From: Weissella confusa
GTDB lineage: Bacteria; Bacillota; Bacilli; Lactobacillales; Lactobacillaceae
Direction of reading: 5' to 3'
NCBI GenBank assembly: GCA_041871065.1
Contig: CP168942.1
Span: 2,078,501-2,142,500, forward strand
Length of the DNA stretch: 64,000 nt
The position numbers were made by a program, and so were the translations under genes. Shown here one piece after another: positions 1 through 64,000 of this stretch; within the stretch, counting starts at the first letter, position 1; each line of letters begins with the position of its first letter. The notes under the pieces were generated by a model, which had not been told where the DNA came from, did not search any database, and saw nothing but the letters and a program-made list of their open reading frames with translations.

Positions 1-111
1 GACGTCAATTCACAAATTATTCATTTTTCTTGCACGTTTTGACCCTCATTTACTTTTTATAATGAATAAATGTAAGAGGGGCTAACGCAACTTCTCACCT
101 AGAGAATACAC

Positions 112-151
112 AAAAGACGTCGACCGGCATAATTGCTAGTCGACGTCTTTT
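112..151 (-). terminator. Intrinsic terminator of the ABC exporter operon
   Basis: A perfect 13-bp stem (AAAAGACGTCGAC with its complement) surrounds a 14-nt loop, about 10 nt after the stop codon of the exporter subunit. The A/T-rich stem ends could let it act on both strands. Bases 1-111 to its left hold no gene that I can support. Confidence 0.85.
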
Positions 152-161
152 GTTCTATTGC

Positions 162-1946
162 TTATTCAAATACCATTTGGTTGTTGTACAACTCAGCGTA
201 GAAGCCGCCTTGCGCCAACAATTCCGCGTGGCTACCGTGTTCGATAACGTTTCCGTCACGCAACACGACAATCTTATCGGCATTCAAAATCGTCTTCAAA
301 CGGTGGGCAATCACGAAACTTGTACGTCCCGCAATCACGTTATCCATCGCCTTTTGAATCTTAGCTTCCGTCACCGTATCAACGTTTGACGTTGCCTCGT
401 CCAAGATCAACAAGTCAGGCGCCGTCAAAATCGTACGTGCGATTGACAACAATTGCTTTTGACCCGTTGAGAAGACTGAGTTTTCATCAGACACTTGGGT
501 ATCATAGCCATCTTCCAACGTCATGATGAAGTCGTGAATGTTAGCTTGCTTAGCCGCATCAATCATCTCTTCATCCGTTGCATCAGGCTTACCGAACGTG
601 ATGTTGTCACGAATCGTACCCGTGAACAAAACAGAGTCTTGCAATACGATACCAACGTTATCACGCAAAGACTTCAAGTCCATGTCGCGTACGTCAACGC
701 CGTCAAACTTAACCGCACCATCCGTCACGTCATAGAAGCGGTTCAACAAGTTCATAACCGTCGTCTTACCTGAACCAGTTGGTCCAACCAAGGCCACCAT
801 TTGTCCCTTATCCACTTCAATGTTGATACCGTGCAAAATCTCGCGCTCAGAGTTGTAACCAAAGTGCACGTCATCCAACAAAATCTTGTCCTTAACGCCC
901 GTGAACTTCACGCCGTCCTTAGGGTTGATTTCATCGTCTTGCGCGAACACTTCGTTCAAACGGTGCGCACCAGTCATGGCCAATTGCAACATGTTGTACG
1001 TTGACGTGATTTGCGTGATTGGTTGGTAGTACTGTTGTGAGAACGAAACGAACGTCACAATCAATCCCAAACCAGCCGCGCGTGAAGCCAAGTCACCGTT
1101 CAAAGCTTGCGTGGCACCGTAGAAGATTACGATAGCCAAGTTGAACAAGCCCATTCCTTGCATCAATGGGAACAACACACCAGACCAAGCTTGACCAAGC
1201 GTCGTTGCCTTACGCACCTTGTTGTTGTGCTCGATGAAGCCACGGATCGACTCTTCTTGCAATCCGTTGGTGATAATCACCTTTTCACCGTTGATTTGCT
1301 CGTTGATGTATCCGTTCAAGTGTCCCACTTCAGCTTGTTGAGCATCCACGTACTTCTTGGCTTGCACAATGATCAACGCAGCCAAGATAACCGCAACGGG
1401 TGTTGAGGCAATCGTCACCCACGCCATCTTAGGGCTTTCGTTAAACATCATCCAAACCACACCAATCAACATCGCAATTTGTGAGAACAATTGGAAAATG
1501 GCTTGGTTCATTGCATTAAAGATGTTATCCAAGTCAGACGTGAAACGTGACAAAATTTCACCGTCTTGGTGAGAATCAAAGTAACGTACCGTCATACGTT
1601 GCATCTTGCCAAACAAGCCCTTACGCATGTCATTAACTGAGTTAGATGACACGATAGCTTGAATGAAGGCATTGATGAACAAACCAGTTAGCATCAACAA
1701 CACAAAACCGAAGAACAATAGCAAGGCATGGTGGAAGTCATGCAAACTTGCTTGGCTAGCCGTCATTGGGTTCAACTTCACCATCAAGTACTTTGACAAT
1801 TCCGTAATTGAACGTCCCATGTAAACCGGCGCCTTAACTTGCGCCCACGTTGCGAAAATCGTGAACACGAGGATGGCAATCATCCCCATCCAGTAACGCT
1901 TGAAGTAGTGCGCAAAGAAACGAATTGATTCAGTAATATTCTTCAT
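162..1946 (-). CDS. ABC exporter half-transporter, catalytically complete partner
   Basis: This 594-aa half-transporter has an N-terminal six-helix exporter domain (about residues 15-320) and a C-terminal ATPase. The ATPase shows Walker [10 protein letters not shown], Walker [13 protein letters not shown] with the catalytic Glu, and switch His in IAHRLKT. Its signature loop is unusual: STGQKQ rather than LSGGQ. It starts 3 nt after the stop of the upstream half-transporter, with an AGGAGG site inside that gene's end, so the two are co-translated. The split of intact and degenerate ATP-site motifs between the two subunits matches heterodimeric exporters such as LmrCD, BmrCD and TM287/288. Drug or lipid export from the cytoplasmic membrane is likely; the substrate cannot be read from the sequence. 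Confidence 0.93.
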
Positions 1947-1949
1947 CTT

Positions 1950-3662
1950 TTATGCCTCCTGCGCCTTTTGTGTCTTGTAAATCTCTTGGTAGATAGGTGA
2001 TGTCTCAACAAGGTCCTTGTGGGCACCTTCCGCAACCAATTCACCATCTTCCAAAACCAAAATACGGTCGGCGTTAATCACTGAAGAAATCTTTTCCGCA
2101 ATGATAAAGGTCGTCGTATCTTGCAAATCATGATCAAGGGCTTCCTTAACCAACTTTTCTGACTTCGCGTCCAATGCAGACGTTGAATCATCCAAAATCA
2201 AAATCTTAGGGTCGCCAATCACACCACGGGCAATTGACAAACGTTGCTTTTGACCACCAGAGAAGTTTGATGAACGCTCTTCAACCACGTGTTCGTACGT
2301 GTCTTCATAACGCTCAACGAATTCAGCAGCTTGCGCGATTTGCGCCGCACGCTTCATATCAGCCTCTTCAGCATCCGCCTTACCTTGACGCAAGTTGTCA
2401 GAAATCTTTCCTGAGAACAACGTTGCACGTTGCAAAACGAATGACACCGTCTTACGCAATGATGATTCGTTGGCATCCTTCAAATCAACACCGCCAACCT
2501 TAACTGTTCCTTCGGTTGGGTCAAACAAACGTGGAATCAATTGCGCCATCGTTGACTTACCTGAACCAGTCGCCCCGACGATACCAATCATTTCACCAGG
2601 TTGCACCGCAAATGAGATGTGCTTCAACGTTGGCTTATCATCCCCAGGGTACGTGAATGACACATCGTCAAACTCAACCGCACCAGACAAGTCTTGTTCT
2701 GGTACATCCTTGTATTGCAAATCAGGTTCCGTATTCATAATTTCTTGAATACGACCCATCGAAACAAATCCACGGGCTGCAAAGGTCATCATCATTCCAC
2801 CGATAATGATAGATTGCATGATGATCATCAAGTAATTCGTAAATCCAGTGATTTGAGCCAACATCTTTGGCTCAGAACCAACCATGTTTCCAACGAAGTA
2901 GATGGCCACAACCATCAAACCTTGGCCAATAAACATGAACGCAGGCACGATAATTGAGAACAAGTAACCAATTTGCAAGTTAACACCGTTCAATTCGTCA
3001 GAAACTTCATTGAAACGCTTTTGCTCATTGTCTTCTTGGTTAAATGACTTAACCACACGGACACCTTGCAAGTTTTCCTTAGCCTTGGCGTTAACGCGGT
3101 CGATCAAACCTTGAATCATACCGAAGCGCTTACCCATGTTTCCCATGACAACCGCTGACACAGCACCAACCAAGATGACCATCACGACGATAATCCACCA
3201 CAAAGCGGGAATTGAGTGTACGGCCAAAATGAAACCACCGACAAACAAAATTGGCATACGCAACAATGGTTGTAGACCCATCATCAAAATACTTTGAATT
3301 TGCGTAATGTCGTTCGTCAAACGAACCACCAAGTTACCAACTGAGTATTGCTCGATGTTTCCAAATGAGAACGTTTGAATCTTGCGGTAAGCCGCTTCAC
3401 GAACATCTGAGGCAATCCCTTGTGAGGCACGGGCCGCAAAAATCGTGTTAATAATTCCAGCAATCAACCCGATACCGGCAATCACCAATAGCTTCAACCC
3501 AATTTGGTTAACCTTGTCCATGTTATCGTCTGAGATAGCTTGAACGATGTTGGTTAGCAACGTTGGTTGTAGCAACATTGAAATCGCCATGATGGTCACC
3601 GTCAAAACGGCAATCGTCAAATCGAGTTTGTAACCCTTAAAGTAGGGCTTCAACAATCGCAT
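1950..3662 (-). CDS. ABC exporter half-transporter, degenerate-site partner
   Basis: This 570-aa protein carries a six-helix exporter domain and a C-terminal ATPase with Walker [10 protein letters not shown] and a canonical signature FSGGQKQR. Its Walker B reads [10 protein letters not shown], with Asp in place of the catalytic Glu, and the switch His is replaced (IIAEKIS). One consensus and one degenerate ATP site are expected in a heterodimer with the following 594-aa subunit. It is the first gene of the pair, with ribosome site GGAGGG before ATG. An inverted repeat 70-90 nt upstream may be an operator. Exporter function is well supported by family; the substrate is unknown. Confidence 0.93.
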
Positions 3663-3731
3663 AATTTTCCCTCCAAATTTCTTATTTATTTCTATTCGTC
3701 AATAGGCTATTTTAGCAGACTTGCAACCCCT

Positions 3732-3752
3732 TTTGTAAATTAAGTTTACAAA
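3732..3752. promoter_or_regulatory. Palindrome upstream of the ABC exporter, possible operator
   Basis: TTTGTAAA and TTTACAAA form a perfect 8-bp inverted repeat around a 5-nt centre. On the minus strand the right half contains TTTACA, a possible -35 with a -10-like TAAAAT 19 nt downstream. The position suits a repressor site for the exporter pair. The regulator is unknown and not adjacent. Confidence 0.4.
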
Positions 3753-3763
3753 GAATTAACAAA

Positions 3764-3796
3764 AGAACCACACCCGAATAGTCCGGATGTGGTTCT
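3764..3796 (-). terminator. Terminator of the phosphatase-hflX-ydcF operon
   Basis: A 13-bp stem (CGG.TGTGGTTCT type) is fully paired only on the minus strand, where one G-U replaces a C-A mismatch. It starts 8 nt after the stop codon of the YdcF-family gene and is followed by a short T-rich tail. Confidence 0.8.
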
Positions 3797-3803
3797 AGAA
3801 ATA

Positions 3804-4853
3804 TTACTTAGCGAATAATGTGACAATCGCCAAAATGACTGACACACCAATCACAAGTGCTGAAATCGCAATGTGCAAACGACGGTGCATGTTCAAGACA
3901 GCAATGTATTCACGAATAAAGGCTGGAATGCGGTAGTAGAATGGCGTCTTACCACCACGACCTTGCGCTTCAATGCCAAATTCACGCGCTTGCAAACCAG
4001 CACGGAAGACGTGGTATTCACTCGTAAAGAATTCGAATGATGGTTCAACCACCCCCGTTTCCTTACTAATCAAATCACGTGAGAAACGCATGTTTTCACG
4101 TGTAGTACGACTTTGATCTTCCAAACGTGTTTGTTCGGCTGGATAACCAAACGTTTCAACCGCGTAATCACGCATGGCTTGCGCTTCGGAAACCTTTTCG
4201 TCGCCACCTTGCCCACCTGAGAACACGATGACTGGGTACTTGCCGTCCTTTTCGAAACGACGCTTACCCGCATCGGTTGCGGCTTGAATACGGTTAGCCA
4301 ACAACTTACCAACCTTGTGGCCATCAATCAAGCCAGCACCCAAGACAACATAGTAGTCACTCTCACGCTTCTTCATGGCCCAACCATAAACGATTGATGA
4401 CACGAAGAAAATCAAGAAGACGACCATGAAGTAAAGTGTCATGACACGAGCTGCGGTGAACAACGTATCCAGCCAAGCTGGTGCATTGTTCATGATGCCG
4501 TCAACAATGTTGAAGACAGCCATAGCCAAGAACAACAATGGCAACAACAAGTTAGCCAACGTGTGTGATTCCTTACGCCAGATTTGCCATGAGTAGTAAA
4601 CAACCCCTAGGTCAATGACGATTGAGGCAATCACAAAGATGGCAATAATCATCAAGACAACCCCAGCCATCACAAGTAGGCTCGGACTACCGACGAAGCT
4701 GGCCAACAACATAATTGAAATCAACAAGAAGAACAAGAACACCAGTGTCCAAGTTCCAAGCCACATTGAACGTGGCTCATTTTCAACGTTTCGCCAAATC
4801 ATGTAACCGGCGAGTACGGTAATTAAAACTGAAAGTAATGTAAGTGGGACCAT
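3804..4853 (-). CDS. YdcF/SanA-family (DUF218) membrane protein
   Basis: This 349-aa protein has about six hydrophobic segments in its first 165 residues. A soluble DUF218 domain follows, beginning at YYVVLGAGLIDG and including VIVFSGGQGGDE and the SRTTRENM motif near residue 250. A last membrane segment lies at the C-terminus. DUF218 proteins are linked in other bacteria to envelope integrity and to binding of nucleotide-sugar or lipid-linked substrates, but their reaction is poorly defined. It lies 11 nt behind hflX and ends the three-gene operon. The DUF218 assignment is firm; the function is open. Confidence 0.85.
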   Translation of the reverse strand: MVPLTLLSVLITVLAGYMIWRNVENEPRSMWLGTWTLVFLFFLLISIMLLASFVGSPSLLVMAGVVLMIIAIFVIASIVIDLGVVYYSWQIWRKESHTLANLLLPLLFLAMAVFNIVDGIMNNAPAWLDTLFTAARVMTLYFMVVFLIFFVSSIVYGWAMKKRESDYYVVLGAGLIDGHKVGKLLANRIQAATDAGKRRFEKDGKYPVIVFSGGQGGDEKVSEAQAMRDYAVETFGYPAEQTRLEDQSRTTRENMRFSRDLISKETGVVEPSFEFFTSEYHVFRAGLQAREFGIEAQGRGGKTPFYYRIPAFIREYIAVLNMHRRLHIAISALVIGVSVILAIVTLFAK

Positions 4854-4864
4854 TCGTGGGCTCC

Positions 4865-6148
4865 TTAATCAACAATATATTTTGCAAAACGCGCAGCTTG
4901 CACTGGCGTCAACGTCACATCCATCATCGTACCAGCTTCCACATAGTCGATGCTGTGTACAGATGCTTCTTCATTCAATTCATTCACCAATTGTCCTTGG
5001 TCGAACGGAATCAAAACCTTTACCTCTTGGTGATCCGCAAAGATGTGTTCGCGAATAACGTTCACCAACAGATCCAATGACGCATCGTCTTGCGCTGACA
5101 ACGTCAACGTATCACCTTCACGGTCAGGGAATGATAGACCTTCAATCTTGTCGGCCTTGTTGTAAATCGTAATCATTGGAATATCACCAACGCCGATTTC
5201 CTTCAACGTACGAGCCGTCGTTGACATCATTTCCTTGTAGTTTTCATCCGCGTAGTCGACCACTTGTAGCAACAAGTCCGCTTGCGCAGCTTCGGCCAGC
5301 GTCGCACGGAAGGCTGCCACCAAACCGTGGGGCAACTTTGAAACGAATCCAACCGTATCAGACAACAAGAAACTTTGGTTATCAGGCAAGTTCAACTTGC
5401 GCACTGATGTCTCCAAAGTCGCAAACAACATGTCGGCTTGGAAAACTGTCTTTTCTTGGTTCTCACCAAATTGACGTACCAAACCGTTCATGAATGTTGA
5501 CTTACCAGCGTTGGTATAACCAACCAAGGCCACATTCTTGATACTTTGCTTATCACGACGGGCACGACGCGTTTGATCGTCAGCTTCAACGTCCTTCAAT
5601 TCAGCACGCAACAATGAAATTTGGTGCTCGATGTGACGACGGTTCATTTCCAACTTCGTTTCACCAGCACCACGGCTAGTAAAGCTACCACCGCCACCAC
5701 CAGTTTGCTGGTCAAGACGCACGTTCATTGACGTACGCAAACGTGGGAGTTGGTATTGCAATTGCGCAATGGCAACTTGCAACTTCGCCACACGCGTCTT
5801 AGCACGTGATGCGAAAATGTCCAAAATCAACGCCGTACGATCCATAATGCCGGCACCCGTACCTGATTCCAAGTTACGGATTTGTGATGGTGACAACTCA
5901 TCGTTCGTCACAACCATGTCAGCTTCGTAGTATTCAACGGCTTCCTTAAGTTCTTCAACCTTACCCTTACCAAAGTACGTGGCAGCGTTTGGACGTTCCA
6001 ACTTTTGGGTCACCGTCCCAACCACTTCCATATAGTTTGCTTCAGCCAAGTTGGCCAACTCAATCATCTCGTAATCGAATTCGGCATTTTGCTTATCTAG
6101 TCCCGCAAGAACGACCTTGCGGATTGGATGCAAATCATTTTCTATCAT
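4865..6148 (-). CDS. hflX: GTPase HflX, ribosome-associated
   Basis: This 427-aa HflX has the usual length. An N-terminal nucleotide-binding domain is followed by the glycine-rich linker TGGGGGSFTSRGAGETK and a coiled segment. The G domain then shows G1 GYTNAGKST, G3 DTVGF and G4 NKAD. HflX splits stalled or hibernating 70S ribosomes during heat and antibiotic stress in the organisms studied. It sits 12 nt after the phosphatase gene and 11 nt before the YdcF gene. The start ATG fits the conserved N-terminus. Confidence 0.96.
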   Translation of the reverse strand: MIENDLHPIRKVVLAGLDKQNAEFDYEMIELANLAEANYMEVVGTVTQKLERPNAATYFGKGKVEELKEAVEYYEADMVVTNDELSPSQIRNLESGTGAGIMDRTALILDIFASRAKTRVAKLQVAIAQLQYQLPRLRTSMNVRLDQQTGGGGGSFTSRGAGETKLEMNRRHIEHQISLLRAELKDVEADDQTRRARRDKQSIKNVALVGYTNAGKSTFMNGLVRQFGENQEKTVFQADMLFATLETSVRKLNLPDNQSFLLSDTVGFVSKLPHGLVAAFRATLAEAAQADLLLQVVDYADENYKEMMSTTARTLKEIGVGDIPMITIYNKADKIEGLSFPDREGDTLTLSAQDDASLDLLVNVIREHIFADHQEVKVLIPFDQGQLVNELNEEASVHSIDYVEAGTMMDVTLTPVQAARFAKYIVD

Positions 6149-6160
6149 AAATTATCTTTC

Positions 6161-6832
6161 CTACCAATTAGTTGTCGTATCGTTGTACGCCTTCAACTTC
6201 ATGTCGTCATCTGAGACTTCCCAAACTGAAATTGAACCATTCAATGGCTTTTCCTTAGCCGTCTCATGTGAGTCGTACTTATAAACCAAGTTTCGAATCA
6301 TTGTCCCGTGGGCCACCAACAAAACGTTTTGCCCATCGCGTGTGTTTTGACGCAAAATGTCCAACCCGTTTTCAGCGCGGGCCCAGAACGTGGCCGCATC
6401 TTCAGCGTCGTGCGTTGGATCAGCTTCCTTGAACGCGTCCATTACTTCGTCTTGCGTCAATTGCGCCATCAAGTCGCCGTATGACGTGATGTTTTCCAAG
6501 CCAATAATACCAGCAATTTGCTCGGCACTTGATGCACTAGGGAGTCCTTCGAAGAAACCGAAGAATTGCTCACGGAATTGTTGCAATTGCTCAGGCGTCT
6601 TCAAATCACCACTTTGCGTGTTACGTCCCAAAATAAATTCAGCTGTATGAATAGCACGTTGCAAGTCAGATGAGTAAGCCGCATCAAAGCGCACATTGCT
6701 CAAACGCTCGCCGGCCGCAAACCCGTCTGAAATACCCTTATCCGTCAAAGGTGCGTTTCCCCACCCTTGCATACGTTGATATTTATTGAAGTAAGTTTCC
6801 CCGTGACGTACTAGATACAAATTAAATGACAT
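6161..6832 (-). CDS. Histidine phosphatase family protein (phosphoglycerate mutase-like)
   Basis: This 223-aa cytoplasmic protein has the RHG motif (LVRHGET, residues 8-14) with the phosphorylatable His, and a second His in VAHGTMIRN near residue 175. This is the two-His arrangement of the branch 1 histidine phosphatases. Many LAB members are labelled phosphoglycerate mutase but act as broad phosphatases, so glycolytic function should not be assumed. It is the first gene of the operon with hflX and the YdcF-family gene. An extended -10 promoter lies about 65 nt upstream. Confidence 0.9.
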   Translation of the reverse strand: MSFNLYLVRHGETYFNKYQRMQGWGNAPLTDKGISDGFAAGERLSNVRFDAAYSSDLQRAIHTAEFILGRNTQSGDLKTPEQLQQFREQFFGFFEGLPSASSAEQIAGIIGLENITSYGDLMAQLTQDEVMDAFKEADPTHDAEDAATFWARAENGLDILRQNTRDGQNVLLVAHGTMIRNLVYKYDSHETAKEKPLNGSISVWEVSDDDMKLKAYNDTTTNW

Positions 6833-6898
6833 TGTTAACCTCTTTCTGGTTGTGCTTGTCCTCGATAATCAGGCATCGACAGCCTTCTAATTGTTACT

Positions 6899-6904
6899 AT
6901 TGTA
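6899..6904 (-). promoter_or_regulatory. Extended -10 promoter of the phosphatase-hflX operon
   Basis: On the minus strand TACAAT is preceded by TGG, giving TGnTACAAT. This lies about 65 nt before the first ATG. No good -35 hexamer is visible, which is usual for extended -10 promoters. Confidence 0.5.
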
Positions 6905-6974
6905 CCATTTTTGTTACACTGACCGCAGGCATCAAGGAAATACTAATTATTTGAAATTACTTTACGAAAAAGTG

Positions 6975-7003
6975 TTGACTTTAGTGTGGGTTATCTGTAT
7001 AGT
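6975..7003 (+). promoter_or_regulatory. Promoter of the tRNA-Glu pair
   Basis: TTGACT and TATAGT are separated by 17 nt. This near-consensus sigma-A promoter lies 35 nt upstream of the first tRNA gene, on the plus strand. Confidence 0.85.
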
Positions 7004-7038
7004 TATGTATTGTTGTTAAGACAACAGATGATAATTTT

Positions 7039-7110
7039 GGCCCAATGGTCAAGTGGTTAAGACGTCGCGTTCTCAGCGCGGAATCCAGGGTTCGATTCCC
7101 TGTTGGGCTA
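7039..7110 (+). tRNA. tRNA-Glu, anticodon CTC (copy 1)
   Basis: A 72-nt cloverleaf: 7-bp acceptor stem (GGCCCAA with TTGGGCT, one G-U), 3-bp D stem, anticodon stem TCGCG/CGCGG, loop TTCTCAG giving anticodon CTC, and T arm CAGGG-TTCGATT-CCCTG. The discriminator is A and CCA is not encoded. Elements GGTCAAG..GGTTAAGAC match Gram-positive tRNA-Glu. It reads GAG, whereas many Firmicutes carry only the TTC form. Confidence 0.93.
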
Positions 7111-7141
7111 TTAAGCTCAGGCTTGCTAAATTTATCATCAT

Positions 7142-7213
7142 GGCCCAATGGTCAAGTGGTTAAGACGTCGCGTTCTCAGCGCGGAATCCAGGGTTCGATT
7201 CCCTGTTGGGCTA
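7142..7213 (+). tRNA. tRNA-Glu, anticodon CTC (copy 2)
   Basis: Its 72 nt are identical to copy 1, which lies 31 nt upstream, so this is a tandem duplication expressed from the same promoter. CCA is not encoded. Confidence 0.93.
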
Positions 7214-7223
7214 TCACTTAAGG

Positions 7224-7254
7224 CACGGAAGTCGTATGACTTCCGTGTTTTTTT
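7224..7254 (+). terminator. Terminator of the tRNA-Glu transcript
   Basis: A perfect 10-bp stem CACGGAAGTC/GACTTCCGTG with a GTAT loop is followed by seven T residues, 10 nt after the second tRNA. Confidence 0.92.
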
Positions 7255-7271
7255 ATTCTTTCATACCAAAT

Positions 7272-7303
7272 AAAGCAGCGACCAGATAACTGATCGCTGC
7301 TTT
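7272..7303 (-). terminator. Terminator of the ABC-2 transporter operon
   Basis: The stem AAAGCAGCGA/TCGCTGCTTT lies 13 nt past the permease stop codon and faces the tRNA terminator from the other side. A T-rich stretch flanks the stem on both strands. Confidence 0.75.
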
Positions 7304-7316
7304 TTCATTGTCTATC

Positions 7317-8051
7317 TTAAACTTCGCGATGCTTAAACAGCATCAACGCGACGCCGTACAGGACACCACTATAAATAATCGTTACCAGCCCAACTAAGAA
7401 CCCATTCATCTGATACTCAGCCATCACACCCGGCAACCCCGCCATCGCACTCACGTAAAAAGCACCTAGTGGCGAATAATCAAGTGGCAAAATACCATGC
7501 CCAACAACCACTGCCCCAATTACTTGGAGTAGCAAAATCATCAGAATACCAATGACCACCACTAACAAATCATTGCGAATAAGGTTGGCGACTACAAACA
7601 TCACGCTCACAAACAAAATTGAACTGATGACGCTACCGAATAAGTAGCCAGCAAAGCTACTTAGGTCAACCAACCAGGCGTGTCCGAACAACAATGATAT
7701 CATCACCATCGTGATAAACAGCGCCGCTTGCAATAGCACAAACGCTACCGCTACCGTCACTAACTTCGCCATGAAGATTTGCTGGCGCGTAAAGCGTTGC
7801 GCAAACAACATTTTCATCGTGCCAAACGTAAACTCAGACGTAATCACGCGACCCGCGACCCCAAGTAACATCAAATCAGTCACCAACGCCAACGTCCCTG
7901 TGAATTCTTGATTCACGAGCAATTTGACCGTTTCAGAATGATCCAACGCATTCGCGAGGGCCAACAATAAACCAAGTCCGAATATTGTCAGCGGCATCAC
8001 CCAGGTCGATGTCTTTTTGAAAAACTTCTGCAATTCCAACTTAATCAACAT
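7317..8051 (-). CDS. ABC-2 type transporter permease
   Basis: This 244-aa integral membrane protein has about six hydrophobic segments and the N-terminal amphipathic stretch MLIKLELQKFFKK typical of ABC-2 permeases. I start it at the ATG at 8051, not at an upstream in-frame codon, because AGGGG lies 8 nt before it. That places the start inside the last 11 nt of the ATPase gene, so translation is coupled. The pair resembles small exporters used for self-protection against peptides or for unknown substrates. Family assignment rests on topology and the partner. Confidence 0.85.
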   Translation of the reverse strand: MLIKLELQKFFKKTSTWVMPLTIFGLGLLLALANALDHSETVKLLVNQEFTGTLALVTDLMLLGVAGRVITSEFTFGTMKMLFAQRFTRQQIFMAKLVTVAVAFVLLQAALFITMVMISLLFGHAWLVDLSSFAGYLFGSVISSILFVSVMFVVANLIRNDLLVVVIGILMILLLQVIGAVVVGHGILPLDYSPLGAFYVSAMAGLPGVMAEYQMNGFLVGLVTIIYSGVLYGVALMLFKHREV

Positions 8052-8787
8052 CAGCAACCCCTTGTTGCTTACGGCGCGCAATCACATCCGCAAACATCTC
8101 TTCTAAGTCTGGATCCACCTTACCGTCAGCGGCCGTCAAAATTTCATCACGCGAAATGACTTCACCACGATCAATAAAGATATAATCGTCAACCAAACCT
8201 TCTAAATCACGGACGGTGTGCGATGAAACCAAAATCGTTTTGCCAGCATCACGCCACTCACGCAAAACAGACTTAACTTCGGCAACGCTAACCGGATCCA
8301 TCCCATTCAACGGTTCATCAAGCAACAAGAGGTCTGGATCATTAACCATCGCTAACGCCACCCCAACGCGTTGCTTCATCCCCCACGCATAGGTCTTCAC
8401 TTTTTTATTAATAAACTCAGCTAAACCAAGCTGCGTCACAATCTCACTAATTTTGTCGTCAGGTGTCCCCGCGACGTCCGCATACAACTTCAAGTTATCC
8501 CAACCTGTCATGTATGAATAAAGACCAGGATTCTCAATCAATGCGCCAACCTTAACCAGCGCCTGTCGTTGTTGCATCGTGACCGTTTCACCAGCCACCT
8601 GCACTTCGCCAACATCCGGCGCCGTTACGCCAGTAACCACCTTCATTGTCGTTGACTTACCAGCGCCATTCGGACCAACCAAACCAATGATTGTGCCACG
8701 CGTTACAGCAAAAGATACATCACGCAACGCCCGCACACGGCCGAACGACTTATTAATATTCGAAACCTGCAAAATCGGCGTTTCCAT
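8041..8787 (-). CDS. ABC transporter ATP-binding protein
   Basis: This 248-aa ATPase has Walker A GPNGAGKST (about residues 37-45) and Walker B LLLLDEPLNGMD. Its signature is poorly kept: YAWGMKQRVGVALAM stands where LSGGMKQR is usual, as in several ABC-2 partner ATPases. Start METPILQ (8787) was chosen because the GTG at 8808 overlaps the GGAGG site that serves this ATG. It forms a two-gene operon with the ABC-2 permease. Bacitracin-type or lantibiotic export is a common role for such pairs, but nothing here specifies it. Confidence 0.9.
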   Translation of the reverse strand: METPILQVSNINKSFGRVRALRDVSFAVTRGTIIGLVGPNGAGKSTTMKVVTGVTAPDVGEVQVAGETVTMQQRQALVKVGALIENPGLYSYMTGWDNLKLYADVAGTPDDKISEIVTQLGLAEFINKKVKTYAWGMKQRVGVALAMVNDPDLLLLDEPLNGMDPVSVAEVKSVLREWRDAGKTILVSSHTVRDLEGLVDDYIFIDRGEVISRDEILTAADGKVDPDLEEMFADVIARRKQQGVADVD

Positions 8788-8877
8788 GTTGCATCTCCTC
8801 CTATCCACAGTTATTAATCATACAACTGACTCAAATGCCTTGCAAAGGAATTGTCATATTCTGGTCAAGATTGTAAT

Positions 8878-8906
8878 CTGACAGGCACCCCAATTTTCGA
8901 TACAAT
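8878..8906 (+). promoter_or_regulatory. Promoter of exoA
   Basis: CTGACA and TACAAT are separated by 17 nt on the plus strand, about 35 nt before the exoA ATG. Confidence 0.7.
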
Positions 8907-8940
8907 GGAATTAAACAGAAAAGAAGGATAGGTGCCTGAA

Positions 8941-9771
8941 ATGAAGTTCATCTCATGGAATATTGATAGCGTTAACGCGGCCGTTGAACACAAATCAGCG
9001 CGTGGCGAAATGACTTGGCAAGTGTTGCAAGATATCGCCGCTGAGCAACCGGACGTACTTGCAATCCAAGAAACAAAGTTGAAGCCAACTGGTTTAACAA
9101 AGAAGCAGGCGGCTGCGTTGGATGAACTTTTCCCAGGCTACCACCGCTACCTACGTATGAGCACAGGTCGCTCAGGTTATTCTGGAACGATGATGCTTTC
9201 AAAGTCGGAGCCAATTGCCGTTGAGATGCCTGAAATTGGCGCTCCTGGCGACATGGACATCGAAGGACGTATTATCACCCTCGAGTTCCCTAACGTATAC
9301 GTATCAACGGTTTATACGCCAAATTCAGGTAGTGAGTTGGCCCGTCTTGATGAACGCCAAGCTTGGGATGATGCCTACCGTGCATACGTTTCAGCTTTGG
9401 ACGCCAAGAAGCCGGTTATCTTCTCTGGTGACTTCAACGTCGCCCACCAAGAAATCGACTTGAAGAACCATAAGACGAACCACAAGAGTGCCGGCTTTAC
9501 TGATGAAGAACGGTCGAAGTTCAGCGCCTTGTTGGATGCCGGCTTCACTGATGTCTTCCGTCACTTAAACCCTGACCTCGCCGGCGTTTACACGTGGTGG
9601 GCTCAGATTTCGAAGACGTCAAAGATCAACAATTCTGGTTGGCGTATTGATTACTACCTCACATCAACTCGTTTGAACGAGCAATTGGCTAACTTCAGCG
9701 TCATCGACACCGGTGCGCGCCAAGACCACGCCCCAATCAAGTTGGAAATGACCGACGATTTTGAACTATAA
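8941..9771 (+). CDS. exoA: Exodeoxyribonuclease III / AP endonuclease
   Basis: This 276-aa protein of the Xth/ExoA family (exonuclease-endonuclease-phosphatase fold) repairs abasic sites and removes 3' blocking groups. Conserved residues are visible in order: N in SWNIDS, E in QETKLKP, Y in VSTVYTPNSG, D and N in SGDFNVAH, and the C-terminal DH pair in DHAPIKL. I chose ATG at 8941 because MKFISWN matches the family N-terminus; an upstream GTG at 8932 sits too close to the AAGGA site. It is the only protein-coding gene on the plus strand and has its own promoter and terminator. Confidence 0.96.
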   Translation: MKFISWNIDSVNAAVEHKSARGEMTWQVLQDIAAEQPDVLAIQETKLKPTGLTKKQAAALDELFPGYHRYLRMSTGRSGYSGTMMLSKSEPIAVEMPEIGAPGDMDIEGRIITLEFPNVYVSTVYTPNSGSELARLDERQAWDDAYRAYVSALDAKKPVIFSGDFNVAHQEIDLKNHKTNHKSAGFTDEERSKFSALLDAGFTDVFRHLNPDLAGVYTWWAQISKTSKINNSGWRIDYYLTSTRLNEQLANFSVIDTGARQDHAPIKLEMTDDFEL

Positions 9772-9774
9772 GCA

Positions 9775-9810
9775 AATACCGCACCTGAATTTATTTTCAG
9801 GTGCGGTATT
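9775..9810. terminator. Bidirectional terminator between exoA and the surface protein gene
   Basis: A perfect 15-bp stem AATACCGCACCTGAA and complement carries a T run on the plus side (for exoA) and a shorter one on the minus side. It separates two convergent genes. Confidence 0.9.
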
Positions 9811-9812
9811 TT

Positions 9813-11018
9813 TTACTCATTATCAATCAATGTTGGCGTTAGAACTTCTACATAACCGCGCAACGTACCATCCGGATTAGCATAAACCGAAAAACCAACT
9901 TCAATTGGCCCCGCCGAATTATGCGTTTGCTCCGTCATCAAGCCAATCTTGTGTGAGGCGCCTTGTTGCGCAGCAGTCGTATTGTCGTACCCTGCCGGTT
10001 GGCCATCATCACCAAATTGCTTCACCAAATCAGCCGCCAACAACTTCAACTGCTTTTCGCTCGTCAAATCAGCTAGCGTCCAAACGTTACTTGAAGAGCC
10101 CGGCACGTTGCCAAAGGTCAAATTATCCTTCTGATCAACATCGGCACCGTAATCAACGTCCGTAATGTGCTGAATCGTTGACCCATCACCATTCGTTTCC
10201 TCAGAACCTTGGTTGTAGTACTTCAACTTGCCATCCGTCATCTTAAACGTTGGTAACGTCTGGAACAAATTATTGAAATTGCCGTGTGGGTCAGTCGCAA
10301 AATCACTCGGATTCTCCAACGCCCAACGACTTTCTTGCTTTGCCAAATTCAGCGCCACTGAAGATGCCGATACCTGACTCACATCATAATGCGCACGATA
10401 GCTATTCAATGCATCCAGCGCATAGTCTTGTAGTGAATCCAACGTCCGGTCTGACAATACTTGTCCTGGTTGGTTACCCGCCAAATCAGATTGCTCGCTA
10501 TGAACCGAAGATGACCCCGGTGCGCGATCCAACTTGTACGTAATAGTTTGTGACTTCTTAACCGTCAATGTATCGCCACGCGACATGCGATAGCCGTCTT
10601 GTGAAAATGACGGAATAATCAACTTTGCCCCATAGGTTGCATCATAAGTTTTCGTTGCCACGACATCATTGTTATCTGCGTCTACATAGCGCAACGTGAC
10701 CGAATATGTTTCAGGGACATATTTAAATGTAATTAACGTATGACTCTTGATGGTCTGCGTAACTGATGCGGGTGTTGTATAACCCGGAATATCAATCGGC
10801 ACCAAGGTTTGCTGCTCACCAGGACGAATACTTGCATTACCCTGCGGTGCAATTTCTTTCCCAGTACGCACATCGACATACTTGATCACGACACCACTTT
10901 GATTGATGCCGCTTGTAAAGCCACTAACGATTCCGTCTTTTCCATCAACAGCGAGTCCCCCCAACGCCAATGATAGTCCGACCAATCCGGCCACTTGCCA
11001 CTTTTTCAAATCCTTCAC
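9813..11018 (-). CDS. Secreted MucBP-repeat protein with a SEC10/PgrA-CAP-like C-terminal domain
   Basis: This 401-aa protein has a short signal-like N-terminus (KKWQVAGLVGLSLALGG). Two MucBP-like beta repeats follow (about residues 42-102 and 104-165, with KYVDVRTGKEI and RYVDADNNDVV). A Ser-rich linker then leads to a C-terminal domain (about 190-400) like the CAP/SEC10-PgrA surface modules: LDALNSYRAHYDVS, ESRWALENPSDF. There is no LPxTG and no C-terminal membrane segment, so it is probably secreted or loosely wall-bound. The start is GTG, with GAGAGAG upstream. MucBP repeats suggest mucin or glycan contact; the CAP-like call is by pattern only. Confidence 0.7.
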   Translation of the reverse strand: MKDLKKWQVAGLVGLSLALGGLAVDGKDGIVSGFTSGINQSGVVIKYVDVRTGKEIAPQGNASIRPGEQQTLVPIDIPGYTTPASVTQTIKSHTLITFKYVPETYSVTLRYVDADNNDVVATKTYDATYGAKLIIPSFSQDGYRMSRGDTLTVKKSQTITYKLDRAPGSSSVHSEQSDLAGNQPGQVLSDRTLDSLQDYALDALNSYRAHYDVSQVSASSVALNLAKQESRWALENPSDFATDPHGNFNNLFQTLPTFKMTDGKLKYYNQGSEETNGDGSTIQHITDVDYGADVDQKDNLTFGNVPGSSSNVWTLADLTSEKQLKLLAADLVKQFGDDGQPAGYDNTTAAQQGASHKIGLMTEQTHNSAGPIEVGFSVYANPDGTLRGYVEVLTPTLIDNE

Positions 11019-11099
11019 CTATACTCTCTCGGGTGTGGGTTTGCCACTGTTTTTCGTTAACGCAAAGTATACAGATTCGCGTTAAGCCCCTGCAACAAA

Positions 11100-11128
11100 A
11101 ATGCCCCGGAATTTTCGTCCGAGGCATT
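11100..11128 (-). terminator. Terminator after the 49-aa orphan
   Basis: The 10-bp stem AATGCC(T)CGG/CCG(G)GGCATT is intact on the minus strand through one U-G pair, with tail TTTTTG, 5 nt past the stop codon. Confidence 0.75.
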
Positions 11129-11133
11129 GTTTA

Positions 11134-11283
11134 CTATCGCCAACCGTAACTACCGAAGTCGGTAATTAAATCAGAATATGGTCCAAAGCAAGTTTCTTCA
11201 TAGCCCTTAAAAGGCTTCTCTGGCACATCTTTCCCCAAAGACTTCTTTGTTTGCGTGACCGCAATTCTTTCTTCATGTTGCAT
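11134..11283 (-). CDS. Small hypothetical protein, 49 aa
   Basis: I do not recognise this protein. It is soluble and charged, with a lysine-rich first half (TKKSLGKDVPEKPFKGYEE) and an aromatic tail containing CFGPYSDL and ending FGSYGWR. It is supported as a gene by an excellent ribosome site (AAGGAGG, 9 nt before ATG 11283) and by its own terminator just past the stop codon. The longer upstream reading frame has no ribosome site and overlaps the adhE terminator. It stands alone between the surface protein gene and adhE. Confidence 0.6.
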   Translation of the reverse strand: MQHEERIAVTQTKKSLGKDVPEKPFKGYEETCFGPYSDLITDFGSYGWR

Positions 11284-11360
11284 CGCCAAGCCCCTCCTTT
11301 TCGACATCTCTATTTTATCAAATACTGTTGTTGATTGTTTGTTGGAACCATCTAAATAAA

Positions 11361-11396
11361 AGCACCCACAAACCATGGCTGTAGTTTGTGGGTGCT
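11361..11396 (-). terminator. Terminator of adhE
   Basis: A perfect 13-bp stem AGCACCCACAAAC/GTTTGTGGGTGCT is followed on the minus strand by TTTTATTT, 32 nt past the adhE stop codon. Confidence 0.9.
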
Positions 11397-11428
11397 ATAG
11401 ATATTGAGTTGTGAGGCGTTAACCTAGA

Positions 11429-14125
11429 TTAGAATTGGTCTGACAACAAAGTGCGGATCTCTTCCAAACGTGGTTGACGTGGGTTACCTGGCGTCGTTTG
11501 GTCGTTGTATACCAAGTCAGGCAAAGTCTCCAAAGCCTTGTCAAAGTCAGCCTTTGATACACCGTTTGCTGACAAAGTTGGAACAACTTCTACACCAGCG
11601 AACAATTGGTCAATCTTAGCCAACAATGCTTCAACCAATTCGGCATCGTTCTTTCCTTGCAAACCAAGGTAGCGAGCGATATCAGCGTAATCCTTTTGTG
11701 CCGTGTAAGTCTCGTAACGTGGGAATGGCGTACGCTTTACGTTTCCAGTAACCGCGTTGAACTTGATAACGTGCTTCATGGCGATTGAGATAGCCAATCC
11801 GTGAGGCAAGCCGAAGGCACCACCAGTCTTGTGAGCCAAGGCGTGGTTAATTCCCAAGAAGGCGTTGGCAAATGACATACCTGCCAAAGTTGAAGCGTAG
11901 TGCATCTTTGAACGTGCTTCTTGACCTTCCTTAGTTGGGTTAGCTGGGTCGTACTTGTATGACGTCTCCAAGTTATCGAAGATCAACTTGATAGCTTGCA
12001 AAGCCCATGGACGAGTGAATTCTGAGGCCATAACTGAAACATATGACTCCAAGGCGTGTGACAAAGCGTCCAAACCTGAGAAGGCAACCGTGCGCTTTGG
12101 CACCGTCATAACGAACTCTGGGTCCACGATGGCAACTTGTGGCGTCAACTCGTAGTCAGCCAATGGGTACTTAACGTGCGTCTCATCGTCAGTAATAACG
12201 GCGAATGGCGTTACTTCTGAACCAGTTCCTGACGTCGTTGGGATAGCAACCATTTGCGTCAAGTGTTGGTGATCGAACTTCACGATACGCTTACGGATAT
12301 CCATGAACTTTTGTGCCAACTCGCCGAACAATTCCTTCAAGGCAGCATCGTCGTTCAAGATTCCTTCGTGACCCTCTTCTGCAGAGTACTCGTACAAGAA
12401 GCGAGCAATCTTACCAGCGTCAAGAGCTGAACCACCACCAATCAAGACAACAGTGTCTGGTTGGAATTCTGACATTTGACGGGCAATTTCGATAGCTTGA
12501 CCGATCGTTGGGTCAGGTTGTACTGAACCGTAGATTGACGTCTTCACTTGGTCTTGGCGCAAAGCAAATTGGTCCAAAATCTTGTCTACGAAGCCGAACT
12601 TAACCATTCCTGGGTCGGCAACGATGAAGGCGCGATCAATGTTTGGCAATTCTTGCAAGTACGTGATTGCGTTTGACTCGTAGTAGATGTCCTTTGGCAA
12701 ACGTACCCATTGTGGGCGGTTACGACGACGTGCAACCGTCTTGATGTTAAGCAAATCGTAAGTTGACAAGTTGTGTGACAATGAATTCTTCCCCCATGAT
12801 CCAGTTCCAAGCGTCAATGATGGGCGCATTGCGTCAGTGTAGATATCTCCAACACCACCGATTGAGTCTGGTTGGTTAACCAAGATACGTGATGCTTCAA
12901 TCTTGTCGGCGTATTCCTTAACGAATGGATCGTCTTGTGCACCGATTTGGATAGCAGCGTTGTGTCCTGCACCTTGGTAGTTCAACAAAGCGCGTACGAT
13001 TTCGATAGCGTCTTCGCGGTCAGCAGCCTTGTAAACTGACAACAATGGGCTCAACTTTTCTGATGACAAAGCTTCACCGATGTTCTTCTTGTCCAATTCG
13101 AACAACAAAACATCCTTGTCTTCTGGCAACTTCAAACCTGCTTGCTCGGCAATCCACTTACCTGACATTCCGGCAACTGGTCCGTTAACACCGAAGCCTT
13201 CTGCGTTTGGCTTGAAGACGAAGTTAGCAACCTTCTCGTAGTCCTTCTTTGGCGTCAAGTATGCACCTTGTTCTTGCAACTTGCGCATAACTTCATCGTA
13301 TACAGGAGCTTCGATAACCAATGAGTTTTCAGTGGCACAGATCATACCGTTGTCAAAACGCTTTGACAAAAGCAAGTCTTCAACAGCGCGGTCGATGTTA
13401 GCAGTTGCATCAACGAATACGGCACCGTTACCAGCTCCAACACCCATTGATGGGTTTCCTGACTTCAAAGCGGCGTTAACCATTGAAGGTCCACCAGTAG
13501 CCAAGATTGAAGCAATCTTTGGGTTTTGAATCAAAGTCGTCGTTCCATCTAGTGATGGCTTCTCGATCCATTGGATGAAGTTCTTAGGAGCACCAGCGGC
13601 AACGGCTGCATCGTAAACGATCTTAGCAGCGTGTGCTGATGACTTTTGAGCTTGTGGGTGGAAGGCGAAGACAATCGTGTTACGCGTCTTAGCAGCCAAC
13701 ATTGACTTGAAAATAGTCGTTGAAGTTGGGTTAGTCGTAGGCACGATACCAGCCAAGATTCCAAGTGGGGCTGCCAATTCAACCTTACCAGTTACGCGAT
13801 CTTCTGAGATAACGCCAACCGTCTTGTCGTTCTTGATAGCGTTGTAAACAGATTCTGATGCGAAGCGGTTCTTCGTATCCTTATCTTCAACAACACCACG
13901 ACCAGTTTCATCGTGAGCTTCGTGGGCCAACAACAATGAGTTTTCTGATCCAGCCAATGCCATCGCAGCAACGATCTTATCAACTTGTTCTTGCGTGTAC
14001 GTTGAGAATTCCTTCAACGCAACTTCAGACTTGTCAACCAATTCTGAAGTCATCTTCTTAGCAGCTTCGAAACGTGCTGCCTTTTCTTCTTCCGTTAGTA
14101 CCTTCTTCTTAGGTGCATCAGCCAT
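11429..14125 (-). CDS. adhE: Bifunctional acetaldehyde-CoA / alcohol dehydrogenase
   Basis: This 898-aa AdhE reduces acetyl-CoA to acetaldehyde and then to ethanol, reoxidising two NADH per acetyl-CoA. That is the ethanol branch behind the phosphoketolase pathway. The N-terminal aldehyde dehydrogenase half (about residues 20-460) has the catalytic Cys in NGMICATENS. The C-terminal iron alcohol dehydrogenase half has GGGSALDAGK and the metal ligands in DALSHALES and NHALAHKTGG..LPHG. Length and domain order are standard, with ribosome site GAGAGG. The upstream region has a good promoter and two Rex-like sites, fitting control by the NADH/NAD ratio. Confidence 0.98.
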   Translation of the reverse strand: MADAPKKKVLTEEEKAARFEAAKKMTSELVDKSEVALKEFSTYTQEQVDKIVAAMALAGSENSLLLAHEAHDETGRGVVEDKDTKNRFASESVYNAIKNDKTVGVISEDRVTGKVELAAPLGILAGIVPTTNPTSTTIFKSMLAAKTRNTIVFAFHPQAQKSSAHAAKIVYDAAVAAGAPKNFIQWIEKPSLDGTTTLIQNPKIASILATGGPSMVNAALKSGNPSMGVGAGNGAVFVDATANIDRAVEDLLLSKRFDNGMICATENSLVIEAPVYDEVMRKLQEQGAYLTPKKDYEKVANFVFKPNAEGFGVNGPVAGMSGKWIAEQAGLKLPEDKDVLLFELDKKNIGEALSSEKLSPLLSVYKAADREDAIEIVRALLNYQGAGHNAAIQIGAQDDPFVKEYADKIEASRILVNQPDSIGGVGDIYTDAMRPSLTLGTGSWGKNSLSHNLSTYDLLNIKTVARRRNRPQWVRLPKDIYYESNAITYLQELPNIDRAFIVADPGMVKFGFVDKILDQFALRQDQVKTSIYGSVQPDPTIGQAIEIARQMSEFQPDTVVLIGGGSALDAGKIARFLYEYSAEEGHEGILNDDAALKELFGELAQKFMDIRKRIVKFDHQHLTQMVAIPTTSGTGSEVTPFAVITDDETHVKYPLADYELTPQVAIVDPEFVMTVPKRTVAFSGLDALSHALESYVSVMASEFTRPWALQAIKLIFDNLETSYKYDPANPTKEGQEARSKMHYASTLAGMSFANAFLGINHALAHKTGGAFGLPHGLAISIAMKHVIKFNAVTGNVKRTPFPRYETYTAQKDYADIARYLGLQGKNDAELVEALLAKIDQLFAGVEVVPTLSANGVSKADFDKALETLPDLVYNDQTTPGNPRQPRLEEIRTLLSDQF

Positions 14126-14182
14126 GATTATAACCTCTCAAATATCTTTCAAAAAATTCGTTTGCTCATTTATTAACATACT

Positions 14183-14211
14183 TAGTATATCATTTCACAA
14201 AATGTTGTCAA
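14183..14211 (-). promoter_or_regulatory. adhE promoter with an overlapping Rex-like site
   Basis: On the minus strand TTGACA (14206-14211) and TATACT (14184-14189) are 16 nt apart. The spacer and -10 (14183-14200) read TTGTGAAATGATATACTA, matching 11 of the 14 specified positions of the Rex consensus TTGTGAA-N4-TTCACAA. Repression when NADH is low would fit the enzyme. Confidence 0.75.
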
Positions 14212-14284
14212 CACCATTTGCCAAAATCGATTATTTTTACCAAACATATGCGTCATACCAACCTTTCGCGTCTCTTTTTTCTAC

Positions 14285-14302
14285 AAGTGAATAATATCAC
14301 AT
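14285..14302. promoter_or_regulatory. Second Rex-like site upstream of adhE
   Basis: GTGA and TCAC are 6 nt apart within AAGTGAATAATATCACAT. This is the Rex spacing, with 10 of 14 consensus positions matched. It lies about 75 nt upstream of the adhE -35. Confidence 0.45.
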
Positions 14303-14329
14303 AAGGCTAATATCGTGCAACCATTTGTT

Positions 14330-14347
14330 TTATTTTCATGAAAATAA
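14330..14347. repeat. 18-bp perfect palindrome in the adhE-treA intergenic region
   Basis: TTATTTTCATGAAAATAA is a perfect inverted repeat with no spacer. The 418-nt gap (14126-14543) otherwise holds the adhE promoter, two Rex-like sites and the treA terminator. No short gene is visible in it. Confidence 0.5.
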
Positions 14348-14449
14348 GTGATTTAAAGCTGAAAATGTATGCGTTTTCCTATTTTTAAGTAAGCTAACGA
14401 AAGGTTTGTGAACCGCGTAACTAACGGATTTGTACCAATATATACTAAT

Positions 14450-14481
14450 AAAGAGAAATTTACCGGAGTAAACTTCTCTTT
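14450..14481 (-). terminator. Terminator of the trehalose operon
   Basis: A 14-bp stem (AAAGAGAAGTTTAC type on the minus strand, one G-U) with a 4-nt loop lies 62 nt past the treA stop codon. The tail is only moderately T-rich. Confidence 0.65.
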
Positions 14482-14543
14482 CTCGATTATTAATGCTCAT
14501 CCAACGCTAGAAATAGATTACCAAGCGTTTATGAACGAAACTT

Positions 14544-16175
14544 TTAAGCTTTTCGACTAATTATTGCGAGTGTTTGATAAGGTTCTAATCGTTGTACACC
14601 AGCAACCGCGACATCGTCATAGTTCGAAATCAGGACATCCCCCGTCACAAAACATTCTGGGATCGAAATCTTAGTTACTTCATTACTAAAGTTGTTCAGC
14701 ACTAGCAATTGCATGCCATCAAGATGCCGAATGTAGGCGTACACCTGATTATGTTCTGGTATCCAAGGTTCATAATCCCCTTCTGCAATCACGGGTTCCG
14801 TCTTACGCAACGTGATGAGCTGCTGATAGAAGGAACGAATACCACCGTTCAACATTTCATCGGCGACGTTGATGTCTTTATAATGCGTGCCGACTTTTAG
14901 CCACGGTGTCCCCGTCGTAAAGCCGGCGTTGTCGCTGTCATCCCATTGCATTGGGGTACGTGAATTATCACGTGACTTCTTAGCAACTATCGCAAATGCT
15001 TCTTGGGTCGACTTACCTTGTGCTTGCAACATTTCATATGCATGCCAGCTTTCAACATCGACATAATCATTCATGCTATCGAAATCCGGGTCCACCATAC
15101 CGATTTCTTCACCCATATAGATATAAGGTGTGCCACGATTCAAATGAATGCTGGCCGCCAACATCTTGGCACCGACTTCGCGGTAGGCATCCCCATCAAT
15201 GAAACGGTTCAATGCCCACGGTTGATCGTGATTATTCCAGAACCACGCATTCCAACCACCACCTTGCGACATCCCCGCATTCCATTCATGCAACAAATCA
15301 CGCAACTGCTTGAAGTCGGCTGGTGCATCCGTCCACTTTTGCCCTGCTTCATAATCCACCTTCAAATGCTGGAAGTTAAACGTCATCGATAATTCATGGC
15401 GATCAGGTCGCGTGTACATAATGCAGTTTTCGACAGTCGTTGAACTCATCTCACCAACTGTCATGATGCCATCACGTTTTCCAAAGGTTGCAGCATTTAG
15501 CTCTTGCAAGTAATCATGCACCACCGGCGTATCAGTGTACTCAGCCTTCCCCTCATTCACGTCGTTATCACGCAACAACTCATCTTTACCAATCACATTA
15601 ATCACATCAAAGCGTAAGCCAACCGCACCTTTATCCAACCAGAAATTCACCACATCTTGCAGTTCACGACGTACGGCTGGATTGCGCCAATTCAAATCAG
15701 CTTGCGTTTCATCATATAGATGCAAGTAGTACTTGCCGGTGTCTCCGAACGGTGCCCAAGCACTGCCACCGAATTTAGACGGCCAATTATTCGGCGTATC
15801 ACGCAGAATGAAATAATCTTGATAGGTTTCGTCACCGGCCAATGCCTTTTGGAACCACTCGTGTTCGGTCGACACGTGGTTAAGAACCATATCTAACATT
15901 AATCCCATGTCATATTCTCGGGCGACCGCAACCAGTTGCTCAAAGTCAGCCATCGTTCCAAACCGTGGATCAACCGCCGTATAGTCAGAAATATCATAAC
16001 CATTATCACGCTGCGGTGAAGGATAGAACGGATTCAACCAAATGACATCAACCCCCAAATCAGCTAGATAGGGCACCTTTTCAATAATGCCGGGCAAATC
16101 ACCAACGCCATCGCCATTCGAATCATTGAATGACTTGGGATAAATTTGATACACCACTTTATCGTGAAAACTCAT
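14544..16175 (-). CDS. treA: Trehalose-6-phosphate hydrolase (GH13)
   Basis: This 543-aa cytoplasmic alpha-glucosidase splits trehalose 6-phosphate into glucose and glucose 6-phosphate. The opening VVYQIYPKSFNDSNGDGVGD and WLNPFYPSPQRDNGYDI are typical of TreA/TreC. The GH13 residues are visible: Asp in LRFDVINV, Glu in VGEMSS, Asp in NNHDQPWAL. The ATG at 16175 overlaps the EIIBC stop region, with GGGGG upstream. It is the last gene of an EIIA-EIIBC-hydrolase operon, which supports trehalose over other alpha-glucosides. Oligo-1,6-glucosidase is the alternative. Confidence 0.9.
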   Translation of the reverse strand: MSFHDKVVYQIYPKSFNDSNGDGVGDLPGIIEKVPYLADLGVDVIWLNPFYPSPQRDNGYDISDYTAVDPRFGTMADFEQLVAVAREYDMGLMLDMVLNHVSTEHEWFQKALAGDETYQDYFILRDTPNNWPSKFGGSAWAPFGDTGKYYLHLYDETQADLNWRNPAVRRELQDVVNFWLDKGAVGLRFDVINVIGKDELLRDNDVNEGKAEYTDTPVVHDYLQELNAATFGKRDGIMTVGEMSSTTVENCIMYTRPDRHELSMTFNFQHLKVDYEAGQKWTDAPADFKQLRDLLHEWNAGMSQGGGWNAWFWNNHDQPWALNRFIDGDAYREVGAKMLAASIHLNRGTPYIYMGEEIGMVDPDFDSMNDYVDVESWHAYEMLQAQGKSTQEAFAIVAKKSRDNSRTPMQWDDSDNAGFTTGTPWLKVGTHYKDINVADEMLNGGIRSFYQQLITLRKTEPVIAEGDYEPWIPEHNQVYAYIRHLDGMQLLVLNNFSNEVTKISIPECFVTGDVLISNYDDVAVAGVQRLEPYQTLAIISRKA

Positions 16176-16177
16176 CA

Positions 16178-17665
16178 CTATGCCCCCTGCGCTGTCTTAA
16201 AGACATTCTTCTTTTCAGTAGTCTTGGCAACTTCGGTATCACTATCCTTGAAGCCCCAGAAGTAAACACACAAGAATGACACCGCGATTGTCGCTGCACT
16301 ACCAGCCCAAAAGGCCCAGAAACTCATATCGATTCCCGTCTTCGGATTGATAAATGATGGGAACCCAATCAAAGATCCAGTGAATCCCCACATATCAATC
16401 TTCATCAAGCCAGCAATGAAGCCACCCACGGCACCACCGATATTGGCCATCCAAAAGACGCGACCGTACTTCAAATTAATACCGTACACAGCTGGCTCGG
16501 TAACACCAGCGAAACCAGACAAGGCGCCGGCCAAACCAAGACCCTTTATGTTAGCTTGCTTTGACTTAACGAATACTGCTAATGCACCAGCTGCTTGCGC
16601 AATCATTGAGAAGTTAATCAACCCGTTCAATACCGAGTGTCCCGTCGTCGCCAAATCGTTTGAAAGTAGCGGAATGACCATCCAGTGTAAGCCGAAGATT
16701 ACCAAGCACTGGTACAACCCGCCGATAATCAAACCTGCAACCGCTTCGTTTGCTGTCACCAACAAGTGAATCAACCAAGCCATTCCGGCTGAAATCAATG
16801 AAATCACCGGTCCCATCACACACAGGATAACGGCCGTGACAATGAATACCGTGAACAATGGCTGGAAAATTGAACGCAACGACACTGGTAATACCTTCTT
16901 AAACCAGTTGCCGACTGGTCGTGCGAGCCATGCCCCAAAAATGATTGGGAAAATTGAATACGTATATTGTGGAATGTGAATTGGCAGTCCGAAGAAATCG
17001 GCATTCAAAGGTACCCCGAACAATTCGTTCATCCCCTTCGTTGGTGCGCTCCACAATTCAGCAATCGTTGGGTGAACCAATACACCCGCAATCGCTGCCA
17101 CTGTGATTGGATCCGACTTCAATTGTTTTGCAGCTGAGAATCCAACCAAGATTGGCAAGAAGTAGAACGCCGCATCACCCATCGCGTTGATGATGGTGTA
17201 TGTCGCTGAATCCGTATCAATCAAATGGAAGTTAAACGTGAACAACGTTAGGAACCCTTTCAGAATTCCTGACGCTGCCAACAAGCCAATCACCGGCATC
17301 ATTGACCCAGTAATCGTCGCAATCAGCAACTTAAAGCCATGTGACACCCAACCCAGCATTGTCGTTGGCTTCGGTGCTTGTGTTGTCGTTGTTTCTTCCA
17401 CGTCCGTTTGACCCAAAATTTTGGTCACTTCATCGTAGACATCAGCGACCTCTTGCCCAATAACTACTTGATATTGGCCGAGTTGTTCGTTGTAAACCGC
17501 TCCAGCCACGCCTGGCATCTCACGAATCGCTTCTGAGTCCGCTTTGGTTTCGTCCTTCAGGTAAAAACGCAAACGCGTAATACAATGAATCACCTTGTTG
17601 ACGTTTTCCGGCCCACCAACAGCTGTCACAATATCATTCGCTAACGGTCGATAATCTTTCGCCAT
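16178..17665 (-). CDS. treB: PTS transporter EIIBC, trehalose type
   Basis: This 495-aa protein has an N-terminal EIIB domain (residues 1-90, phosphorylated Cys in HCITRLRF) and a long EIIC domain with about ten membrane segments (about 105-480). It belongs to the glucose-sucrose-trehalose PTS superfamily and imports and phosphorylates the sugar. The EIIA domain is encoded separately, just upstream. Adjacent treA points to trehalose; a sucrose-type EIIBC would look similar. Its ribosome site is GGGGGACGAGG. Confidence 0.9.
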   Translation of the reverse strand: MAKDYRPLANDIVTAVGGPENVNKVIHCITRLRFYLKDETKADSEAIREMPGVAGAVYNEQLGQYQVVIGQEVADVYDEVTKILGQTDVEETTTTQAPKPTTMLGWVSHGFKLLIATITGSMMPVIGLLAASGILKGFLTLFTFNFHLIDTDSATYTIINAMGDAAFYFLPILVGFSAAKQLKSDPITVAAIAGVLVHPTIAELWSAPTKGMNELFGVPLNADFFGLPIHIPQYTYSIFPIIFGAWLARPVGNWFKKVLPVSLRSIFQPLFTVFIVTAVILCVMGPVISLISAGMAWLIHLLVTANEAVAGLIIGGLYQCLVIFGLHWMVIPLLSNDLATTGHSVLNGLINFSMIAQAAGALAVFVKSKQANIKGLGLAGALSGFAGVTEPAVYGINLKYGRVFWMANIGGAVGGFIAGLMKIDMWGFTGSLIGFPSFINPKTGIDMSFWAFWAGSAATIAVSFLCVYFWGFKDSDTEVAKTTEKKNVFKTAQGA

Positions 17666-17677
17666 AACCTCGTCCCC

Positions 17678-18175
17678 CTACTTAGCCTTTGCCGTAGCGA
17701 TTTCTTCACCAGCATTTGTTGCAGCATCTTCCTGAAAAATCATCGTCATCGATGACAACTTATCAGCCGTATTTGTAATCAGGATCATCGTCGTCTTTGG
17801 CAACCCGGCCTCATCAACCTGCGCCCAATCGGCCGTAGCAATGACATCGCCGGCCTCCACAATATCACCAACCGACACCGTAATCTTGAACGGCGCCCCA
17901 TCTAGCGAAACCGTATCAATTCCCATATGCAATAAAATCTCTAACCCGTCAGCACGCTTAAACCCAACCGCGTGTCCTTGCACCATTGTCACTTCCCCAC
18001 TGACCGGTGCAACGATTTCATTTCCAGTCGGTTCGACCGCAAAGCCATCGCCCATCATGCCACCAGCAAAAACTGGATCAGAAACATCTTCTAACTCAAT
18101 TACTTGACCCATAACCGGGTTGTATAGTCGTTGATCCAACACTGCTGTTTTCTTCTTCCCAAATCCAAACATCAT
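17678..18175 (-). CDS. PTS EIIA component (Crr/glucose type)
   Basis: This 165-aa EIIA of the glucose family has the phosphorylated His in LEILLHMGIDTV and the flanking GFKRADG and VSVGDIVEAGDVIA motifs. It accepts phosphate from HPr and hands it to the EIIB domain of the next gene. It is the first gene of the operon, 12 nt ahead of EIIBC. The region upstream holds a -10 and a perfect cre site. The first two codons are both ATG, so the start could be either. Confidence 0.92.
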   Translation of the reverse strand: MMFGFGKKKTAVLDQRLYNPVMGQVIELEDVSDPVFAGGMMGDGFAVEPTGNEIVAPVSGEVTMVQGHAVGFKRADGLEILLHMGIDTVSLDGAPFKITVSVGDIVEAGDVIATADWAQVDEAGLPKTTMILITNTADKLSSMTMIFQEDAATNAGEEIATAKAK

Positions 18176-18217
18176 TTAATCCCCCGTACTTATAGTTAGT
18201 CATCACTCGACAATTTC

Positions 18218-18239
18218 ATTATATTGAAACCGCTTACAA
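18218..18239 (-). promoter_or_regulatory. Trehalose operon -10 and CcpA (cre) site
   Basis: On the minus strand TTGTAAGCGGTTTCA (18225-18239) matches the cre consensus WTGNAANCGNWNNCW at every position. It is followed immediately by the -10 TATAAT (18218-18223). A CcpA-HPr complex bound there would block the promoter when glucose is present. No clear -35 is seen. Confidence 0.8.
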
Positions 18240-18290
18240 ATTACCTAAATCTTTCGACGGATTTTTTGCCGTTTTTAAAATCTCCTTAAC

Positions 18291-18313
18291 AAAGCCCGCC
18301 TAGGTTGGGCTTT
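18291..18313. terminator. Short hairpin upstream of the trehalose promoter
   Basis: AAAGCCC/GGGCTTT form a 7-bp stem with a T tail on the plus strand. It may insulate the trehalose promoter or end a plus-strand transcript. In the 347-nt gap 18176-18522 it is one of several hairpins. Confidence 0.45.
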
Positions 18314-18325
18314 TGGGCAAATTAA

Positions 18326-18366
18326 AAACCGAATTCAACCTGCCATGTGGCAAATGAATTCGGTTT
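18326..18366. repeat. Hairpin repeat, copy 1 (terminator-like)
   Basis: AAACCGAATTC and its complement enclose a small inner stem TGCCA-TG-TGGCA. A longer version of the same element (copy 2) lies at 18992-19039, so the two copies flank the DUF697 gene. On the minus strand it is followed by TTTTTAATTT. Confidence 0.75.
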
Positions 18367-18370
18367 GTTA

Positions 18371-18462
18371 TATACTGAAATCGTGGCGGAGCACCGCAAA
18401 GTCACACTTTATTGATGATAAAGATTAGACCACGGCTACCGGCGAAAGTTTCCGTGGTTTTT
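18371..18462 (+). ncRNA. Possible small structured RNA with mutually exclusive stems
   Basis: TATACT at 18371 could be a -10, placing the 5' end near 18383. The predicted RNA has stem CGTGG (18382-18386) with CCACG (18430-18434), enclosing hairpins CGG-AGCA-CCG and CTTTAT-TGATG-ATAAAG. A terminator stem CCACGG/CCGTGG (18430-18435 with 18452-18457) followed by five T uses the same CCACG strand. This is a riboswitch-like layout. No plus-strand gene follows, so it may act as a free small RNA. I recognise no known family, and the -35 is poor. Confidence 0.35.
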
Positions 18463-18470
18463 CACTGCAC

Positions 18471-18511
18471 AAACAGCCCTCGTATCGGCATTGCCGACGC
18501 GAGGGCTGTTT
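18471..18511. terminator. Terminator of the DUF697 gene, bidirectional
   Basis: A long stem (ACAGCCCTCG..CGAGGGCTGT with inner TCGGCA/TGCCGA) ends 11 nt past the DUF697 stop codon. T-rich stretches lie on both sides. Confidence 0.75.
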
Positions 18512-18522
18512 TCTGTTTATAT

Positions 18523-18948
18523 CTATTGTTTCTTCGGCAACTTGAATGTCTTCGCCGCCTTCATGATGATACCCGTGATATCACCCGGTGTAACCTTTTC
18601 ACCTGACTCTAGTTCATTCACAATGGCCCAGCCGATTGCTTCGGTCAATCCAACCGCGGTCGCCATTGAGATTGCTGCACCGGTTGTCGTCCCAATACCA
18701 GGGATAAACTTCAATGCATTCCCCACGACACCACGGCCGAATGATGTCGCGGCGACTGCCCAGACGGCACCGCGTACGGCACCTTCCATCACCTTTTGAT
18801 TATATGCCTTGAATAAAGACGTAATCATCGTGACTTGAATCGGTACAAGCAACGTCGCGTCCGTGAACGGAATTGGTGACAAGGCCACCGCACCGGCTGC
18901 GCCTGATGCTGAGTGAATAATGTTTTTTGCTTTTTCATTTGGTGTCAT
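18523..18948 (-). CDS. DUF697-family membrane-associated protein
   Basis: This 141-aa protein has hydrophobic stretches at about residues 14-45, 55-75 and 80-105. The pattern ASGAAGAVALSPIPFTDATLLVPIQVTMITSLFKAYN is that of DUF697, which in other bacteria is often fused to GTPase domains. Here no GTPase domain is present. It has a strong GGAGGTGG ribosome site and its own terminator, and stands alone between copies of a hairpin repeat. Its function is unknown. Confidence 0.7.
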   Translation of the reverse strand: MTPNEKAKNIIHSASGAAGAVALSPIPFTDATLLVPIQVTMITSLFKAYNQKVMEGAVRGAVWAVAATSFGRGVVGNALKFIPGIGTTTGAAISMATAVGLTEAIGWAIVNELESGEKVTPGDITGIIMKAAKTFKLPKKQ

Positions 18949-18991
18949 AATTCCACCTCCATACGGTTATTATACCTAATCACAATAAATT

Positions 18992-19039
18992 AAAAACCGA
19001 ATTCGACCTGCCAATCTGGCAAAGTCGAATTCGGTTTTT
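18992..19039 (-). terminator. Hairpin repeat copy 2, terminator of pepO
   Basis: AAAAACCGAATTCGAC and complement form a 16-bp stem around the inner stem TGCCA-ATC-TGGCA, 8 nt past the pepO stop codon. A T run follows on the minus strand. It is the same element as 18326-18366 but longer. Confidence 0.88.
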
Positions 19040-19047
19040 TCATATCA

Positions 19048-20940
19048 TTACCAGATCATCACGCGGTCTTCTGGTGCGCGGTACATCTTATCAGATGGTT
19101 GCACATCAAATGTCGTGTAGAAGTCATCGAAGTTAGAAACCGTCACGTTAACACGGAACTTAGCCGGTCCGTGGACGTCTGAGGCAGCCAACAATTGCAT
19201 GATTTCTGGGCGAGCCTTTTGACGCCAGATAGTTGCCCAGCTCTCGAAGAAGTCCTTCGCCGAGAAATCATCATCGCGCTTTGCGGCAGCCAAAGCAGCA
19301 GCCACACCACCCAAGTCAGCGACGTTTTCAGAAACCGTCAACTTACCATTAACCTTGGCACCGTATGAATCCAAGCCGTCGAACTCATCAACAACCTTTT
19401 GCGTACGCTCCTTGAAGGCTTCGTAGTCTTCTTCCGTCCACCAGTCGTTCAAGCTACCATTTTCATCGAATGACGCACCGTTCGTGTCAAAGGCGTGTGA
19501 AATTTCGTGCGCGATAACTGCACCAATACCACCGTAGTTCGCTGATGAAGATTGGTCCAAGCTGTAGAATGGCGCTTGCAAAATAGCCGCTGGGAATACA
19601 ATTTGGTTTTGTTGTGGATCGTAGTATGCATTCACCATGTGAGCCGGCATGTGCCACTCCCCACGGTCAACCGGTTGATTCCACTTTGACCATTGATAAG
19701 CCACCGCTTGGGCACGGAACTTTTCAGCCGTTTCAAACAAATCAGCCCCATCGTCCACAATCTTGTCCTTGTATCGGTCAGGCAACTTTTCTGGATAACC
19801 GATGTGTGGCACAATCGCATCCAACTTCACCACAGCCTTATCGCGCGTAGCTTGTTGTAGCCAGTCAGCTGATTGCAAACGTTGCTTGTAGACATCAATC
19901 ATCGTCGCAACCTTTTGCTCAACGTCTTGCTTAGCAGCTTCAGAGAACTTCTCACCGGCATACCACAAACCAAGCGCTTGCGTGTATGGCCCAGCAGCCA
20001 AGTAGTAGGCTGCCTTTTGCTTGTTCAACGCTTCGGGTGTTCCTGACAACGCACGGCCGTAAGCACCACCCAAGACACGAATCTCGTCTGATAGGTAGCT
20101 TGTAAAGGCGTTCGCGATACCAACAATCAACGTTGCTTGCAACAATGGCCAAGCTTCTTCAGAGAAGAATTGATCTGATGCAGCCCAGAAACGCTCTTCT
20201 GGCACAACAATCATATCTGGCGTCTGACCAGTCATCGCTTGTAGCACATCGTCCATTGGCAATTGCGTCAACGCCGTGAAGTCGGCCCACTTGTATGGGT
20301 GGTACAACTTAGCGTACTCAGCAGACTCTTCTTGGCTCAAGACAACCTTGGCAATACGGGCGTCATAGGCAATGTACTTATCCAACAAATCTTTGATTTC
20401 ATCAGCTGAGAAACCAAACTTTGGCAACAAGTCTTCTTGCGCAGCACGCCACTTTGCCAACAATTCCTTACCTTGTTCGTGATCTTCGGCATAGTACGTC
20501 GTATCTGGCAAAATCGTGCCCAACGCATCGGCCCACAAGACATTCGTACGCGCATCCTTGAAGTCAGGTGCAATGCCAACTGGGAAGGCATTTGGCAAAC
20601 CTTCCTTTTCCAACTCAACGATGTGGTTCTTAAAGTCCGCAAATGATTCAAACGCTTGGTAGCGCGCAATCAATGGCTTAACCGGCTCCGTGCCCAGCGC
20701 ATCACGAGTCTCCCAATCTGACGTCAAACGGTGGAACTTAATGAAGTTAGTCAAGATGTCGTCAGTTGGCGCATCCTTGCCTTCCATCCAAGCATCAGTC
20801 GTTTCCAACATCATCTCTTCAATTTCGTCAGCCAAATCGCTGAAGCCACCCGTACGTGACTTATCCGCAGGAATCACAGCTTGCGCTTCCCATTCCTCGT
20901 TGATTGCATCATAGAAATCATCTTGTACTCGTGTTGCCAT
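19048..20940 (-). CDS. pepO: M13-family zinc endopeptidase PepO
   Basis: This 630-aa neprilysin-like oligopeptidase has the zinc motif HEISHAFD, the third ligand in ENVADLGG, and the substrate-binding NAYYDP motif upstream. It has no signal peptide, so it is cytoplasmic. LAB PepO proteins cleave oligopeptides taken up from protein breakdown. Start MATRVQDD (20940) is preferred over two upstream in-frame codons because GAGG lies 8 nt before it. It stands alone with its own terminator. Confidence 0.95.
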   Translation of the reverse strand: MATRVQDDFYDAINEEWEAQAVIPADKSRTGGFSDLADEIEEMMLETTDAWMEGKDAPTDDILTNFIKFHRLTSDWETRDALGTEPVKPLIARYQAFESFADFKNHIVELEKEGLPNAFPVGIAPDFKDARTNVLWADALGTILPDTTYYAEDHEQGKELLAKWRAAQEDLLPKFGFSADEIKDLLDKYIAYDARIAKVVLSQEESAEYAKLYHPYKWADFTALTQLPMDDVLQAMTGQTPDMIVVPEERFWAASDQFFSEEAWPLLQATLIVGIANAFTSYLSDEIRVLGGAYGRALSGTPEALNKQKAAYYLAAGPYTQALGLWYAGEKFSEAAKQDVEQKVATMIDVYKQRLQSADWLQQATRDKAVVKLDAIVPHIGYPEKLPDRYKDKIVDDGADLFETAEKFRAQAVAYQWSKWNQPVDRGEWHMPAHMVNAYYDPQQNQIVFPAAILQAPFYSLDQSSSANYGGIGAVIAHEISHAFDTNGASFDENGSLNDWWTEEDYEAFKERTQKVVDEFDGLDSYGAKVNGKLTVSENVADLGGVAAALAAAKRDDDFSAKDFFESWATIWRQKARPEIMQLLAASDVHGPAKFRVNVTVSNFDDFYTTFDVQPSDKMYRAPEDRVMIW

Positions 20941-21016
20941 GTGCATTACCTCGTTCTTATTATTTCTCACTATTCTAACACTGAACCATGAAATAAGCCC
21001 GAAGGATATGCGGATG

Positions 21017-21235
21017 TTATCGTGCGAAATACATTTGAACGAGCACCGGGATGATTGTTATAACAATCATTTCAACCGCCAACATAATCCATATCTTTAT
21101 TAATAGCCTATCAATATGTTTGCTGATCATTTCGCCAATATTCTTTTTTAACTCAGCAAGTTCAGCATCCTTATTTAACCTGATTACCTCACGTTCCAAT
21201 CGCTCAAACTCCTGCTTCGTCACATATTGATCCAT
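21017..21235 (-). CDS. Small coiled-coil membrane protein, 72 aa
   Basis: Residues 1-38 form a charged helical, probably coiled-coil region (TKQEFERLEREVIRLNKDAE). Residues 46-68 form one membrane segment ending VLVQMYFAR. The layout resembles the phage XhlA/hemolysin-associated family, but no phage genes are nearby, so this is only a structural likeness. A GGGAGGTAACT ribosome site supports the start. It lies between the sortase terminator and pepO. The function is unknown. Confidence 0.55.
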   Translation of the reverse strand: MDQYVTKQEFERLEREVIRLNKDAELAELKKNIGEMISKHIDRLLIKIWIMLAVEMIVITIIPVLVQMYFAR

Positions 21236-21288
21236 AGTTACCTCCCGGAACAGTAAACACTGTCACATTTCTCCCCTAAACGACAAAA

Positions 21289-21312
21289 GGAGCACCGCAG
21301 CTGCGGTACTCC
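21289..21312 (-). terminator. Terminator of the pilus locus (after the sortase gene)
   Basis: GGAGTACCGCAG/CTGCGGTGCTCC form a 12-bp stem with almost no loop on the minus strand, followed by TTTTGTC, 48 nt past the sortase stop codon. Confidence 0.8.
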
Positions 21313-21359
21313 AATCAGTAATTTCAGAATAACATATCTAATTTTTAGTAGCAATGAAA

Positions 21360-22256
21360 CTACTTGCCAGCCAAGGCCATCTTGGCTTGCTTGATGCGGA
21401 TGATCTTACGAATCAAGACACCGATAATCGTGGCCACAACGACCATCAAACCAGCGAACCACAAGAACTCTGAACGTAACGTTCCTGATGGCAACGTATC
21501 ACCTGGTACTTGCTTACCAGTCACCAACAAACGGTGTGAGTTAACACCAACTGGCGTACAACTGACCAACGTCACCAAATTTTCCTTCGGGTTCAACTTA
21601 AAGGCATTTTGCATCTTGTCGGGCTTCATCACACGAATCTCGACAACCTTATACGTCATCGTCTTACTACCCAGTGCTTCGATGTAGAACTTGTCGCCCT
21701 TCTTCATCTTACCCAAGTCCGTGAACAACTTTGAGGTTGGCAAACCTGAGTGCGCCATGATGGCCGTGTGCAAGCCTTCCTTGTTGGCTTGTGGCAAAGA
21801 CGTACCTGGCACAATACCAGCACCCGTACGCAACACCTTTTCCTTCACGGAATTGTAGATTGGCAAACGCAGTCCACCGATTTCAGGAATCGACAAGACG
21901 CCCAATGGCTTACCAGCAATCTTCGTCAAAGAAGAGTTCTTTCCCGTCTCCAAATCCTTCTTTTGGTTCAGCTCAATCATCGCCTTCACCACATCCGGAT
22001 CCGTATTGCCATTTGTGCTTTGCGCCTTCTTCTTAATCTCTTCGTTACGCTTGTCAGCTTCAGCTTGCAACTTCGCCTTTTCATTGGCGTTCATTTGCGC
22101 AGCTGTTGAGCGATAGTTGTTAACAACACCTGATTGGTGAGTCGCTTCATACGCTTGCGTCACAATCGGGTATGAGAAGATGCTCAATCCCACAATAAAT
22201 AGAATCCAGGTAGACCAACTGGCCCCGGCCATAAACTTCTTTTTCTTCTTTGCCAT
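21360..22256 (-). CDS. srtC: Class C sortase, pilus-polymerising
   Basis: This 298-aa sortase has an N-terminal membrane segment (about residues 13-35), a coiled Lys/Gln-rich linker, the catalytic His near residue 169 (IMAHSGLP), Cys near 233 (TLVSCTPVG) and Arg near 242 (SHRLLVTG). A second membrane segment follows at 262-285. The C-terminal anchor and VNSHRL are class C features; these enzymes join pilins through isopeptide bonds. It is the last gene of the pilus cluster, 68 nt after the third pilin. No housekeeping sortase A is in this window. Confidence 0.93.
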   Translation of the reverse strand: MAKKKKKFMAGASWSTWILFIVGLSIFSYPIVTQAYEATHQSGVVNNYRSTAAQMNANEKAKLQAEADKRNEEIKKKAQSTNGNTDPDVVKAMIELNQKKDLETGKNSSLTKIAGKPLGVLSIPEIGGLRLPIYNSVKEKVLRTGAGIVPGTSLPQANKEGLHTAIMAHSGLPTSKLFTDLGKMKKGDKFYIEALGSKTMTYKVVEIRVMKPDKMQNAFKLNPKENLVTLVSCTPVGVNSHRLLVTGKQVPGDTLPSGTLRSEFLWFAGLMVVVATIIGVLIRKIIRIKQAKMALAGK

Positions 22257-22324
22257 TCTTTTCTCCCCCGAGTTAATAGCTAAATATGTACCCCGCCGAT
22301 CACCCGGCGAGCAAACTAATCAAA

Positions 22325-24904
22325 TTAGTCATTGTTTTGTGCACGACGCTTCTTAATCAAAGCAATCAAACCTGCTAATCCAAGCAACGTCAACAAACCA
22401 CCAAGGGCCGTTGCCGTGTATGGCAAGATTCCACCAGCGTGCGTTGGCGTATCATTGATTTGTGGCGTTACTGGTTGAGCTGGTTGCTCGCGGTAGTTAG
22501 CCACCGTGATATCATCAGCCGTTGCAGCACCGTTGATCTTACCCGATTGTGTGTTTGACAACGTGAAGTAGTGTGGCTCCGTCATCAACTTGTAGCCTGA
22601 TGGTGCTTCACGCTCAATCAATTGGTAATCACCGCCGGCCAAACCACAGTATTGCAAGTATCCGTCAGGACCTGAATAGTGAGTCGTAGCGTTGTCTTCA
22701 CGAACCGTCCACAAGATGTCTCCCATCGGATCAGATGCGTTTGAGTGCATTGAAGCCATCGGCTCACCAGTCTTCACATCTTCGTGCATGAAGTATACCC
22801 AGCGTGTCTTGCCGGCCTTCACATCATCACGCAGTTGTTGGACATCTTGTTCTGAGGCCGTACGCTTCATGTTAGGGAAACGCTTCGCCGTATACATTTC
22901 AGCGATGATTTCATCAATGTTATTTGATGTCACCTTAACACCCAAATCGAAGCCGGCGCCGGCCAAACCGTTGGTAATGTTACCATTGGCGTCAGTCTTG
23001 ACGTCGCCATCAGTCTTGATGATTTCCCATCCAGCCATGAACGTGTGCGTCTTATCGTCGTCTGATCCGCCGTCGTACTTCGTGTTGTAATCCAAATCAA
23101 TCTTGTTGACCAAGTGATCGGCTTGCAACGCCGTGTTACCAGCTGAGTTAATCTTCCAGCTCAAGTTCCATGAACCGTCATCAGCACCTTCGGCCAACAA
23201 CTTTTCGATCAAAGCGCCCATCGCTTGACGACCTGAAGCCGTCATATCCAACACGATTTCACCATTTTCAACTGGCTTCGTCCAGTCAACGACACGGGCT
23301 GGGTTAGCTGAATCACCTTGTCCAACGAATGTGTACGTACTCTCATGTCCGAACAAGTTGAATGCTGATGAATCAAAGCCATCGGCCAAGCCAGTTACCT
23401 TTGGTGCCGTTGCAGCATCGTAAGCAATCGTCTTACCGTTCAACGTTGAACCGTTTTGATCAGTCGTGAAGCCAAGACCTTGTCCCGTCACACCTTCGTC
23501 AATCAATGACTTGTCAGTTGCGTGGTTCACTGGGTACAAACCGTTGACCACTTGTGACAATGGCACTGACTTCTGCTCGCCATTTTGCGTGTACGTCAAT
23601 GCCAAATCCATTGACATCCAGTTCACTTGATATGGCATTTCATCAGTCAGCTTGTAGCTCGTGTAGTCGGCAATGTTCTTGTTCAATTCAGACGTGATAT
23701 CCCAAGTAAACTTTTGTCCACGAGCGATACCTTCCTTGTCATCACCAGTGCCCTTTTCATTGGCACCGAATGTTTGGTTATCAACCGTAATCGCCTTGTC
23801 GACTTGCAACTCATCGTAGTTGACCAACTTCGCAGCGTTCTCGCTATCTTGTTCAGCCGTTACGACCGTCACTTGTGGATCCGTCAAGTAACCCTTAGGG
23901 GCCATCAATTCGGCAATCACATATTGTTGTCCCTTTGAAATCGCGATACCCTTGTTCGCGTCAAAGACAACTTGTCCATTCTTATCAGTTGCTTCAATTG
24001 AGAATTGATCTGACGTCAAGCCCAATGCAGCAGCAACCAGTGCGTCAGCCTTCGTTGGTGTCTTTTCAATATCCTTAATCAATTGTGGCAACACTTCATT
24101 CAACTTGTCTTGTACTGAAGCTGGTGCAAGCAAAATTTGCGCACCGCCCAATACTTTCTTCGTTTCTGCATCAGTCTTCTTAATCGTTACGGAAGCCGTC
24201 TTGTATTGCTTTGTGTAAACGTGCAAAGGTGATTGTGTGTCATACCAGTAATCAGTCTTGGTTGCGTTTGACTTACCCACTGGCAAATCCAAGAAGATTG
24301 GCATCGCTTCATCTGTACCAGTGGCATCAGAGTCTTGCGTGATAACCCATTGTCCGTTTGGCAATGTTACCGTCGTTTCACCTTCGCCGTCAGTTGCCTT
24401 AGTTGTCTTAGTTGCCAAGCCAGCGTCCTTCACGGCCTTCACGAATTGATCGCGATCAACCACTTCGACGGTCTTGTCCAACACGTTCTTGTTACCCAAG
24501 TTAGTCGTTGCGACACCTGATGGTACATCAACAACCTTCAACAACTTTGACCAGTCAATGCCCTTAATCTTAGTCGTAGCAATCTTTGGAATACCGTCAG
24601 TTTGTGGGTATGTCACAACCCCAGCAGGCAGCTCGTAAGCCGTAAACGTTGCGCCAGTTGTCGTCTCCCAAGTCGTATCAGGATCGGCATCTTGCAACGT
24701 CTTCATATCCTTTTCTTCACCTGAACCCCACAACTCTGGTGCATTGCCTGGATCAGTATCACTCACATCTGTAATAGCGTGAATCACAACGCTTGTGTTC
24801 TTTGGCTCATTGTTGATGCCTGATTGTGCCAACGCATCCCCAGTCGTTAGCAAAATCGGTGCAATCAACGTCCCCATTAATAGTAATGAACGATGCTTTT
24901 TCAT
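22325..24904 (-). CDS. Pilin subunit 3, SpaA-like with LPYTA sorting motif
   Basis: This 859-aa secreted pilin has a signal peptide (residues 1-27, cut near ALAQ). A pilin-motif-like VYTKQYK lies near residue 240, followed by a CnaB domain with the E-box YVIAELMAPKGY. A middle isopeptide-type domain (YKLTDEMPYQVN) and a last CnaB domain with LIEREAPSGYK follow. The sorting signal ILPYTATALGG, a hydrophobic stretch and KKRRAQNND end the protein. It reads LPYTA, not LPxTG. The only cysteine lies in GYLQYCG. It has the smallest size of the three pilins and is adjacent to the sortase, so it could be the backbone; this is inference. Confidence 0.88.
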   Translation of the reverse strand: MKKHRSLLLMGTLIAPILLTTGDALAQSGINNEPKNTSVVIHAITDVSDTDPGNAPELWGSGEEKDMKTLQDADPDTTWETTTGATFTAYELPAGVVTYPQTDGIPKIATTKIKGIDWSKLLKVVDVPSGVATTNLGNKNVLDKTVEVVDRDQFVKAVKDAGLATKTTKATDGEGETTVTLPNGQWVITQDSDATGTDEAMPIFLDLPVGKSNATKTDYWYDTQSPLHVYTKQYKTASVTIKKTDAETKKVLGGAQILLAPASVQDKLNEVLPQLIKDIEKTPTKADALVAAALGLTSDQFSIEATDKNGQVVFDANKGIAISKGQQYVIAELMAPKGYLTDPQVTVVTAEQDSENAAKLVNYDELQVDKAITVDNQTFGANEKGTGDDKEGIARGQKFTWDITSELNKNIADYTSYKLTDEMPYQVNWMSMDLALTYTQNGEQKSVPLSQVVNGLYPVNHATDKSLIDEGVTGQGLGFTTDQNGSTLNGKTIAYDAATAPKVTGLADGFDSSAFNLFGHESTYTFVGQGDSANPARVVDWTKPVENGEIVLDMTASGRQAMGALIEKLLAEGADDGSWNLSWKINSAGNTALQADHLVNKIDLDYNTKYDGGSDDDKTHTFMAGWEIIKTDGDVKTDANGNITNGLAGAGFDLGVKVTSNNIDEIIAEMYTAKRFPNMKRTASEQDVQQLRDDVKAGKTRWVYFMHEDVKTGEPMASMHSNASDPMGDILWTVREDNATTHYSGPDGYLQYCGLAGGDYQLIEREAPSGYKLMTEPHYFTLSNTQSGKINGAATADDITVANYREQPAQPVTPQINDTPTHAGGILPYTATALGGLLTLLGLAGLIALIKKRRAQNND

Positions 24905-24941
24905 CCGCGTATCTCCTCAAAAATCATATCCTTATTTTTAG

Positions 24942-24963
24942 CTCATACTTGACCATGTATGAG
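24942..24963 (-). other. Hairpin in the leader of pilin 3
   Basis: CTCATAC/GTATGAG form a perfect 7-bp stem with an 8-nt loop, 38-59 nt upstream of the pilin 3 ATG and just 5' of its ribosome site. There is no T run, so it is not a terminator. It may affect translation or mRNA stability. Confidence 0.45.
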
Positions 24964-24988
24964 TTTTTCTTCACAGTAAAATTCTCAC

Positions 24989-25015
24989 AAAAAAAAAGGC
25001 GTTTCCGCCGTTTTT
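24989..25015 (-). terminator. Hairpin with oligo-T ahead of pilin 3
   Basis: On the minus strand AAAAAC-GGCG-GAAA-CGCC is followed by nine T. It ends about 85 nt before the pilin 3 start. The hairpins ahead of pilins 1 and 2 have the same placement, so it may be an attenuator inside the operon rather than a plain terminator. The gap 24905-25257 holds this, the next terminator and no gene. Confidence 0.75.
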
Positions 25016-25101
25016 GTGTTTCACTTTTCTATTTAATTTGTGCCTGAATTTTGTTATTCGTGGGCATTTTGTGAAGAGTGACATTTCAACACAGATAACC
25101 C

Positions 25102-25142
25102 AAAAACGGTAATCAAACCCCATTGGATTTGATCACCGTTTT
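25102..25142 (-). terminator. Terminator after pilin 2
   Basis: A 15-bp stem of AAAACGGTGATCAAA type (one G-U on the minus strand), followed by TTTTTG, lies about 115 nt past the pilin 2 stop codon. Confidence 0.8.
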
Positions 25143-25257
25143 CGTGTTTTTCAACATATCGTAAGAAAGATATCATCGCAAAGGCGGGATCAATCTCGTC
25201 TTTCTTATATGTCTTGTCACGTTTTCTGGAATGTATAACCTTATTCTAGCTTACAAA

Positions 25258-28200
25258 TTAAGCTTCGTTCTTCATATCCTTCTTACGCTTCAACAATGCA
25301 AGTCCCATTGCCAACAATCCAGCAATCACTGCGAACAACGTACCGATTCCACCAACAAGTGGGAAGATTGACTTCTCGTAGTTCTTGATTTGGACGTTAC
25401 CAACACCAATGTGTCCAGCAGAATCTGCATTTCCAGTAATCGCATCGTCAGATACTTGACCATTCAACAACTTGTACTCATCCTTAACGCCTTCGTATGC
25501 AGCCATATCTGCCTTGTAGTCGGCAAGCAATTGCTTCGCCTCTGAATTCTTTAACTCATACTTTGACTCAAGATCAGCAACAATAGCATCGTCACCGATA
25601 GAACCAAGTGATGTGATGTAATCGTATGCTGGGTTCATCAAGTAGAACTTAATTTGGTCGACAGTTTGGTACCCCTCAGGAGTCTTCGTTTCAGTCAAAG
25701 TGTAAGGTCCCGTTGCCAAACCGCAGTATTGGAAGTAACCCTTATCGTCCGTTACGTGAGTCGTTGCAAGAGCAGGGTATACCGTCCAAAGAACGTCTCC
25801 CATTTCCGTTGTCTTATCCATCTCGTCTACTGGCAAACCGTTCTCATCAAGGTGAGCGAAGTATACTGTTTGACCAGAGTGTAGTCCATCCGTTTGCTTT
25901 TGTAGGACGTTGTACATTGCAACTGCCAAATCATTTTGTGATGGGTTAGAATCAGCCAACAAAGTAGCCAAAGCGGCCTCTTGGTCATTGTTAGTTACTT
26001 GCCAAGTTCCGTTAGCCTCACCATATGCCTTCAAGTCTTCCGCCATTTGTGCCAAAACTGGAATTGCAGCTGGGTCAAGATCTGATGCTGAAGTAATCAC
26101 AGCGTCAGTTTGTGCACCACTAGCTAGCATGTGCGCAATTCCGCTGTATTGGTTCAAGAAACGATCGTATTGTGTGCTATCACCCTTAATATCAGCATCC
26201 GTCAATACACGAGAAAGGTCAAATCCTGCGCCCGCCAATGGTTGATCATCCCCATCAGTCTTTACGAATTCCCAACCAGCATCAAATGTCTTTGATGAGT
26301 CTTCTGGCTTGTCAGGAGTTCCGTTCACTGGCTTTGATGTCAATTGCGCGTCGTTGTTGATAGTACCAACGGTTGCTGATGAATTCAATTGTGCATTCAT
26401 AACAACACGCATTGCTGAATCCTCAGTAGACTTATCGTTTGCTAGACTACCAGATACAAGAGCCTCAGCAAGCTTGTTTCCTGACAAATCACCAGTTGTT
26501 GCATTTGGTGTCAATGTAATAGTAAACTCACCTGATTCAGGGTCTACAACAGCTCCACCGCCAGCTGGCATCGTGTATGTTGAAGGCTCACCAGAAACTG
26601 TGAAGAAGTCATCAACATCACCCCATGAAGCATCCCAACCTGAAGCAGCTTCAATCACTGGGTGATATCCCTTAGACGCGTCGTACGATCCACTAAATCC
26701 ACCGTCAGTGTCTTGACTTACCCAGTCGCCGGCACCGCCATTCGCCTTCGTATCCCAAACTTGCAACGTTACCTTAGCTAATGGAGTGAATGTCGTTCCA
26801 TTCCATGCACCCAACGTAAAGTCAGTGATATCGATTTGGTGATCAAATGTATCTGTTACTGAGTATTGTGAGTATCCACCAGCGGCAGCCAAATTTCCGT
26901 TTACTTCAGTATCAACTGAGTATTGGAAGGCCTCACCACGTGAAAGACCAACCTTGAAATCATTGTCATCAAAGACTGTGAAATCAGGCGCAGCACCATT
27001 TACATCAACTGGATTTTGAACGTTGATTTCCTTGTCAATTCCTGGCTTATCCCAGTTATCTACATTCAAAACACCGTTAACAAAGTATACCGTCTTGTCA
27101 TTTGCATTCGTATCAGTTGGATCAGTCATTTGCGTCTCAACAACGTGAACTGTGGCATCTTCTGAATAGCCACCCGCCTCTACATCATCTGAGAATGCAT
27201 TTGTTACATCTGATTCCATTACGATGTAAGTCTTGTTCGCCTCAACGTTGCTAAACTTAGCCTTTCCATCCTCACCAGTCGTTGCTTCTTGGACAGTAGT
27301 GATACCTGAGAACTGAGCCTTCAATGCCGCAATCAAATCAGCTGTGTTCAGCTTAATGCGTGCTTCATCCTTAACAAAGGCTTGAACTTGATCAGACGTC
27401 ACGCCAGTTGGAAGCTCGAACATAATAAATTCAGCATCTTCAACAGGCTTGTTCGTTTCACCGTCCACCTTTTCAACAGTCAAATCACCTGTTTCGGCGT
27501 AGTCCTTTGGATACAAGTTAACCGCCGTTGCTGACGAATTACCAAACCATCCACCGCTCTCCTTCATCATTGGCAAGTTCAATACCATAGGAACAGCGCT
27601 CGTCAATGACGTATCAGTTCCAGGGTGATCCGTTTCAAAAATAATCCACTCATTTGAACCAAGATTATCGAACGTCGCATCGCCATGCTCATCCGTTGTT
27701 TGTGTCTGTGTTTTCGCAGAATCAAGTGTACCATCCGCCTTAGTGGCAGCTGCTGCGAGAGCTGCTTGCACATCATCAATCAAACTACTCTTGTTCATGT
27801 CAAACACAATTGACCATGAACTAACAGTATCTTTCAAAGGCGTTGTGATATTTGACTTTTGGGGTGCATCTTCAGCGTTATTTACAGTGTCAAGCACATC
27901 TGCCCATGTAACGTTCGTTAGGGCTGTGATAACATCTGCACTCAACCGTGCCTTTTGGTCACCAGACAACGCATCAAGAATCTTTGTCGTTGAAATTGTT
28001 GGTTCATCGCCTAGACTAAATCCTGAGATCACATCACCAGGCAAAGCATACGCCGTAAATACGTAACCATCCTTAGCCTTTTCCCAACCTTCAGTATTTG
28101 GTGATACATCAAATGGGTTACCAGTAACTTCACCATTTCCCCAGTAGTAGTCATTCCCCTTGTCAGTTGCATTCAAGTACTTGTGTACAGTAACATCAGT

Positions 28201-28326
28201 CAACATCGTTGATGTCTTCCCTTGATCGTTAACAGCATCAGCAAGAGCATTCCCAATAGGTCCAGCCCCAAAAGCAATAGGTGCAACGATTGTTGAAATC
28301 AACAAAGCATTCTTCCATTTAGCCAT
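25258..28326 (-). CDS. Pilin subunit 2, SpaA-like with FPLVG sorting motif
   Basis: This 1022-aa pilin has signal peptide MAKWKNALLISTIVAPIAFG, almost the same as pilin 1. The pilin motif NLYPKDY lies near residue 275. A CnaB domain (DLTVEKVDGETNKP), a middle domain (YSQYSVTDTFDHQI) and a last CnaB domain (WEFVKTDGDDQPLAGAGFDL to YTLTETKTPEGY) follow. A tail of about 80 residues leads to SIFPLVGGIG, a hydrophobic stretch and KRKKDMKNEA. The sorting motif is FPLVG instead of LPxTG. Its only Cys is in GYFQYCG. Its large size would suit a tip or ancillary pilin. Confidence 0.87.
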   Translation of the reverse strand: MAKWKNALLISTIVAPIAFGAGPIGNALADAVNDQGKTSTMLTDVTVHKYLNATDKGNDYYWGNGEVTGNPFDVSPNTEGWEKAKDGYVFTAYALPGDVISGFSLGDEPTISTTKILDALSGDQKARLSADVITALTNVTWADVLDTVNNAEDAPQKSNITTPLKDTVSSWSIVFDMNKSSLIDDVQAALAAAATKADGTLDSAKTQTQTTDEHGDATFDNLGSNEWIIFETDHPGTDTSLTSAVPMVLNLPMMKESGGWFGNSSATAVNLYPKDYAETGDLTVEKVDGETNKPVEDAEFIMFELPTGVTSDQVQAFVKDEARIKLNTADLIAALKAQFSGITTVQEATTGEDGKAKFSNVEANKTYIVMESDVTNAFSDDVEAGGYSEDATVHVVETQMTDPTDTNANDKTVYFVNGVLNVDNWDKPGIDKEINVQNPVDVNGAAPDFTVFDDNDFKVGLSRGEAFQYSVDTEVNGNLAAAGGYSQYSVTDTFDHQIDITDFTLGAWNGTTFTPLAKVTLQVWDTKANGGAGDWVSQDTDGGFSGSYDASKGYHPVIEAASGWDASWGDVDDFFTVSGEPSTYTMPAGGGAVVDPESGEFTITLTPNATTGDLSGNKLAEALVSGSLANDKSTEDSAMRVVMNAQLNSSATVGTINNDAQLTSKPVNGTPDKPEDSSKTFDAGWEFVKTDGDDQPLAGAGFDLSRVLTDADIKGDSTQYDRFLNQYSGIAHMLASGAQTDAVITSASDLDPAAIPVLAQMAEDLKAYGEANGTWQVTNNDQEAALATLLADSNPSQNDLAVAMYNVLQKQTDGLHSGQTVYFAHLDENGLPVDEMDKTTEMGDVLWTVYPALATTHVTDDKGYFQYCGLATGPYTLTETKTPEGYQTVDQIKFYLMNPAYDYITSLGSIGDDAIVADLESKYELKNSEAKQLLADYKADMAAYEGVKDEYKLLNGQVSDDAITGNADSAGHIGVGNVQIKNYEKSIFPLVGGIGTLFAVIAGLLAMGLALLKRKKDMKNEA

Positions 28327-28406
28327 ATAGCATATCTCCTTAAAAATACAATCTACCCACTCGTGGCTCGATTTGTTTGTTTTTTCTTTACTCTATAATT
28401 GTGCCG

Positions 28407-28446
28407 AAAAAAAATACCCAAACTGCTATATGCACGTTTAGGTATT
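28407..28446 (-). terminator. Hairpin with oligo-T ahead of pilin 2
   Basis: AATACC.AAACGTGC/GCAGTTT.GGTATT on the minus strand is followed by eight T (28407-28414), about 85 nt before the pilin 2 ATG and 80 nt after the pilin 1 stop. It is closely similar in sequence to 31495-31532. Confidence 0.82.
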
Positions 28447-28525
28447 TTACATCTTATGTGTTTTATTACAGGTTTGTTACAGCTGTTTTTGAAAAAACTC
28501 TGAAATTGTGGATTTTTTTAGCGAC

Positions 28526-31426
28526 TTAGTTTTCGCGCATATCCGTCTTACGCTTGATGTATGAGGCGATCATTGCAATTGCTCCGATGAAGAACAAGCT
28601 CAACGCACCAACTCCACCAACAACTGGCAATACTGACTTCTTGTAGTTCTTGATTGAAGCCCAGTTATCTTCAGCCGTTGCATCTTCACCAACGCGGCCA
28701 GTGATTTGGTTATCAAATGGCATTTGTTGGTTATCACCAGCAGACGTTACCGTTGGGTACTCCTTGTTCTTAGCAGTACCATCAGCATTCACATAGAATG
28801 AATCGTTAGCACCAATTGTGAACTTCAAGTCATCCATTTGCTTGTAACCCTTAGGTGTGATTTCTTCGTGCAAGACGTAGTTACCATCGGCAACTCCACA
28901 GTATTGGAAGTAACCACGATCAACACCAGACAAGTGGGTCGTTGCCCAACGCTTATCCGTTACCCAGTAGATATCACCCATTTCCATGTGTGAATCCATG
29001 GCATCAACGATTGGTTGCTTGTTGCCACTTGCATCAGCTGCTGCCGTCAAGTGAATGAACCAAACAAATGTTTCTGATCCATCGGCAACCGCCTTACGAA
29101 GGACATCCGCTTGACCATCCAAGTAATTCGTTACTTGGGTAATCTTAGCAGCGTTGTTACCAGTGAATCCCATCTTGTCGGCCATGTGAATCTTGGTCTC
29201 ATCAGATACGACGTTTCCGTTGTTCTTGTTACCAATCAATTGAGAGATAACATTTTCAACGTTTTCCTTCGTTACCAAACGGCCCAAGTCAAATCCGGCA
29301 CCACTGACTGGGTTACCCTTCGAGTCAGTCTTTTGGAATTCCCAACCAACCGCGTTCGTTTGTGATTGGTCGTACATTGAACCTGATACGAACCCGTTAT
29401 CATACTTGAACGTAACGAAGTTGTTAATCATGTTCGTTTGAGGCGTTACACCTTCAGTAACATTCTTGTTTGTGCCACCAACGTTTGCTTGTGCAGCTGA
29501 GTTCGTTTGCGCGTTCATCTTAAATACGATACTTGATGAAACACCTTGCTCCGTCAATGCGCCGAACTTCGTCAAGTGAGAATAATCTTGCAAGAACTTC
29601 TCACTGAAGTCGATGTTCATCTCACCGTTCTTCAACTTTGTTGTGTCACCCTTGGCATCAAATTGAACAGCTTGGTTCTTGGCATCAAATGAGTATTGAC
29701 CGTTGAACCCGTACATGTGAATCAAGTTAGCTGAAATCCAAGCTGTTTGATCCTTCAATGATTGCTTGTATTCAGGATCCCCTTCAGCATAAACAGTTCC
29801 TGGATAGTTAAAGGCATCAGCTGCGTCTTGGTTGTAGAACTTAAATGAAACACCCGTTCCCTTATCAGTATCATAAGGCGTTGATGGTTGGTGCAATCCG
29901 TCTGTCGTTGAGTGGTCAGGTGTGTCACCGTCAGGGTCGACGGCTTGAATCAATGGCACAAGTCCTTCTTCTTCGCTACCCAAATCAACAACGCCACCTT
30001 CACCGAAGCGACCGTACATTGTCCAACTGTTGATGTTCACTTGGTATGGAATGTTATCCGTGATACCAAACTTTGTGTATGTGCCCAAATCGGCGTTCGT
30101 TTCAAGGTCAACCGTGTAGTTGTAGGCCTTACCACGAGAAACTCCAAAATCCGTATCGTTATCAACGAATGTTTGACTATAATCGGCATTCTTGTTGTCG
30201 TAGATTGGGTTACCTTCCTTGTCGTAACCGTTAACAATCAAATCAGTTACGGCTGCCGGCTTCAAGACATTGATGTCCTTGTCTAGGTCAGGTTCGTCAT
30301 AGTTGGCGAACTTGTAGACACCACCGTGACGGTAAACTGACGTGTCGTTCGCATCTGTTCCAACCGTCAAATCATCCTTATCATAACCATCGCTGGCTGG
30401 ATCAATGTTAACCTCTTGTAGCTTACCGTTGACCAAGTATCCCTTTGGCGCTTGCAACTCAAGCACAAAGTATTGGGCACCTGGCTTCAAGTTCGTGAAC
30501 TTGTAACCCTTGTCAGTCGTCACACCTGAATACAACAAGTCTACACCAGTTGCTTCATGCGCCTTGATCCATGCCAAGATGTCATCGCTTGACTTGCTCA
30601 ACAAACCAGCCTTAATTGCTGCTTCCAAGTCAGTCTTTCCTTGATCTGTCAAATCAAACAAACCAATCAAAGCACCGGCAACACCAGCCTTCTTTGTGTC
30701 TCCGTCTTCCTTAACAACAGTTAGGTCAGCCGTATCCGTGTAATTCTTTGGATACAAGTTCAATGGCGTTGATGTACCGAACCAGCCTTCCTCATCCAAC
30801 ATTGGTAAGCTCAAGACCATTGGTGCGGCACGCGTTTCTACATCTGGCTTCTTAGTATCTTCCAAGATAATCCAGTTACCATTCGTCAAATCGTTTGTTG
30901 TTTCACCATCTGCATTGGTCTTTCCAAAAGGAACTGTTGCGTACTTTGCATCTTCCATTGCGGCACGCAATTGATCTTCATTCATGTTAGCAGTTGCAGT
31001 GAACTCGATGGCATAATCCAACTTGTTAGATGAACCTTCCTTATAAGCCGTAATGTCAGCTCCAGGAGTTACCTTCAAAACTGAATTCCAAGCTACCTCA
31101 GTCCCAGGAATCTTATCCCCGGTAATAACCGGCTCACCATCCTTCAATGAGATAACTGACTTAGGAATGCTGAACGCCGTAAACTTAACATCAGCTTCTC
31201 CAACCCACTTATTCTCATCAAACCAGTTTGTTGCCTTACCATTTCCCCAGTACACGGCTTCTGAATCGCCGTTTGTTGTACCGTTACCCTGTTGCATCTT
31301 CTTGTGCAAAACCACCGTTGTACCTTCAGTACCTGGTCGATCTGCTTGCGCAAAGGCGTCACCCACACCAAACGCAATCGGCGCCACAATCGTACTAATT
31401 AAAGCAATATTTTTCCACTTCGCCAT
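28526..31426 (-). CDS. Pilin subunit 1, SpaA-like with LPVVG sorting motif
   Basis: This 966-aa pilin has signal peptide MAKWKNIALISTIVAPIAFG, pilin motif NLYPKNY near residue 222, and a CnaB domain with E-box YFVLELQAPKGYL. A middle isopeptide-type domain (FGITDNIPYQVN) and a last CnaB domain (WEFQKTDSKGNPVSGAGFDL to LHEEITPKGYK) follow. It ends KKSVLPVVGGVG, a hydrophobic segment and KRKTDMREN. The sorting motif LPVVG lacks the Thr of LPxTG. Its lone Cys is in GYFQYCG, as in both other pilins. It is the first pilin gene in the direction of transcription. Confidence 0.88.
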   Translation of the reverse strand: MAKWKNIALISTIVAPIAFGVGDAFAQADRPGTEGTTVVLHKKMQQGNGTTNGDSEAVYWGNGKATNWFDENKWVGEADVKFTAFSIPKSVISLKDGEPVITGDKIPGTEVAWNSVLKVTPGADITAYKEGSSNKLDYAIEFTATANMNEDQLRAAMEDAKYATVPFGKTNADGETTNDLTNGNWIILEDTKKPDVETRAAPMVLSLPMLDEEGWFGTSTPLNLYPKNYTDTADLTVVKEDGDTKKAGVAGALIGLFDLTDQGKTDLEAAIKAGLLSKSSDDILAWIKAHEATGVDLLYSGVTTDKGYKFTNLKPGAQYFVLELQAPKGYLVNGKLQEVNIDPASDGYDKDDLTVGTDANDTSVYRHGGVYKFANYDEPDLDKDINVLKPAAVTDLIVNGYDKEGNPIYDNKNADYSQTFVDNDTDFGVSRGKAYNYTVDLETNADLGTYTKFGITDNIPYQVNINSWTMYGRFGEGGVVDLGSEEEGLVPLIQAVDPDGDTPDHSTTDGLHQPSTPYDTDKGTGVSFKFYNQDAADAFNYPGTVYAEGDPEYKQSLKDQTAWISANLIHMYGFNGQYSFDAKNQAVQFDAKGDTTKLKNGEMNIDFSEKFLQDYSHLTKFGALTEQGVSSSIVFKMNAQTNSAAQANVGGTNKNVTEGVTPQTNMINNFVTFKYDNGFVSGSMYDQSQTNAVGWEFQKTDSKGNPVSGAGFDLGRLVTKENVENVISQLIGNKNNGNVVSDETKIHMADKMGFTGNNAAKITQVTNYLDGQADVLRKAVADGSETFVWFIHLTAAADASGNKQPIVDAMDSHMEMGDIYWVTDKRWATTHLSGVDRGYFQYCGVADGNYVLHEEITPKGYKQMDDLKFTIGANDSFYVNADGTAKNKEYPTVTSAGDNQQMPFDNQITGRVGEDATAEDNWASIKNYKKSVLPVVGGVGALSLFFIGAIAMIASYIKRKTDMREN

Positions 31427-31494
31427 ATCGCTATCTCCTTAAGCATTTATATCATTTAATAATTTCGATATTCTCTTACGCCTATCAGTTTCGC

Positions 31495-31532
31495 AAAAAA
31501 AAACACCCAAACTGCAATGTGCACGTTTGAGT
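31495..31532 (-). terminator. Hairpin with oligo-T ahead of pilin 1
   Basis: The minus-strand stem pairs ACTCAAAC..GC with GC.GTTTGGGT, followed by nine T (31495-31503). It lies 84 nt after the DUF4811-like gene and about 70 nt before the pilin 1 ATG. Its sequence is nearly that of 28413-28446. Confidence 0.82.
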
Positions 31533-31615
31533 ATTTTTGAGTTTGTATGTTTAATTAGTGTTTATCGTCCGGTATTTTTGACGTTTCTGTCGCAACTGTT
31601 AAATAATTGTGCCCT

Positions 31616-32332
31616 TTATTGCCAACTTTGAATTTTTTCGTTCAAAGCCTTCTCAAGATTAGCTTGGCGCTCTGACTTTACCTTGTTCACAATTTCAGTT
31701 TGGAGCTTTTGTTGAGCGTCCTTATCCTTTAGGAAGTTCTCATCATCCTTGGCACGATCAGCAAATTGCTTTTTGACTTGGTTCGCAACTTCATCGGTAA
31801 TCCCGTTGTTGCTATCCTTGACCATCTTTTGCAATTCCTTGACCTGCGTTGATGTGAGCACATCCCAGTTCTTTGGCACCGTCAACACATAATTCGTCTT
31901 ACCAGTCTTCAACTTGGTTTCGCCAAAGAGCATGAAGCGGCTGAACAATGACTTGGCTTGGTACGTCGTCACAATCGTTTCCAACGTGGCCTTATCACCC
32001 GTCTTAACGGTCGTTTCAGCGTTTTGCGTCAACGTTTGGTAAGCCTTGTTACCGACCTTGTAAGTGTAGCGGTTTTCACCGTTGCTACCCTTTTCAGTGG
32101 TAATAAACTTGAAGTCCAACAATTCTGATGCTGGCTTAATTTCTTGGGTCTTATCTAGTGGCACCTTCGTCAACAAAAAGTTTGAGTGATGCGCCGTATA
32201 CAAACCAACGCCCATCAAAACGGCCAACACTGTACCGATAATAATCGGTACCCATCGAATCGAATCATGCTTAACTGAACGCAAAATGCCAACAACCACA
32301 ATAACGATTCCTAATACCAACAACAAAATCAT
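31616..32332 (-). CDS. DUF4811-like membrane protein
   Basis: This 238-aa protein has two membrane segments near the N-terminus (residues 2-17 and 28-47). An outward-facing domain (about 55-160, KFITTEKGSNGENRYTYKVG) and a lysine/glutamine-rich, probably coiled-coil tail (165-238) follow. The pattern matches what I recall of DUF4811 proteins of lactobacilli; their function is not known. It lies 46 nt after a small membrane protein gene and just before the pilus cluster, so it might be co-transcribed with the pilins through the leader terminator. Confidence 0.6.
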   Translation of the reverse strand: MILLLVLGIVIVVVGILRSVKHDSIRWVPIIIGTVLAVLMGVGLYTAHHSNFLLTKVPLDKTQEIKPASELLDFKFITTEKGSNGENRYTYKVGNKAYQTLTQNAETTVKTGDKATLETIVTTYQAKSLFSRFMLFGETKLKTGKTNYVLTVPKNWDVLTSTQVKELQKMVKDSNNGITDEVANQVKKQFADRAKDDENFLKDKDAQQKLQTEIVNKVKSERQANLEKALNEKIQSWQ

Positions 32333-32378
32333 GCTATCTTCCTCCGGCTCTTAATATAACTAGTATATCAAAGTCGGC

Positions 32379-32684
32379 CTACTTTTTGTCCTTTGTGCGC
32401 AAGGCATGGGCATAAATTATCAAAGCCCACACGCAAAGCAAGGTAATCATGAACGGAAACGCCGTCTTCTTCACCATCGTCATATCTTCCCCATTGATGA
32501 TGTCGCGCGCACGAATGCGGGTGTCCAAGCTTGGCGTGTCTAAAACTTTTTCGTCCAAAATTAATTCTGGTGTTTCATACAACGTTGATTGACTCAACTC
32601 CGACCGATTGTCAGAGTGAGCGATCGTTGATACGCAACTCATGCTCACCAAGGCAAGCATAATCAGCAATACACGTTTCAACAT
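32379..32684 (-). CDS. Small membrane protein, 101 aa, unknown
   Basis: I do not recognise this protein. It has an N-terminal signal or membrane segment (MLKRVLLIMLALVSMSC), a short polar outer region (residues 22-70), a membrane segment (about 74-93) and a basic tail RTKDKK. The ATG at 32684 is preferred over the one at 32690 because GGGAG lies 6 nt before it. A possible promoter (TTTTCA-17-TATAGA) lies upstream. It is first in a putative unit with the DUF4811-like gene. Confidence 0.6.
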   Translation of the reverse strand: MLKRVLLIMLALVSMSCVSTIAHSDNRSELSQSTLYETPELILDEKVLDTPSLDTRIRARDIINGEDMTMVKKTAFPFMITLLCVWALIIYAHALRTKDKK

Positions 32685-32794
32685 TTCCATCTCCCTTTAA
32701 TATCTATCTTTCCAATGGTCTATACTACGTGACCTTCTTGTTGAAAATAAGATTAATTGATACTGAATTCAGGAGTAAATGTGAATTAAAATAT

Positions 32795-33853
32795 TTAATT
32801 TTGGATAGGGCGGAAATTAGACAGATAATACTGCAATGGCGCAAATTGTGGCGCGTAATCAACCGGTGAAACATCGGCACGAAGCACGTCTACAATCGCC
32901 ACATCCAGCGGTCCATCATTTGGCGACCAAAGGGTAATCCACGGCACTGCCGTACACCACGCTTCAAACATAGCGCCCATTAGGCCAGACTCTTCTGCAA
33001 TGGCGACCGTTGGCGTTTGCGTAATCAAACCGAACAGTAGTCCATGTATTTCATCTGTGATCAATACCTCGTAACCAGACATCGCACGCCAGCATTCACG
33101 CAGCGTTGTATCGCGCTTATGACCACTCAGATGCAAATGCTTGGTATTCAAGTAGTCTTCTTCCGTCACACGGCCAAAGAGGTCGCTAACCATCTCTCTG
33201 ACCTGTTCTTGCGTTGCCCGGCGGAAATCATTACCAGACGCATGCAACATCAACATAGCGCCATTTCTAGGCTTACGACTTGCTGCCAAACGCCCACTCA
33301 AGTGCAAAATCATATCTGGAATTAACATTGCTGGGCACAGCAATAATTGCGTTAAATCTTGTAGCGCTTTTTCATCACGCGCTAACATAACCATGCGCTC
33401 AGCTGTGTTATACACTTGCTTTGAAATTTCACGTTCGCGTACGCTGTTGAAAAACATTGATTGCGGTAATTGAATCATCGGTTGATCTTTCAACCAAGCC
33501 ACGACTGAACGGCGCAAATTCTCTTCAACCAATTCACGATCACCAATGATGCCACCACCATGGAGCAAAACCAAGTTGTCCGGTTGGATAATGCGATGAA
33601 TTAGCGGCAACGCTTCAGTTGTCGCCTCAGCTGGCACCTTCACAATTTGGTGTTCCGGCAAATTCGTTCGCAAAAACAATTCCGTGGCATACGAAACTGC
33701 GTGATCACCTAAGTCCCCGTGTTCTGGCATACCAATGTAGAAAACCGTAGGCAAGTTCATATCAAGATTTAAAAGTTGTTGTTTTAATTGTGGTCGAATC
33801 GTCCATCGCCACAAGATACGCTTATGTATCCATTCTCCAAATTTATTAACCAT
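32795..33853 (-). CDS. Polysaccharide pyruvyl transferase family protein
   Basis: This 352-aa protein of the pyruvyl transferase family (EpsO/CsaB-like) shows FYIGMPEHGDLGDHAV near residue 35, LLHGGGIIGD near 100, and the TDEIHGLLFGL motif near 280, where the conserved H sits. Such enzymes add ketal pyruvate from PEP to sugars of exopolysaccharide or wall polymers. No other exopolysaccharide genes are near, so the acceptor is unknown. It stands alone between the small membrane protein gene and xfp. Confidence 0.85.
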   Translation of the reverse strand: MVNKFGEWIHKRILWRWTIRPQLKQQLLNLDMNLPTVFYIGMPEHGDLGDHAVSYATELFLRTNLPEHQIVKVPAEATTEALPLIHRIIQPDNLVLLHGGGIIGDRELVEENLRRSVVAWLKDQPMIQLPQSMFFNSVREREISKQVYNTAERMVMLARDEKALQDLTQLLLCPAMLIPDMILHLSGRLAASRKPRNGAMLMLHASGNDFRRATQEQVREMVSDLFGRVTEEDYLNTKHLHLSGHKRDTTLRECWRAMSGYEVLITDEIHGLLFGLITQTPTVAIAEESGLMGAMFEAWCTAVPWITLWSPNDGPLDVAIVDVLRADVSPVDYAPQFAPLQYYLSNFRPIQN

Positions 33854-33939
33854 AGTATCTTCCCCGATTTTAAAGCTATCTTCTACTATGCCTGATAAAT
33901 GTGGGAGTTCTATGAAATTTTCAGTGCCAGGAACGACAA

Positions 33940-33981
33940 AAAGACCATTACTAAATCCCGAAAGAAATAGTAATGGTCTTT
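33940..33981 (-). terminator. Terminator of xfp
   Basis: A perfect 14-bp stem AAAGACCATTACTA/TAGTAATGGTCTTT is followed on the minus strand by TTTTTG, about 80 nt past the xfp stop codon. Confidence 0.87.
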
Positions 33982-34058
33982 AAGTTACCCTTTAACCGGC
34001 CGAAGCCAGCCTCAGGTCAATTTTTATTTCGCTTAGAAATTAATCGTACGGCAGTAGA

Positions 34059-36518
34059 TTACTTCTTCAAAGCAGTCCACTTCCAGTCAGTGAACTCTTC
34101 GATGTCGCGACCTTCGTTACGAGTAACTTCGAAGTGCTTTGCCAAGATGTCATCCATCTTCTTGTCGAATGCAGCAGCCTCGTCAGCTGAAACAACTCCG
34201 TTAGCAGCCAAGACAGCAACAGCGTCCTTAGCTTGGTTGAAGCGGTCCAACTTTGAGTATACACGCATGTCGTAAGTCGTAGTGATGTCACCATCTTCAC
34301 GGTATCCGTGTACGTGCAATCCCAAGTGTTGACGCTCGTAGAAGATTGACTCGATCAAGTCTTCGTATCCGTGGAATCCGAAGACAACAGGCGTTCCTGA
34401 CTCACCGAACAAAGCGTTGAACTTGTCATCTGACAAAGCGCGCTCGTGGTTCATCTCACCGTTCTTGTTTTGCAAACGGTGCAATTCAACAACGTTTACA
34501 TAACGCATCTTAACGGCTGGGAATGCATCGTTAACCAAGTTCAAAGCAGCCAAAGTTTCGATCGTTGGCTCAACACCAGCAGATGCGAAGACGATGTCAG
34601 CTTGCTCACCTTCAGCAACAGTTGAAGCCCAGTCAATAGCCTTCAAACCTTCAGTTGCCAATTCTTGAGCTTCTTCAACTGAGAACCATTGTTGACGTGG
34701 TTGCTTTGAAGCAACGATGTGGTTAACCTTGTGACGCTCAGTAAATGCGCGACCAAAGACAGCCAACAAAGTGTTACCATCAGCTGGCAAGTATTGACGA
34801 ACGAAGTCTGACTTCTTTTCAGCCAAGTGCGTCAAGATACCTGGATCTTGGTGAGTGTAACCGTTGTGGTCTTGTTGGAATACAGTTGAAGTTGAGATCA
34901 AGTTCAATGATGGGTAATCGTTACGCCATGATTGCTCTGAGGCGTGACGCAACCACTTGAAGTGTTGAGTAATCATTGAGTCAACTACACGTAGGAATGA
35001 TTCGTATGATGCAAATACACCAACACGACCAGTCAACGTGTAAGCTTCCAACCAACCTTCAGCTTGGTGCTCTGACAATTGAGCGTCCAAGATACGTCCC
35101 TCGTGGGCTTCGTATTGGTCGTTTGGCTCCTTAACTTCTTCCATCCATTGACGGTTCGTTACTTCGAACATGTCCCATAGACGGTTTGACATCGTCTCGT
35201 CAGGTCCGAAGATACGGAATGACGTTGGGTTCATCTTTGAGATTTCAGCGAAGAATCCTGACAACACGTTCATGTCCATGTTGCGCTTTGAGTCAGCCAA
35301 TTCAGTTCCACGGTTTGACTCGTTGATGTCGTTAGCGAATTGCTTCCAATCTGGCAAAGCCAAATCTTGAGCTTCTTCACCGCGACGACGTCCACCGTTA
35401 GCGATTGGGTTTGAAGCCATACGCTTGTCACCCTTAGGTGCCATTTCAGCCAATTCTGACTTCAATGAACCATCTTCGTTGAACAATTCAGCTGGCTTGT
35501 ATGAGTTCATCCACTCTTCGAATTGTGGCAACGTTTCCATCTTCTTTGATGACAAAGGAAGTGGAACTTGGTGGGCACGGAATGAATCTTCGATTGGCAT
35601 TCCTGATTGGTCGTGAGTAGGACCACCCCAACCCTTTGGCAAACGAGCGATGATTACAGGCCATGCTGCAATTTCACCGTCTTCGTAACGACCGTTCTCA
35701 CGGGCGTCCTTTTGGATTGCTTGGATGTCCTCGATGGCCTTGTCCAAGACATTAGCTGCCTTTTCGTGGTATGCCATGTAGTCGTGGATGTCATCGTTTT
35801 CGATGAAACGTGGTGACCATCCCAAACCTTCGAAGAACTTAGTGATCTCTTCATCGCTCATACGTGAGAAGATCGTTGGGTTTGAAATCTTAAATCCGTT
35901 CAAGTCCAAGATTGGCAAAACTGCACCGTCGTTCTTAGGGTTCAAGAACTTGATTGAGTGCCAAGCAGTCATTGAAGGACCAGTTTCAACTTCACCGTCA
36001 CCGATAACAGTAAATGCGATTTGGTTTGGGTTATCCAAAACGGCACCAGTTGCGTGTGACAATGAGTATCCAAGTTCTCCACCTTCGTGCAATGAACCTG
36101 GCGTTTGTGCAGTCATGTGTGATCCGATTCCACCAGGGAATGAGAAACGCTTGAACAAACGTGACATACCCTCAACATCTTGAGTGATTTCAGGGTAGTT
36201 TTCAGTGTATGAACCGTCCAAGTATGAGTTCGTAACCATAACTTGTCCACCGTGACCAGGTCCACCGATGTAGAACATGTCTAGATCGTACTTGTTGATC
36301 AAACGGTTTGCGTGTGCGTAAAGGAAAGTTTGTCCTGAGATAGTACCCCAGTGACCGATAGGCTTAACCTTAACGTCTTCCACCGTAATTGGTGTGTTCG
36401 TAACTGAGAACAATGGGTTGCTCTTCAAAAAGATCATACCTGCTGAAAGGTAGTTGGTAGCACGCCACCAAGCATCAACCTTAGCAAGGTATTCCTTTGA
36501 ATCAAAATCTACTGCCAT
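34059..36518 (-). CDS. xfp: Xylulose-5-phosphate / fructose-6-phosphate phosphoketolase
   Basis: This 819-aa ThDP enzyme splits xylulose 5-phosphate to glyceraldehyde 3-phosphate and acetyl phosphate, the defining step of heterofermentation. [18 protein letters not shown] (near residue 80) and the ThDP motif [19 protein letters not shown] (near 170) are visible, with [26 protein letters not shown] at the C-terminal end. Length and motifs are standard. It has its own promoter and terminator, as expected for a highly expressed central enzyme. Activity on fructose 6-phosphate cannot be judged from the sequence. Confidence 0.97.
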
Positions 36519-36589
36519 TTTGATTAAATCTCCTTATAATTTTGAGAAAAGGTTCAATCGCAGAAGTTATCTTCTGGATTACAAATACT

Positions 36590-36618
36590 ATAATAACAGA
36601 TTTCAAAAATTGGTACAA
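36590..36618 (-). promoter_or_regulatory. Promoter of xfp
   Basis: TTGTAC and TATTAT are 17 nt apart on the minus strand, 72 nt before the xfp ATG. The -35 abuts the terminator hairpin of the GntR gene, which could also serve as an operator. Confidence 0.75.
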
Positions 36619-36621
36619 TAA

Positions 36622-36657
36622 AAAGCACAAAATTGGTGCGGTCCAATTTTGTGCTTT
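36622..36657 (-). terminator. Terminator of the GntR gene, next to the xfp promoter
   Basis: A perfect 15-bp inverted repeat AAAGCACAAAATTGG and complement with loop TGCGGT is followed by TTTTTATT on the minus strand. The centre TTGG-N6-CCAA includes GGTCCAA, which also occurs in the hairpin at 37505-37543. Confidence 0.82.
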
Positions 36658-36729
36658 GCTTATTTTTCACCCGTAAAGCCTGATATAATCGCTTTTTCGG
36701 CCAAATGTGAACAATTTATGAATTTTGAA

Positions 36730-37461
36730 TCATTCGCCATCCAAACTGACGAAACTGTTATAACGCATGTACTTGTAGTGCACACGCATCGTTCCAACTT
36801 CAAATGGCGTCCCGTCATCAAGGAAGTAAATTCCGGCCATCACGCCGACAGGTTCGACTTCACTCAGTTGCAAGTGGCTGCGATCATCTTCGTCAGATGG
36901 TTCAACCGTCACCGTCATAAATGACTTCGTAACAGCCTTCTTCGTCGTTGCCTCAGCATAGTGGAACATTGAGTGGCCCAAGTCTTCGCTAGTCAAATCT
37001 GGTAGCAGCTTAACCGGCACCAAGGCATTCTCAATCATGAACGCTTGGTCTTGCAACTTACGCAAACGCTTGATGCGATAAACCTGCTCACCAGGTTCCA
37101 AGAACAGCGCCAAACGCGTTTCTTCGTTGGCCTCTTCTGTCTCAAATGACAACAGTTGGATGGCAGGTGCTTCACCGTTAAAGCGGAACGAGTCAGAAAC
37201 ACCCAAGTTGTTACCAATCGCATGGAACATTGATTGATTTTTGAGGTAAAGCGGATTCACGAAAGTTCCTGAACCACGCTTCTTAAAGATAATTCCTTGC
37301 TGGGCCAAAACGTTCAACGCACGCTTGATTGAGCTACGTGACACGTCATAAGACAAGGCCAATGAGCGTTCATCTGGCAATTTCAAGTTTGGGAATTCGC
37401 GCTTGTAGATGCGCTCCTTCAAATCCCCAAGTACTTTCATGTACAGTACTTCAGTCGGCAT
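36730..37461 (-). CDS. GntR-family transcriptional regulator with UTRA domain
   Basis: This 243-aa protein has an N-terminal winged helix (residues 1-70: LPDERSLALSYDVSRSSIKRALNVLAQQGIIFKKRGSGTF in two halves) and a UTRA ligand-binding domain (about 90-235). Members respond to sugar phosphates or amino sugars. ATG 37461 was chosen because GGGAGG lies 10 nt before it; the longer frame starts inside the upstream hairpin. It lies between the DHA2 pump and xfp. Perfect inverted repeats on both sides share GGTCCAA and could be its operators. The ligand is unknown. Confidence 0.88.
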   Translation of the reverse strand: MPTEVLYMKVLGDLKERIYKREFPNLKLPDERSLALSYDVSRSSIKRALNVLAQQGIIFKKRGSGTFVNPLYLKNQSMFHAIGNNLGVSDSFRFNGEAPAIQLLSFETEEANEETRLALFLEPGEQVYRIKRLRKLQDQAFMIENALVPVKLLPDLTSEDLGHSMFHYAEATTKKAVTKSFMTVTVEPSDEDDRSHLQLSEVEPVGVMAGIYFLDDGTPFEVGTMRVHYKYMRYNSFVSLDGE

Positions 37462-37504
37462 TTGTCTATGCCCTCCCGTTTTTAAGTCGGTTTTATCGTA
37501 ACAC

Positions 37505-37543
37505 AAAAGTGGTCCAACCAAAAGTTTTGGTTGGACCACTTTT
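37505..37543 (-). terminator. 19-bp perfect inverted repeat: pump terminator or GntR operator
   Basis: AAAAGTGGTCCAACCAAAA and its exact complement are separated by a single base, 5 nt past the pump stop codon and 44 nt before the GntR start. A T run makes it a terminator. Its long palindromic GGTCCAACC arms at the GntR promoter position also fit an autoregulatory operator. Confidence 0.75.
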
Positions 37544-37548
37544 TAAAT

Positions 37549-38937
37549 TTATGCGTTAGATCGTTGCTTAAAGAGTTGGGTTAACCCTAGTGCTAAGACG
37601 ACCAAACCGGTCGCAATCCAAAAGGCGGCGTGAATACCAGCCAAATCGGCACGCGCTTGCGCCATTTTTGCCGGTGCGCCCAATGAAACTAGACTGTAAA
37701 CCGTAATCAAAGCAGCGGTTCCAAATGAGGCAGCAACCTGACGAATCGTCGTGTACATCGCTGATCCATCGGGCACCATCTCAAGTGGCAATGAGTTAAA
37801 GGCATCGGTTTGAATTGGCATCGTGACCATAACCAAACCAAGTTGACGGATGAATTGTCCAACCGCTGGCAACCAGATTGGCGAATCCAGTTGCAACGTG
37901 GCCAAGACAATTGTTCCGATAACCACAAACACCAATCCGATTGGGGCCAAGCGCTTTACACCAAACTGGTCGTACCATTTACCTGATGTTGGCGATAGGA
38001 ACGCCGTAATCAAGGCACCCGGTAGCAAAACCAATCCAGAAATAAAGGCTGATTGTCCACGAACAGTTTGCATGTAAAGTGGCAACATCAAGGCACCACC
38101 ATACAATGCAGCCATCAAGACCACGTTAATCAATGTCGCCATCGTAAAGTTGTGGTACTTGAAGACATCAAAATTCAACAATGGCATTTTTGAGTGGGTT
38201 TGTTGATAGACGAACAACGCCGTTACGACAATACCGATTAACAAAAATGCCCAAACGTCAGGACTTAGCCAGTTACCCGTACCGGCGTTTGAGAACCCGT
38301 ATAGCAAGCTTCCCAATCCGATACTCGAAAGGACCATCCCCAAGAAATTGAACTTCAAGAACTTTTGTTGCCCGATGTTCTTCAAGAAAATAAAGGCCAA
38401 AATCAAATCAATAATGATTAGTGGTGCAATTCCCAAGAACAACCAGCGCCACGAGTGGTTCGACACCACAAATCCAGATAGCGTTGGTCCGATGGTTGGC
38501 GCAAAGTTCAACGCCAACCCGATAATTCCCATCGCTTGACCACGTCGGTCAGCGGCGAACAGGTTCATCACGACCACGTTCATCAACGGTCCGAACACAC
38601 CTGCGCCGGCCGCTTGAATCATACGTCCCATAATCAAAATGGGGTATGACGGTGCGAACCCTGCAACCAAGGTTCCCACTGCAAATACAAATACCGCACT
38701 TAAGTACAACGTTCGCGTCTTAAGGCGTTGAATTAAGAAGGCTGTTAACGGCACCATCACACCATTCACCAACATGTACCCATTCGTCATCCATTGACCA
38801 AGGGCTGTTGAGATGTGAAAGTCTGCCATGACTTGTGGCAAGGCTGTGTTCATCAACGTTTGATTCAAGAATCCCAAAAAGACTCCCGCAATCAAGATGA
38901 TCAAGACACCTCGCTCTTTCTTGCTAATTCCGTCCAT
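37549..38937 (-). CDS. MFS multidrug efflux transporter, DHA2 (EmrB/QacA) family
   Basis: This 462-aa membrane protein has about 14 hydrophobic segments. Early motifs LNQTLMNTALPQVMADF and WMTNGYMLVNGVMVPL mark DHA2 drug:proton antiporters, and GPTLSGFVV near residue 150 is motif C. It starts 17 nt after the HD-domain gene and is followed by a strong hairpin and the GntR regulator. The substrate is unknown. Gene order suggests it closes the ybaK-peptidase-HD unit. Confidence 0.9.
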   Translation of the reverse strand: MDGISKKERGVLIILIAGVFLGFLNQTLMNTALPQVMADFHISTALGQWMTNGYMLVNGVMVPLTAFLIQRLKTRTLYLSAVFVFAVGTLVAGFAPSYPILIMGRMIQAAGAGVFGPLMNVVVMNLFAADRRGQAMGIIGLALNFAPTIGPTLSGFVVSNHSWRWLFLGIAPLIIIDLILAFIFLKNIGQQKFLKFNFLGMVLSSIGLGSLLYGFSNAGTGNWLSPDVWAFLLIGIVVTALFVYQQTHSKMPLLNFDVFKYHNFTMATLINVVLMAALYGGALMLPLYMQTVRGQSAFISGLVLLPGALITAFLSPTSGKWYDQFGVKRLAPIGLVFVVIGTIVLATLQLDSPIWLPAVGQFIRQLGLVMVTMPIQTDAFNSLPLEMVPDGSAMYTTIRQVAASFGTAALITVYSLVSLGAPAKMAQARADLAGIHAAFWIATGLVVLALGLTQLFKQRSNA

Positions 38938-38954
38938 ATAGCCTCCTTATATTT

Positions 38955-39629
38955 TTAATTTAGATAATCAGTTCCTGCCCACTCCGCTTCAAACTGCGCC
39001 ACGAATTCATGCATAATCGCATCGCGCTTCGCACCAATTCGCTTTCCTTCGTCAGTATTGAGGTAATCCTTGAGCAAAAATAGCTTTTCATAGAAATGGT
39101 TAATCATCGTTTCGCCCGTCGCATCACGATAATCGGCCTTCGTCTTCAAATCACGTGGCGGCATCGTTGGGTCATACAAAATGTGGTGCTTTTGGACACC
39201 ATATTGAATGACACGGGCCACGGCAATCGCACCAATCGCTTCAAGGCGATCAGCATCTTGCACGATTTGACCAGCCAATGTGAGTGGCTCTGGGTTGCCG
39301 AAACGTTGCTTGCTCCATGACATGTTATCGATAATTTGGAAAATCTCAGCCTGTTTAGCCTCATCAATACCATTATCCGTCAACATATCCACAACTGCTT
39401 GTTTGGCGCTTGTGACATTTTTAAATAACTTATCGTCATACGTATCATGCAACGTCGCCGCAGCCACCGCGATAAACTCATCCGCAGTTGGTTCCGTCGT
39501 CAAAATGTGATTAGTCAGTGCCACAACACGATCAATGTGGGTCGTATCATGCCCTGATTCATCCCCACCAAGCACCTTTTGCATAAAAGCAGTAATAGCA
39601 ACCAATTGTTGTTCTTCTGTTTTTGTCAT
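38955..39629 (-). CDS. HD-domain hydrolase
   Basis: This 224-aa HD-superfamily protein has GHDTTHIDRVV (residues 28-38), the HD pair in AATLHDTYDD (near 65) and VQDADRLEAIGA (near 125), the pattern of YedJ-like phosphohydrolases. The substrate is probably a nucleotide or other phosphoester but is undefined. The start is the second of two adjacent ATGs, 7 nt behind GGGG. The longer frame runs back into the preceding gene without support. The stop of that gene lies 20 nt upstream, so the two are co-transcribed. Confidence 0.88.
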   Translation of the reverse strand: MTKTEEQQLVAITAFMQKVLGGDESGHDTTHIDRVVALTNHILTTEPTADEFIAVAAATLHDTYDDKLFKNVTSAKQAVVDMLTDNGIDEAKQAEIFQIIDNMSWSKQRFGNPEPLTLAGQIVQDADRLEAIGAIAVARVIQYGVQKHHILYDPTMPPRDLKTKADYRDATGETMINHFYEKLFLLKDYLNTDEGKRIGAKRDAIMHEFVAQFEAEWAGTDYLN

Positions 39630-39649
39630 CATTATTCCCCAAATTTTTA

Positions 39650-40369
39650 TTAGCGTCGACCGATAATTGCAGTCAACATGTACATGATAAATGTCGCTGC
39701 CAACACACCGCCAAAGAAGTAGGCGATTGGTCGGCCAACGGTTTCCCAAATAATAAACGCATCGTTAATCCATAGGCCAAGGCCCAAGGCAACGATGGTC
39801 AAAAAGATAAAGTAATACAACGCCCCGCTCTTCGTGTTTTGCCAATCGGCATCACTCAGATTCAAGGCTAAACTCAAGTTCAAAATGGCATAAATCCATA
39901 GTGCCACTTGCCACCAGTCGGTATTCAGCCAAACGCTACTACCGTCGTGAAACCCAATTAGCAGTTGTGGCCACAATAGCTTCGTTAACCCCCAACTGGT
40001 TAAGGCAATCCCGAAAATGGGCGCCATCCCGATGAAAAAATTCCCCAGTTGTTGGTATTTATTCTTCGGATTCCAAGCGTGTGACACATACCCCATGCGG
40101 TTCTCGTTGCCTTCCTTAAACGGATTTTGCAGCAACTTAATTTTATCGACATGGTGACCAAAGATGATCGACATCACTGCATGCGAAATTTCATGAATCA
40201 TCACGCCAAACCAGCCAAAAATGAGCGGTGCATTCATGCCAAATGCGCGCATCAAATGTTGGTTCGTTCGGGTTGTCACTACTGAAATCAACGCACTACC
40301 AATGAGTGGCAACACGAAGAAAATGCCAATGACGAATACCCAAGTTTGCCAAATAATCGTCCAACTCAT
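39650..40369 (-). CDS. M50-like membrane metalloprotease
   Basis: This 239-aa integral membrane protein has six or so hydrophobic segments. The zinc motif HEISHA lies near residue 60, within MIHEISHAVMSIIFGHH, and NFFIGMAPIFG near 110 resembles the conserved core of site-2-protease-like enzymes. The substrate is unknown. It starts 2 nt after the ybaK stop with no clear ribosome site, so it probably relies on translational coupling. It is followed by the HD-domain gene. Confidence 0.75.
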   Translation of the reverse strand: MSWTIIWQTWVFVIGIFFVLPLIGSALISVVTTRTNQHLMRAFGMNAPLIFGWFGVMIHEISHAVMSIIFGHHVDKIKLLQNPFKEGNENRMGYVSHAWNPKNKYQQLGNFFIGMAPIFGIALTSWGLTKLLWPQLLIGFHDGSSVWLNTDWWQVALWIYAILNLSLALNLSDADWQNTKSGALYYFIFLTIVALGLGLWINDAFIIWETVGRPIAYFFGGVLAATFIMYMLTAIIGRR

Positions 40370-40371
40370 GG

Positions 40372-40866
40372 TTAGTCAGCCGTGCGAATGTCCGCAAACT
40401 TCGCGTGGACGAATTCAGCCAATTGCTCGGCATCCAAACGAATTGAACGGCCCACTTCACCAGCTGACAACGTGATTGTACCGGCTTCCTTGGCACTGTT
40501 ATCAAAGTAAATTGGGAACTTCTTCGTTTGCCAGATACCAACTGGGTTATTCGCACCATGAATGTAACCAGTCGTCTTTTGCAAATCCTTCGTTGGAATC
40601 ATGTTGACCTTCTTGTTACCTGAAACAGCTGCCAACTTCTTTTCATCCAAGTGGGCATCCATTGGCACAATACCGATAACTGGGCCAGTGACATTTCCAA
40701 TCAAAGCCAATGTCTTGTAGATATCATGGTCAGTTAGGCCATAATTATCCAATTCGGCTTGGTCACGGTTCATACCGCCAGCAAACACAATGCTTTCATA
40801 TGGAATCTTAGCCTTATCAAGAATTTGCTCGACAAGGATCTTCTTAATACGCTCTTTCTTAGCCAT
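40372..40866 (-). CDS. ybaK: YbaK-family Cys-tRNA(Pro)/aminoacyl-tRNA deacylase
   Basis: This 164-aa YbaK/EbsC-type protein hydrolyses mischarged Cys-tRNA(Pro) in trans. Visible family features are SIVFAGGMN, the Lys in DIYKTLALIGN, VNMIPTKDLQKTTGYIHGANNPVG, and LSAGEVGRSIRLDAEQLAEF. The ATG at 40866 is chosen for GGAGAG 8 nt upstream and because MAKKERIKKI fits the family. It is the first gene of the peptidase-HD unit. Confidence 0.9.
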   Translation of the reverse strand: MAKKERIKKILVEQILDKAKIPYESIVFAGGMNRDQAELDNYGLTDHDIYKTLALIGNVTGPVIGIVPMDAHLDEKKLAAVSGNKKVNMIPTKDLQKTTGYIHGANNPVGIWQTKKFPIYFDNSAKEAGTITLSAGEVGRSIRLDAEQLAEFVHAKFADIRTAD

Positions 40867-40935
40867 GATTATCTCTCCATTCTTCAGAACACTTCTCACT
40901 AAATCTAGTACCTATTAATATACGCTTAAATGGTG

Positions 40936-41045
40936 TACACTAAAAGTCCGACTAACCCTTCATGTACTTTTGAGACGTATTTCTCGGCTTTTAGCCAGGT
41001 ACATGAAGAAAGGCCCGTACGTTTTGCGACGTACGGGCCCTTTTT
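40936..41045 (+). ncRNA. Possible structured small RNA with terminator
   Basis: A perfect 10-bp stem CTTCATGTAC/GTACATGAAG (40958-40967 with 40999-41008) encloses two hairpins, GAGA-N6-TCTC and GGCT-TTT-AGCC. CTAAAAG at 40940-40946 can pair with CTTTTAG at 40988-40994 in the second hairpin, a possible pseudoknot. A strong terminator follows (41012-41021 with 41030-41039, then five T). A -10-like TACACT is at 40936, but the -35 is poor. There is no open frame and no known family that I recognise. Confidence 0.4.
41012..41045. terminator. Bidirectional terminator: sugar porter 1 and the possible small RNA
   Basis: GGCCCGTACG/CGTACGGGCC form a 10-bp GC-rich stem with TTTTT on the plus side and TTTC on the minus side, 13 nt past the porter stop codon. 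Confidence 0.88.
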
Positions 41046-41057
41046 ATTTTCTATTGA

Positions 41058-42404
41058 TTACTTGCGCAATTCCATTTCGATTTCTTCAAGTGACTTACCG
41101 CGCGTCTCTGGCACGAGGTAACGAACGAAGAAGATTGAGATGAAGGCAAAGACTGCGAAGACTCCGAATGGTCCACCCACGTTGTTGTGGAAGACAGCCA
41201 ACAATACCAAGAAAAATTGTGACACCAAGAAGTTTCCAATCCAGTTGGCAGCTGAACCGATTGATGAACCGATGCCACGCACTGACATTGGGAAGATTTC
41301 ACCAATCAACAACCAAGCGATTGGTCCCCATGAAATGGCGAATCCGAAGATGTACGTTGCAATCAACAACATCGTTGGAATAGCAGCCGTTTCAACTGAT
41401 ACCGTGTAGTTCAAGACCGTCAAGATAGCCAAAGCGACCGTCATAACGATTGAACCAAACGTCAACAACGTCTTACGGTTGAAGTTATCCATAATCATCG
41501 TTGCCAAAATCGTCACTACGAAGTTAACTACACCGATTCCAACTGAAATCCAGATGGCGTTGGCTTCGTTAAAGCCGAATCCCTTGATAAACACTTGTGG
41601 CAAGAAGTAAATCACTGAGTTGATACCAACCAATTGTTGCAAGAACATAATTCCAACAGCAACAATCACGGCTGGACGGGCGATTGTGAACAAGTCCTTC
41701 AACCCACCCTTTGGTTGCTTATCAACTTCAGCCATGGCAGCCAATTCGGCTTCAACTGATTCACCTGACTTGGCGCGCAAGTGAGTCAACACGCGCTCTG
41801 CATTTTCCTTATCACCCTTCGCAAACAAGAAACGTGGTGATTCTGGTAGCAACAAGCCACCTACGAACAACAATACGGCTGGAATCAAAGCTGATCCAAG
41901 CATCCAGCGCCAGTCACGGATACCCATGAAGTCGTGGCCCAAGAAACCAAGGTTAGACACGTAGGCCAACAAAATTCCGGCCGTAATCATCAATTGGAAC
42001 ATTGACCCCAATGAACCACGGTGCTTAGCAGGTGCCAATTCAGCCAAGTAAGCTGGCGTCAACGCTGAGGCTGACCCAACGGCCAATCCCAACACGATAC
42101 GGGCGATGGCCATCGTACCGAAGCCAGTGGCAAACGCCGTCATCAATGAACCGGCGATAAAGAACAAAGAAGCCAAAATCAACAACTTCTTACGACCAAA
42201 ACGGTCAGCCAAAGGCCCAACCCCAAGCGCACCAGCCGCAGATCCAATCAACACGGCTGACGTTACGAAACCAGTTTCAGCAACCGTCAACTTAAAATTG
42301 CTTTCAATCAATGGAGAGGCTCCTGAAATAATTCCTGTATCAAATCCAAAGAGCAAGCCTCCCAATGCCCCAAAGAAGAAAATAAACCAAACGTTAATCT
42401 TCAT
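41058..42404 (-). CDS. Sugar porter (MFS), proton symporter 1
   Basis: This 448-aa, 12-segment MFS transporter of the sugar porter family has GGLLFGFDTGIISGA near the start and DRFGRKK between segments 2 and 3. PESPRFL lies before the central loop and PETRGKSLEEIE at the end. Such proteins import pentoses or hexoses (AraE, XylT, GlcP types); the sugar cannot be fixed here. ATG 42404 is preferred over the GTG at 42419, which lies in the GAGGG ribosome site. A perfect cre overlaps its -35, so it is probably repressed by CcpA. Confidence 0.93.
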   Translation of the reverse strand: MKINVWFIFFFGALGGLLFGFDTGIISGASPLIESNFKLTVAETGFVTSAVLIGSAAGALGVGPLADRFGRKKLLILASLFFIAGSLMTAFATGFGTMAIARIVLGLAVGSASALTPAYLAELAPAKHRGSLGSMFQLMITAGILLAYVSNLGFLGHDFMGIRDWRWMLGSALIPAVLLFVGGLLLPESPRFLFAKGDKENAERVLTHLRAKSGESVEAELAAMAEVDKQPKGGLKDLFTIARPAVIVAVGIMFLQQLVGINSVIYFLPQVFIKGFGFNEANAIWISVGIGVVNFVVTILATMIMDNFNRKTLLTFGSIVMTVALAILTVLNYTVSVETAAIPTMLLIATYIFGFAISWGPIAWLLIGEIFPMSVRGIGSSIGSAANWIGNFLVSQFFLVLLAVFHNNVGGPFGVFAVFAFISIFFVRYLVPETRGKSLEEIEMELRK

Positions 42405-42448
42405 AATGCGTTCCCTCACAATTTGTAATTAAAATATCTCACCGGCTA

Positions 42449-42486
42449 AATATAACTTACTTTTCGGACGTATGCAAGCGCTTTCA
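42449..42486 (-). promoter_or_regulatory. Promoter of sugar porter 1 with cre site
   Basis: On the minus strand TTGCAT (42472-42477) and TATATT (42449-42454) are 17 nt apart. ATGCAAGCGCTTTCA (plus strand, 42472-42486) matches WTGNAANCGNWNNCW at every position and covers the -35. Confidence 0.82.
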
Positions 42487-42529
42487 TAAGAAAACAGGAT
42501 TAAATTTGTTCTTTATTCGGGAAAAATAA

Positions 42530-42565
42530 AAAATGACCCGCATCCTCAAGGATACGAGTCATTTT
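42530..42565 (-). terminator. Terminator of the orphan gene pair
   Basis: A 16-bp stem (AAAATGACTCGTATCC on the minus strand, two U-G pairs) with a 4-nt loop lies 11 nt past the stop of the 46-aa gene. A T-rich tail follows. Confidence 0.82.
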
Positions 42566-42575
42566 AAAAATTCAA

Positions 42576-42716
42576 TTATTGAAACCAATATAGCACTGTC
42601 GCGATTGCCAGCAGGACACCGGCGATCGTGATAATTGGTCGTCGAATGTCCTTACCCACAACAATCAAAGAGGTGGCGATAAATAGCCCCACCAAACTTA
42701 AGATATTTCTGATCAT
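42576..42716 (-). CDS. Small membrane protein, 46 aa
   Basis: A complete frame MIRNILSLVGLF...VLYWFQ encodes two hydrophobic stretches (residues 5-20 and 27-45) joined by the basic turn GKDIRRP. It starts 24 nt after the preceding stop with AGGT 8 nt before the ATG, and ends 11 nt before a strong terminator. Those flanks make it a likely real gene. I do not recognise the family. It may be a membrane partner of the upstream 306-aa protein. Confidence 0.6.
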   Translation of the reverse strand: MIRNILSLVGLFIATSLIVVGKDIRRPIITIAGVLLAIATVLYWFQ

Positions 42717-42739
42717 GGTAAAGACCTGCTTTGTCGTAA

Positions 42740-43660
42740 TTATGATTCAACGTGTAATGAACGAATGCCTCGTAGAATATTACCGTAATCCTCACGCTCT
42801 AGCATACCACGATTTAGCTCAGTTACCGCATGTTCAAGACGCTTATCGGCATCAGCACCGAATGACAAACCTTGCTCGCGGGCCGTGTTCACACCGCTAA
42901 TCACGTTCATCGTAAATTGGTGCAACACTTCGATTGGTGCCAATTCAACAACACGGTTCGTGATAGTTGGCTCGAAGTCATTCAACATATCCGTGATGGC
43001 CATAAACTCATCAGGACGGATGGCACCTGCCACCACGATATCCAATTGTTGGAAGAACGTGATGATTTCAGGGTCGTTTGCGAAACCAAACACTTCCGCT
43101 TCACGGTGCATTGATTGAATCAATTGACCCAACATACGAATGTTTGACTCACGGAAAGCCGGCACAAAGCGGATAAATGACTTAATGACCGTCTCGTAGT
43201 CAGCAGCCGTCAAATCATCTTCGGTACGCTCACGCATCCCCTTCAACGCCATTTCGATCACTGGATCTTCCCCAGCAACTGCATATGAATCAACGATGTT
43301 AGCGGCAACCTTCTTCAACATTTCGCGGTTACCTTCGTAGAAACGCAACGGTGCGAACATCAAACGCGTACGGAACTCCGTCAAACGCGCTGACAAATCA
43401 GCAACCGTGTCGCCTTCCTTAAGGTCCTTCGCCATGTTCAAAATGCGCGTACGATCTGCTTCGTACAACTCATTTTCACGCACATCAATCACTTCAGCCA
43501 ACTTGTCCATGCGGGCCAAAACTGACTCTGTTGCCTCAACCATGGCTTCAGGGTGCATGATGTCGCAGTCCCAACCAAACTTCTTACTGATTGTGTCCTT
43601 AGGTTCGGCGTTGATCTTCTTTTCAAGCTCTAAATCTGTTAGTTCTCCAAGTCCTTGCAT
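42740..43660 (-). CDS. Hypothetical helical protein, 306 aa
   Basis: I do not recognise this protein. It is soluble, acidic and almost wholly alpha-helical, with no signal peptide or membrane segment. Stretches such as MFAPLRFYEGNREMLKKVAANIV and FIRFVPAFRESNIRMLGQLI, split by charged turns, suggest helical repeats. ATG 43660 has GAGGTG 7 nt upstream; the frame's GTG three codons earlier is part of that site. It is followed by the 46-aa membrane protein and a terminator, forming a two-gene unit. Confidence 0.75.
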   Translation of the reverse strand: MQGLGELTDLELEKKINAEPKDTISKKFGWDCDIMHPEAMVEATESVLARMDKLAEVIDVRENELYEADRTRILNMAKDLKEGDTVADLSARLTEFRTRLMFAPLRFYEGNREMLKKVAANIVDSYAVAGEDPVIEMALKGMRERTEDDLTAADYETVIKSFIRFVPAFRESNIRMLGQLIQSMHREAEVFGFANDPEIITFFQQLDIVVAGAIRPDEFMAITDMLNDFEPTITNRVVELAPIEVLHQFTMNVISGVNTAREQGLSFGADADKRLEHAVTELNRGMLEREDYGNILRGIRSLHVES

Positions 43661-43756
43661 AATTTTCACCTCAATTATTTGGTATCTCTACCCACTACTT
43701 CTATTAAGACTATCGTACCTAATAAATGTTGGGTAATTGATATGAAAATACGAAAA

Positions 43757-43786
43757 ACGCTGGCCTTTTTCGTAAAAGACCAGCGT
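43757..43786 (-). terminator. Terminator after the acetyltransferase gene
   Basis: A 13-bp stem ACGCTGGTCTTTT/AAAAGGCCAGCGT (one U-G on the minus strand) with tail TTTTTCG, 7 nt past the stop codon. Confidence 0.85.
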
Positions 43787-43792
43787 AAATTT

Positions 43793-44854
43793 CTATTCTT
43801 GATCATATTGCCATTCATCTGGGAAGCGGAATGTGCCATTCGTACGCAAGAGCGCTGATGGGTACAACTCCTTCACCATGAAGAATTCAGGCGTGATTTC
43901 AAAGGCTGGCTTAACGCCAAACTCTGTTGAACGAATGTAGCCAAATTGGTTCCAGTAACCCGGCCAACCGATGGCTGCCAAAACACCGTACCCAGCGAAA
44001 CGGGCCACAATTTCAGCTTCTTCAACCAAGCGCCAGCCTAGGCCACGGCCACGGTGAAGTGGGTCAACCACTACTGGTCCAACAACACCGACTGCTGTGC
44101 CGGTGCGGTTATCTGAAACCGTCGCAGCTGATACGATGACGTAACCCAAAATTTCGTCACCACGCTTGGCTACGATTTCAATTGGCTTGCGACCAAATGG
44201 GTTGCCCGCGCGCAAACGGCGCACCAATTGTTCTTCTTCACCAGTGCTGTAGTTGGCATCGTCAAACGCACTGCGAATAATCTTGTCGACTTGGTCGAAA
44301 TCCTTATCGCCCAAGAATTCAAACGTCACATCCAATAATGGATGCGTTTCATTCATTTGGCGCATTGGGAAGCGGTCAAAGATGTAGCCCAATTGCTTCA
44401 TGAAGCGCAACTTTTGCGCATCCCCATGACGCAACTTCTCACTACGATCTGGGTCGCCAATCAAGTGACCAAACAAGTTGTACAAATCGTACGTCGTGAG
44501 CACATGGAACTCAGGTTCAGTGTGCGTGAAGATGAATTGACCTGGCAACTTATGCCCAATTAATGGCTCGACCGCACTTTGTGGCATAAAGGCAACTGAC
44601 AACGTGTCATCAGTGTTTGAGAACACCAACTCCGGCATGTCCAAACGTTCAAAACCGACCGTGCGCATCACGGATTCAATCATCAATTCATTGTCGATAA
44701 CATCATCATTCAAAATCAACGGTGCCAACTTACTATCCAAGTCATATCCTGACAAGATTTCCAATGCAAATCCGCCTGATACGATTGGTGTGATATTGGC
44801 TTCATTCAACGAACGCACCAATTGTTCAAATTGTGTATAGCGCTTCACATCCAT
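43793..44854 (-). CDS. Fusion of a nucleotidyltransferase-like domain and a GNAT acetyltransferase
   Basis: This 353-aa protein has two parts. Residues 1-170 look like a nucleotidyltransferase-fold domain (SGGFALEILSGYDLDSK, LNDDVIDNELM, HVLTTYDLYNLFGHL). Residues 175-350 are a YhbS-like GNAT domain with VGPVVVDPLHRGRGLGWRLVEEAE, where the RGRGLG loop binds acetyl-CoA, and AIGWPGYWNQFGY. Substrates are unknown. The ATG at 44854 has AGGAGGG 10 nt upstream; the longer frame lacks one. It starts 53 nt after the phosphoesterase gene, probably in the same transcript. The GNAT half is firm; the first half is by pattern. Confidence 0.72.
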   Translation of the reverse strand: MDVKRYTQFEQLVRSLNEANITPIVSGGFALEILSGYDLDSKLAPLILNDDVIDNELMIESVMRTVGFERLDMPELVFSNTDDTLSVAFMPQSAVEPLIGHKLPGQFIFTHTEPEFHVLTTYDLYNLFGHLIGDPDRSEKLRHGDAQKLRFMKQLGYIFDRFPMRQMNETHPLLDVTFEFLGDKDFDQVDKIIRSAFDDANYSTGEEEQLVRRLRAGNPFGRKPIEIVAKRGDEILGYVIVSAATVSDNRTGTAVGVVGPVVVDPLHRGRGLGWRLVEEAEIVARFAGYGVLAAIGWPGYWNQFGYIRSTEFGVKPAFEITPEFFMVKELYPSALLRTNGTFRFPDEWQYDQE

Positions 44855-44907
44855 TTCGGTGCGCCCTCCTATCTCAAAGTTCAGTACTTTAATTATACCC
44901 CACAAGG

Positions 44908-45756
44908 CTACTTGTAAGCTTGCCTTAACTCACGGAGCATATCTTTCGTCTCCACATCATAGCCGTATCGCTCATTTTCCTTGGCTACGGTTGGCGCATC
45001 GTGCACGTAACCCAAGCCTTCGTAGACCAAATTGCGGTACAAGTCCAAGTATGGCAAACCACGTTCTTCAGCAAGGGCCATTTCAGCTGCTTGGTCGTAT
45101 GCGACCGTGCGGAAATCTGTCGCGAAACGCGTCCCTTCGATGTCCAACATCAAGTAACGAGCTTCGCGGTTTCGACGCATCTTACGCTTCAATGAAAATG
45201 GGCTGCCGACTGAACCAGGGTTCAAAATGGCTCGACCATCCGAAGCCGTGCGATAAATCATTTGGTGTGTGTGACCATAGATAGCAACATCCGCATCACG
45301 CCCCAAGAATAGCGCATCAAAATAATACTGATCACTCATCGGCAACAATTCATGACCCGCATTCTTGTTTGGCATATTGTGCGACAACGTGAAGGTTAAA
45401 TCTTCAACGTTACGTGTATCAGATACTGGCAATGCCATGATAAAGTCGTAATCTGCTTTTGGCATGTGTTGCATGACAAAGGCTGACAAACGTGCCGTGT
45501 AAACACGCGTTGGCTTGTTGTAGTCCACCGTTCGCTCCAACGCTGCGAACATGAAGTCATCCCAGTTACCGCGTAGCCAAACCGTCACGTTTAGCTCGCG
45601 CAACATTTCAACCACATCATGTGCGCCAGGTCCTGGCATAAATAAATCGCCCAAGAACCAGAATTCATCAGCACCTTGCGCTTTAGCGTCCGCAATCGTT
45701 GCTGCCAACGCCGTTACGTTACCGTGGACGTCAGATAATACTGCCACCTTTGTCAT
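44908..45756 (-). CDS. Metallophosphoesterase (YfcE/MJ0936-like)
   Basis: This 282-aa calcineurin-like phosphoesterase has the metal motifs LSDVHGN (residues 6-12), FLGDLF, RGNWDD (Trp where GNHD is usual), LSHNMP, and IYGHTHQ. It probably hydrolyses a phosphodiester or nucleotide in the cytoplasm. The start is at 45756 with GGAGGTG 6 nt upstream. The 5' leader contains a terminator-like hairpin with six T, so expression may be attenuated. The acetyltransferase fusion follows. Confidence 0.9.
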   Translation of the reverse strand: MTKVAVLSDVHGNVTALAATIADAKAQGADEFWFLGDLFMPGPGAHDVVEMLRELNVTVWLRGNWDDFMFAALERTVDYNKPTRVYTARLSAFVMQHMPKADYDFIMALPVSDTRNVEDLTFTLSHNMPNKNAGHELLPMSDQYYFDALFLGRDADVAIYGHTHQMIYRTASDGRAILNPGSVGSPFSLKRKMRRNREARYLMLDIEGTRFATDFRTVAYDQAAEMALAEERGLPYLDLYRNLVYEGLGYVHDAPTVAKENERYGYDVETKDMLRELRQAYK

Positions 45757-45794
45757 GTCACACACCTCCATTTCGTTACTGCTATTGTAAGCGC

Positions 45795-45873
45795 AAAAAA
45801 GCCCCAATTTCCGTGAAAAGGGAACTGGGGCTAAAAGTCACGATATCTACTTTGGACGGTGAAAATCGTGACT
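45795..45873 (-). promoter_or_regulatory. Possible attenuator leader of the phosphoesterase gene
   Basis: In minus-strand order a 9-bp stem AGTCACGAT/ATCGTGACT (45836-45844 with 45865-45873) is followed by a terminator hairpin AGCCCCA/TGGGGCT (45800-45806 with 45826-45832). Six T residues (45795-45800) come next, and the ribosome site lies about 30 nt later. The order hairpin, terminator, start codon is that of a leader attenuator. It could simply be a terminator for upstream transcription. Confidence 0.45.
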
Positions 45874-45937
45874 AGCTTTTTCTATTCAAAATAAAGAAGC
45901 TCTTGCGATGCTTCGCTACAATATTAGTCTACAACAT

Positions 45938-45971
45938 AGCGCCGGCACTTTCAATCTAAAGTGCCGGTGCT
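45938..45971 (-). terminator. Hairpin after the amino acid importer gene
   Basis: A 14-bp stem AGCACCGGCACTTT/AAAGTGCCGGCGCT (one U-G) with a 6-nt loop lies 8 nt past the stop codon. It has no T run, so it may protect the mRNA 3' end or terminate weakly. Confidence 0.55.
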
Positions 45972-45978
45972 ATTTAAC

Positions 45979-47460
45979 TTAAATCATCTTACGATCTGAT
46001 TGTTGCAACTTCTTCTCGAAACGGCCCAACACACGGCTGATACCGAACGTCAAAATGAAGTAGATTGCAGCTGTAATCATCAATGGAATAAATGGCTTAA
46101 ATGAGGCACCTTGCACCACTGACGTTTGGAACGTCAATTCACCAACACCAATAACTGAGACAACTGAACCTTCCTTGATAACCGTCACAAACTCGTTACC
46201 CAAAGCCGGCAAGATGTTTTTAATGGCTTGTGGCAACACCATAAAGCGCATCGTTTGCATCTTCGTGAAACCAAGTGAACGCGCAGCTTCGGTTTGACCA
46301 GCTGGCACAGCTTGAATTCCTGAACGAATAATTTCAGCAACATACGCAGCTGAGTTCAAGAACATGGCAATCGCACCAGCCATGAAGCTTGAAACATCCA
46401 ACCCGATAACCTGCGTTCCAAAGTACACAATGAACACTTGAATCAAAAGTGGCACACCACGGACTGCCTCAATATAGGCAACGGCCAACCACTTCAATGG
46501 CTTCACGCTTGAAAGCTTCATCAAGGCCAATAGCACACCAAGAATAATACCGAAGAACACACCGATGACCGCCAAGCCGACAGTGTAAAGCGTTCCCTTA
46601 GCAAAGTAAGGCGCGTACTTTTCGAAGAATGACTCCTTGTGGTTCATCAACGCAATCGCGTCGTTCTTCCACTTTTCTAGTGGATCACCGATAACGTGCT
46701 TTTCCAAGATGTTATCAACCTTGCTTTGCAAAACCGTTGCGTTCTTAGCCATCACAACTGAAGAACCGTTCGTTTCACCTGGCAACGTAGCCTTCGCAAC
46801 CGCAAATTGGTTACTTTGGTCCATGTAGCTGTCAGCCGTCGTATCCGGCACAACCACACCATCAACCTTACCTTGCGTCAATTGCGTCACGGCATCGTTT
46901 ACCTTCTTCAATGACACAACCTTCTTGGCATCAACTTGCTTGGCCGCATCTTCTTGAATTGACGAAATTTGGGCAGCCAACGTGGCCTTCTTCAAGTCGT
47001 TCAAGTTAGCCAACTTATTCGCGTTCTTCTTAAGCGTCATGACCACGTTCTTATCAACGAAGTATGGTTCTGAGAAGGCCACTTCTTGTTCACGCTCAGG
47101 CGTCGCGGTCATACCGGCCACAACCATGTCGACCTTACCCGTCTTAACAGCGCCAAGCAATGCGTCAAAACTCATTTCTTGGACGACCAACTTCACACCC
47201 AAGCGCTTAGCAATTTCATTGGCAACTGAGATGTCAAACCCAACAATCTTGTCCTTACCGTTCACCGTTGTGTGGAACTCGTATGGCGCGTAATCCGCTG
47301 ACGTTCCAACAATCAACTTACCGCTCTTTTCGATTTTTGAAAGAACTGGATCCGTTTCAGCAGCTTGGACAGACGTCAAACCGGCAAAGGAACCAATCAT
47401 TAATAATGTCGCCATGACAGCCGTCATGACTTTTAATACCCACTTATGCATATAACTCAT
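45979..47460 (-). CDS. Polar amino acid ABC importer, binding protein fused to permease
   Basis: This 493-aa protein fuses a signal segment (1-33), a solute-binding domain (about 40-275, KLIVGTSADYAPYEF to ILEKHVIGD) and a permease domain (about 295-485). The permease has the EAA loop AGQTEAARSLGFTKMQTMRF..LPQAI. The fused GlnP layout is common in lactococci and lactobacilli, and imports glutamine, glutamate, asparagine or similar. The binding domain is displayed outside the membrane and tethered by the permease. It follows glnQ by 12 nt. The exact amino acid is uncertain. Confidence 0.94.
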   Translation of the reverse strand: MSYMHKWVLKVMTAVMATLLMIGSFAGLTSVQAAETDPVLSKIEKSGKLIVGTSADYAPYEFHTTVNGKDKIVGFDISVANEIAKRLGVKLVVQEMSFDALLGAVKTGKVDMVVAGMTATPEREQEVAFSEPYFVDKNVVMTLKKNANKLANLNDLKKATLAAQISSIQEDAAKQVDAKKVVSLKKVNDAVTQLTQGKVDGVVVPDTTADSYMDQSNQFAVAKATLPGETNGSSVVMAKNATVLQSKVDNILEKHVIGDPLEKWKNDAIALMNHKESFFEKYAPYFAKGTLYTVGLAVIGVFFGIILGVLLALMKLSSVKPLKWLAVAYIEAVRGVPLLIQVFIVYFGTQVIGLDVSSFMAGAIAMFLNSAAYVAEIIRSGIQAVPAGQTEAARSLGFTKMQTMRFMVLPQAIKNILPALGNEFVTVIKEGSVVSVIGVGELTFQTSVVQGASFKPFIPLMITAAIYFILTFGISRVLGRFEKKLQQSDRKMI

Positions 47461-47472
47461 TCTCCCTTTGTC

Positions 47473-48204
47473 TTACAACATCTTTGCCAAGAAACTTTGC
47501 GCACGCTCTGAATCTGGATTTTCGAAAAATGCTTCTGGATTATCATATTGCGTCATATCACCATCAGCCATAAACCAAATCTTTGACGCTACTTCACGGG
47601 CAAAGCCCATTTCGTGCGTGACAACCAACATCGTCATACCTTCTTGGGCCAACTCACGCATCGTCTTCAAAACTTCACCGACCATTTCAGGGTCAAGCGC
47701 TGACGTTGGCTCGTCAAACAACATAATCTTAGGGTTCATTGCCAAGGCACGCGCAATCGCCACACGTTGTTGTTGTCCACCTGACAATGAAGCTGGATAT
47801 GCTTGTGCCTTTTCAGCCAAGCCAACCTTTGCTAGGAACTTTTCAGCAATTTGCGTTGCTTCATCATCAGCCATCCCCTTCACCTTCAACAACGCAATCT
47901 TAACGTTGTCGATAACTGACATGTTTGGGAACAAGTTGAAGCTTTGGAATACCATCCCCATATCTTGGCGAATCTTATCCAATTCAGTTTCAGTTGCCTT
48001 TGAGATATCTTGACCATCAAAGATAACCTCACCTGACGTTGGTCGATCCAACACATTCAAGCCACGCAACAATGTTGACTTTCCAGTTCCTGAAGGTCCA
48101 AGCAATGCAATCACGTCACCCTCTTCAACAGATGCATTGATATCTTTCAAGATGACCTTGTCACCGTATTCTTTGTGGAAGTTTTTAATCGTTAAAATCG
48201 CCAT
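47473..48204 (-). CDS. glnQ: Amino acid ABC importer ATPase
   Basis: This 243-aa polar amino acid ATPase has Walker A GPSGTGKST, Q loop VFQSFNLFPNMSV, signature LSGGQQQRVAIARAL and Walker B IMLFDEPTSALDPE. It energises the fused binding-protein/permease encoded next. It is first in the operon, with a promoter TTGCAT-17-TAATAT and a wide inverted repeat TTATGCA..TGCATAA just upstream. Confidence 0.95.
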   Translation of the reverse strand: MAILTIKNFHKEYGDKVILKDINASVEEGDVIALLGPSGTGKSTLLRGLNVLDRPTSGEVIFDGQDISKATETELDKIRQDMGMVFQSFNLFPNMSVIDNVKIALLKVKGMADDEATQIAEKFLAKVGLAEKAQAYPASLSGGQQQRVAIARALAMNPKIMLFDEPTSALDPEMVGEVLKTMRELAQEGMTMLVVTHEMGFAREVASKIWFMADGDMTQYDNPEAFFENPDSERAQSFLAKML

Positions 48205-48237
48205 AACGTTTTTCCCCGTTTCATATTCGATGGATAA

Positions 48238-48266
48238 ATATTAACAGGTAACGAAAATTTATGCAA
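48238..48266 (-). promoter_or_regulatory. Promoter of the glnQ operon
   Basis: TTGCAT (48261-48266) and TAATAT (48238-48243) are 17 nt apart on the minus strand. The -35 lies in one arm of an inverted repeat, TTATGCA and TGCATAA, about 17 nt apart, which could be an operator. Confidence 0.7.
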
Positions 48267-48308
48267 TAACTTTATTTATTTCTGCATAAATATCACTCGA
48301 AACATGCA

Positions 48309-48343
48309 AAAAACGCTACTGCAGCAACTGCAATAGCGTTTTT
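48309..48343 (-). terminator. Terminator of sugar porter 2
   Basis: A 16-bp stem AAAAACGCTATTGCAG/CTGCAGTAGCGTTTTT (one U-G on the minus strand) with a 3-nt loop and T run, 25 nt past the stop codon. Confidence 0.9.
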
Positions 48344-48367
48344 ATCCCCTGTGAGAGAGTTTAATTA

Positions 48368-49771
48368 TTATTGGGCAATGTTTTGTGAAATTGAAGCTTC
48401 GTCTTCATGCCAACCCTTAGCGTGGGCACGTGAACGAAGGTCTGCTTCGATTTGCTCAAGTGATTGGTTACGCGTTTCGATTGTGAAGTACTTAACGAAC
48501 GCAATAGCTGCGATACACAAAACGGCGTATCCGATGAACAATGAACCAGTTCCGAAGAAGTTCAACAATGGTGGGAACGTCAATGAAACGATGGCATTTG
48601 CAGCCCAGTTAACAACGGCTCCAAATGAGTTACCCAAACCACGGATGTTCAATGGGAATGACTCACCGATCATAACCCACATAACTGGTCCCCAAGTTGC
48701 TGAGAAGAAGGCGATGTAAATCGTCAACGCAACAGCACAGATGTATGAGGCAGCTTGTGATTGACCTGAGAAGTGCATTGAGAATGACATGATGAACAAT
48801 GAAATACCCATTCCCCAGGCACCCCAGATCAACATCTTCTTACGGTCAACCTTGTCCATCATCTTCATGGCTACCCAAGTAACGATAACGTTGAAGACAC
48901 CGATTCCGATGTGGGCAATCAAGGCAGCACTAACACCGAAACCAACATCAGTAAAGATTGTTGGGGCATAGTACAAAACTGTGTTACATCCCATGACTTG
49001 TTGGAAGATAGCCAATCCCATTGCCATAATCAACACTGGGCGAGCCATGATACCGAACAATTCCTTGAATCCACCGTTAGCCATTGAAGCTTGCAACTTA
49101 ATGTCAGCCAATTCAGCTTGTGCAGATTCTGAGTTATCTTGCAATTGCGTCAAAACTGCCAAAGCTTCGTCGTCTTGACCCTTACGAACCAAGTAACGAG
49201 GTGATTCCGGCAAGGCAATTCCACCGAAGAACATGATGATTGAAGGCACAGCAGCCAATCCCAACATCCAACGCCATCCTAGATCAAAGCCAGACAAAGC
49301 GTAGTTTGAGATGTAGGCCAACAAGATACCTGTCATGATCATCAATTGGAACATGGTTCCGATTCCACCACGCTTATCGGCGGGTGCCAATTCTGACAAG
49401 TAAGTTGGAATCAAGGCTGACGCACCACCAACGGCGATACCCAACACAATACGTGAAGCAACCAATAGCTCAAAGTTGTGAGCAACTGATGATCCCAAAG
49501 CTCCGATGATGAAGATGATTGATGAAACCATCAACAACTTACGACGACCATACTTATCTGAAGATGGTCCAATAATTGCGGCACCGATAATGGCACCAAG
49601 CAACACGGCTGAAACAACCCAACCTTGTTGCCATTCACCCAGGTTCAATTGCTTTTCAATAAATAAAATAGCTCCAGAAATAACACCTGTGTCATATCCG
49701 AAAAGCAATCCCCCAAGGGCCCCAAAGAAATAAATTAAATTAGTCGATAGCGACTTCTTTTCCGTCTGCAT
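48368..49771 (-). CDS. Sugar porter (MFS), proton symporter 2
   Basis: This 467-aa sugar porter is a paralogue of the one at 41 kb, with GGLLFGYDTGVISGA, SDKYGRRK, PESPRYL and ETRNQSLEQIE in the standard places and 12 membrane segments. The ATG at 49771 has AGGGAG 9 nt upstream; the longer frame reads back through the promoter and cre site, so it is wrong. It is a probable pentose or hexose importer. A perfect cre site overlapping the promoter predicts CcpA repression. Confidence 0.93.
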   Translation of the reverse strand: MQTEKKSLSTNLIYFFGALGGLLFGYDTGVISGAILFIEKQLNLGEWQQGWVVSAVLLGAIIGAAIIGPSSDKYGRRKLLMVSSIIFIIGALGSSVAHNFELLVASRIVLGIAVGGASALIPTYLSELAPADKRGGIGTMFQLMIMTGILLAYISNYALSGFDLGWRWMLGLAAVPSIIMFFGGIALPESPRYLVRKGQDDEALAVLTQLQDNSESAQAELADIKLQASMANGGFKELFGIMARPVLIMAMGLAIFQQVMGCNTVLYYAPTIFTDVGFGVSAALIAHIGIGVFNVIVTWVAMKMMDKVDRKKMLIWGAWGMGISLFIMSFSMHFSGQSQAASYICAVALTIYIAFFSATWGPVMWVMIGESFPLNIRGLGNSFGAVVNWAANAIVSLTFPPLLNFFGTGSLFIGYAVLCIAAIAFVKYFTIETRNQSLEQIEADLRSRAHAKGWHEDEASISQNIAQ

Positions 49772-49842
49772 GCTTATTCTCCCTAACGTAAACATAAAGC
49801 AATAAGTTAGTTTGCCCATAAAACTAACTCTCAACACCCTAA

Positions 49843-49870
49843 ATAATACAACTTTTGAAAGCGTTTGCAA
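49843..49870 (-). promoter_or_regulatory. Promoter of sugar porter 2 with cre site
   Basis: TTGCAA (49865-49870) and TATTAT (49843-49848) are 16 nt apart on the minus strand. TTGAAAGCGTTTGCA (plus strand, 49855-49869) matches the cre consensus fully and covers the -35 and part of the spacer. Confidence 0.82.
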
Positions 49871-49913
49871 GTATTTTCTCACAAAAGTTAAAAACTTCAC
49901 AAAACAGGCAAAA

Positions 49914-49939
49914 ACGAGTGCCCATTACTGGACACTCGT
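49914..49939 (-). terminator. Terminator of the DUF2922 gene pair
   Basis: The stem ACGAGTGTCC/GGGCACTCGT on the minus strand (one U-G) is followed by TTTTTG, 11 nt past the stop codon. Confidence 0.82.
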
Positions 49940-49950
49940 TGCTTGAAGTA

Positions 49951-50178
49951 CTAGAATACCGGACGCTTCTCCGTTGTAACGAAACTGGCAGCCTTTGGCG
50001 CCCCGAAACGCGGCTCTCCGTGGGCATTGACCACAAAAGTAAAACTGGCCAACTTTTGCATTTCTGCCGCCACCTGCGCACCCGTTAACGTCTCATCGAC
50101 ATCTGCCATCTTCAAAATTGCCTTTTGATTTGGCTTCTCTGGGTTAGTTGATTCAAACACCATCTTCAATTCCTTCAT
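49951..50178 (-). CDS. DUF2922-like small protein
   Basis: This 75-aa protein begins MKELKMVFESTNPEKPNQKAILKMADVDETLTG, matching the DUF2922 pattern of small Firmicutes proteins. Its function is unknown. It has an AGGAGGTG ribosome site and lies 10 nt after a second small protein gene. Pairs of this kind (DUF1659 with DUF2922) recur in Bacillales and Lactobacillales. Confidence 0.72.
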   Translation of the reverse strand: MKELKMVFESTNPEKPNQKAILKMADVDETLTGAQVAAEMQKLASFTFVVNAHGEPRFGAPKAASFVTTEKRPVF

Positions 50179-50188
50179 GGGACACCTC

Positions 50189-50407
50189 CTAGAATGCTAC
50201 TGGCACGTCTTTGCGTTCAGACGTTACAATCGTTTCGATGCTCGTTTCCAACCCGAGTAGCATCATCACGGTTGCCAAACGATGTAGCTGCGCCGTTGAT
50301 GTTCCCTTCGCTACCTTGAAACGGCGGTTGATTGGCTTGTCTTCACGATCAAGCCCCAAAATACGCACGGTCATACGGTTATCGACCTTCTTTTCCATCT
50401 TATCCAT
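50189..50407 (-). CDS. DUF1659-like small protein
   Basis: This 72-aa protein has the core MTVRILGLDREDKPINRRFKVAKGTSTAQLHRLATVMMLLG, resembling the DUF1659 partner of DUF2922 proteins. It starts with AAGGAGG 7 nt before ATG and is first of the pair. No function is known. The assignment rests on size, pairing and pattern. Confidence 0.65.
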   Translation of the reverse strand: MDKMEKKVDNRMTVRILGLDREDKPINRRFKVAKGTSTAQLHRLATVMMLLGLETSIETIVTSERKDVPVAF

Positions 50408-50554
50408 CTGTCATCCTCCTTGAATTCAGCAATGAGTACGTGGCCACTTACTCGACTTATCAGCTGTTATTTGCTGACACTTATACTAACGAATCCGAGG
50501 GGTTAAAATGTCGCACAAAACGAAAAAGACTCCACAAACAATTGTGACGTCTCT

Positions 50555-51061
50555 CTACTTATGCAGATGCGACAAGGCATCTTCAAATTTTTCTTCTAAC
50601 TTCATGCCCCAGGCAGTCCAAGCCACTGCAACCCATGCAACGAACAAGAAAATCACCACGGCTGCTGCCCCAATTTCTGAGACAACCGCATTCAAACCGA
50701 TACTTTCAAAGATAACCATGTCTAAGAAGAACAATAGTGGTCCTGCTAAGACAAGCCCCAGGGTCATCGTCAAAGTATCTTCCCGGCGGTCACGTTCTTG
50801 CGCTACCTCACAGGCACCGGTCTGCAACATCTCCATCAACTCAGGTTTAGAAACAATCTGTAAATCTCCCGCTTCATATGCCGAAAATTCTTGTTTAAAA
50901 GCCATCGCGTCCTCAATGTGATCCCCGATACTGAATGGCGCAATCAGTTTTGTTAAGTTAGGCCGTGATAGACGTACTAATTTTTCAATTAAAAAATCAG
51001 ACGTGCCATCTGGAAAATAAAACGTTAACGTATCCTTTTGCTGATTAACGACATAGTACAT
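50555..51061 (-). CDS. Membrane protein of unknown function, 168 aa
   Basis: I do not recognise this protein. Residues 1-95 are soluble and mixed alpha/beta (MYYVVNQQKDTLTFYFPDG), possibly a cytoplasmic domain. Two membrane segments follow (about 98-120 and 127-150), then a short charged tail EEKFEDALSHLHK. The start has GGGGAGGCAATT upstream. It stands alone, with no visible partner. Confidence 0.65.
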   Translation of the reverse strand: MYYVVNQQKDTLTFYFPDGTSDFLIEKLVRLSRPNLTKLIAPFSIGDHIEDAMAFKQEFSAYEAGDLQIVSKPELMEMLQTGACEVAQERDRREDTLTMTLGLVLAGPLLFFLDMVIFESIGLNAVVSEIGAAAVVIFLFVAWVAVAWTAWGMKLEEKFEDALSHLHK

Positions 51062-51142
51062 AATTGCCTCCCCATATAAAACTCCGAAGCGATTTGTACC
51101 ATCATTATCCTATTGTTACGTTTATGTTTCAAACAATCTGCT

Positions 51143-51389
51143 TTAGTTCACGCGGACGGCCATCTTTTGGCGGCGACGTGCAAAACGAATCCAATCGTAA
51201 GCGTTAAAAATCATCATGCCGACAAAAAAGCTCACATACACGCGGCCAACCATAGGTACGATGATTGAAAAAATCCATACCATACAAATAGCGCATTGAA
51301 AGCGTCAAGAGGCCGAATACAACTGATACAAGTGCAAACATTACCGCTGTTTCACGCAAATCTTCCATGATTTTGGTATACATAATCAT
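51143..51389 (-). pseudogene. Frameshifted small membrane protein gene
   Basis: From ATG 51389 the frame reads MIMYTKIMEDLRETAVMF... to MRYLYGMDFF, with one membrane segment, then runs into a stop at 51204. The +1 frame continues convincingly from the same point: SIIVPMVGRVYVSFFVGMMIFNAYDWIRF, a second membrane segment and a basic tail RRRQKMAVRVN ending at 51143. The switch falls at a run of six T. Removing one base gives a single protein of about 81 aa, and 247 nt is one more than a multiple of three. This is a real frameshift or a sequencing error. The rest of 51062-51622 holds the MATE gene's terminator and nothing else. Confidence 0.6.
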
Positions 51390-51562
51390 CACCGTCCCAT
51401 TTCTCGTAAATTCAATATAATTATCATAATCTGAAAATGAGTTTATTATTTGAAACACATGAGAAACGAGCACCGTCGATTATCATAAATCCGAAATTTA
51501 GGAGCACACTTTCGTCACGAATGGCGCCAAATACTTCTATTTTGCGAATTTATTACAGTTAA

Positions 51563-51605
51563 AAACCCGTTGTCTTCAGCCACCACAGCCAAAAACAACG
51601 GGTTT
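51563..51605 (-). terminator. Terminator of the MATE gene
   Basis: A perfect 11-bp stem AAACCCGTTGT/ACAACGGGTTT with a long loop is followed by TTTTTAAC on the minus strand, 17 nt past the stop codon. Confidence 0.82.
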
Positions 51606-51622
51606 CAATAACCAATTAATTT

Positions 51623-53005
51623 TTAATCCAGATTCATTGCAGAAAATGCAGGTGCCGGTTCTTTGTCACCGTTAGCAATTTCTGCCTTCAAACGGCGTAC
51701 AACCTTAACCCAGGCTGGCACCAAGAAGACCAATGATCCAATCCAAGCCAATGGGTTCGCCAAGCTGGCTCCGAAGAAACCAAACCAAACAACCAATGAG
51801 AAGGCGGCCACTGAACGAACCACCATTTCACCAACACCGGCAAGCGTTGGTGTCTTAACGTCACCCAAACCTTGCAACGTGTAACGAAGCACGAACAACG
51901 TTGCTAGGATGGCGTACAATGGACCATTTGCCCAGAAGTACAATTGTGCCAAATCCATAACCGTGTGTTGTCCGGCACCGACGAACAGCGTGACTAGGCT
52001 ACGGCCAAATGCGATTTCAAGAATACCAAGCAGTGTTCCCACGCTCATCCCCAAAATTAAAGCAATCTTCACACCAACCAAGATACGGGCGTACTTGCGC
52101 GCACCGAAGTTTTGCGCCGAATACGTTGCCATTGTCACACCAAATGACATCACCACCATAATGATGATTTGGTCGACCTTTGACGCTGCCGTATTCGCAG
52201 CAACCGCATCCGTACCAAGCGTGTTAACGGCTGCGGCCAACGTCACTGAACCAATCGCAATGATTGATTGCTGGAATCCCATTGGCACCCCAGCTAGCAT
52301 GTGCTGATGCAATTCACCCTTAGGCAACTTGAAGTCAGAACCCGTTAAGTGCAACGTATCCGTATAACGACTGATGTGCCAGTGTGACGCTGCGATTGAC
52401 ACGAACTGTGCCAAAACTGTCGCAAAGGCCGCACCTTCAACACCCCAACCGAACTTCAAAATCAAAATCAATTCTAGTGAGATGTTGAAAATCATGCCGA
52501 CCACCAAGTAGTACAGTGGCGCTTTACTGTCACCAACCGCACGCATGGCGTTAGAAATGATGTTATACCCCATCGTTGCAATTGTTCCTGCCAAGATGAT
52601 GACAATAAACACCCGCGCTTCTGCGAAAATATCCGCTGGCGTTTGCATCAATCGTAGCAATGGATCAATGAACACTAAGCTAATAATCGTCAAGATAATT
52701 GACATGATAATACCGGCAACGATACTCGTAGCATACGATTGACGCACACCCTTCATATCACCAGCCCCAAAACGCTGTGCCGTGATGATTGACATACCCG
52801 AGCTAAACCCTTGTACGAAACCCATTACCAAGAATTGAATCGCACCAGTCGCTCCAACGGCCGCCAATGACGTCACACCCAAGGTTTGTCCAACAACCAA
52901 CGTATCGGAAATGTTGTACATCTGTTGTACTAAGTATCCGATCACCAATGGAATAGTGAACATGACAATCAACTTAAGTGGACTGCCCTTCGTTAAATCA
53001 TTCAT
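51623..53005 (-). CDS. MATE family efflux transporter
   Basis: This 460-aa protein has 12 hydrophobic segments in two similar halves. The N-terminal MFTIPLVIGYLVQQMYNISDTLVVGQTLG is typical of the DinF/NorM-type MATE family, and the matching half begins at AGVPMGFQQSIIAIGSV. These export cationic drugs or other compounds in exchange for sodium or protons. It stands alone with its own terminator. The substrate is unknown. Confidence 0.93.
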   Translation of the reverse strand: MNDLTKGSPLKLIVMFTIPLVIGYLVQQMYNISDTLVVGQTLGVTSLAAVGATGAIQFLVMGFVQGFSSGMSIITAQRFGAGDMKGVRQSYATSIVAGIIMSIILTIISLVFIDPLLRLMQTPADIFAEARVFIVIILAGTIATMGYNIISNAMRAVGDSKAPLYYLVVGMIFNISLELILILKFGWGVEGAAFATVLAQFVSIAASHWHISRYTDTLHLTGSDFKLPKGELHQHMLAGVPMGFQQSIIAIGSVTLAAAVNTLGTDAVAANTAASKVDQIIIMVVMSFGVTMATYSAQNFGARKYARILVGVKIALILGMSVGTLLGILEIAFGRSLVTLFVGAGQHTVMDLAQLYFWANGPLYAILATLFVLRYTLQGLGDVKTPTLAGVGEMVVRSVAAFSLVVWFGFFGASLANPLAWIGSLVFLVPAWVKVVRRLKAEIANGDKEPAPAFSAMNLD

Positions 53006-53150
53006 TTTTAAACTACTCCCCCGCTAACTTTAAACCTTATTAATTCATAGTATAGAGTAGATTTGTTTAAAATGTGAACTTTAACGAAAATAGACCGATG
53101 TTGTAACTTTTTGTAATAGTTTTAGTCATTTCGCGACACGATAAACAAAA

Positions 53151-53174
53151 AGCGCCTGCCAATAGGCAAGCGCT
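53151..53174 (-). terminator. Terminator of the ABC-F gene
   Basis: AGCGCTTGCC/GGCAGGCGCT form a 10-bp stem (one U-G) with a TATT loop and TTTTTG tail on the minus strand, 12 nt past the stop codon. Confidence 0.88.
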
Positions 53175-53185
53175 CATGTTTTTGA

Positions 53186-54817
53186 TTACAAAGTAATGTT
53201 CTTCTCGGCAAGTTGCTTTTGCACTTCTGGGTGCGCCATGAACTCGTCGTAAGTCGTCTCGGCACGGTCGATTGCACCTTGATCTGAAACCACGATAATG
53301 TGATCCGCAATCGTTTGGGCAAACGTGTGGTCGTGAGACGTGAAGATGATACCACCCTTGAAGTTAATCAAACCATCGTTCAATGACGTGATTGACTCCA
53401 AGTCCAAGTGGTTAGTTGGGTCGTCCAAAACCAAAACGTTTGGCTTCGTCAACATCAACTTAGACAACATAACGCGGACCTTTTCTCCTCCAGACAAAAC
53501 GTCCAAAGTCTTTTCCGCATCTTCACCCTTGAACAACATACGTCCCAACAAACCACGCAAGAACGTGTTGTCGCTTTCTTCCTTAGAAGCAAAGTCACGC
53601 AAGTAGTCCAAGATTGGCATCTCAGGCTTAGGGAAGTTCACGTTCATGTCCTTAGCCAAGTAATCGTGAGACGTCGTAACACCCCAAGTTACTTCACCAG
53701 AATCTGGCGTGTCGTTTCCAGCAATGATGTCCAACAATGCCGTAGCGGCAACGTCGTTTTCAGCCATAACTAGGGCCTTCTCATTAGGGCGAACCGTGAA
53801 TGAGATGTTGTCCAACAACTTAACACCATCAACCGTCTTTGAAACGTTCTCAACGCGCAACATATCGTTTCCGATTTCGCGTTGGATTTCAAAGTTGATG
53901 TATGGGTACTTACGCGTTGAAGGTTGGATGTCATCAAGCGTGATCTTTTCCAATTGCTTCTTACGTGAAGTAGCTTGCTTTGACTTTGAAGCGTTTGCTG
54001 AGAAACGGGCGATAAAGTCTTGCAATTCCTTGATTTGCTCTTCCTTCTTGGCATTTGCTTGTGATTGCAAACGTTGTGCCAATTCTGAAGATTCCTTCCA
54101 GAAGTCGTAGTTACCAACGAACAACTTGATCTTACCGAAGTCAACGTCCAAAATCATCGTTGAAACGGCGTTCAAGAAGTGACGGTCGTGGGAAACAACA
54201 ATAACGATGTTTTGGTAGTCAGCCAAGAAGTCTTCCAACCAAGCAATCGTCTTCGTGTCCAAACCGTTGGTAGGCTCGTCGAGGATCAAGATGTCTGGGT
54301 TACCAAACAATGCTTGCGCCAACAAAACCTTAACCTTCGTTACTTCGGGAAGGTCGGCCATCATCGTGTAGTGTTGGTCTTCAGAAATTCCCAAGCTTTG
54401 CAACAATTGTGCAGCTTCAGTTTCAGCTGACCAACCGTTCAACTCTTCGAAACGCGCTGACAACTCACCAACCTTGATACCATCTTCGTCAGTGAATGGG
54501 TCGTGCGTGTAAATTTCATCCATTTGGTTCTTAACGTCATACAATTCCTTGTGTCCTTGCATAACAGTGTCCAAGACCGTGAACTCGTCGAAAGCAAAGT
54601 GGTCTTGTACCAATGATGACATACGCTCGTTAGCCTCCATTGAGACCGTTCCAGTCGTTGGTTGGAGCTTGCCTTCCAAGACCTTCAAGAACGTTGACTT
54701 TCCAGCTCCGTTGGCACCGATAACACCGTATGTGTTACCAGGCGTGAACTTCAAGTTAACGTCATCGTATAGCTTCTTACCAGTAAATGATACTGATACG
54801 TTTGAAACAGTTAGCAT
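53186..54817 (-). CDS. ABC-F ATPase (YkpA/YbiT-like) with a degenerate second ATP site
   Basis: This 543-aa soluble protein has two ABC domains joined by a charged linker (about residues 240-305) and no membrane part. The first has Walker A GANGAGKST and Walker B ILILDEPTNGLD. The second has an intact LSGGEKVRV and LVLDDPTNHLD, but its Walker A position reads MAENDVAATALL and lacks the GK[ST] core. The opening MLTVSNVSVSFTGKKLYDDVNLKFTPGN matches Bacillus YkpA in my memory. ABC-F proteins act on ribosomes. The lost lysine suggests that only one site is catalytic here. Confidence 0.9.
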   Translation of the reverse strand: MLTVSNVSVSFTGKKLYDDVNLKFTPGNTYGVIGANGAGKSTFLKVLEGKLQPTTGTVSMEANERMSSLVQDHFAFDEFTVLDTVMQGHKELYDVKNQMDEIYTHDPFTDEDGIKVGELSARFEELNGWSAETEAAQLLQSLGISEDQHYTMMADLPEVTKVKVLLAQALFGNPDILILDEPTNGLDTKTIAWLEDFLADYQNIVIVVSHDRHFLNAVSTMILDVDFGKIKLFVGNYDFWKESSELAQRLQSQANAKKEEQIKELQDFIARFSANASKSKQATSRKKQLEKITLDDIQPSTRKYPYINFEIQREIGNDMLRVENVSKTVDGVKLLDNISFTVRPNEKALVMAENDVAATALLDIIAGNDTPDSGEVTWGVTTSHDYLAKDMNVNFPKPEMPILDYLRDFASKEESDNTFLRGLLGRMLFKGEDAEKTLDVLSGGEKVRVMLSKLMLTKPNVLVLDDPTNHLDLESITSLNDGLINFKGGIIFTSHDHTFAQTIADHIIVVSDQGAIDRAETTYDEFMAHPEVQKQLAEKNITL

Positions 54818-54903
54818 ATTTGTTTACGTTTCCTTTTCTCGTTTTTAATGTCATTTCCTATTATACCGAAATTATGAACATTTTTGGGTATTGGTTTTAA
54901 AAA

Positions 54904-54929
54904 ACGGCAACAAGTCACCTCGTTGCCGT
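54904..54929 (-). terminator. Terminator of the zinc uptake operon
   Basis: ACGGCAAC/GTTGCCGT, an 8-bp stem with a 10-nt loop, is followed by TTTTTT on the minus strand, 8 nt past the permease stop codon. Confidence 0.87.
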
Positions 54930-54936
54930 CTGATAT

Positions 54937-55719
54937 TTAATTGCGCTTGTATAGTGAAGCAAAATAAATTGCTGCTTCGATAATCGCGATGAAAAACGAG
55001 ACTGGTAGGTTTAGTACGTAAGATAGTACCAACGCTGACCAGACACCCGCTACTGAGAACAGTACTGCCAGGCCGATAATCTGCCAAACGGTACGTCCCC
55101 AGCGCATTGCAGCACTGGCTGGCAGAATCATCAAGATGAAAATCAACAATGATCCTACGATTTGAGCAGAAACCGCCACCGTCGTCGCCATCAAGCCTAA
55201 AAACGCCACTTCGATAAGTTGGATGTTCTTCAAACTGAAGACTGCCGTGTCATAATCGAATGCATAGTGACGCAATTGACGGAACATCAATAGGCTAGCT
55301 AGTAATACAAGCAATGCCAAAATTACCACTTCAATGACGTCAGTGCGACTAATGCTGAAGATCGAACCGAATAAAATACCGGTTGCGGCTGTCGCATTTT
55401 TATTTGAAAGTGACAAGAATGCAATTCCCAAACCAATTGCCACCGCACTGACGGCCGAAATCAATGATTCAGAACGCTTTTCTTTGATACCTAACTCACC
55501 GACGGTCATCGAGGCAACTACTGAGAACAGTAGCATTCCCACCAACGGTGACCAGCTCATAAAGAGCGCAAATGACGCCCCCGCAAAGCCGATTTCACTC
55601 AACGTGTGGGTCAAAAACGACATGCGACGCGCCACAACGAACGTGCCGACCACCGCACTCACAATGGCAATCAATGTCCCAGCCACTAAAGCATTTTGCA
55701 TAAATGGATAACTAAGCAT
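54937..55719 (-). CDS. adcB: Zinc ABC importer permease
   Basis: This 260-aa ABC-3 family permease has seven or eight membrane segments. FLTHTLSEIGFAGASFALFMSW, the interaction loop with the ATPase, lies near residues 35-56. It is the last gene of adcR-A-C-B and overlaps the ATPase gene by 8 nt. Zinc rather than manganese is inferred from the His-rich binding protein and the MarR regulator in the same operon. Confidence 0.92.
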   Translation of the reverse strand: MLSYPFMQNALVAGTLIAIVSAVVGTFVVARRMSFLTHTLSEIGFAGASFALFMSWSPLVGMLLFSVVASMTVGELGIKEKRSESLISAVSAVAIGLGIAFLSLSNKNATAATGILFGSIFSISRTDVIEVVILALLVLLASLLMFRQLRHYAFDYDTAVFSLKNIQLIEVAFLGLMATTVAVSAQIVGSLLIFILMILPASAAMRWGRTVWQIIGLAVLFSVAGVWSALVLSYVLNLPVSFFIAIIEAAIYFASLYKRN

Positions 55720-56407
55720 GATCTTGATTACCTACCTTCAACTTTGAAATGTCGAGATTAGCAATTTCACCAAACTCACTACCTTGTGGTGTTAGGAGCA
55801 AATAATCATCCGCATAACGTTGGATAATCTCCAAATCGTGACTAACCATAATCACCGTAATGTCATGGTGTGCTTGATAGTCACGAATAACATCCATCAA
55901 TTCAAACTTCGCCACATTATCCAAATTAGCCGTCGCTTCATCAAGAATTAAGACATTTGGGTCTTGCACCAATGCTTGGGCCAAATATGCGCGTTGACGT
56001 TCACCACCAGAGGCGGTATCAATGCGACTTTTAGCCAGATTTGTTAAATGCGTATCGGCCAAAACGTGGTTTAGTTTCTCTTTTTCAGCTGCCGTTAGCC
56101 ATGGACGCATCCCACGGTCGAAACTCAAGGCAACAAAATCTGAGATGCGGAGCGGAAATGCCTGCATATCTGGGCGATATTGGGGCACATAACTAATCGC
56201 ACGGTCCGCTTCGCTGGTTTGCCAGTCAAATTGTCCGGCAGATAATGGTAACTGGCCTAACAGCGCACGAAGTAACGTTGTTTTTCCAACACCATTATCA
56301 CCAATCAGTGCTAATACGTGCCCATTTTCTAGTTTAAAATCAACGTTTTTGTACAGCCATCGGTCGCCAAATTGCATCCCGATGTTTGAGCCAATTAATA
56401 ATGTCAT
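55712..56407 (-). CDS. adcC: Zinc ABC importer ATPase
   Basis: This 231-aa ATPase has Walker A GDNGVGKTT (residues 36-44), signature ASGGERQRAYLAQAL and Walker B VLILDEATANLD. It overlaps the binding-protein gene by 4 nt (ATGA) and the permease gene by 8 nt, so the operon is tightly coupled. It energises zinc import. Confidence 0.93.
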   Translation of the reverse strand: MTLLIGSNIGMQFGDRWLYKNVDFKLENGHVLALIGDNGVGKTTLLRALLGQLPLSAGQFDWQTSEADRAISYVPQYRPDMQAFPLRISDFVALSFDRGMRPWLTAAEKEKLNHVLADTHLTNLAKSRIDTASGGERQRAYLAQALVQDPNVLILDEATANLDNVAKFELMDVIRDYQAHHDITVIMVSHDLEIIQRYADDYLLLTPQGSEFGEIANLDISKLKVGNQDHA

Positions 56408-57363
56408 TCGTTCAATGCCTCGTCTAATGCCGCCAATTGTTCATATTGCCATTCGGCGTACGTCTTACCGGCCGGCTTCGTTTCTGTCGCCTGGACAACC
56501 AGTACATCATGTTTCTTTGCATAAGTCATGGCTTGCTTCGCCAACTTACCCGTCGACTGTGGGTTGTAGATTACAACGGATACCTCACCAGCATCGATTG
56601 CTGCATTCCAATTGCGAATATCTTCAGGCGTTGGGTCTTGGTGCTCATTGACTGCCTTCGAGAACGATTGATTCAAGACATTAGCGCCTAAATCAATCAA
56701 CGTGTTATCAAAGACAGGCTCCGTCGCCATGACGTTCTTCCCTTGCAAGTCTTGCTTAACCTGTCGTTGCATAGCGGTTAAATCAGTCATGGTTGCCATA
56801 TATTTATCCGCATTCTTTTGGAAATAAGCGTGCTTACTTGGTTCTAACTTACTATAAGTCTTAACAAGTTGCTTTGACAAGCGTGCCGTCACGTCCGTCT
56901 TATACCAAAAATGCTCATTACCGTCTGATTCTTCTTCATGATCGTGATCATGCGCTTCAGCTTCATCATGGTCATGCTCGCCTTCAAAATCGTACAGCTT
57001 AGCTAGGTTAATAGCCTGTGCATCACTATTTTGCTTAGCGAAATTCACACTCCAGTTATCAAAACCACCACCATTTGAAATGATGACATTAGCCTTTTGA
57101 TAAATCTTAGCATCAGCTGACGTTGGCTCAAATTCATGCGGATCCATATCCGGCTTGTCCATAATATTCGTGACTGAACCTTGGTTCCCTAAGACAGCCT
57201 TTGCAATTTCACCGTAGCTATCCAAACTTGAGACGACCTTAATCTTACCGGTTTGATTCGCCGTTTGTGTTCGATTAATGCTTGTGAAAATAACCATGCC
57301 AATCATCACAACAACGGCAACTGCTGGAATAGCCAACAGCCATGGATGCTTCTTATTGTTCAT
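56404..57363 (-). CDS. adcA: Zinc-binding protein of the ABC importer
   Basis: This 319-aa cluster 9 metal-binding protein has an N-terminal membrane or signal segment (about residues 6-25) without a clear lipobox. The zinc ligands are expected at MDPHEF, EHFWYK and nearby. A loop near residues 115-145 rich in His, Asp and Glu (DHDEAEAHDHDHEEE) is typical of zinc binders. The start is the ATG at 57363, because the ATG at 57375 forms part of the GGAGG site. It overlaps the MarR gene and is followed by ATPase and permease genes. Lack of a lipobox suggests a membrane anchor. Confidence 0.92.
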   Translation of the reverse strand: MNNKKHPWLLAIPAVAVVVMIGMVIFTSINRTQTANQTGKIKVVSSLDSYGEIAKAVLGNQGSVTNIMDKPDMDPHEFEPTSADAKIYQKANVIISNGGGFDNWSVNFAKQNSDAQAINLAKLYDFEGEHDHDEAEAHDHDHEEESDGNEHFWYKTDVTARLSKQLVKTYSKLEPSKHAYFQKNADKYMATMTDLTAMQRQVKQDLQGKNVMATEPVFDNTLIDLGANVLNQSFSKAVNEHQDPTPEDIRNWNAAIDAGEVSVVIYNPQSTGKLAKQAMTYAKKHDVLVVQATETKPAGKTYAEWQYEQLAALDEALNE

Positions 57364-57820
57364 GATTTCCTCCATTTAGTCGATCGGCAACCAACGTCAA
57401 AAAGTGACTAATGGTCGTTTGGTCTTGTTCCGTAAAGACAGCAAAGACGCTTTGATACTCCGCTAACGTTTCACGATGGCGTTGCGCGTGGGCCGTCGCC
57501 ATTGAAATCCCCAACGTCGTCAATGACCAACGTGACACACGACCATCATCAGGATCTGGCACCACATTGACCATCGGATCATCAACCGTATTGAGACCCT
57601 TCATCGCCTTGGTAATCGCGGCGGCTGACACATGCAAGGCATGCGCAAGTTCTGTATTTGTTTGTGGGCCGTTTTGAGCCAACAACATCAACACGTGGCC
57701 TTGGGTCGTTGTAATGGGTGAATTTGCATCCCCCAACAAAATCTCGCGTTGATTTTCAGCAAGCAAGCGCACGTCATTTAAAAAATGATCCAATTGTTCT
57801 GCATACTCTTCAGTCGCCAT
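57353..57820 (-). CDS. adcR: MarR-family zinc-responsive repressor
   Basis: This 155-aa winged-helix MarR protein shows VLMLLAQNGPQTNTELAHALHVSAAAITKAMKGL and the wing DPDDGRVSRWSLT. The operon leader role and the palindrome upstream match AdcR/ZitR, which represses zinc uptake when zinc is plentiful. Its gene overlaps the start of the binding-protein gene. It probably autoregulates through the 32-bp palindrome at 57833-57864, which contains TTAACCGG-type half sites. Confidence 0.88.
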   Translation of the reverse strand: MATEEYAEQLDHFLNDVRLLAENQREILLGDANSPITTTQGHVLMLLAQNGPQTNTELAHALHVSAAAITKAMKGLNTVDDPMVNVVPDPDDGRVSRWSLTTLGISMATAHAQRHRETLAEYQSVFAVFTEQDQTTISHFLTLVADRLNGGNHEQ

Positions 57821-57832
57821 ACCGTCACCTTT

Positions 57833-57864
57833 ATCCTTTACCGGTTAATTAACCAGTAAAGGAT
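57833..57864. promoter_or_regulatory. AdcR/ZitR-type operator, 32-bp palindrome
   Basis: ATCCTTTAC.GGTTAA and its complement form an inverted repeat with one mismatched pair. It holds two adjoining copies close to the AdcR box TTAACYRGTTAA. It lies 13-44 nt upstream of the MarR start and overlaps probable promoter elements (TTGTCA upstream). Confidence 0.82.
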
Positions 57865-57903
57865 ACCACACGTGACAAAAAATTAGCAAGCTGAAATCTA
57901 AAA

Positions 57904-57929
57904 AAGCGCTGACTTTTACGTCAGCGCTT
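57904..57929 (-). terminator. Terminator of the O-acetyltransferase gene
   Basis: A perfect 10-bp stem AAGCGCTGAC/GTCAGCGCTT with a 6-nt loop and TTTTTTAG tail on the minus strand, 7 nt past the stop codon. It also separates that gene from the zinc operon. Confidence 0.9.
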
Positions 57930-57936
57930 CGCGTTA

Positions 57937-59829
57937 TTATTGATTTTTTGCCATATCCTTTGCAATCAAAGCTGCATATTGAACAGAACCTGTTGGATTA
58001 GGGTGAACGTGGTCACCGCCAAGCCAATCGCCGTGGTCCTTGACCAAGTCGGCCCAATCAACGATGTGCAAGTTATGATACTTTGCTTTTTGTTGCTCTA
58101 AGAATTGGTTATTTGCATGAACCCATGCGCGGTCTGCATAACCATTTACCCAGTACACGGTACGGTTACCAATGATTTGCATAATCTGATCAAAGACGTT
58201 TTGACCAATCGCACCGTTCGTACCAATTGAAATCACAACCGCTGGTGCCAAAACACCCTTGTTTACGTATGATTGCAAGACCGTTGGGACAACGTATGGT
58301 TGGCGACCAACTGCCGCATCAGCCACAGTATTCGGCATCAACTCTTGCAAATCAGGCGCTACGTCAACCATGACTGAATCACCGATTGCCGTAACCGATT
58401 GGTCCTTAATGGCTGCGTACTCCTTGTCGGTTAGGCCGTACTTTTGTGCCAATGGATCAGAACCGGTCGTTGCTTCACTGCTTGAAGAACTGTGCTTATC
58501 TGACTTCTTAGCAGGCTTCGCATTATCCTTCTTAGCAGCTTCAAGCGCCTTTTTGTTCGCATCCGCAATCTTATTCTTGTTGGTATTCAACCGCTTTTGC
58601 AGGTCTGTCTTGGGGCGAGCACGCCCTGCTTCCTTCGCTGAAACTGCGTTAACAGTCCCCAACATAAATACCGCCGCAATCCCAGCCATAATCTTGGCTG
58701 CTCGGCTTTGGAAGAAATGCGCCATCTTTGGTTCACCAGGAGCCAACTCAGGCTTCTTGAAACGACGGAAAACATTTTCCACGTAACGATAACTCACTTC
58801 GGCGATACCAAGTACAACGGCAATCTTAATGATATTCATCAAGAAAGAATCGTTGTGACCTGTGAACTTATCGAAGAACACGAATACCGGCAATTGGTAC
58901 AAGTAAATACTGTATGAGCGTGTTCCAAGATAGTTCAACGGCTTATTATCCAATACCTTACTCAAAAATGAAGCTGGGTGCGCCGTGATGGCAATCAAGC
59001 CCGTCACCATCAACGTGAACACAAACATCAAGCCCATGTACGTTGCTTCCCACTGACCGTTTAACCAAAACAGGCCAACCAACGTAAAGGCTAATGATAC
59101 TGCACCCAACACATTCAAATTACGCTTCGCTTTTGGCTTCAACGTTAATTTCATGTGATTTGATGGCCAAGCAAAGGCCAATGCAGTTCCCAACAATACC
59201 GCAAACATACGCGTATCAGAACCGTAATAAGTACGGTTGATATTAGTTGGGTCATAGAAAATCCCCATCAGGATAGCGGAGATAACCGCCAAGCCCAATA
59301 GTGACGCAGCGATTGAACTGCGCTTAATCTTCAAGGCCAACACCGCAAAGACCACAATCGGCCAAATCAGATAAAACTGACCTTCAATCGACAATGACCA
59401 CAAGTGCGTAAACGGTGAAGCGCCACCCCACGAATCAAAATATGAATCACCATGCTTCGTCGCCCAAATATTGTAGACATACGTCATATTCGTCAGGATA
59501 ATCGCACGCAAGTTATACAACAAATCACGTGCGAATAACCCAATCATCGTTGCTGTCGCAAACAGCATCACAACCAACGCCGGATACAAACGCTTGATAC
59601 GGCGGCGGTAAAACCCAAGCAGATCAATGCGCCCATTACGATCAAATTCTTGGATTAATAGGTCTGTTATCAAGTACCCCGATAACACAAAAAACAACGG
59701 CACACCTAGCCAACCACCGACTAGATGCTCCGGCCACAGGTGAAAGACAATGACGCCGATTACCGCAATCGCTCGCAAACCGTCAAAACCCGTAATATAC
59801 CGTGGCTTCTTACTACTATTTTGCCCCAT
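57937..59829 (-). CDS. oatA: Peptidoglycan O-acetyltransferase-like protein (OatA type)
   Basis: This 630-aa protein has an N-terminal acyltransferase-3 membrane domain (about residues 10-370, starting ITGFDGLRAIAVIGVIVFHLWPE, ten or so segments). A last membrane segment near 385-400 and a charged linker lead to a C-terminal SGNH domain (about 470-630). The SGNH domain shows the catalytic Ser in AIGDSVM, Asn in GTNG and the Asp/His pair in GDHVHP. OatA O-acetylates MurNAc and protects against lysozyme. The ATG at 59829 has AGGAAGAG upstream; the TTG at 59853 is part of the leader. Confidence 0.92.
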   Translation of the reverse strand: MGQNSSKKPRYITGFDGLRAIAVIGVIVFHLWPEHLVGGWLGVPLFFVLSGYLITDLLIQEFDRNGRIDLLGFYRRRIKRLYPALVVMLFATATMIGLFARDLLYNLRAIILTNMTYVYNIWATKHGDSYFDSWGGASPFTHLWSLSIEGQFYLIWPIVVFAVLALKIKRSSIAASLLGLAVISAILMGIFYDPTNINRTYYGSDTRMFAVLLGTALAFAWPSNHMKLTLKPKAKRNLNVLGAVSLAFTLVGLFWLNGQWEATYMGLMFVFTLMVTGLIAITAHPASFLSKVLDNKPLNYLGTRSYSIYLYQLPVFVFFDKFTGHNDSFLMNIIKIAVVLGIAEVSYRYVENVFRRFKKPELAPGEPKMAHFFQSRAAKIMAGIAAVFMLGTVNAVSAKEAGRARPKTDLQKRLNTNKNKIADANKKALEAAKKDNAKPAKKSDKHSSSSSEATTGSDPLAQKYGLTDKEYAAIKDQSVTAIGDSVMVDVAPDLQELMPNTVADAAVGRQPYVVPTVLQSYVNKGVLAPAVVISIGTNGAIGQNVFDQIMQIIGNRTVYWVNGYADRAWVHANNQFLEQQKAKYHNLHIVDWADLVKDHGDWLGGDHVHPNPTGSVQYAALIAKDMAKNQ

Positions 59830-59877
59830 TTTTATTCTCTTCCTAAAGTTCAACTACCATTAACAAGACTAATTTCT

Positions 59878-59907
59878 ATCATACCGTTATATGGCAGTGC
59901 GTTTCAA
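59878..59907 (-). promoter_or_regulatory. Promoter of the oatA-like gene
   Basis: TTGAAA and TATGAT are 18 nt apart on the minus strand, about 50 nt before the ATG. Confidence 0.68.
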
Positions 59908-59978
59908 GTGAAGATGGCTATGTGTAAAGAAAAACGCACACAGTTATTAACCATGTACGTCATAATTTAATATTTAAA

Positions 59979-61157
59979 TTAATCAACCACTGGTGCCGTC
60001 ATTGAAGCGCGGAAAATAGCTTCAACGTCAGCTGGTTGCATTGGTGTGTAAACACCTTGCGTCAAGCCACCGTGCTCAACTGCAGCTGCAGCCATCACGT
60101 CTAGCTTTGACTCGTCAATGCCAACTTCTGGCAACGTCATTGGAATATCCATTGATTGGTACCAAGCAATCGTCTTGCGGATGGCATCCTTGGCAACAGC
60201 CATGTCATCATCCCCTTGCAAGCCCCAAACGTTACGGCCGTATTGGGCAAACTTAGGCGCCGTCTTCTCGTCCAATGCGTATTCCATCCAACGTGGCGTC
60301 AAAATAGCCAAACCAACACCGTGTGTGATGTCGTAGAAGGCTGACAATTCGTGCTCGATTGGGTGAACAGTCCAACCAACTGGCTTCCCGGCGTTTTCCA
60401 AACCGTTCAAAGCCAATGATGAAGCCCACATCAATTCGGCACGTGACTCGTAGTTATCAGGCTCGTTGAACGCGATTGGTCCGTGCTTGATAACAACCTT
60501 CATCAAAGCCTCAGCCAAGAAGTCTTGCAAGTCAACGTTCGCCGTACGGGCAAAGTATTGCTCAAACAAGTGGCTCAAGATGTCTGATGAACCAGCAGCC
60601 GTTTGCCACTTTGACACCGTTTGCGTCTCTGATGGGTCCAAGAATGATACTTGTGGAATCAAGTTCATACCCGTCGTTCCCAACTTTTCGTTCGTCTCCA
60701 TGTTTGAGATAACAGCGTTACGGTTCATTTCTGTACCCGTTGCTGACAACGTCAAAATGTCGACCAATGGCAAGGCCATATCGATCAATGATGGGTTCTT
60801 AACAAGGTCCCATGCATCCCCATCATAAGGAACACTAGCTGCGATAACCTTAGAAGCGTCCACAACTGATCCACCACCAACAGCCAAGATAACATCAATC
60901 TTGTTGTCGCGGGCCAACTTAACACCTTCACGTACTGAATCAATACGTGGGTTTGGCTCAACGCCAGCCAATTCAGTCACTTCAAAGTCACTCAATTGGT
61001 TCATCACACGCTCGTACAAACCTGAACGCTTGATTGATCCACCCCCGTAGACAACCAAAACGCGCTTACCAAACTTTGCAAGTGCCTCTGGCAATTCGCT
61101 CAAACGGTCACGACCGAAACGAATGTCAGTTGGCACGAAGAAACGGAAGTTCTCCAT
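59979..61157 (-). CDS. Iron-containing alcohol dehydrogenase (butanol/aldehyde reductase type)
   Basis: This 392-aa type III dehydrogenase resembles YqhD/BdhA. It has VLVVYGGGSIKRSG (cofactor binding near residues 33-46), GGGSVVDASKVIAA (near 96), metal ligands in DILSHLFEQYF (near 197) and HPIEHELSAFYDITHG (near 260-275). It reduces aldehydes with NADPH, often in detoxification. The AT-rich hairpin right after its stop codon is not a clear terminator. It stands alone. The physiological substrate is unknown. Confidence 0.92.
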   Translation of the reverse strand: MENFRFFVPTDIRFGRDRLSELPEALAKFGKRVLVVYGGGSIKRSGLYERVMNQLSDFEVTELAGVEPNPRIDSVREGVKLARDNKIDVILAVGGGSVVDASKVIAASVPYDGDAWDLVKNPSLIDMALPLVDILTLSATGTEMNRNAVISNMETNEKLGTTGMNLIPQVSFLDPSETQTVSKWQTAAGSSDILSHLFEQYFARTANVDLQDFLAEALMKVVIKHGPIAFNEPDNYESRAELMWASSLALNGLENAGKPVGWTVHPIEHELSAFYDITHGVGLAILTPRWMEYALDEKTAPKFAQYGRNVWGLQGDDDMAVAKDAIRKTIAWYQSMDIPMTLPEVGIDESKLDVMAAAAVEHGGLTQGVYTPMQPADVEAIFRASMTAPVVD

Positions 61158-61210
61158 GAATACTCACCTCTAATTTAGAATATGTGATTAGTATAACAAA
61201 GCAACCAACC

Positions 61211-61684
61211 TTAGTCACCAATTTTTAATTCTCCGGTGAGACGGATTGGTGCACCACACTTTCCGCAGGCATAACGTAGCTCATTAAGGCGACGCTGGCG
61301 ATAAATTTCATGGCCATTCTTACAAGTATAGATCCAATAATGCTTGGGTTGTTTGCGGACTTTCGCCTTAGAGGTTGCTGGTGCATAACGCAAACCAGCA
61401 ATGCGCTGCAATTCCGTCTGAAAATAACGATCCTTATGTTGGTATGGCAAGCCTTGAATGTGATTATGATAGTGCACCAATTCGTGCTTAATGACACCTA
61501 TCAAGTTTTGCTCATCAAACTCTTCAATCATCAACGGATTGATTTCCAAATTATGCGTTTGGAGCACATAGCGTCCACCAGTCGTTCGCAAACGGCGGTT
61601 GAACGTCGCTTTATGCACAAATGGTCGCCCAAAATCAGCCAATGATACTTGTTCGACCAATGCTTGTAGTTCCGAATCGGTCAT
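61211..61684 (-). CDS. SprT-like protein
   Basis: This 157-aa SprT-family protein has the zinc-protease motif HELVHYHNH near residue 65 and a C-terminal zinc-ribbon-like part (YTCKNGHEIYRQRR and RYACGKCGAPIR). Eukaryotic Spartan relatives cut DNA-protein crosslinks; the bacterial small forms are uncharacterised. The ATG at 61684 overlaps the upstream stop as ATGA and has GAGGGG in front, so the longer reading frame is rejected. It is the last gene of the glycosylase-orphan-SprT unit. Confidence 0.9.
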   Translation of the reverse strand: MTDSELQALVEQVSLADFGRPFVHKATFNRRLRTTGGRYVLQTHNLEINPLMIEEFDEQNLIGVIKHELVHYHNHIQGLPYQHKDRYFQTELQRIAGLRYAPATSKAKVRKQPKHYWIYTCKNGHEIYRQRRLNELRYACGKCGAPIRLTGELKIGD

Positions 61685-62562
61685 CGCCACCGGTCCCCTC
61701 GATAATTTTTTGGTACTTTCGTCGGCAACTTCAAGGCTTGGCGACGTTTTGTGTTCTTCGTTGTAAATTGACCTAGCGTATCCGCGCTCGCGTCCGTCAA
61801 CAATTCGTCCACTTGCCAAACGCTCGCATCACCGTAGCTTTGCGCAAACTGCGTCTCATAATAACGGGCAAAGTAATTCATCAACGCAATGCCGGTGTCA
61901 CTGACAACAACTTGCGTCTGGCGGACAGCTAGCAAACCACTCTTCAACAATGCTTGGGCAACGGCCACATGCTCGTCTGAAAGGCCATCATGATGCTCGC
62001 CTGCGCTAACTAGCCAATGCTTACCGCGCTTTTCAAGTTGCTGCTTTAGCCCTGGTTGTGACCACCAACGCAACCACGTATACATTTGGAACGTAAAGGG
62101 CTGGAAGGATTCACCGGCGACAATTTTGCGTACCCAATCACCAACTTCGGAAGCTTGTTCCAAAAATTGCGTTTGGAGCACCGGCATCTTTTGCCAATTG
62201 CCACCTAAACGTTGTGCAACACGCAACACTTGAAAGGCCGGCTTCTCGTGCGCCACAAAGCTCACGTACACACTGGCTGAATGACGTGCTGATTGCACGC
62301 TCACCAAATCAACGTCCGGTTCAGTAACGCGGGCAGCGTTTTGCTGAATGAATTGTTGCCAAATACGCCGGCTCGCCACTTCTTCGTGATCCAAGAAGCT
62401 AATCGTCACCTTCTGGTCCGCCTTCGGGTGCTGATATGGCTGATAGATATCCGCACGTGTATCCGTCACAGCGACACGAATCGCAAACCCTGCATCTTGG
62501 TTACGCCCAAGTTTCACGCGTGGTGGCCGTATTTTCTTATAACTTGCGACTTTCTTCGCCAT
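61681..62562 (-). CDS. Hypothetical protein, 293 aa, between a glycosylase and a SprT-like gene
   Basis: I do not recognise this protein. It is soluble and basic, especially at both ends (MAKKVASYKKIRPPRVKLGR and TKNTKRRQALKLPTKVPKNY), which suggests nucleic acid contact. A central aromatic stretch is FQMYTWLRWWSQPGLKQQL. It has an AGGAGG site and starts 9 nt past the glycosylase stop, overlapping the SprT-like gene by 4 nt. The operon with two DNA-repair-like genes hints at a genome-maintenance role, by context only. Confidence 0.72.
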   Translation of the reverse strand: MAKKVASYKKIRPPRVKLGRNQDAGFAIRVAVTDTRADIYQPYQHPKADQKVTISFLDHEEVASRRIWQQFIQQNAARVTEPDVDLVSVQSARHSASVYVSFVAHEKPAFQVLRVAQRLGGNWQKMPVLQTQFLEQASEVGDWVRKIVAGESFQPFTFQMYTWLRWWSQPGLKQQLEKRGKHWLVSAGEHHDGLSDEHVAVAQALLKSGLLAVRQTQVVVSDTGIALMNYFARYYETQFAQSYGDASVWQVDELLTDASADTLGQFTTKNTKRRQALKLPTKVPKNYRGDRWR

Positions 62563-62571
62563 AGCATCCTC

Positions 62572-63234
62572 CTAAAATTGTTCTAATAGCTTATCAGTTA
62601 GATTGGCATCCTTGAGCCAGCTCGTCAAAAATTGCTCGCGATTACGCAAATACAACTTACCAAACTCATCAATTAAGGCGTGGAATTCACGAGCTTCATC
62701 CGGCGTGAAATCAGAATTCATCATTACAACCTTTTGCACTTTTTCATACGTCAGCTTTTCAGGGCCACCCAAGAAATTCATCAGGCGACGTGAATAGGAA
62801 TCCGCGATAAATTGGGCCCGACCAAAAATATAGACCAGCCACACATCAGCCGTCTCATTACCGATTCCTGACACAGCACGGATACGCTTACGTAGTGTTG
62901 GTGTGTCGAGCTTTTGTAGTTCGCTCAAATCAAAGTCGTATTCCGCAAAGAATTGCAACGACGCACGCAAGTACTTGGCCTTGCTACGGTACAAACCAGC
63001 CTCAAAAATCAGTTGCTCCAACTCTTCCTGAGACATGGCCGTCAAAGTCGCTGGATCGAAATTCGTTTCGCGCCCAACCTTTTCAATAACCGGATCAACC
63101 GTCTTAGCAGAAGCATTTTGAATCAAAATACTCCCAACAATCGTTTCCATCCAGCGTTCAGCCGGCTACCAGCGTTGTGGTCCCATTTGATTATAAAGTT
63201 GTTGATACAACCCACGAATATCCAGCGTCTTCAT
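62572..63234 (-). pseudogene. HhH-GPD DNA glycosylase interrupted by an amber codon
   Basis: Residues from the internal Met at 63150 onward form an endonuclease III/MagIII-like glycosylase, with QNA near its start, HhH motif VSGIGNETADVWLVYIFGR and IADSYSRRL. Upstream in the same frame lies a plausible missing N-terminus, MKTLDIRGLYQQLYNQMGPQRW, from ATG 63234, then TAG at 63166-63168, then PAERWMETIVGSILIQN. The family's W-x-PA motif spans the stop, so it most likely replaced a Trp or Tyr codon. The internal ATG has no ribosome site. Translation may stop after 22 residues or depend on readthrough; a sequencing error is possible. Confidence 0.72.
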
Positions 63235-63262
63235 CTCTTAAATCTCACTTTTTCCAATAATA

Positions 63263-63290
63263 AAAGGCTAGAGTTTAGACTCTAACCTTT
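63263..63290 (-). terminator. Terminator of the DUF975 gene
   Basis: AAAGGTTAGAGT/ACTCTAGCCTTT, a 12-bp stem (one U-G on the minus strand) with a 4-nt loop and TTTTATT tail, 14 nt past the stop codon. Confidence 0.85.
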
Positions 63291-63304
63291 TTACTTACTA
63301 TCTA

Positions 63305-64000
63305 TTATAGTTCATCATCTTCATCTGATGTTGATGCGGTGTACGTTGCACGGGCTCCGTAGCGACGTTCGCGCGTCAATTCAATGTAGAATTCTGCCAT
63401 CGTGGCGTTATAGTATGGCACAACATAAATAGCGGCCAAACCAAACGTCAAAGCAACCAAAATCCACCAACCGATAAAGCTCAATTGTAGCCAGAACAAG
63501 CGCAACTTGTATCCTGCCATCAATTCTTGTGAGCGTAGCAAGTATTCAGACAAGTTCGTAATTTCAACGCCTTGCTTGTGGTCTTCCGCATAGATCAACG
63601 GTGCTTGTGAATAGCTAAATGACTTGACGATTCCTGGGATAATCAATACCAACGTCCACAAGAATGTAAATAGGAAACGTAGCCCTAGCAATACCACAAC
63701 GTCGACAATCGTGCTGCGACCCCAGAACTTTAGTCCATCGGCAAATGGTTGCTCAGGCACTTCCTTGTTACGACCCCATTCAACGAATGCCCACATAGCG
63801 CCCAAACCAAAGACACCGAAAGCAATTTCACCAACCATGTTAGTTGTGAATAGGCGGAACAAAAATTGTAGTGATTCACCAAACGTCATCGTCGTTTGTG
63901 CAAATGACACCACTGGCGCTTGGTTCCCATCCCATACTGATGATAGAATCTGCCAAATGATTAAGAACATTGACAATTTAATTGAAACATTGAAGGCCGG
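63305..64000 (-). CDS. DUF975-family membrane protein, 5' end cut by the window
   Basis: At least 231 residues are visible, and the frame stays open to the window edge (AFNVSIKLSMFLIIW), so the true start lies outside. About five hydrophobic segments are seen, with VFGLGAMWAFVEWGRNKEVP, LVLIIPGIVKSFSYSQAPLIYAED and YVVPYYNATMAEFYIEL matching DUF975 membrane proteins. The tail is acidic (STSDEDDEL). Function is unknown for the family. A TTG at 63976 is not a likely start. Confidence 0.85.
   Translation of the reverse strand, partial: PAFNVSIKLSMFLIIWQILSSVWDGNQAPVVSFAQTTMTFGESLQFLFRLFTTNMVGEIAFGVFGLGAMWAFVEWGRNKEVPEQPFADGLKFWGRSTIVDVVVLLGLRFLFTFLWTLVLIIPGIVKSFSYSQAPLIYAEDHKQGVEITNLSEYLLRSQELMAGYKLRLFWLQLSFIGWWILVALTFGLAAIYVVPYYNATMAEFYIELTRERRYGARATYTASTSDEDDEL

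Follow-up and report, generated by a model that had tools for sequence, protein, structure and literature searches.

What enzyme would act on pilins whose sorting signals carry Val at P1? The Thr at this position has been characterised as critical to catalysis and as contributing to the oxyanion hole (PMC5640630), and it is usual in polymerised pilus subunits. The question arises from a pilin-sortase locus of Weissella confusa, which lies in a stretch of 64,000 nucleotides (GenBank assembly GCA_041871065.1, contig CP168942.1, positions 2,078,501 to 2,142,500; hereafter the window).

The locus and its genes

An ORF check placed four open reading frames on the minus strand of the window, encoding pilins A, B, and C and a class C sortase, SrtC. 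Pfam and NCBIfam matches agree with the three pilin genes and one class C sortase that an earlier sequence-only reading had described here, and the sorting motifs (LPVVG, FPLVG, and LPYTA) and pilin motifs are as that reading gave them. Window coordinates are as follows.

28526..31426, minus strand: pilin A, 966 aa; signal peptide-like start, GramPos_pilinD1, SpaA domains, LYPKN, two E-boxes, LPVVG
28613..28630, minus strand: LPVVGG of pilin A; P1 Val codon GTT
25258..28326, minus strand: pilin B, 1022 aa; GramPos_pilinD1, SpaA domains, LYPKD, one E-box, FPLVG
25348..25365, minus strand: FPLVGG of pilin B; P1 Val codon GTT
25101..25144, minus strand: terminator-like hairpin between pilins B and C (consensus scan only)
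22325..24904, minus strand: pilin C, 859 aa, proposed base pilin; SpaA domains, VYTKQ, two E-boxes, Pro-containing tail, LPYTA
22409..22426, minus strand: LPYTAT of pilin C; P1 Thr codon ACG
21360..22256, minus strand: class C sortase SrtC, 298 aa; catalytic His169, Cys233, and Arg242 from alignment
21756..21758, minus strand: SrtC Met167 codon, two before the catalytic His; unique, in the comparison made, to W. confusa-type sequences
21561..21563, minus strand: SrtC Ser232 codon, one before the catalytic Cys; Thr in 116/116 other listed class C sortases

The profile (HMM) searches proposed with the sequence-only reading returned the expected families. In Pfam, each of the pilins has SpaA (CnaB-like) domains, GramPos_pilinD1 is confined to A and B, and SrtC matches Sortase; SrtC also passed NCBIfam class_C_sortase (NF033745) with 213.9 bits against a curated cut-off of 160. 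For the SpaH/EbpB family major pilin profile (NF033902), pilin C scored 53.9 against a cut-off of 95, and A and B were unmatched. Each pilin has a pilin-motif Lys, at least one E-box (two in A, one in B, and two in C, counted by pattern expression), and a C-terminal sorting signal with a hydrophobic stretch and a basic tail; VYTKQ of pilin C is a variant pilin motif. With the hairpin separating B from C, pilin C and SrtC may constitute a second transcription unit. The pilins had been called unusually large for a backbone, a weak point given that related Weissella pilins span 903–1057 aa.

Sorting signals in the genome and the W. confusa group

Two further SpaA-domain proteins, tip 1 and tip 2, both carrying FPRVG, are encoded just left of the window, approximately 20 kb from pilins A and B. 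A search with PF17802 (SpaA, E up to 0.001) found ten domains in five proteins, all within C1:2071-2109 kb. Among these five, P1 is Val in A, B, tip 1, and tip 2 and Thr in C. Thr also occupies P1 in all eight other readable signals of the genome (LPATA, LPYTG, LPKTA, LPKTG, LPNTG, LPETA, LPNTG, and LPETG), a count that excludes many PF00746/TIGR01167 matches with no readable motif; since pilin A and tip 2 escape both profiles, other unusual signals may go unseen. It had been noted that no pilin of the locus has a canonical LPxTG, which is right, though pilin C departs from it solely in having a final Ala instead of Gly. Because the P1 residue sorts by protein role, we rejected a random collection of non-canonical motifs, and the proposal that the motifs separate polymerised from wall-anchored subunits is supported.

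The suggested comparison across Weissella genomes showed that the locus genes recur in the W. confusa group: SrtC and pilin C in 5 of 5 genomes, and pilin B in 4/4 and pilin A in 4/4 (one interrupted) of those whose contigs extend far enough. This recurrence argues that the locus is not a chance arrangement. In the five genomes, P1 is Val in all 18 readable A, B, and tip signals and Thr in all five copies of C. Of 38 W. confusa-type pilin clusters, counted after 8 of 54 proteins had been dropped (seven truncated and one unrelated), 36 read LPVVG or FPLVG, one reads FLLVG (Val kept, P3 changed), and one is disrupted, making the widened motif that had been put forward seem less likely than a switched one. 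The base clusters P0175-P0195 carry LPYTA in 20 of 21 cases and no base motif in the remaining one, with cluster P0196 omitted from the count.

The components of the locus differ in conservation. Pilin A (66–75% identity, 3 genomes), pilin B (39–64%, 4 genomes), and tip 1 are hypervariable, while SrtC and pilin C (89–99%, 5 genomes) are conserved. SrtC has a dN/dS of 0.01–0.06 across five genomes, indicating strong purifying selection and ruling out a decaying sortase. The interrupted pilin A, found in genome G006, reads LPVVD, suggesting that A is dispensable in places.

SrtC residues at the presumed P1 site

We compared SrtC with 120 listed proteins of 1082, comprising 116 relatives and four W. 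confusa-type clusters, one of them named W. confusa. His169, Cys233, and Arg242 are kept in all 121 aligned sequences. Position 232, immediately before the catalytic Cys, is Ser in SrtC and Thr in each of the 116 listed relatives, and it alone is altered in SrtC among the 26 columns that are at least 98% conserved in them. SrtC thus lacks the Thr of TLxTC, which is a conserved feature of class C rather than a formal criterion. Position 167 is Met in SrtC and Ser, Thr, or Ala in the 116 relatives. Nine of 256 columns are private, and two of these fall among three P1-lining positions (0.003, for positions chosen after the result had been seen).

Judged by offset from the catalytic residues of a class A enzyme, positions 167 and 232 appear to align with known P1-contacting residues. 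The residue before the Cys is described as stabilising the P1 carbonyl, with T207A nearly abolishing spySrtA activity, and the methyl group of the P1 Thr as pointing at the residue two before the His; Thr precedes the Cys in 363 of 400 class A sortases, so exceptions exist (PMC9520033). Thr to Ser before the Cys is a mild change, and L004, another sortase of this genome, has Ser there as well. The lid of class C sortases typically carries an Asp-Pro-aromatic motif. The lid region of SrtC (NTDPDVVKAM) has no such motif; among 18 sequences, four from outside Weissella have a DPF lid, and four others from outside the genus and the Weissella relatives are without it.

We take the catalytic His of S. 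aureus sortase A to be His120, placing residue 118 two before it. Change at this site likewise forms part of altered specificity in the laboratory-evolved variants eSrtA(4S-9) and SrtA-beta (A118T; S118I), with A118T being among the nine changes carried by an evolved sortase that accepts LPE(A/C/S)G (PMC9126251). These variants differ from SrtC in that they are engineered class A enzymes and build no pilus. An LMVGG-evolved sortase was rejected as a parallel for P1 Val, its P1 being Gly.

Related Weissella and the pilin tree

Other Weissella (genomes G008, G022, and G021, and W. cibaria-type and W. fermenti-type clusters) possess homologous pilins, tip 1, and SrtC (46–55% identical), but differ in having P1 Thr in pilins and tips, and all 14 of their sortases compared have Thr both before the catalytic Cys and two before the catalytic His. 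In the three genomes, pilins and tips read FPVTG, FPKTG, or FPETG and base-like proteins LPKTA, LPKTG, or LPITG; all eight W. cibaria-type pilin clusters read FPITG. A single link, P0028-P0059, suggests that FPITG pilins pair with W. fermenti-type sortases. A plasmid search with such a sortase (P0061) returned 166 records, all below 60% identity, the best listed at 40%. The Val motif was seen solely in the W. confusa group. Related Weissella have this kind of pilus with Thr, so the earlier suggestion of a hitherto undescribed Weissella pilus type is too wide a claim; the W. confusa pilus is better regarded as a probable variant of a known sortase-pilus kind.

In a tree of pilins built without their sorting signals, the FPITG pilins form the sister group of pilin A (100/100), and A lies apart from pilin B and the FPVTG pilins, which rejects one single change giving Val in both A and B. 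Because A stands apart from B, at least two Val/Thr changes are needed among the pilins, and tip 1 adds one more. The pilin changes could represent two gains or two losses, or Val may have arisen once and reverted to Thr in the W. cibaria line, a course that counts against co-divergence. A first tree lacking an outgroup was indecisive. Two nucleotide substitutions separate a Thr codon (ACN) from a Val codon (GTN).

Proposed joint divergence of SrtC and its substrates

We think it reasonably probable that the W. confusa group builds a sortase-assembled pilus in which SrtC and its substrates diverged together and the base, pilin C, is anchored by a housekeeping sortase. SrtC would cut the [LF]PxV-G signals of pilins A and B and the two tip-like proteins and join the freed Val carboxyl group to the Lys in YPK(N/D)Y of the next subunit, giving Val-Lys isopeptide links. 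Its pocket may have been refitted for Val by the Met two before the catalytic His and the Ser before the catalytic Cys. Pilin C would serve as the base: SrtC would attach it via the Lys of pilin C, and the housekeeping sortase, which serves LPxT(G/A), would fix it to the wall. A stronger form of this proposal, an orthogonal natural sortase-substrate pair, would combine Val in every polymerised subunit with matching changes at the P1 site and oxyanion side, yielding a Val-Lys pilus invisible to the housekeeping sortase, whose motif only the base keeps; we hold it tentatively, at slightly short of an even chance. Val is close to Thr in shape, and SrtC, or even SrtA, might therefore accept both.

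Recognition could instead be relaxed, with P1 Val having drifted in with no adaptation of the enzyme and SrtC cutting Thr and Val signals alike. Pilins with P1 departures are known: in S. pyogenes, single subunits carry Ser or Ala (LPSSG in the tip FctX; LPLAG in the base FctB of some serotypes; PMC7900414). SrtC substrates there also depart from LPxTG, yet the listed FCT backbone and tip motifs VPPTG, QVPTG, EVPTG, and VVPTG keep the P1 Thr, whereas in W. confusa all four non-base subunits have Val and the sortase has private residues at P1-contacting places. We also surveyed 85 class C sortase loci with a loose filter, under which some rows are not sorting signals (NPMIA; the sortase's own C-terminus in L063). 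The 161 rows gave P1 as T 131, S 9, V 7, A 6, I 5, L 2, and G 1; six of the seven Val rows come from W. confusa, the seventh (NPEVG, L071) being doubtful. A motif scan of the same loci for the residue before the Cys matched 92 times, with Thr in 85, Ser in 4 (all from W. confusa), Asp in 2, and Gly in 1; the Asp and Gly matches lie in ORFs of 532–1084 aa, and locus L058 had no match. Single subunits with P1 Ser, Ala, or Leu thus occur beside sortases retaining the Thr, and one of them, FPKLGG of [Eubacterium] cellulosolvens (L132), with its hydrophobic P1, is a counter-example to enzyme-substrate co-divergence. Drift should nonetheless scatter, and the Val of the W. confusa group does not: it marks every readable non-base signal and spares the base. 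The enzyme, moreover, is altered at an otherwise invariant residue adjoining the catalytic Cys while under strong purifying selection. We accordingly judge relaxed recognition unlikely, at roughly one chance in a handful. The sortase change is a single event in one lineage, which places its coupling with the substrates beyond statistical testing.

Pilin C and wall anchoring

Under co-divergence, wall anchoring of pilin C would fall to a second enzyme. The pil operon of L. lactis and the FCT pili of S. pyogenes likewise combine pilins with a class C sortase, and there the housekeeping sortase anchors the base pilin to the wall (PMC3516528, PMC7900414), an arrangement only proposed here. The genome encodes three sortases besides SrtC (L002, L003, and L004). 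A housekeeping sortase outside the locus had been postulated; L003 provides a candidate and is presumed to be that enzyme, although it passes no NCBIfam class cut-off. LPxTA also occurs in three proteins outside the pilus region (LPATA, LPKTA, and LPETA), which suggests that a sortase of wider duty, by inference L003, probably handles this class. The 25 residues preceding the motif contain four Pro in C and none in A and B; this Pro tail is modest, with two Pro for C in G005 and G007.

SrtC, L002, or L004 might attach LPYTA to the wall in place of L003. With four sortases to choose from, L003 below every class cut-off, and a class C sortase participating in anchoring in S. pneumoniae (PMC3516528), this is conceivable; the three LPxTA proteins elsewhere speak for the wider-duty enzyme, albeit one whose identity as L003 is inferred, and we regard the alternative as quite unlikely.

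Significance

That A and B stay unpolymerised, as separate wall or membrane adhesins of a locus that makes no pilus, is very improbable given their pilin-motif Lys, E-boxes, and pilinD1 and the class C sortase behind three pilins, even though the pilins are large and the literature searched held no report of W. confusa sortase pili.

If co-divergence is correct, SrtC would be a natural enzyme acting on Val and hence a direct test of the catalytic role of the P1 Thr. It would also show sortase specificity evolving in step across several substrates and supply a naturally occurring ligase that is orthogonal to LPxTG enzymes. With A, B, and tip 1 hypervariable and SrtC and the base conserved, the pilus also suggests T-antigen-like diversification in a lactic acid bacterium.

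Organization of the pilus system

The four genes proposed in the sequence-only reading were borne out by sequence reading, Pfam domains, and an NCBIfam class C match, with the sortase SrtC scoring above the class C cut-off. They lie in the order A, B, C, SrtC along the − strand. The window spans C1:2078501-2142500 of a 2.35 Mb genome, and the remainder of the pilus system falls beyond it, immediately to the left, where two proteins ending in FPRVGG (labeled "tips" in this analysis) are encoded:

28526-31426 (−), pilin A: MAKWKN... start, pilinD1, SpaA domains, pilin-type Lys in LYPKN, sorting signal LPVVG
25258-28326 (−), pilin B: MAKWKN... start (as in A), pilinD1, SpaA domains, pilin-type Lys in LYPKD, sorting signal FPLVG
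22325-24904 (−), pilin C, proposed base: SpaA domains, VYTKQ, two E-boxes, sorting signal LPYTA
21360-22256 (−), SrtC: class C sortase, catalytic His169, Cys233, and Arg242
C1:2071-2078 kb, tip 1: 1218 aa, two SpaA stretches, C-terminal FPRVGG
C1:2071-2078 kb, tip 2: 1050 aa, two SpaA stretches, C-terminal FPRVGG

Across the genome, PF17802 (E up to 0.001) matched ten domains, which are spread over five proteins, namely the three pilins and the two tips. Tip 1 contains a single IYAK match to Y(P/A)K, and no such motif was found in tip 2. The A-B, B-C, and C-SrtC gaps measure 199, 353, and 68 bases; because terminator-like hairpins (consensus scan and reading only) lie inside the B-C gap, C and SrtC may be transcribed separately. 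The stretch from the SrtC terminator to the PepO gene contains a short open frame of ∼72 aa (window about 21017-21235, − strand), with a membrane-like C-terminal part and a start resembling one with a ribosome-binding site. Tip 2 is adjoined by a tyrosine-recombinase-like integrase gene, named by eye (L042:3-653 (+); a 392-codon open frame in L149), as it is by this same frame in genomes G005 (L153) and G006 (L151); this gene may mark a mobile element boundary.

Val in place of Thr at P1 of pilins A and B and the proposed tip subunits

Among the 28 genomes of the genus search, the window's own counted, SrtC occurs at 96–98% identity in four more (G005, G006, G007, and G010), and all five carry SrtC and both tips on one contig. 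In this W. confusa group, the residue before the cleavage point (P1) is Val in tip 1 (5/5), tip 2 (5/5), pilin A (4/4), and pilin B (4/4), the last two counted without G007, whose contig stops short of both genes; in pilin C it is Thr in 5/5. Pilin A of G006 (L043:4116-7064) is interrupted and reads LPVVD, while its B, C, and SrtC frames are open throughout. A large protein set gave 54 pilin matches, 8 of which were dropped before motifs were counted. LPVVG was present in 19 of 20 A-type clusters (the other disrupted, LPVGV), FPLVG in 17 of 18 B-type clusters (the other FLLVG), and FPITG in 8/8 W. cibaria-type clusters, a label taken from the truncated member P0035, with one of the eight named Lactobacillaceae bacterium KNUT 0156. 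Of the base C clusters, a separate set, 20 of 21 have LPYTA.

The genome encodes four sortases: SrtC, L002, L003, and L004. None of the latter three reached an NCBIfam class cut-off; L003 is taken as the housekeeping enzyme, and L002 adjoins a DUF916-like gene. In L004 (G000 C1:1700560-1700997), Ser precedes the catalytic Cys (TIISCLFP), unlike in L002 and L003. Eight more readable signals (LPATA, LPYTG, LPKTA, LPKTG, LPNTG, LPETA, LPNTG, and LPETG) all share P4 Leu and P1 Thr. According to PMC4687380, W. ceti carries a housekeeping sortase that closely resembles the ones in W. cibaria and W. confusa, among others.

SrtC differs at positions flanking the catalytic residues

The W. confusa-type enzymes (window plus four clusters) were aligned with 116 other class C sortases, using the best 120 of 1082 matches. 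Among the matches listed, they depart from only one of the 26 columns conserved at ≥98%, position 232, immediately N-terminal to Cys233, which is Ser in the W. confusa type and Thr in the others; private residues occur at 9 of 256 compared columns. Position 167, two before His169, is Met, with Ser (66), Thr (39), or Ala (11) in the others. Both Met167 and Ser232 are found in SrtC of 5/5 genomes. Because candidates were collected by word matches to the W. confusa sequence used as query, the set was not biased towards Thr. A motif scan of 85 further, mostly named, loci gave 92 matches, with Thr in 85 and Ser in 4, the latter all from the four W. confusa loci; the remaining three lie in ORFs that exceed the length expected of a sortase.

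According to PMC9520033, the P1 carbonyl in spySrtA is held by the hydroxyl of T207, the residue before Cys, and the T207A variant has almost no activity; the methyl of P1 Thr faces A140 (two before His142) and V206, its hydroxyl is bonded to the Cys amide, and Thr precedes Cys in 363 of 400 class A sortases. Excerpts of two further papers term the sorting-signal Thr catalytically critical, tied to the oxyanion hole (PMC5640630), and list A118T among the nine changes of eSrtA(4S-9), an evolved sortase that takes LPE(A/C/S)G as substrate (PMC9126251). By analogy with these class A data, we infer that a P1-contact role may carry over to the class C SrtC of W. confusa. A118T lies two before His120. 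Tight enzyme-substrate coupling is counted against by L132 of [Eubacterium] cellulosolvens, where a 626-codon frame ending FPKLGG (P1 Leu, hydrophobic like Val) lies near a class C sortase reading TLYTCTP, and by a dozen loci with one P1 Ser, Ala, or Leu subunit beside a Thr-type sortase.

Evolution of the Val signals

Three other genomes of the genus carry a related pilus with P1 Thr, their base-like proteins being so named from place and motif, not homology:

G008: pilin FPVTG, tip 1 FPKTG, base-like LPKTA
G022: FPVTG, FPKTG, LPKTG
G021: FPETG, LPITG

G008 also has another locus, in which the motifs are FPVTG and MPATG and the pilin frames are broken. P1 Thr is thus shared by C and the base-like proteins, and the difference between the two groups is limited to the other subunits. 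In G022 and G008 (L047, L048), a class C sortase adjoins the PepO gene without pilins, and the pilin operon lies elsewhere (L155, L154).

In a pilin tree built after trimming the last 40 residues, FPITG pilins group with A (support 100/100); the G008 and G022 pilins probably fall on the B side (fork support 86/85), and B row P0032 lies closer to A. By this topology, Val in both A and B requires a minimum of two changes, which could be two gains, two losses, or a single gain followed by reversion to Thr in the W. cibaria lineage. We favor two gains, given how widespread Thr is outside the group, although the tree is no proof of them. A further Thr/Val change is needed for tip 1, since it is a separate protein. 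The P1 Val codon of A and B is GTT, two base changes away from any Thr codon.

Pairwise identity over five genomes is 96–100% for SrtC, 97–99% for the neighboring PepO, 89–99% for C, and 85–98% for tip 2, and falls to 50–93% for tip 1 (four genomes), 66–75% for A (three), and 39–64% for B (four). The dS values of B (1.1–1.5) and A (0.7–1.1) exceed those of SrtC and C (0.2–0.5), making the A and B alleles either older or imported. SrtC has a dN/dS of 0.01–0.06, meaning that the altered enzyme has been kept. A and B have conserved ends and variable middles, resembling T-antigen variation in S. pyogenes, whose tee genes comprise 15 or more types (PMC7900414).

Proposed assembly and relation to known pili

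SrtC would cleave the Val-Gly bond and couple the Val to the following subunit through its pilin Lys; addition of C last would stop growth, with wall attachment through LPYTA. Base anchoring by a housekeeping sortase is modeled on L. lactis and S. pyogenes, as described in parts of PMC3516528 and PMC7900414. Pro makes up 4 of the 25 residues before LPYTA of C, and 2 in G005 and G007, a modest feature. As a guess, the Val motif might shield shaft and tip subunits from the housekeeping sortase.

No W. confusa pilus description was found in the listed titles and abstracts of the open-access literature on Weissella pili and sortases, or in the available text of PMC4687380, PMC8203532, and PMC5817068. 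PMC4667430, as far as its available text goes, predicts 67 pilus clusters in 51 Lactobacillus-complex strains, Weissella among the genera; no Weissella cluster was found in that text. LPXVG, FPLVG, LPVVG, FPRVG, and xPxVG, searched as whole words in the open-access literature, returned nothing relevant (an unrelated tea paper). Names listed for orthologues are of the type "SpaA isopeptide-forming pilin-related protein", "prealbumin-like fold domain-containing protein", and "class C sortase".

The sequence-only reading had offered either a sortase accepting a widened motif or motifs that separate polymerized from wall-anchored subunits, and suggested an undescribed pilus type; once the larger system is included, it is the separation of subunits by motif that is supported. 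Judged from sequence comparison, the kind of pilus is already known, and what appears new is the switch at P1 together with the matching residues of the enzyme.
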